Shown: piece after piece, positions 1 to 20,026 of the stretch
How positions within the stretch are numbered: the stretch's first letter is position 1
Layout: each line of letters opens with the position of its first letter
Virus record (IMG/VR): IMGVR_UViG_3300044712_002696
Coordinates: 1-20,026 of that record
Length of the DNA stretch: 20,026 bases
Reading direction: 5' to 3' (one strand)
Source: a virus
Notes under the pieces: generated by a model
The model's input: the letters and a program-made list of their open reading frames with translations, nothing else
Database searches by the model: none
Told to the model about the DNA's origin: nothing
Translations under genes and position numbers: made by a program

Positions 1-648
1 ATGCCAGCCAAAAAGCCCGCCGGACTGATCACCAGAGCCGAAACGAAGGCCGATAAAGCCGCTCGAATCGCACGCGAGGACGCCCTCAAGCCCTCGCGCG
101 AGCTGCCCAAGCGCCCACCCACAGCCCTGGCCGGTCACAAAGTCGCGCAGGCCACCTGGCGGCGTTCGATGGCCACCTATCTCGATCTGGAAGCGTCCAT
201 CGTCACCCGCCTGGATCTCGATCTGCTGGTCGATTACTGCCTGCTGATGGAGCAGGTCACCCAGCTCGATGAGATTCGCGGCGCGGCCTACCAGGCATGG
301 TCGGAGATCAATCGGAAGTTTAACGAGTTGTGTGCTGCGGGAAAACCCGACAAGGAAAAGAAGACCGTTTCTATGGAAACGGTCCAGCCCCCAACGGCTG
401 AAGAGTTGGGAAAGATGGCAACCCGGCTTCAGGCAGCCATGACCGCAGTCAAGGACATCGACGGGCGCGCCGATCGCAAGCGCTCGCTATTATTGCAATT
501 GCGCCAGTCGCTGTATCTCACCCCGCGCTCACGGGCTGGCACGGCGCCGGTCTCGCGCGAGGATGCGCCCGAGGTCGTGGATCCGATGGAACAGCTCCTC
601 GGACAGGTCACCAGTTACGTCAACGGCGAATCAGGACATGAACAATGA
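1..648 (+). CDS. terS: Terminase small subunit, P27-like
   Basis: Probable 215-residue DNA-recognition subunit of the packaging motor, which selects phage DNA and hands it to TerL. The N-terminal 45 residues are basic and look disordered. A mostly helical core follows, with the P27-family pattern of a T/V-x-x-D-hydrophobic segment leading into 'YC' (TRLDLDLLVDYC, about residues 68-79). A charged helix and a 'YLTPRSR' segment near residue 172 match the family's C-terminal 'L-x-P-x-S-R' signature. The stop overlaps the TerL start as ATGA, the usual TerS-TerL coupling. The ATG sits at the window edge, so its ribosome site and any upstream start cannot be seen. The family call rests on motifs and position rather than on a search. 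Confidence 0.85.
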   Translation: MPAKKPAGLITRAETKADKAARIAREDALKPSRELPKRPPTALAGHKVAQATWRRSMATYLDLEASIVTRLDLDLLVDYCLLMEQVTQLDEIRGAAYQAWSEINRKFNELCAAGKPDKEKKTVSMETVQPPTAEELGKMATRLQAAMTAVKDIDGRADRKRSLLLQLRQSLYLTPRSRAGTAPVSREDAPEVVDPMEQLLGQVTSYVNGESGHEQ

Positions 649-2309
649 AACGATGCCTGCTCGCGGTGATCCTTACCATCGTCCTGGGTGCGGTCATGTT
701 CAGTGAAGCCCACGCCGCCCGGGCGGTTGCCTTCTTCGAAAACCTAAAGCACACCAAAGGCCGCTTCTATGGAGAGCCCTTTGTTTTGCTGCCCTGGCAA
801 AAGTCGATCATCCGGGATGTGTATGGCACAGTCAACGCCCAGGGCAAGCGCACGATCAAGTATGTTTACCTGGAAGTTCCCAAGAAAAATGGGAAGTCCG
901 AGATCGTTGCCGGGGCCAGTCTCTATCATGTCTTTGCCGATGGCGAGAAAAACGGCGAAGTGTACGGTTGCGCAGCGGATAAGGAACAGGCCAGTATCGT
1001 CTTCGATGTGGCGGTAGACATGGTTGACCAGGTGCCCGCCCTGAAGAAGCGCGCCAAGCTCAACCTGTCCACCAAGATGATCACGGATCGCGTGACCGGT
1101 ACCTTTTACAAGGTTGTCTCTTCGGAAGCCTATTCGAAGCACGGTCTCAACGTGAGCGCCTGCGTGTTCGACGAACTCCACGCCCAGCCCAATCGCGACT
1201 TATGGGACGTGATGACCTTTGGTGCCGGGGATGCCCGCGAGCAGCCAATCTGGTGGATCATCACCACGGCCGGCGATGATCCGGATCGCATTTCGATCTG
1301 TTGGGAGCAGCACGAATATGCCTGCAAAATCCTGGCGCGCGACGTGATCGACCCCACCTGGTACCCGGTTATTTTCGGGTACGACGGTGAGGATATCTAT
1401 AACGAGGAAAGCTGGAAGATCGCCAACCCCAGCCTGGGCGAGACGATCACACTCGACTCGGTGCGTGAAGCCGCCCGCAAGGCCAAAGAAAAACCGGCCG
1501 ACGAGCGACTTTTCCGATGGTTGCGGCTTAACCAGTGGATCACCACCAAGTTGACTACCTGGCTGCCGCTCGATCTGTTTGATAAGACCGTGGGCACCTG
1601 GAATCGGGCCGGGTTGGTTGGCCTGGATTGTTTCCTGGGGCTGGACCTTTCCAGTACCACCGACCTGACCAGCCTGGCGCTGATCTTCCCCCCACAGGGA
1701 AAACAGCCCGACTGGCGCGTGATCTGGGAAAACTGGATCCCGGAAGAGAATATGAAAGAACGGATCCGCACCGATCACGTGCCCTATGACGTCTGGTCCG
1801 CGGGCGGGTGGATCATTCCCACTCCGGGGGACGTGGTCGACTATACCAAGATCGAAGAGAAGATCCTGGAATGCCAGCGGCTTTACCGAATTCAGGAGGT
1901 TGACAGCGATCCGGCTTTTGCCACCATGTTGCTGCAACGCCTGGCCCAGGCCGGGCTCACCACGGTGGGAGTCCCTCAGCTTTTTAAAGACTTGACCGAC
2001 CCGATGAATCAGGTCGAGGTCTTGCTGAAAGGCAAAGCACCTGAAGAGGGTGAGTCGCTCGCCTTGCTTCGCGGACGCATGACCCACGAAGCAAACCCGG
2101 TAGCGCGCTGGGCATTTGGCAATACCAGCATTGCCAAGAATGGATCCGGGCTGATCAAGTACGTTAAGGAACACAAAGGCAAGGCCGTCATCCGCACCAA
2201 ACGGATCGACCCGGTTGCGGCCTGGGTCAGTGGCATGGCCAGGGCCCGGTTTTATAAGAGCGATCTCGATCTATCCGCGGCGATCCTCTCTGAAGATTGG
2301 GGCATGTGA
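645..2309 (+). CDS. terL: Terminase large subunit (ATPase and nuclease)
   Basis: Packaging motor that pumps DNA into the prohead through the portal and cuts it. The 554 residues hold a family start block 'LKHTKGRFYGEPFVLLPWQ' (34-52), a Walker A-type loop PKKNGKS (79-85), a Walker B 'VFDE' (174-177) with the catalytic acid, and a coupling motif 'ITTAG' near 206. The RNase H-like nuclease follows, with 'GLDLSSTTD' near 332, 'DSDPAFA' near 422 and 'RIDPVAAW' near the end as probable metal-binding acids. The start at 645 overlaps TerS (ATGA) and has AGGA 8 bases upstream. It gives a hydrophobic, signal-peptide-like first 25 residues that are unusual for a terminase. An alternative ATG at 696 with GGGTG upstream would remove the hydrophobic run. 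Function is secure and the exact start is not. Confidence 0.95.
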   Translation: MKRCLLAVILTIVLGAVMFSEAHAARAVAFFENLKHTKGRFYGEPFVLLPWQKSIIRDVYGTVNAQGKRTIKYVYLEVPKKNGKSEIVAGASLYHVFADGEKNGEVYGCAADKEQASIVFDVAVDMVDQVPALKKRAKLNLSTKMITDRVTGTFYKVVSSEAYSKHGLNVSACVFDELHAQPNRDLWDVMTFGAGDAREQPIWWIITTAGDDPDRISICWEQHEYACKILARDVIDPTWYPVIFGYDGEDIYNEESWKIANPSLGETITLDSVREAARKAKEKPADERLFRWLRLNQWITTKLTTWLPLDLFDKTVGTWNRAGLVGLDCFLGLDLSSTTDLTSLALIFPPQGKQPDWRVIWENWIPEENMKERIRTDHVPYDVWSAGGWIIPTPGDVVDYTKIEEKILECQRLYRIQEVDSDPAFATMLLQRLAQAGLTTVGVPQLFKDLTDPMNQVEVLLKGKAPEEGESLALLRGRMTHEANPVARWAFGNTSIAKNGSGLIKYVKEHKGKAVIRTKRIDPVAAWVSGMARARFYKSDLDLSAAILSEDWGM

Positions 2310-2488
2310 TGTTAAAACGGTTTATTCAATTCGTGGCGACGATCCTCGATGATCTGCTCTTCCTGGCAGGCGGCGGACTGATCGTTTACGCCACCTATTT
2401 ATTGAGCCTGGTGGCTGCCTTATATGTGGCCGGTGGGCTGTGCATATTGGTCGGGGTGCTGGTGGCCATCAGCAGGAGAAGCAAATGA
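2309..2488 (+). CDS. Small two-helix membrane protein between terL and portal
   Basis: A 59-residue protein that I cannot assign to a named family. The ATG at 2309 overlaps the TerL stop (TGATG) and has GGGG at 2299-2302 upstream. A TTG start at 2297 would add four residues but is less likely. Two hydrophobic segments at about 14-33 and 36-54 are separated by a short polar turn, and the chain ends in a basic 'SRRSK' tail. This looks like an inner-membrane hairpin. Its stop overlaps the portal start (ATGA). Size and topology resemble small holins, but holins are normally encoded with an endolysin beyond the tail genes, so a holin role is only a possibility. Tight coupling on both sides argues that it is a real gene. 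Confidence 0.65.
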   Translation: MLKRFIQFVATILDDLLFLAGGGLIVYATYLLSLVAALYVAGGLCILVGVLVAISRRSK

Positions 2489-3720
2489 TATTAAGCAATG
2501 CAATTCAAAATATGGTCAAACCCACCTGGACCCGGCCGGAACTGGCGGCGAATTTCAGCTATACCACCAGCTCCGGGCAGGCGGTCTCTCCGGAGAGTGC
2601 CAAGCGCATCGCGACGGTTTATCGCTGCGCGAATATCATCAGCGATCATATTGCTATGATGCCGCTTCAACAATATATTTCTCGTAAATCCGGCGATATC
2701 CAGCGAGTGCGTCCAGATGCACTTCGCCGCAATATGGCTTACCTGGTAGAGGTCCAGCCTAACAGCAATCAGATTTCATTTATCCTCAAAAAGGCGGGAA
2801 TCTTATGGCTGTTATTTTGGGGCGATATGTACATCTGGACCCCCCCCGGGCGGCGATTGCGTGAAATGTTTGTGCTGCCGTCCAATGCCGTTGCTCCATT
2901 TGTCGGGGATGACGGGCTGGTCTGGTATCACGTTCAGATCGACGGCTTCAGCGATGATATTCCTGGGGTTGAGGTCCTGCACGTGATGATCAATTCTACC
3001 AATGGCATCAACGGCAAGTCGATCTTGACCTATGCACGCGAAACCATCGGACGGCGGCAGGGCGCGAACGAAACTCAGGATCGTATGTATACCCAGGGGC
3101 TTATGCCTGGTGCAATGGTCCACGTGCCGGGCACAATCGATAAAGCCGCCCGCGAAAAAATACGCCTGTCTTATTCTGAAGCGGTATCGGGTGCAGCTAA
3201 TTCTGGCAAGCTGCTGGTACTGGATGACAAGATAGACAAATTTGAGGTAATCCCGATCAGCGCGGCAGATGCTCAATTTTTAGAGTCAATCGCAGCTACC
3301 GAAGTGGATATCGCTAATTTCTTCGGAATGCCATTATATAAACTTAACTTCGGCAAGCAAAGCTATGAGAGCAATGATCAACAAAAGCAAGATTATCTCG
3401 ACAGCACCCTCGATCCCTACCTGGTCCAAATCGAACAAGCGGCCCAGGTGGCTTGGCTAACCCAAGAAGAGCAGGCATACAGCTATTGGCGGTTCAACCG
3501 TAAGGCAATGTTGCGCATGGATGCTAAAACCCGGTCGGTCTACCTGAAGGACAATATTCTCTCGGCCCAGATGACCCCCAACGAGGCCCGCGCGGTGGAA
3601 GATGAACCGGCTTATCCGGGTGGTGATCTCCACTTTATCCCGTCCAACATGGCGGTAGTCAACCCGGATGGCACGATTCAAATGATTTCGAAAGACATTG
3701 GAGGTAAGAGTGTCCCTTAA
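2485..3720 (+). CDS. Portal protein, HK97 family
   Basis: Dodecameric ring at one capsid vertex through which TerL loads DNA and to which the connector binds. The 411-residue length is normal for the HK97-type portal (PF04860). Family features include 'VYRCANIISDHIAMMPL' at about 45-61, the conserved segment before the clip region. 'GILWLLFWGDMYIW' and 'LHVMINSTNGINGKSIL' also fit, the latter being the usual 'hi...dG..G.Spl' motif. A C-terminal 'NILSAQMTPNEAR' region is typical as well. I chose ATG 2485 because AGGAG (2474-2478) lies 6 bases upstream and it overlaps the previous stop as ATGA. The frame is open 45 bases further upstream, but that part reads as out-of-frame membrane-gene sequence. 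The stop overlaps the protease start. Confidence 0.93.
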   Translation: MILSNAIQNMVKPTWTRPELAANFSYTTSSGQAVSPESAKRIATVYRCANIISDHIAMMPLQQYISRKSGDIQRVRPDALRRNMAYLVEVQPNSNQISFILKKAGILWLLFWGDMYIWTPPGRRLREMFVLPSNAVAPFVGDDGLVWYHVQIDGFSDDIPGVEVLHVMINSTNGINGKSILTYARETIGRRQGANETQDRMYTQGLMPGAMVHVPGTIDKAAREKIRLSYSEAVSGAANSGKLLVLDDKIDKFEVIPISAADAQFLESIAATEVDIANFFGMPLYKLNFGKQSYESNDQQKQDYLDSTLDPYLVQIEQAAQVAWLTQEEQAYSYWRFNRKAMLRMDAKTRSVYLKDNILSAQMTPNEARAVEDEPAYPGGDLHFIPSNMAVVNPDGTIQMISKDIGGKSVP

Positions 3721-4453
3721 ACCCATGCGCATTTTCGAAGGAAATGCCCAGCCCCACCAACCCTTTTGGCGTTTTCGGGACGCTGCCGGCAGTGAAAGCG
3801 GTGAGCCTGAACTCGAATTCTACGGCGTCATTTCTGAATTTTCGTGGCTGGGGGATGAGATCACCCCGAAGATGTTTAAGGATGACCTCTACACCCACGG
3901 CAAGGGCGGCCCGATCACCGTCCGGATGAACTCGGGCGGCGGTGATGTGATTGCCGCGTCGGTGATCCGCTCGATCATCGTCGATTATCCCGGTACGGTC
4001 ACCATGCGCATCGATGGCCTGGCGGCTTCGGCGGCCACCTTTGTGGCGATGGCGGGCGACCGGGTGAAGATGCAGGATACCGCCTTTTTCATGATCCACG
4101 ATCCGAGCGTGATGGCCTGGGGCACGGTCGATGAACTCAAGGCCGCGATTGACCTGCTGAAAACGGTCAAGGCCGGGATCGTGGATGCCTATCAGGGTAA
4201 GACCAAAATGCCCGCGGAAAAGATCGCCAAAATGATGAGCGATGAAACCTGGCTCACGGCGCGCGATGCCCTGGAGATGGGCTTCATCGACGAGATCATC
4301 TCAGCGCCAGGCGCGAAGAAAGCCCCCAAAAACCTGGCGATTATGAATTACGTGAATGTTCCGGTGGAGCTGCTCGAGCCCGAGCCCGAACCGGTGCAAA
4401 GCATCACACCCGAGGTAGAGCGCCTCCGTGATGAAGTTCGTTTACTCATGTAA
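3710..4453 (+). CDS. Prohead protease, ClpP-like (S14-type)
   Basis: A 247-residue serine protease that matures the prohead by trimming capsid scaffold domains. It has the ClpP-like layout: glycine-rich oxyanion strand 'MNSGGGDV' (about 73-80), nucleophile motif 'DGLAASAATF' with the probable catalytic Ser near 103, catalytic His in 'FFMIHDP' near 127, and 'MSDETWLTARDALEMGFIDEI' supplying the probable Asp and the closing helix. The C-terminus (EPEPEP, then a charged helix) is likely a flexible tail. The start is GTG 3710, because GGAGG at 3700-3704 has perfect spacing for it. A TTG at 3698 would overlap that ribosome site, and ATG 3725 lacks one. The gene overlaps the portal stop by 11 bases and precedes the capsid gene by 10. 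Confidence 0.9.
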   Translation: MSLKPMRIFEGNAQPHQPFWRFRDAAGSESGEPELEFYGVISEFSWLGDEITPKMFKDDLYTHGKGGPITVRMNSGGGDVIAASVIRSIIVDYPGTVTMRIDGLAASAATFVAMAGDRVKMQDTAFFMIHDPSVMAWGTVDELKAAIDLLKTVKAGIVDAYQGKTKMPAEKIAKMMSDETWLTARDALEMGFIDEIISAPGAKKAPKNLAIMNYVNVPVELLEPEPEPVQSITPEVERLRDEVRLLM

Positions 4454-4463
4454 GGAGAAAGGT

Positions 4464-5846
4464 ATGACCCCCAATCTGAAGATGTATTTAGATGCCGTTA
4501 CCACGGCGGAGGCGCATGTCCAGGAAGTGGCTGCGCAAATCGATGCCCTGTTTACCCAGGGAAAACAAGCCGATGCGCTGGCCATGCGCCCCGATTTGGA
4601 ATCGGCTAAGGCCGCGGCCAAGAGTGCCAACGAACTCTATTTGAGTATGCGCGGTGCCGGTGGCGAAGGCGGCGAGCGTGACGCCGGTTCCAACCTGACC
4701 CGGCGCTTGATGCAGGTCGACGATCGTTCGCTGGCCATCGGCATGAGTCAGAGCGAGATCGAGAAATACAGCCTGGTGCGCCTGATCGGATCGGCTGCCG
4801 AAGCGCTGCGCGGCAATGCCCGCGCGCTGGATAGCGCAGGTCTGGAAATGGAAGCCAGCCGGGCTATGGCCCAAAAGTTGGGGCGCAACCCCCAGGGCTT
4901 TTTCGTGCCGTGGGATGTGATGATCACCCCACCGGCTGCCCGTGGTGGCGCGGTGCGCATTCGCAATACCCAGTCGGTGGGCGATCCCACGACCGGCGGC
5001 TACCTGGTGGAGACCATGCAGGGTTCGTTCATCGACGTGCTGCGCAATAAGATGGTCACCCGCCAGGCGGGCGCCCAGGTCCTGACCGGATTGGTCGGCG
5101 ACGTGGATTTTCCCAAGAAAACCGCGTCTTCGACGGCCTACTGGCTGGGCGAAGGCACCAGCCCCACCAAGTCGCAACTGACCTTTGGCCAGGTGGAAGC
5201 CCGCAATCGCACGGTTGGGGCCTATGCTCAACTGACCCGCAAGCTGCTCAAACAATCCAGCATGGACGTTGAGATGATGGTGCGGGATGATATGGCTACC
5301 ACGTTGGCGATTGCCATTGACGCCGCTGGTCTGCACGGTTTGGGTTATGCCAACCAACCGCGCGGCGTGGCCAACACGCCAGGGATTGGCTCTGTGGTGG
5401 GCAACACGAATGGCGAGGCTCCGGATTGGACCGACATTGTCGACCTCGAAACCGCGGTGGCCATCGATAACGCCGATATCGGCGCCCTGGCCTACATCAC
5501 CAACACCAAAGTGCGCGGCAAGCTCAAGAAGACCCTGATTACCACCACTTACGGCGACAAAATGGTCTGGGGCGATGGACCGCAGCCGCTCAACGGCTAC
5601 CCGGCCTACGTCACCAACCAGGTGCGCAGCGACCTGACCAAAGGCAACCAGTCGCTCAGTTCGGCGATCTTCTTCGGCAACTGGAACGATCTGATCTACG
5701 CTCTGTGGGGCGGGCTGGATATCCTGGTTGATCCCTATACCAACTCGACCAGCGGGGACGTGTTGGTGACGGCTATGCAGGATGCCGACGTGGTTGTTCG
5801 CCGGGCCGAATCGTTCAGCGCCATGTTGGACGCGCTGACCGCGTAA
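4464..5846 (+). CDS. Major capsid protein, HK97 fold
   Basis: 460-residue shell subunit. Residues 1-65 are helical and charged (likely coiled coil), followed by a linker to about 160 with a conserved 'IEKYSLVRLI' helix. This matches the delta or scaffold region that the upstream protease would remove. The HK97 core starts near 'DPTTGGYLVE' (174-183). It continues with 'FPKKTASSTAYWLGEG', 'LTRKLLKQSSMDVEMMV' and 'GLGYANQPRGVAN', which is the usual order of N-arm, E-loop, spine helix and A-domain. The start is ATG 4464, preceded by AAGGAGAAAGG (4452-4462). An in-frame ATG at 4428 lies inside the protease gene and would add a nonsense extension. A strong hairpin lies 11 bases after the stop. Confidence 0.95.
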   Translation: MTPNLKMYLDAVTTAEAHVQEVAAQIDALFTQGKQADALAMRPDLESAKAAAKSANELYLSMRGAGGEGGERDAGSNLTRRLMQVDDRSLAIGMSQSEIEKYSLVRLIGSAAEALRGNARALDSAGLEMEASRAMAQKLGRNPQGFFVPWDVMITPPAARGGAVRIRNTQSVGDPTTGGYLVETMQGSFIDVLRNKMVTRQAGAQVLTGLVGDVDFPKKTASSTAYWLGEGTSPTKSQLTFGQVEARNRTVGAYAQLTRKLLKQSSMDVEMMVRDDMATTLAIAIDAAGLHGLGYANQPRGVANTPGIGSVVGNTNGEAPDWTDIVDLETAVAIDNADIGALAYITNTKVRGKLKKTLITTTYGDKMVWGDGPQPLNGYPAYVTNQVRSDLTKGNQSLSSAIFFGNWNDLIYALWGGLDILVDPYTNSTSGDVLVTAMQDADVVVRRAESFSAMLDALTA

Positions 5847-5857
5847 GTTTTTTCATG

Positions 5858-5886
5858 CGACTGGCCCCGGATGACCGGGGCAGTCG
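5858..5886 (+). other. Strong RNA hairpin after the capsid gene
   Basis: Seven G/C pairs (5864-5870 with 5875-5881) close an ATGA loop. After one bulged G (5863), five more pairs follow (5858-5862 with 5882-5886). The T-run (5848-5853) lies upstream of the stem and only TTT lies downstream, so this is not a classic intrinsic terminator in either direction. It could protect the 3' end of capsid mRNA or partly reduce read-through. It lies between the capsid stop and the next gene's ribosome site (5904-5909). Confidence 0.6.
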
Positions 5887-5915
5887 CCGGGTTTGAGAAT
5901 TGGAAGGAGTCTGTT

Positions 5916-6341
5916 ATGGATAGCATTTTGAAAGACTGCAAGATCTCGCTCTTAGCCCTCAAGGCTGCCAGCGATAACGAAGCGATCAACGGCAGCGGGG
6001 TCGACATGCAGGGCTTTGACAGCGTGGCCTTTATTGCCGGCGCGTATCGCGGCAATGTTGGCTCCCCGACCATCAAGGTCCAGCAAGATAGCGACGTCGC
6101 CTTCGGCACTGCCGCCGATCTGCTCGGCACCAGCGCCACCTTCACCACCGCGGCCGGTACGGATGGATTGACCACCGTCGAGATCCACAATCCCGGTAAG
6201 CGTTATCTGCGCCCGGTCTTGACCATTCCGGATTGGACTGCCGTAGCTACGTTCTGTATCGCGATCCAGCACAACGCCATCGACGAACCACAGACCAACG
6301 CCGGCGAGATCCACATCAGCCCGGCTGAAGGGACCGCCTAA
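5916..6341 (+). CDS. Putative head decoration protein
   Basis: A 141-residue protein directly after the capsid gene. Predicted by eye to be rich in beta strands: 'FDSVAFIAGAYRG' (30-42), 'TIKVQQDSDVAFGTAADLLGT', 'TTVEIHNPGKRYLRPVLTI' and 'TFCIAIQHNAID'. This layout, with a conserved 'KRYLRP' segment, recurs in small proteins next to phage capsid genes and suggests an outer-surface stabilising or decoration protein. No catalytic motif is visible. The start is ATG 5916, with AAGGAG (5904-5909) 6 bases upstream. An ATG at 5871 lies within the hairpin loop and right arm and has no ribosome site. The stop abuts the next start with no gap. Role is inferred from position and composition. Confidence 0.6.
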   Translation: MDSILKDCKISLLALKAASDNEAINGSGVDMQGFDSVAFIAGAYRGNVGSPTIKVQQDSDVAFGTAADLLGTSATFTTAAGTDGLTTVEIHNPGKRYLRPVLTIPDWTAVATFCIAIQHNAIDEPQTNAGEIHISPAEGTA

Positions 6342-6980
6342 ATGAGCAAGCGCACGCGGGTACTGGATACGGCCCGCGGTCGGGTGGCCGATCTCCAGGT
6401 TGAGGTTGTCAACGGAGATGGCACGTATGCGGTTTTGGCGCTGGCCTCCAGCGCCGAAGCCGCGGCGGGCACCAGTGAAGAACTGGCGGTAACTCCCAAA
6501 GGGCTGGCCGATCTGGCTGCCGGGTTTGTGCCCGCTGCCAGCACAACGGTACAGGGCAAGGTCGAACTGGCCACCGATGCTGAGGTGCAAACCGGGACCG
6601 ATACCGGACGAGTGGTTACCCCTGCCGGATTAGCCGCTTGCACCTCGACCGATGCTCGCAAGGGCGTGGTCGAACTGGCTACGGACTCCGAAGCGATTGC
6701 GGTCACCGATGCTGCCCGGGCAGTTACCCCGCACGGGTTGGGCGCGGCTTTGGCCAAGTTGTTCGTGATCTCGTTCACCGGGTCGAACCTGGCCGGGGCT
6801 TGCACGGCCACCGGCGTGGCGGTCAACGATGTCCTCTTCGGCGTGGCCGGTCTCACCGAAGTGGGCCAGGTCGACAGCAAGTTCGAAGCGGTTGTATCGG
6901 TCGTCAACCAGATTCAGCAATCTGCCGCGGAAGACCTCTCTACTAAGAACTTCCTGGCGTTGGTTTACCGGCCATCATAG
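6342..6980 (+). CDS. Fibre-like repeat protein of the head or neck
   Basis: 212 residues in three parts. An N-terminal leader (1-32) ends in 'VNGDGTYAVLAL'. Three imperfect repeats follow at about 33-58, 74-98 and 109-133, patterned as 'ELATD-x-E-x6-T-x-x-x-x-VTP-x-GL', the repeat familiar from phage fibres. The C-terminal module (142-210) is also found at the end of the next gene. The position, between the presumed decoration gene and the connector, suggests a fibre at the head surface or neck rather than at the tail tip. AAGGGA (6328-6333) precedes the ATG. No enzyme motif is seen. The fibre call is moderate, and the head or neck location is inferred from gene order and the shared module. 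Confidence 0.6.
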   Translation: MSKRTRVLDTARGRVADLQVEVVNGDGTYAVLALASSAEAAAGTSEELAVTPKGLADLAAGFVPAASTTVQGKVELATDAEVQTGTDTGRVVTPAGLAACTSTDARKGVVELATDSEAIAVTDAARAVTPHGLGAALAKLFVISFTGSNLAGACTATGVAVNDVLFGVAGLTEVGQVDSKFEAVVSVVNQIQQSAAEDLSTKNFLALVYRPS

Positions 6981-6990
6981 GAGCTGACCA

Positions 6991-7512
6991 GTGGCAAATA
7001 TTCTGAGCGCGGCGGAAGCTGCCAATGTTTTGAGATGTGACGTAACGGACGCGGCCATGCTCCAATTGCTGCCACTGGTCGACTCGTATATCAAAAACGG
7101 AACGGGGCGCGATTGGACTGCGGATACCACCATCCATCCGATGGCAAAGGCCGCAGCTCAAATGCTGCTGGTAATGTGGTACGAAGATCCGGGGATGCTG
7201 GGCCGGTTTCGGAATTTTGGACAAACCGCTCCGCTCAGCTTTGGGTTGACTGCGGCTTTAGCGCAATTGGAAGCACTTGCTGCACAGTACAAAACTTTTG
7301 TGGGCAGCAATGGCGCCGGGGCTTGCGTTCTATCCGGGGCGCAGATCGGCGATAGCGTTTCCAGTTTGATCGGCCTGGTTGGCGTGACCGGCGATCAACA
7401 TGCGGCGTTCGAGTCGGTTATCACCGTGGCGGACCAGATCCAACAGGTAGCCAGCGGCGATCTGAGCGCTAACTGGTATCGGGCTTACCTGATTTCTCCG
7501 GAGAGTCTATGA
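6991..7512 (+). CDS. Head-tail connector (gp6-like) with added C-terminal module
   Basis: 173 residues. Residues 1-100 match the HK97 gp6 or SPP1 gp15 adaptor type: a short helical protein with 'DVTDAAMLQLLPLVDSYI' near 17-34 and a hydrophobic helix 'AAAQMLLVMWYEDP', then a loop and a final helix. This ring docks under the portal. Residues 103-170 go beyond the usual connector and match the end of the preceding fibre-like protein (GSN-x-AGAC, later FE-x-V and QIQQ). The start is GTG 6991, with TAGGAG (6978-6983) upstream. The stop overlaps the next ATG (ATGA). The connector call rests on helical pattern and on its place just before a gp16-type stopper. Confidence 0.75.
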   Translation: MANILSAAEAANVLRCDVTDAAMLQLLPLVDSYIKNGTGRDWTADTTIHPMAKAAAQMLLVMWYEDPGMLGRFRNFGQTAPLSFGLTAALAQLEALAAQYKTFVGSNGAGACVLSGAQIGDSVSSLIGLVGVTGDQHAAFESVITVADQIQQVASGDLSANWYRAYLISPESL

Positions 7513-7835
7513 ACCCAGGCGACCTGCGCTATCAGATCACGATCCAGCAAAAGACCACGGTCCAGAACAGCTTCGGAGAAGGAACCGATACCTGGACCAC
7601 CGTAGCCACCGTCTTCGCCGCGGTCGATCCGCTGCGCGGGCAGGAATATCTGGAAGCCAGGCGCCTGCAAGCCGACATCGACGTCCGCTTCCGGATCCGC
7701 TATCGGGCCGGGCTTACGCCGGCAATGCGCGTGCTGCATGATGGCCGCTATTTCAACATCGAATCGGTCATCCACGTTAAAGAACTGCGAAGAGAGATCC
7801 AACTGATGTGTAGGGAGCTGATCAATGACGGTTAG
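7509..7835 (+). CDS. Head closure (stopper) protein, SPP1 gp16-like
   Basis: 108 residues, normal for this family (PF05521). Typical features are the opening 'MNPGDLRYQITIQQ', a central 'WTTVATVFAAVDPLRGQEYLEA' at about 29-50, then 'DVRFRIRYRAGLTPAMRV' and 'DGRYFNIESVIHVKELRREI', which form the small beta barrel. It sits below the connector ring and closes the DNA channel until ejection. The start overlaps the previous stop (ATGA) with GGAGAG just upstream. The stop lies 11 bases inside the next gene. Confidence 0.88.
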   Translation: MNPGDLRYQITIQQKTTVQNSFGEGTDTWTTVATVFAAVDPLRGQEYLEARRLQADIDVRFRIRYRAGLTPAMRVLHDGRYFNIESVIHVKELRREIQLMCRELINDG

Positions 7836-8349
7836 AGCAACATTAAGTTTCAAGTTGATTGGTGGCAAAGAGTTGCACGATAAGCTGCATAAAATGGGCG
7901 AGAGCGTAGTACATGCGAATGCCAGGGCTGCTCGTGAAGCTGAACTTCCTATTCTGAGAGAGGCAAACCTCCTGGCTCCCGGTCCTCATATTTTGGCGTT
8001 GACCTCCGTCATTGAAAGCACTGAGGACTTGTCGGTTGTAAATATCGGGCCGGATCCTGAGCATTGGTATTACTGCTTTACGGAAACCGGTACCAGTGCG
8101 CATGAAATATTTGGGCAACTTTCTCGTCCAAAAGGATGGGTTGGAAATAAGCGCGGAAAGCCATCTAAAACCGGAAAAAAGATGCTGCGATTTATAAGCC
8201 GGGGCACGTTCGTAACGGTCAAGAAAGTTAATCATCCAGGCATGCCCGCCCGTCCATTCCTTCGCCCGGCGATGCAACATAATACTGAACTTGCCTATAA
8301 GATTGCGGGGGAGGTCTTTATGCGCGAGATCAACAAGGTGATCAAGTGA
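7825..8349 (+). CDS. Neck protein, HK97 gp10-like
   Basis: 174 residues resembling the HK97 gp10 / tail-completion family (PF04883): 'LIGGKELHDKLHKMG' near 10-24, a long helix, 'EANLLAPG', a beta stretch ending in 'VNIGPDPEHWYYCFTETGTSAH' and the conserved late 'HPGMPARPFLRPAM' near 139-152. Members join the head neck to the tail. The start ATG overlaps the stopper gene and has AGGGAG upstream. Its base composition is visibly lower in GC than both neighbours (47-48% in sampled lines against 63-68%), which suggests the gene was exchanged separately. Confidence 0.83.
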   Translation: MTVRATLSFKLIGGKELHDKLHKMGESVVHANARAAREAELPILREANLLAPGPHILALTSVIESTEDLSVVNIGPDPEHWYYCFTETGTSAHEIFGQLSRPKGWVGNKRGKPSKTGKKMLRFISRGTFVTVKKVNHPGMPARPFLRPAMQHNTELAYKIAGEVFMREINKVIK

Positions 8350-8738
8350 CCACCATCGAAGAAGCGCTCCGAACCCTGGTCACCACCAGCGCGGCGTTCG
8401 TGCAACTGGGGGGCTTGGGCTGGTATCCCAACCTGGTCCCGCAAAACGCAAAGCTGCCCGCGGTGGCTTACCAGGTGATCTCTACCCATCCCGCCCACTC
8501 GCATTCCGGGCCGGTGGGGTTGATCAAGCGCAATTTCCAGTTCACCATCGATGCCCGCAGCTACGCCGAGGTAAAAAAGATGTCCTGTACCCTGCGCCAG
8601 GTGCTCGATGGCTATCGCGGCACGGTGGATGGGGTCGTGATCGGCGCCATCCTGTGGCAAAACGAAAACGACGGTTATTTTGATGAAAGCGAAATTACAA
8701 CCGTGCGTCAAGACTATATGATCGAATATCAGGAGTAG
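8346..8738 (+). CDS. Tail terminator, DUF3168-like
   Basis: 130 residues resembling the DUF3168 tail terminator family, which caps the growing tail tube and forms the interface with the head. Visible features: an N-terminal helix 'TIEEALRTLVTTSAAFVQL', 'LPAVAYQVISTHPAHSH' (about 39-55, matching the family's 'P.i.y..is'), 'NFQFTIDARSYAEVKKMS', and a C-terminal 'YMIEYQE' strand. The GTG start at 8346 overlaps the neck gene's stop (GTGA), so translation is probably coupled. The next gene begins 7 bases after the stop. Confidence 0.82.
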   Translation: MTTIEEALRTLVTTSAAFVQLGGLGWYPNLVPQNAKLPAVAYQVISTHPAHSHSGPVGLIKRNFQFTIDARSYAEVKKMSCTLRQVLDGYRGTVDGVVIGAILWQNENDGYFDESEITTVRQDYMIEYQE

Positions 8739-8745
8739 AAAGAAA

Positions 8746-9123
8746 ATGACAAGACTTGCGTTAACTCCCAAGACCTTGCCCGGCAGCTATCCGAGCCTGC
8801 CACTGACGGCTAATTCAGTAGATTTCACGTTCACCCCGGCCGGGGCATCCTTCGCGGATGGCGCCAGCTATCCCCTGACCGGAAACGAGATCCTGCTGGT
8901 CCATAATGGCAACGTGGGCGCTCAGACCGTCACCATCTCCAGCGTGGTTGATGATCTCAATCGGACCGGAGATATCACCACCTATTCTCTCGCCGCCGGC
9001 GAATATGCCGCGTTTGGTCCGTTCAAAGAGAAAGGCTGGAGGCAATCCACCGGCCTGATCCACATCGCGGCCAGTGCCACCGATGTGGAGTTTGCCGTTC
9101 TCAAGCTGCCGGCCAGCAACTAA
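8746..9123 (+). CDS. Unrecognised beta-rich structural protein
   Basis: 125 residues with no named family that I recognise. The sequence alternates short strands with Gly, Ser and Thr loops: 'VDFTFTPAG', 'NEILLVHNGNVGAQTVTISSV', 'TTYSLAAGEYAAFGPF' and 'VEFAVLKLPASN'. This is a pattern of a compact beta sandwich as seen in decoration or tail-surface proteins. It is preceded by AGGAG (8731-8735) and followed 33 bases later by the tail tube gene. Placement between the tail terminator and tube suggests a virion part, possibly decorating the tail or head. I recall similar small proteins near phage head and tail genes, without known function. No transmembrane or enzyme motif is seen. Confidence 0.6.
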   Translation: MTRLALTPKTLPGSYPSLPLTANSVDFTFTPAGASFADGASYPLTGNEILLVHNGNVGAQTVTISSVVDDLNRTGDITTYSLAAGEYAAFGPFKEKGWRQSTGLIHIAASATDVEFAVLKLPASN

Positions 9124-9156
9124 CCACCAGGCCACCCGGCCGGAAAGGAATTCACT

Positions 9157-9588
9157 ATGGCTTTATCAGCGTTCGCTACCAAGTTGCAACTGGGCAATGC
9201 GGCCACGCCCGAGGTCTTCACCAACGTGGCCGAAATTACCGATATGTCGGGCCCTTCGCTTTCGCGAGACAGCATTGAAACCACCAATCATCAAAGCACC
9301 AACCATTTCCGCACGTTCATGCCCGGTTTGCGGGACGGCGGCGAGGTCAGCTTCAGCGTGAACTTCGACCCCTCCCTGGGCACTCACGACGAACTGACCG
9401 GGTTGCTCGCGCAATACAATGATGACCTCACCCACAACTATCGGATTGTGTATCCCCAGTCCGATACGGAAGGTTGGGCCATGACCGGTTTTTTGACCAA
9501 GATCGAAGTGAAGAACCCGATCGACGACAAAATCAGCGGTGACATCACCCTCAAGCTTACGGGCAAGCCGGTCTGGGGGACCTTCTAA
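9157..9588 (+). CDS. Major tail tube protein
   Basis: 143 residues. Subunit of the hexameric rings that stack into the tail tube. The sequence shows the usual features: an opening strand 'FATKLQLGNAATPEVFTNVAEITDM', the conserved 'SRDSIETTNHQS' at about 36-47 (the family's 'etiEvTnhdS'), 'FMPGLRDGGEVSFSVNFDP', a middle helix 'HDELTGLLAQY' and a final strand 'ISGDITLKLTGKP'. AAAGGA (9144-9149) lies upstream of the ATG. It sits just before the chaperone pair and the tape measure, the standard order. Confidence 0.9.
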   Translation: MALSAFATKLQLGNAATPEVFTNVAEITDMSGPSLSRDSIETTNHQSTNHFRTFMPGLRDGGEVSFSVNFDPSLGTHDELTGLLAQYNDDLTHNYRIVYPQSDTEGWAMTGFLTKIEVKNPIDDKISGDITLKLTGKPVWGTF

Positions 9589-9589
9589 C

Positions 9590-9988
9590 ATGGCCACCTT
9601 TTTAACGCGGGATGATATTTTGAAAGTCCAGGACCTCAAGGTCGAAGAGGTTCCCGTTCCGGAATGGGGTGGAGTCGTTCTGGTCCAGGGCCTGAGCGGA
9701 ACCGGGCGCGACGACTATGAACAAACCATCGTCGTCCAGAAAGGTAAAGACACGCGGGTCAACATGCGCAATGCGCGCGCCAAACTGGTAGCGCTGAGCG
9801 TGGTCGACGAGCAGGGGCGCCGCCTGTTTTCGGATGCCGACGTGAGCGCGCTGGGCAAAAAATCAGCCGCGGCGCTACAGCGGGTCTTCAATGTCGCTTC
9901 CCGCCTGTCGGGGATCTCCGATGAGGACCTGAAAGAGCTTACGGAGGAATTAGAGGAAAGCCCTTTCGAAGGTTCTGCTTCCGCTTAA
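9590..9988 (+). CDS. Tail assembly chaperone, upstream frame (gpG-like)
   Basis: 132-residue abundant chaperone form, which helps coat the tape measure before tube assembly. It opens 'FLTRDDILKVQDLKVEEVPVPEWGG', then 'VQGLSGTGRDDYEQ' (about 27-40), which matches the tail chaperone family in related siphophages, and ends with acidic helices 'DEDLKELTEELEESPFEG'. The start is ATG 9590, one base after the tube stop; an earlier in-frame ATG (9539) lies inside the tube gene. Near its end lies C CCT TTC (9961-9967), which can shift ribosomes by -1 into the following frame and bypass the stop at 9986-9988. Confidence 0.85.
   Translation: MATFLTRDDILKVQDLKVEEVPVPEWGGVVLVQGLSGTGRDDYEQTIVVQKGKDTRVNMRNARAKLVALSVVDEQGRRLFSDADVSALGKKSAAALQRVFNVASRLSGISDEDLKELTEELEESPFEGSASA
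9961..9967 (+). promoter_or_regulatory. Programmed -1 frameshift site (C CCT TTC)
   Basis: In the upstream chaperone frame this reads C CCT TTC, the canonical X XXY YYZ arrangement with the first C as the third base of the previous codon. After slipping, CCC and TTT re-pair and reading continues at 9967 in the frame of the next gene. That frame is open from 9925 to 10311. GGAGG (9943-9947) 13 bases upstream could act as an internal Shine-Dalgarno stimulator, as in dnaX. Downstream I see only short stems. The predicted fusion is about 240 residues: 126 from the first frame plus 114. Confidence 0.72.
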
Positions 9989-10002
9989 GTTTACGGCTGG
10001 GG

Positions 10003-10311
10003 ATGCCGGTCGCAGAAATGTTATCGCGCATCTCCAGCCGGGAATTGTCTGAATGGATGGCGTTTTACAGTCTGGAGCCGTTCGACGAGTCGCAGGCGGA
10101 GTGGCGAGCTGGGATGATTGCATCGACCCTGGCGAACACAGCCCGCGATCAAAAGAAAAGAGCCCAGCCGTATCAACCCTCCGACTTTATGCGGGAATCG
10201 TTCAAAGAAAAATCGGAAGCCCCGGATCCCGATTCTATTCCAAACAAGATCGATCTGGCGTTTGCGTTATTAGGAGGCGTGCGTGACAACCCTGGCGAAA
10301 CTCGTTGTTAA
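10003..10311 (+). CDS. Tail assembly chaperone, -1 frame (gpT-like part)
   Basis: 102 residues if read from the ATG at 10003, but more likely the C-terminal part of a frameshift fusion with the preceding gene. Conserved features include 'LRLGMPVAEMLSRISSRELSEWMAFY', part of which lies before the ATG: the 'LRLG' is encoded only in the upstream open stretch of this frame, so family homology starts ahead of the annotated Met. GGGG touches the ATG with no spacer, so independent initiation would be weak. The rest resembles the phage family with 'RAGMIASTLANTARD' and a charged tail. The fused form recruits the tape measure and tube subunits. The gene overlaps the tape measure start by 29 bases. Confidence 0.85.
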   Translation: MPVAEMLSRISSRELSEWMAFYSLEPFDESQAEWRAGMIASTLANTARDQKKRAQPYQPSDFMRESFKEKSEAPDPDSIPNKIDLAFALLGGVRDNPGETRC

Positions 10312-12697
10312 GCTGGTAACCGACGTCAGCGAATTTGAGGCCGGGATCCAGGCCGCGAATAAAAAAATGACGAAATTAGGGACGGATATGAGTAATGTCG
10401 GCCAAAAACTAACGACCGGCATTACTCTGCCCGTTGTGGCACTGGGCGCAGGCGCGTTAAAAGCGGCTGCCGATTTCGAACAAGGAATGAGCAATATCAA
10501 AGCCGTTTCCAGCGCTACCGGCGCGCAGATGGAATCGCTGACCAAGCTGGCCATGAAAATGGGGGCTGAAACCAAGTTCTCGGCAAAAGAAGCGGCGTTG
10601 GGGATCGAAGAGTTGATCAAAGCCGGGCTATCGGTCGAGCAGGTCCTGGATGGTGGTCTTCAGGGCGCGCTGACCCTGGCGATTGCCGGAGATTTAGCAT
10701 TGGGAGAATCGGCGGAAATTGCCGCTACAGCTTTGAATGCGTTTAAATCGGACGCGCTGAGCGTCGCCCAGGCCGCCGATATCCTGGCCGGCGCGGCGAA
10801 CGCATCGGCAACCGACGTGCAAGGGTTGCGTCTGGCGCTATCCCAGGTCTCTGCCGTTGCCAGCGCAGTCGGTCTATCGTTTAAGGATACCGTTACCGCC
10901 ATTGCCCTGTTTGCGCAAAATGGGTTAAAGGGAAGCGACGCCGGCACAAGTCTTAAAACTATGCTGATGAACCTGATTCCAACCACAAAAAAGCAAATCG
11001 AGTTATTTAGTGAGTTAGGCTTGCTTACCGCTCAAGGGACCAGCGCATTTTTTGACCAAACCGGAAAGCTGAAAAGCCTCACTGAAATTGCCAACTTACT
11101 GCAAACGTCTTTGAAGGGGCTAACCGAAGAGCAGCGCTTAGCGGCCCTCAATACCATGTTCGGATCCGATGCGATCCGGGCGGCAAATATTTTGTATAAA
11201 GAGGGCGCTAAAGGGGTCACCGATATGTACGCTGCCATGAGCACTACCACGGCCCTCGACACCGCTAAGACGAAATCGGATAATCTGAATGGGGCTATTG
11301 AAAATCTCAAAGGGTCAGTAGAAACATTGGGAATTAGTGTCGGTACGTTGCTAATTCCGCCTGTAAAAGATTTAGCGAACTGGTTGACCGGCCTGGTAAA
11401 CGGCATAAATGAACTTCCCCCCGGAATAAAAGAAGCCGTTGTCAATTTCGCGCTGTTTGCGGCGTCTATTGGCCCTGTTTTATGGGTTGTAGGCGGATTG
11501 ATCAGAGATATTATGACGATCCGAGGCTTATTTATTACTGGAGGTGCGTTAGCCGAAGTTGGAAAATGGTTTATGGGATTAGGCGGTCTCATCAAGGAAT
11601 TTCTGATTCCTGCTGTTGGTACCGCGATCAAAGCTTTAGGTGGGCTAGGCCCAATATTTACCACAATTCTATGGCCCGCTTTACTTCTTGGCGGTGCGAT
11701 TTCTTTGCTGATTATTGTTATCCAAAACTTTGGCCCACAGGCAATCGAATGCTTACAAAGGCTTCCGGCTGTGTTTAACGAAGCGTTCAAAAGAATCCAA
11801 AAGATGGTTGGGGATTGGGCCAAAGGTGTAAGCGATAAGCTTTCCGAAATAGGCCCGGCAATTATGGGCGCGATTCGCAATGCAATCAACGTGGTCGGCA
11901 GTTGGGGCAATGCTTTGTACCAATTCGGGCGCGATCTGTTGGCCGGGTTCGTCAACGGTATTTTAAGCTTTGCCACGAAAGTAGTTGAAACGACCCGAGA
12001 TGTGGTGCGGTGGACCGTCGATGCGGTAAAAAAGTTTCTCGGGATCAAAAGCCCGAGCAAGGTCTTTCGAGACATCGGTGAAGACATGATGGCTGGAATG
12101 GGAGAAGGCATAACCGTATTCTCAATCAATCCGATACAAGCGGCCACAAAAGCCGCTGAAGCCACCGGTGATGCTACCGCCACAGAGGTAAAGAGCAACA
12201 TCGATGATATAAAAATGATTATTCAAAGCTCTAATCTGGCCAAAGTCTTTTCTATTGCCGGGCAAGACGCAATGACCGGATTGGCCTCCGGAATGTATGA
12301 CACCGCTGGTATGCCAGTCCAGGCGGCAATAGATGCGTCCAATGAAATCATAAAGGTAATCCCGGATTTCCGGGAAATCCTGCGCGGGAGAAAGGCCCCG
12401 GTTGAACCCGTTGAGCCCCCGATGGATCCGAAAGTTAAAAAAGCAAGCACTCCGGATTTCAGGAGCATACTGCGTGGACGGCGTCCTGCCGGAGGTTATA
12501 CAGGCGCGGGTTTTCCTGGAACCTATAATTCAACCATTCCAGCCGCCAGTAGTATCCAGAGTGGTGGCTCCAGGCAGGTTTCAGTCGGTCCGATCAATAT
12601 CACTGGCGATATGAGCCCAGCCCAGAAAGAGTCACTCTCGGATGAGATTTATAAAATGATCAGCGATAACCTGGTTTCCGTATTGGAAGGTGCCTGA
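10283..12697 (+). CDS. Tail tape measure protein (TP901 type)
   Basis: 804 residues. It sets tail length and exits with the DNA; at about 1.5 angstrom per residue the tail would be roughly 120 nm (inference). Residues 50-320 fit the phage minor tail family (PF10145): 'ADFEQGMSNIKAVSSATGAQ' (63-82), 'ETKFSAKEAALGIEELIKAG' (96-115), 'LALGESAEIAATALNAF' and 'LKGSDAGTSLKTML'. Hydrophobic segments lie near 388-405, 418-446 and 455-480. Residues 588-620 carry the 'IKSPSKVFRDIGEDMMAGM' motif, partly repeated at 649-682, and 'PDFR-x-ILRGR' occurs twice (694-703, 724-733). No peptidase or lysozyme domain is visible. The GTG start has TAGGAGG (10271-10277) 5 bases upstream. Confidence 0.93.
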   Translation: MTTLAKLVVKLVTDVSEFEAGIQAANKKMTKLGTDMSNVGQKLTTGITLPVVALGAGALKAAADFEQGMSNIKAVSSATGAQMESLTKLAMKMGAETKFSAKEAALGIEELIKAGLSVEQVLDGGLQGALTLAIAGDLALGESAEIAATALNAFKSDALSVAQAADILAGAANASATDVQGLRLALSQVSAVASAVGLSFKDTVTAIALFAQNGLKGSDAGTSLKTMLMNLIPTTKKQIELFSELGLLTAQGTSAFFDQTGKLKSLTEIANLLQTSLKGLTEEQRLAALNTMFGSDAIRAANILYKEGAKGVTDMYAAMSTTTALDTAKTKSDNLNGAIENLKGSVETLGISVGTLLIPPVKDLANWLTGLVNGINELPPGIKEAVVNFALFAASIGPVLWVVGGLIRDIMTIRGLFITGGALAEVGKWFMGLGGLIKEFLIPAVGTAIKALGGLGPIFTTILWPALLLGGAISLLIIVIQNFGPQAIECLQRLPAVFNEAFKRIQKMVGDWAKGVSDKLSEIGPAIMGAIRNAINVVGSWGNALYQFGRDLLAGFVNGILSFATKVVETTRDVVRWTVDAVKKFLGIKSPSKVFRDIGEDMMAGMGEGITVFSINPIQAATKAAEATGDATATEVKSNIDDIKMIIQSSNLAKVFSIAGQDAMTGLASGMYDTAGMPVQAAIDASNEIIKVIPDFREILRGRKAPVEPVEPPMDPKVKKASTPDFRSILRGRRPAGGYTGAGFPGTYNSTIPAASSIQSGGSRQVSVGPINITGDMSPAQKESLSDEIYKMISDNLVSVLEGA

Positions 12698-13086
12698 TGG
12701 CCAATGAATTCAAGATTGCCACCTATGTTGCAGGCGTAGCCGGGCTGACCCTGCTATCGGCCCTGACCGTCCCCATTCCGGATCCCCAGGCTCATTTCCG
12801 GCTCTATACCGACTATGAGGACCTGGGCGATAAAACCAAGCTCGGTATAGGCGCGCCCTGGGCCGAGTGGCGCTTTCCGGTGCTCACTACCGAGCAGCGC
12901 AATCAGTTGCGTTATTATTGCGCCGGTGCATCGCTCCGGCTGTACATCCGCACCATCAAAGAGGATCAGCTCACCTTTGCCTCTTACCTGGCGGTCATGG
13001 TCTGGCCGCTGGACGAACCGCCCGCGATCGGTGGCCTGATCGAAGGCTTGATCCTGCGCTTCGAAGACCTGGAGGTACAAAGCTGA
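12697..13086 (+). CDS. Minor tail protein between tape measure and hub, family unknown
   Basis: 129 residues not assigned to a named family. The start overlaps the tape measure stop (TGATG) with GGAAGG upstream, and the end overlaps the next start in the same way. The sequence opens with a soluble hydrophobic stretch, then has beta strands 'AHFRLYTDYEDLG', 'WAEWRFPVLTTEQRNQLRYYC', 'ASLRLYIRTI' and 'LILRFEDLEV'. Distal-tail (Dit-like) and small tip proteins occupy this position in siphophages, so a structural tail-tip role is likely, but the sequence does not establish it. The chain is shorter than classic Dit proteins (about 200-250 residues). Confidence 0.6.
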   Translation: MANEFKIATYVAGVAGLTLLSALTVPIPDPQAHFRLYTDYEDLGDKTKLGIGAPWAEWRFPVLTTEQRNQLRYYCAGASLRLYIRTIKEDQLTFASYLAVMVWPLDEPPAIGGLIEGLILRFEDLEVQS

Positions 13087-15914
13087 TGGCCCGCGCCATG
13101 ACCACCCCCGAACAAACCCTGATGCGCACCGCTGGCCAGCGCAGCAAATTGCGCCTGGCGATCTACAATCCTGCCACGGTCTATGCTGCCAGGGTCAATC
13201 AGACCATCACCACCACCGACCAGGTCAAAGAGCTCATCTATGACGGCGGATCGGGCACCCTGGCCAACGTTCTGCCCGATATGACCCTGCTGGTGGGCAC
13301 TGCCGCCGGACTGGGCGATAAGGGCGTGCTGCGCATTCGCAAGGCGCCCAGCGCAACTGTGATTTATTTCAACGAAACCAGTGAGGTCGCTTGGGCCGAT
13401 AATGATTATCTGACCGTGTTAAACGAGTTCCTGCCCGCAGCCCGACCGGTCTTTACTGCCGGCGAATCGCTGCTGATCGATTCGGAAATCGCCTACACCG
13501 GGCAGCACTTCTTTTGTGAGCCTGTGCCGATTATGGGGCCGGCTGTGGCCGTGCTCGAACTTACCGGCGCCAGCGTCAGCCACACCCGCAGCCCGGGCGC
13601 GTCTTACTGTCCAGGGTCGACGATCAGCACCTACGCCTGGGCAGCCACCGGCCCGGCATCCGTCACCATCACCAATGGGACCACAGTCACCCCGACCTTT
13701 GTATTTACCGCTATTGGCTGGTATCGCCTGGCATTGACGGTCACAGCCGCCAATTACGTCAGCCGCACGGGGTACCGCTGGGTTTATATCTGGGATGCAG
13801 CTCACCCGCTGATCGACTTCTCCGGCCCGGCCCCCACCGGCAGCCAGGACGCCGGCGGATGGGAATTTTCCATCACCAAAGCCAACCAGGCTGATCTTAC
13901 CTACATCGATGATCGCGCAATGGTGGCCGTAGTGGCAGAGGATTGGTATGGATCGACAAAGCAATCCGTAGGACCCGTATCCGGATTCGAAAACGTGGTG
14001 GCCATCGGCTGGATCTCCGGAGAAACCATCGAATGGGATCCGCGTAAGTTTTCGGTCAAGTTTTCGGTCAAGGGTCCGCATTACTGGCTATCGCAGCTCA
14101 ACGCCCAATCGGTCACCCTCAAGAATATTACCGACGCCATCCCAACCGAGTGGGACCAATTCCACGACCTGACCGTCGACCAGGCGCTCTGGCACGTGTG
14201 CGCCTGGCGCTCGACGATCACGACCTGCATGGATGTGTTTTTGACAGGGGATACCGCGTTGGTGCCGATCATCAGCGGTACGGGGTCCTCACTGTGGGAG
14301 GCACTGCGAACCATCTCCAAAAAGATCGGAGCATCGCCACTCTGTGACCGCTATGGTCGCCTGTTCATCGAAGTCGATACCCAAGTTTTACCCACTGCCG
14401 ATCGGGCCGCGATCCCGATCGTGATGGACGTCGGCAAGGTCGACTGGAAGGACAGTATCCAGCTTGCGCGCCGGTTGACCCGGGTTGTATCCATCCTGGA
14501 TTTATCGGCCCAATCCTACGATGGCACGACCACCACTCAGATCCTGGCCCGCGCGCCTGGCAATGTCGGCGCCCAGTATGGACGCCCTGACACCTCAGAC
14601 GGTTGGATCGTCCCTACCCAGGACCGTGCTAACGAACTGGCCGGGCTGATTTGGGCGCAGCGCAATAACGCCTACCCGGTCGAACCGATCTCAATCGCCG
14701 CCAACAATCGCATGATCGATATTTGCCCACGCCAGGTGATCACCCAGTCGCTGTCCACCGGCGATACTGTGCGCGGCCTGAGCTGGACCACCCGGCGATT
14801 GATCCCGCGCCGAGTCGAATTTGTGCTCAATCCCAAAACCGGGCGGATGCACACTGAGGTTGAAGCCGAAACCGAGACGACCGGACCGGTGGGGGTGAAG
14901 GTTATCCCATCGCAGCCGCCTGTGGTCAATATTCCGCCACAACCACCGATTCCGAAAAATCCTCCGCCAGGATGGGTAGATACGCCCTGGTACCCGCCAT
15001 ACGTCCCAAAAGAGCCTAAACCAGGAAGCTGTGGAAGCGATTTAGGAAGCCATAATGGTCCGTGGACCTTATATTTTGATAACAACATTTTGCTTCCGAG
15101 CAATTCGGTTTATGCCTATTTCCCTGCCGCGATCCGGGCGAAGTTGGCCGGATATAACACAACCTATATGGAATTATATGCAGTCGCGCAGTTTATTTCT
15201 GCTGATTTAATTTCGGTGGCAGCAATAGATAATGCGAAAGCTGTTCTTCTAAACGGATTTTTTAATAACGATCCGGTTAATAGCTATGTAGTTGAGGGAC
15301 GCGGGGTAAAATTCGAACCAACCAACTGCATGGAAATTGCAGGAATAAAAATATCATTAGGTAGTGGTACTGATTGGGATTGGAACGACGACCAGCCACA
15401 CGGGTGGCAGGATAGTGGCACTCCTTACGGCACGTTTGGGATGATGCCGTTGGGTGGGGAATCGTGTCCTCCTGTAACTACGTATACAGGTGGGGTAACG
15501 ATGAATCAAACCACCTGTGGTGGCTCTACGGATCATGACGTATTTCTGGCTTTGCCTCAGGGAACAGGGAGCGCCACAGGCGCTTATGTCATATTTAATG
15601 TGACCTGGGTAGATTGGGATCATGATCATCCTGGAAATTGGCGCTATTTGATCGCGGGGATTACCTATACGGACCATACATACGACACGGTGACAATTTA
15701 TACCGGTTATGAGAACCAACCGGTAAATTATTACGCCTATGTTAGCGCCGGGAATGAAAATAAGGAGGTCGGGCGAATTGATATTGTGCTGCTGGGGTGG
15801 TATGCGGGGTGCATTGTGAGGATCAATTCGGTCAACCTGGTTGGATTCTCTGTTTCGGCGGGACAACGAGTCTTGATCTCGCCATCGTATCTCTATAATT
15901 TGGTGCAGTCATGA
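13086..15914 (+). CDS. Large tail-tip protein with PKD-like domain and appended C-terminal region
   Basis: 942 residues, probably the tail hub or tip protein. Residues 1-150: beta-rich start ('RLAIYNPATVYAARVNQTI'). About 154-240: an Ig or PKD-like fold, 'STYAWAATGPASVTITNG' then 'FTAIGWYRLALTVTA'. About 290-600: a hub-like region ('WEALRTISKKIGASPLCDRYGRLFIEV', then 'GLSWTTRRLIPRRVEFVLNPKTG'). About 612-648: a proline-rich linker. 649-942: an AT-richer tail with two acidic aromatic motifs ('DWDWNDDQPHGW' at 763, 'DWDHDHPGNW' at 843). The start is ATG 13086, with GGAGGT (13070-13075) upstream; an in-frame ATG at 12867 is within another gene. A 12-base tandem repeat at about 14049-14072 doubles 'FSVK'. 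Confidence 0.7.
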   Translation: MARAMTTPEQTLMRTAGQRSKLRLAIYNPATVYAARVNQTITTTDQVKELIYDGGSGTLANVLPDMTLLVGTAAGLGDKGVLRIRKAPSATVIYFNETSEVAWADNDYLTVLNEFLPAARPVFTAGESLLIDSEIAYTGQHFFCEPVPIMGPAVAVLELTGASVSHTRSPGASYCPGSTISTYAWAATGPASVTITNGTTVTPTFVFTAIGWYRLALTVTAANYVSRTGYRWVYIWDAAHPLIDFSGPAPTGSQDAGGWEFSITKANQADLTYIDDRAMVAVVAEDWYGSTKQSVGPVSGFENVVAIGWISGETIEWDPRKFSVKFSVKGPHYWLSQLNAQSVTLKNITDAIPTEWDQFHDLTVDQALWHVCAWRSTITTCMDVFLTGDTALVPIISGTGSSLWEALRTISKKIGASPLCDRYGRLFIEVDTQVLPTADRAAIPIVMDVGKVDWKDSIQLARRLTRVVSILDLSAQSYDGTTTTQILARAPGNVGAQYGRPDTSDGWIVPTQDRANELAGLIWAQRNNAYPVEPISIAANNRMIDICPRQVITQSLSTGDTVRGLSWTTRRLIPRRVEFVLNPKTGRMHTEVEAETETTGPVGVKVIPSQPPVVNIPPQPPIPKNPPPGWVDTPWYPPYVPKEPKPGSCGSDLGSHNGPWTLYFDNNILLPSNSVYAYFPAAIRAKLAGYNTTYMELYAVAQFISADLISVAAIDNAKAVLLNGFFNNDPVNSYVVEGRGVKFEPTNCMEIAGIKISLGSGTDWDWNDDQPHGWQDSGTPYGTFGMMPLGGESCPPVTTYTGGVTMNQTTCGGSTDHDVFLALPQGTGSATGAYVIFNVTWVDWDHDHPGNWRYLIAGITYTDHTYDTVTIYTGYENQPVNYYAYVSAGNENKEVGRIDIVLLGWYAGCIVRINSVNLVGFSVSAGQRVLISPSYLYNLVQS

Positions 15915-18415
15915 GCAATTTAGCATTACGCAAGGCATTTGACCGCAGAATCGGGAAAAAGCAGGACAAACAAATCGCGTTGCCAGGCTTGTTGGGAAAT
16001 GGCAGCGGTCTGGTCAGTGTTTCAGGGCGCGAAAATTATGTGTATATACGGGCGTGGGATGGGATCCAGGAAATATTTAACAGTCGGGTGCCGCCTGAAA
16101 ATGATATCCAGGTGTGGATTGGATATGACCCGGTACAGCCAGATTTGTTGCAAGTGCTCTCAACGCGATCTGATGCACCAGGCGGAGCGAATGCAGGATA
16201 CGCGCCGGCGAGCCGGTATGAGTATGGCGGGGCCGATCCGATCCATCTCGATAAACGGCAGGCGATGTGGGGAGGGTACGTTGGCCGGGTAAGCGGGATG
16301 GTGATTGGGGTCTGGCCGGATTATATCTGGAGCGGAGCGGAACATGTGCTGTGCGCGTACCAGACGCTGGACTTGACCACGCACATTCCGGCCACGACGG
16401 GCAAGGCGGCGGCGGTGCTGATTACATGGAACACCAGCGGCGTGGCGGTGGCTACCAAAGGCAGCGAGGTGGACTTTGCCAGCCTGACGCTGGCCAATTG
16501 CCCGGCGGCGCCGGCCGGGACCGTGAAGGTTTTGGCGGCGGTGCGGGTGTACTACGGTCAGACCGCGGTGCAGGAGACACAGACCAACACCGATATCATC
16601 GACCTTCGGGATAGCGCGTATGGGGCCGGGTCGACCATTGCGCCGGGTACGGTGCCATTGTCGGCGCTGGCCAACATTGCAGCTAATACGGTGATCGGGA
16701 ATAACACCGGGTCGCCGGCGACGCCGGCGGCGGTGACCATTGGAGACCTGACGGCGTCTTCTCCGTTGGCGGTGAGCGCAACCCGACAGGTGATCGGTGG
16801 GGCGGCGGCGGTCAAATTGGGGGCAAGCGCGGCGGATAAATATTTGTATTCGACGGCGCTGGATACGTGGGCAGAAGGAGTAATAACAGCAGCGGGGCGG
16901 GCGCTTTTGGATGATGCGACGGCGGGGGATCAAAAGGCCACGTTGGGGATCGGTGGGATGGCTACGTCGATCACGGCAGGCAAGATGTTGACGTTGGCGG
17001 CGACGGATAATTACACACTGACGGTGCCGGCGACGGGGACGACAGCGCTACTAGCAACCGCTAACGCATTCACGATTGGGCAGTCTATAGCCGGATCTTC
17101 TGACATCGTGCAACTCAAAGTTAAAGCGAATGCCACACAAACCGCAAACACGTTTGAAATACGCAGCAGCAGCAACATTCTGCAATTAGGCGTAAACGGG
17201 AATGGGGAATTGGGTCTTGGAACTGGGGCAGTTGCTGGAGTTATATTCAACGCGGTAAAAACATATACCGATACAACCGGGTACATGTATGGGATGAAAT
17301 TCATTCCGATCCTGTCACCAACGGCGGACGGGACGGCTAATCTAATCTCGTTTGCGCTGTATCCAACAGCCGGTCAAGTTGCCTACGATCTCAGTTCTAT
17401 AACGGGTTTCTTCATCCAGCCGTCTATCCAGCACCTGGCTGGGGCCAGCATTTCCAATGTGCGCGGCATTCAGGTGCAACCCGATTTCACAGTAACCTCT
17501 GCGGGTACCGTTACAAACAGTCAGGCTATATATATTCCTGATATCAACAAGCACGCAAGCTCAACTGAGGCATTGACTAACCAATATGGTATTTATATGG
17601 ATAGTCAAACCAAAGGAACCAATAATTATGTTATCTATACTAATGCCGGATTGGCTCGGTTAGGAGACCAGCTCTCAATTGTTGGGAGCGCAGACCGGCA
17701 GCAGCTTATTATCACTGGATATTCAACGCAGGCAGTAGCGACGGCGATGGCGCAGATCACACGCAACGATGCTGCGGCAGGCGTGTCGGCTATGCTCGGT
17801 CTGACCGCTCTTGGCAGCGGGGCGGCAGGGGATGGCGGGGCGATCTATCTGCGTGGTAAATCGAGCACAACCGCGGGCCAGGATATGGCGCGGATTGAGT
17901 ATTTATGGACCACGGCCACACACGCGAGCCGGACGGCTGATCTAATATTCTCGACCACGTTGGCCGGGACGCTCGCGGAAAAATGGCGGATGACCGGGTC
18001 CGGACGGCTCGATGGCATGAAGGCCGGAATCACAGAGGAGGGAGGCTTTTACGTCGTCTTGGTCGCCGGTGAGGATTTAGCGCGTGGGGAGGTGGTATCG
18101 AATAGCACCACGACCGACGGGCGAGTTGTTAAAAATCCAACCGATAGTGATATGCCGTGGGGGGTGGTATACGCGGATGCAACTACCGGAAATCCTGTCA
18201 AAATTGTTACGGATGGGATCGCGTATGTCCTTCCGGAGAGCGGGGTAATGGCGGCGCGGGGGTATGTGATTTATTCGTCGGGGAGCGAGGCAGGGCGGGG
18301 AGCGCAGGCGTCGAGCGTGCCGGCGGCTTTACAGCACTGGCGCGAGATTGGGCACTTCATTGACACAGGTTCGGGCAATGGGGCGTTGACCCGGGCTATC
18401 ATTCACCAAAATTAG
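15911..18415 (+). CDS. Tail fibre protein
   Basis: 834 residues with a modular fibre layout. Residues 1-240 are a globular start with 'IEIFNSRVPPENDIQVWIGYD' type strands (real text 'IFNSRVPPENDIQVWIGYD', about 55-73), likely the attachment part. About 240-350 holds repeats common in trimeric fibres, such as 'NIAANTVIGNNTGSPATP' and 'ITAAGRALLDDATAGDQKA'. About 380-604 is an AT-richer, less repetitive stretch. About 704-834 is a compact C-terminal domain ('GEDLARGEVVSNSTTTDGR', 'PWGVVYADATTGNPVKIV', 'HWREIGHFIDTGSGNGALT'). The start overlaps the previous stop (ATGA), and no strong ribosome site is visible, so it probably relies on coupling. It probably mediates host-surface recognition; the receptor is unknown. 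No chaperone domain is recognised. Confidence 0.8.
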   Translation: MSNLALRKAFDRRIGKKQDKQIALPGLLGNGSGLVSVSGRENYVYIRAWDGIQEIFNSRVPPENDIQVWIGYDPVQPDLLQVLSTRSDAPGGANAGYAPASRYEYGGADPIHLDKRQAMWGGYVGRVSGMVIGVWPDYIWSGAEHVLCAYQTLDLTTHIPATTGKAAAVLITWNTSGVAVATKGSEVDFASLTLANCPAAPAGTVKVLAAVRVYYGQTAVQETQTNTDIIDLRDSAYGAGSTIAPGTVPLSALANIAANTVIGNNTGSPATPAAVTIGDLTASSPLAVSATRQVIGGAAAVKLGASAADKYLYSTALDTWAEGVITAAGRALLDDATAGDQKATLGIGGMATSITAGKMLTLAATDNYTLTVPATGTTALLATANAFTIGQSIAGSSDIVQLKVKANATQTANTFEIRSSSNILQLGVNGNGELGLGTGAVAGVIFNAVKTYTDTTGYMYGMKFIPILSPTADGTANLISFALYPTAGQVAYDLSSITGFFIQPSIQHLAGASISNVRGIQVQPDFTVTSAGTVTNSQAIYIPDINKHASSTEALTNQYGIYMDSQTKGTNNYVIYTNAGLARLGDQLSIVGSADRQQLIITGYSTQAVATAMAQITRNDAAAGVSAMLGLTALGSGAAGDGGAIYLRGKSSTTAGQDMARIEYLWTTATHASRTADLIFSTTLAGTLAEKWRMTGSGRLDGMKAGITEEGGFYVVLVAGEDLARGEVVSNSTTTDGRVVKNPTDSDMPWGVVYADATTGNPVKIVTDGIAYVLPESGVMAARGYVIYSSGSEAGRGAQASSVPAALQHWREIGHFIDTGSGNGALTRAIIHQN

Positions 18416-18424
18416 GAGAGAGCA

Positions 18425-18682
18425 ATGGCAACAAGCGATCAAAAAAGCAATCACGTTACCAAAGTGCGCCAAGCTGCTACGCGGTTAATGGATTGCGTCA
18501 AAGAACTTAACGGCCTGCGGGTCGATTGGGATGCGCTCGGGCTGAGCACAGAGTTGGCAGATGAGGATTGCCAGGGTAACACTGCGGCGGATATCGCGGC
18601 GGTGTACACAAGCCACGCGGCGATCAATGCGCTTTTAGCGCAGGGGCACGCGACCAATCTGACGAAAGTGAGGGCGGGATGA
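18425..18682 (+). CDS. Small hypothetical protein after the tail fibre
   Basis: 85 residues, not recognised. A charged helical start ('NHVTKVRQAATRLMDCVKEL') leads into 'RVDWDALGLSTELADEDCQGN' and a final helix with 'AVYTSHAAINALLAQGH'. No membrane segment or catalytic motif is seen. AGGAGAGAG (18414-18422) just precedes the ATG, and the stop overlaps the next start (ATGA). Two Cys residues (positions 23 and 49) are present without a clear metal motif. It could be a small virion component or accessory protein; the sequence does not decide. Confidence 0.6.
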   Translation: MATSDQKSNHVTKVRQAATRLMDCVKELNGLRVDWDALGLSTELADEDCQGNTAADIAAVYTSHAAINALLAQGHATNLTKVRAG

Positions 18683-19032
18683 GAGTCAAATTGTCGGATG
18701 TGTTGAATGCCAATCGGGCACTGCAAAACCTGGGCGGGGTCAAGCTGCCGGCGAAGGGGGCCTGGCGGGTGGCGATGATTGCCAAAAAAATTACGCCAAT
18801 CGTGGAGACGTTCGAAGCGACCCGGAGTGAGATTGCGATCCGGTATGGGGCAACGGAGAGCGCGCCGGTGCCGTCTGAGCGGATGGCGGAGTTTGTCGAG
18901 GAATTAAACGAGCTAGTGAAGGAAGAGGAGGCGATCGACGTCGTGCGGTTGCGGCTGAGCGATTTGGGAGATGCGCTGATTGCGCCGGCGGATCTGGCGG
19001 CGCTGGAGTTTCTGATAGACGGTGATGCGTAA
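18679..19032 (+). CDS. Small phage accessory protein, DUF1617-like
   Basis: 117 residues. It fits, from memory, a family of small proteins encoded at the end of siphophage late operons: an N-terminal 'KLSDVLNANRALQNLGGVKLP' (4-24), 'AWRVAMIAKKITPIVETFEATRSEIAIRYG' (a long helix pair), a charged 'FVEELNELVKEEE' and the ending 'LSDLG..LIAPADLAALEFLI'. That layout resembles DUF1617-type proteins, whose role is unknown to me. The start ATG overlaps the previous stop (ATGA). It is the last plus-strand gene and runs directly into a terminator hairpin. Confidence 0.7.
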   Translation: MRVKLSDVLNANRALQNLGGVKLPAKGAWRVAMIAKKITPIVETFEATRSEIAIRYGATESAPVPSERMAEFVEELNELVKEEEAIDVVRLRLSDLGDALIAPADLAALEFLIDGDA

Positions 19033-19043
19033 TCCCATATTTA

Positions 19044-19083
19044 AAAAAGATAACCTTGTGTAATTGCACAAGGTTATCTTTTT
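19044..19083. terminator. Bidirectional intrinsic terminator between convergent operons
   Basis: A perfect 17-bp stem (19044-19060 with 19067-19083) around a 6-base loop. The left arm begins with an A tract and the right arm ends in a T tract, so the same hairpin yields a U-run on either transcript. It starts 11 bases after the last late gene and ends 1 base before the integrase stop on the other strand, as expected for a shared terminator. Nothing else fits in this 52-base interval. Confidence 0.9.
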
Positions 19084-19084
19084 A

Positions 19085-20026
19085 TTAGAGGTGCATGTTG
19101 TCGACCGGACTGGCTTTGCGGTGGGCACACTCAAGATCGGTCTGGGCAATTTGCAGATATACTTTCACCATGTCCAGTGTGGTGTGGCCCAAGATCGCCT
19201 GGAGAGTATAAATGTCTCCGCCATTACGTAAATAAAAAATGGCAAACGTGTGTCGGAAGCGATGCGGGTGTACATCGGGGATGTCGGCACGTTCGCCGGC
19301 ATTGCGCAGCATATCGCCCAATTGGTCGCGGCACAGTGCGCGATTTTGGTCGGTTACAAATAGTGGCTCATCTGCGCGGGCTCCTTTTCGGCTGAGAAGA
19401 TATTTCCAGATTGCCTGAGCTGTTTTAGCGCTGATCGGGATCTGCCGGTCTTTATTGCCTTTTCCGCCATGCACGACAATCGACTTATTCGCGCTACGCA
19501 AATCCGCTCGTCGGATAATCAACTCGCACAGTTCAGTGGCGCGGATGCCGGTATCCAGCAGCAATAAGACAATTGCCGTATTGCGGTCTGCATCGTCCAG
19601 GCGGTTGCGGACGGTCTTTCCGGTGGTGGTTTTGTAGTAGGCCGAATAGGACAGCGCGCTGATCACATCGCGAATATCTTTCTCGCTGAGGGGTTGGATA
19701 ATCGTCTTCTGTGCTTTTGGCCTTTCCACCAGGTGGACGATATTGGCGGGGACGATGCCCTCATTGGATGCCCAGGCCCAGAGGGATGATAATCCAACAT
19801 GGTAATTGAGTAATGTTTTGTTCGATATTTCCTTTCCTTGAGAGGCTAAAAATTCGATAATCTGTTCGCGTGTAATAGCCGTGAACAGGGGATCGCCGGG
19901 CAAAAAATTGACCAGCTTCCTGAACGTGTTTTTATAATCCGCAATGGTATGGGGGGAAAGACGGCGGGCGGTGGCGGCCATTTCGTAGCCGGCGAGCGCC
20001 TCAGATAGGGTGAGTTCTGTTTTCAT
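19085..20026 (-). CDS. int: Tyrosine recombinase (phage integrase)
   Basis: 313 residues. It catalyses site-specific integration and probably excision. Residues 6-105 are a SAM-like core-binding domain ('RRLSPHTIADYKNTFRKL', 'NKTLLNYHVGLSSLWAWA'). The catalytic set is complete: Arg162 in 'TGIRATELCELI', Lys189 in 'GGKGNKDRQIPI', His255 and Arg258 in 'HPHRFRHTF', His281 in 'LGHTTLDM' and nucleophile Tyr290 in 'VKVYLQI'. There is no extra N-terminal arm-binding domain, so it is the short, XerD-like type. The gene starts at the window edge and its promoter lies outside. It converges on the late operon, with the terminator at its 3' end. An attachment site is not visible here. Confidence 0.93.
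   Translation of the reverse strand: MKTELTLSEALAGYEMAATARRLSPHTIADYKNTFRKLVNFLPGDPLFTAITREQIIEFLASQGKEISNKTLLNYHVGLSSLWAWASNEGIVPANIVHLVERPKAQKTIIQPLSEKDIRDVISALSYSAYYKTTTGKTVRNRLDDADRNTAIVLLLLDTGIRATELCELIIRRADLRSANKSIVVHGGKGNKDRQIPISAKTAQAIWKYLLSRKGARADEPLFVTDQNRALCRDQLGDMLRNAGERADIPDVHPHRFRHTFAIFYLRNGGDIYTLQAILGHTTLDMVKVYLQIAQTDLECAHRKASPVDNMHL

Follow-up and report, generated by a model that had tools for sequence, protein, structure and literature searches.

An undescribed, predicted all-beta domain at the C-termini of a gp6-like head-tail connector and of the adjacent fibre-like protein of a siphovirus-like phage

Introduction

Ig-like accessory domains are known from the structural proteins of phages (Fraser et al. 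2006, cited in PMC10276861 and PMC10684548), and surface display is the role that has been proposed for them. A described case at the phage neck is the adaptor of roseophage R4C, which forms a dodecameric ring on the portal; cryo-EM has located the Ig-like domain of this adaptor in contact with the capsid, and the authors favour local stability over adsorption as its role (PMC10276861).

Here, we have analysed a complete IMG/VR virus record of 20,026 bases, referred to as “the window”, where two adjacent genes of a siphovirus-like structural operon encode a short fibre-like protein and a head-tail connector, and where the last ~70 residues of both proteins form the same module. The findings are presented in the order of the locus itself, the homology, fold and distribution of the module, and the proteins that carry it; loci other than the window are denoted by L numbers.

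The locus and its two module-bearing proteins

The operon has been outlined by the Pfam and PHROG matches to the ORFs of the window: it starts with terminase (PF03354/PF20441), portal (PF04860), a protease-like gene and the HK97-fold capsid (PF05065), continues with a 156-aa protein, the 212-aa fibre-like protein, the 173-aa connector and the head completion protein (PF05521), and ends with neck/tail completion, tail terminator, major tail protein, tape measure, tail proteins and integrase. The fibre-like gene is thus located after the capsid genes and before the connector, and both ORFs have the boundaries that a preliminary description of this DNA had given; the connector has a GTG start (Table 1).

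Table 1. Features of the window around the two module copies, and the fold neighbour of the module in another phage.
Feature	Position	Strand	Basis
Major capsid protein (HK97 fold), upstream neighbour	4428..5846	+	PF05065, E 3e-40
Fibre-like protein, short, 212 aa: N-terminal part, fibre repeats, C-terminal module	6342..6980	+	ORF; PHROG 910
Fibre-like repeats, residues ~63-138, 'TTVQGKVELATDAEV..TDTGRVVTPAGLAA', two units	6528..6755	+	PHROG 910, 15547, 30320 and 972 matches; sequence
Module copy 1, residues 142-212 of the fibre-like protein	6765..6977	+	Alignment; AlphaFold2 pLDDT 94.3, all-beta
gp6/Ad1-like head-tail connector with C-terminal module, 173 aa, GTG start	6991..7512	+	ORF; PHROG 40; AlphaFold2 pLDDT 92.2
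Helical connector domain, residues 1-98	6991..7284	+	Five helices in model; 98 relatives
Module copy 2, residues 100-172 of the connector, in the exchangeable C-terminal slot	7288..7506	+	Alignment; model; slot analysis
Head completion/closure protein, downstream neighbour	7509..7835	+	PF05521, E 2.5e-31; PHROG 25
DLP05_013, hypothetical protein, 97 aa, among neck/tail genes	L063:9068-9361		Predicted-fold neighbour of module

The N-terminal parts of the two proteins are unrelated, as the same description had stated: residues 63-137 of the fibre-like protein match the tail collar fibre family PHROG 910 (E 8.5e-19), whereas the connector matches PHROG 40 (“head-tail adaptor Ad1”; 9.8e-4). PHROG 40 also matches 20 of 25 relatives (best 3.5e-7), PF05135 matches one of the 25 (0.0064), and the match of the L080 connector to TIGR01560 in NCBIfam is below the cut-off. 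The AlphaFold2 model of the connector (pLDDT 92) has a helical fold of ~100 residues, with five helices within residues 7-97, and the gene is located between the major capsid and the head completion protein in the window and in most connector loci; in profile match, helical fold and gene position, the window protein is a gp6-like/Ad1 connector.

The 156-aa protein (window 5871-6341), in the interval between the capsid and the fibre-like gene, matches PHROG 5707, a family of unknown function (2e-7), and more weakly a major tail protein; it is possibly a further decoration protein, and labelled relatives of it are present in L020 and L042. The large tail proteins at 15911-18415 (834 aa) and 13062-15914 (~950 aa) have no credible family match in Pfam or PHROGs.

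Homology of the two module copies

The alignment of the two C-terminal segments (Smith-Waterman, BLOSUM62) has a score of 122, far outside the scores of 5,000 shuffles (mean 26, s.d. 5, maximum 57), so that the shared module noticed in the preliminary description is supported; the full-length pair scores 135, where the best of 2,000 shuffles reached 76, with 35 of 80 aligned residues identical. The shared residues that had been named are all present (FTGSNLAGAC/FVGSNGAGAC, FEAV/FESV, QIQQ in both copies, and AAEDLS/ASGDLS), and the copies are 39% identical in the module alignment. A third copy was sought in the frames of the window, where nothing scored near 122 (next best 51). Across the family, E, Q and Q are invariant in 47 of the 47 aligned modules.

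The longest DNA identity between the two copies is 12 bases, and therefore the copies are not recent. Their history has been examined with a tree of 99 distinct modules, whose inner forks are weak because the alignment has only 73 columns; the tree has one main split, which separates 61 connector-borne modules from 38 others (support 94/93, 92% of bootstrap trees), and the same F-E/QIQQ/DLS core motif is kept in both groups, with E, Q and Q near-universal. The two copies of the window fall on opposite sides of this split: the fibre copy groups with the fibre copies of other phages (98/97) and the connector copy with other connector copies (95/99). The two-sided tree indicates that the domain moved between both kinds of carrier long ago, and that the window pair descends from two old lineages.

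If a gene or domain had been duplicated locally, within the lineage of this phage, the adjacency of the two genes and the homology of their C-terminal ends would be explained, but the placement of the copies across the main split contradicts it, DNA similarity does not exceed 12 bases, and the window fibre module is 58% identical to the fibre module of L010, against 39% to its neighbour on the connector; we consider such an origin hardly credible. The earlier reading of the pair as a duplicated domain fused to two proteins is thus retained in one part, namely one domain on two otherwise unrelated proteins, and abandoned in the other, the local duplication.

Predicted fold of the module

The AlphaFold2 model of the fibre module, computed for the module alone with 47 relatives, has a pLDDT of 94.3, a pTM of 0.83 and five main strands, while in the model of the full connector (pLDDT 92.2) the five helices (7-97) are followed by the strands of the module from residue 100. 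The same all-beta pattern is predicted with high confidence for both copies, different folds being the outcome that would have spoken against a shared module; the strand order and the short “E-HHHE--E--E--EEEE” stretch are common to the two models, of which the connector model was built from an alignment of connectors only and the fibre-module model from one that also contained connector modules.

The search of the PDB with the fibre-module and connector models gave no structure at E<=0.001. The HK620 tailspike and ubiquitin E1 are weak matches common to the lists of both models, as is expected if the two copies have one fold, and neck/adaptor chains were matched weakly by the connector model (6toa_C, probability 0.25; 8i4m_M, 0.21). 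Among predicted viral structures, the best neighbour of the module is DLP05_013 of Stenotrophomonas phage DLP_5 (BFVD A0A2D2W332; TM 0.71 by query length, probability 1.00, E 0.0048). As a sequence relative, DLP05_013 was rejected (hhalign probability 0.6%, with a DLP05_013 profile of only three close sequences), and its predicted likeness to the module appears to be one of fold only. Another of the viral matches (TM 0.60, probability 0.96) is a “Gp6 domain containing protein” from an uncultured phage, possibly a case of similar architecture elsewhere.

Distribution of the module

Profile searching of the module has revealed no known family in Pfam, PHROGs or NCBIfam: the 47 module members have no credible match in these libraries or among PDB sequences. 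None of the 47 matches the Ig families Big_2, Big_5, I-set and fn3 in Pfam at E<=0.1; as regards the Ig fold, the model is all-beta and has no PDB match at E<=0.001. Carbohydrate-binding modules gave no significant Pfam family or PDB fold match either. Three candidates were rejected: PF09625 (VP9), for which the best E is a weak 0.0013 and which we take to be an alpha/beta fold, against the predicted all-beta fold of the module; Cohesin, with a weak match of 0.0029; and the four-copy repeat chain 21nr, whose 2e-5 is summed over repeats at ~11 bits per copy and was read as composition.

Three module queries gave nothing by tblastn against 50,697 phage genome records, where a terminase query, used as the positive control, matched 1,492 records; one module query gave nothing against 72,556 plasmid records. 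A viral scan with exact peptides of the fibre module alone was also empty, because exact peptides are too diverged, while alignment-based scans and scans with an L022 query succeeded. The IMG/VR scans located the module in dozens of contigs and in one Verrucomicrobiota MAG (L006); judging by their IMG identifiers, the records L043, L044 and L046 appear to derive from isolates. The module is an undescribed domain family, common in IMG/VR contigs and absent from the libraries searched.

Carriers of the module

At the end of proteins encoded among the head or neck genes, the module is preceded by at least eight different N-terminal parts. Its carriers include gp6-like connectors and fibre-repeat proteins, short anchors whose repeats read “VESGGxLxVxxGA” or “AVTTAKI..AVTGxKL”, proteins of 78-79 aa that consist almost wholly of the module, and one 389-aa carrier with a long N-terminal part. 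Complete proteins end with the module or no more than 10 residues beyond it, those of L006 and L041 excepted. In different loci, the carrier gene comes directly after major head genes that are unrelated in family (HK97 PF05065, PHROG 422, PHROG 752, PHROG 283); in L044, it is located immediately upstream of a PHROG 6013 tail protein.

Adjacent module-bearing gene pairs of which neither member is a connector occur at L035:1081-1780, L040:5227-6201 and L059:5030-6216; the L040 pair shares a similar N-terminal part and looks like a real tandem duplication.

The C-terminal slot of the connector

Connectors were collected with a profile of the first ~98 residues, from which the module had been left out, giving 98 connectors in non-redundant loci. 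Among these, 78 bear the module, 12 have a Big_5 Ig-like domain instead, 7 are bare and 1 is cut by the contig end; these numbers (78:12:7) do not reflect unbiased frequencies, because the set consists of the best 80 of 215 matches together with earlier loci that had been found via the module. The bare connectors (99-103 aa) stop at or just beyond the junction, and the Big_5 tails have been confirmed with Pfam (PF13205; L058 7.1e-11, L070 4.7e-13). On the connector tree, the states of the slot require about 12 changes, with well-supported branches forcing single labels to 3-5 changes. The exchange is most direct in L080 and L072, whose connectors are identical at 78 of 93 residues (84%) and whose tails are unrelated, module in L080 and Ig-like in L072. 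Judging from these sequences, the C-terminus of the connector is an exchange slot, in which the module has been acquired, has been lost and has given way to a domain of another family.

Big_5 (PF13205) occurs in place of the connector module at L058:6227-6829 and in L065, L070-L073, L086, L104, L126, L131 and L132. In L080 (3701-4498), L082, L132 and L141, an extra N-terminal domain (“QLIAFVI..LSKNGGAFAAG.GTKAEIGSGWYSYELTASETDT..”) precedes the helical part; that of L080 has a weak match to Invasin_D3 (0.0051). In about 60 connector loci, the major tail protein likewise has a C-terminal Big_5, while the major tail protein of the window (9157-9588) is without it; the tail genes of the window seem to be from a different lineage than those of most connector relatives.

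Function of the module

The module is probably a promiscuous accessory domain for surface display or decoration of phage head and neck proteins, and not a specific joint between fibre and connector: an all-beta domain of ~70 residues that tailed phages add to their head and neck structural proteins and swap in and out. By analogy with gp6-like adaptors such as that of R4C, ~12 connector modules would ring the neck, while the module of the fibre-like protein, placed after the fibre repeats, would form a tip or knob; the generic role could be weak binding to host-surface or environmental polymers, or stabilisation of the particle. A generic display role is the most likely because unrelated folds can replace the module. 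The preliminary description had proposed instead that the fibre docks at the neck through matching domains, the connector and fibre modules pairing with each other. Identical domains can self-associate, and a search for other phages with the module on both adjacent genes has brought their number to four distinct phages including the window (the others being L010, L023/L025 and L048-L050). If modules docked in this way, module-bearing upstream genes should accompany module-bearing connectors, and no such association is seen: upstream module genes also occur next to bare (L030) or Big_5 Ig-bearing (L058, L086) connectors, the gene upstream of a module-bearing connector mostly lacks the module, and among distinct loci with enough upstream sequence, in small numbers, an upstream module gene accompanies 4 of 53 connectors that bear the module and 3 of the remaining 17 (Fisher p = 0.35). 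The two copies of one genome also belong to separate lineages, and docking by matching domains is very unlikely; contact between like modules may still occur in this one phage.

The main rival to surface display is local stability, as argued by the R4C authors, with the module in contact with the capsid surface: the connector module would tie the neck ring to the portal vertex, and the module of the upstream protein would hold a decoration or fibre on the head. Both genes are located between the capsid and head-completion genes, and the peripheral Ig-like “attachment domain” of the R4C adaptor, which contacts the capsid protein, is a precedent (PMC10276861), although that domain is N-terminal and the present one C-terminal. 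In close relatives, the slot is often empty or filled by an Ig-like domain that is unrelated to the module, and the capsid genes that precede module genes are of unrelated families; with such variability a specific capsid contact could hardly be maintained, and we judge it unlikely. The conservation of E, Q and Q and of the F-E/QIQQ/DLS motif exceeds what a loosely selected decoration needs, and could reflect a specific ligand or contact. The invariant residues, with the DLS turn, might form a putative carbohydrate site for weak adhesion to host or matrix polysaccharide; their persistence in two long-separated groups is consistent with this, as are the lactococcal neck passage proteins, which exchange C-terminal domains of which some are carbohydrate-binding (PMC10684548). 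Against it stand the lack of a significant fold match to a known carbohydrate-binding module, noted above, and the fact that the conserved polar residues may be structural: the E and QQ could be either structural residues or a putative ligand site, and carbohydrate binding is, on balance, improbable. Quite unlikely is the proposal that the module is an undescribed binding-domain family of uncultivated phages, with a putative E and QIQQ-DLS ligand site displayed on the neck ring and on the head/neck fibres of the same particle; if true, the phage would be equipped with a second means of adhesion, at a distance from its tail tip.

Comparison with known systems

The new family joins the few mobile accessory domains that are known from structural proteins of phages, and it comes with a natural experiment: one connector scaffold occurs in three C-terminal states (module, Ig-like domain, nothing) in close relatives, so that the long-standing question of the purpose of domains appended to neck proteins becomes directly testable.

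Like the Ig-like accessory domains, the module is a small beta domain on several unrelated virion proteins, mobile and dispensable in close relatives, and it shares the connector slot with a real Ig-like domain (Big_5). It differs from them in that it matches no Ig family in Pfam and no PDB structure significantly, in its conserved E, QIQQ and DLS, and in its strict occurrence on head/neck genes in the loci seen. From its distribution over sequences, the module appears to work as phage Ig-like domains do, added to unrelated proteins and variably present, while belonging to a different family.

The first ~98 residues of the 6991-7512 protein correspond to the HK97 gp6-like connector (PHROG 40; PF05135), being helical and encoded before the head completion gene, and the protein differs from that connector by its extra C-terminal beta domain. 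The roseophage R4C adaptor likewise has a peripheral accessory beta domain, which is Ig-like and N-terminal, whereas that of the window connector, known from sequence and model, is not Ig-like by sequence and is C-terminal (PMC10276861). The lactococcal neck passage structure proteins resemble the connector in that a C-terminal domain is exchanged between close relatives; there, the carrier is a neck fibre protein, with receptor-binding and pectin-lyase-like domains being exchanged, while here the carrier is the adaptor (PMC10684548).
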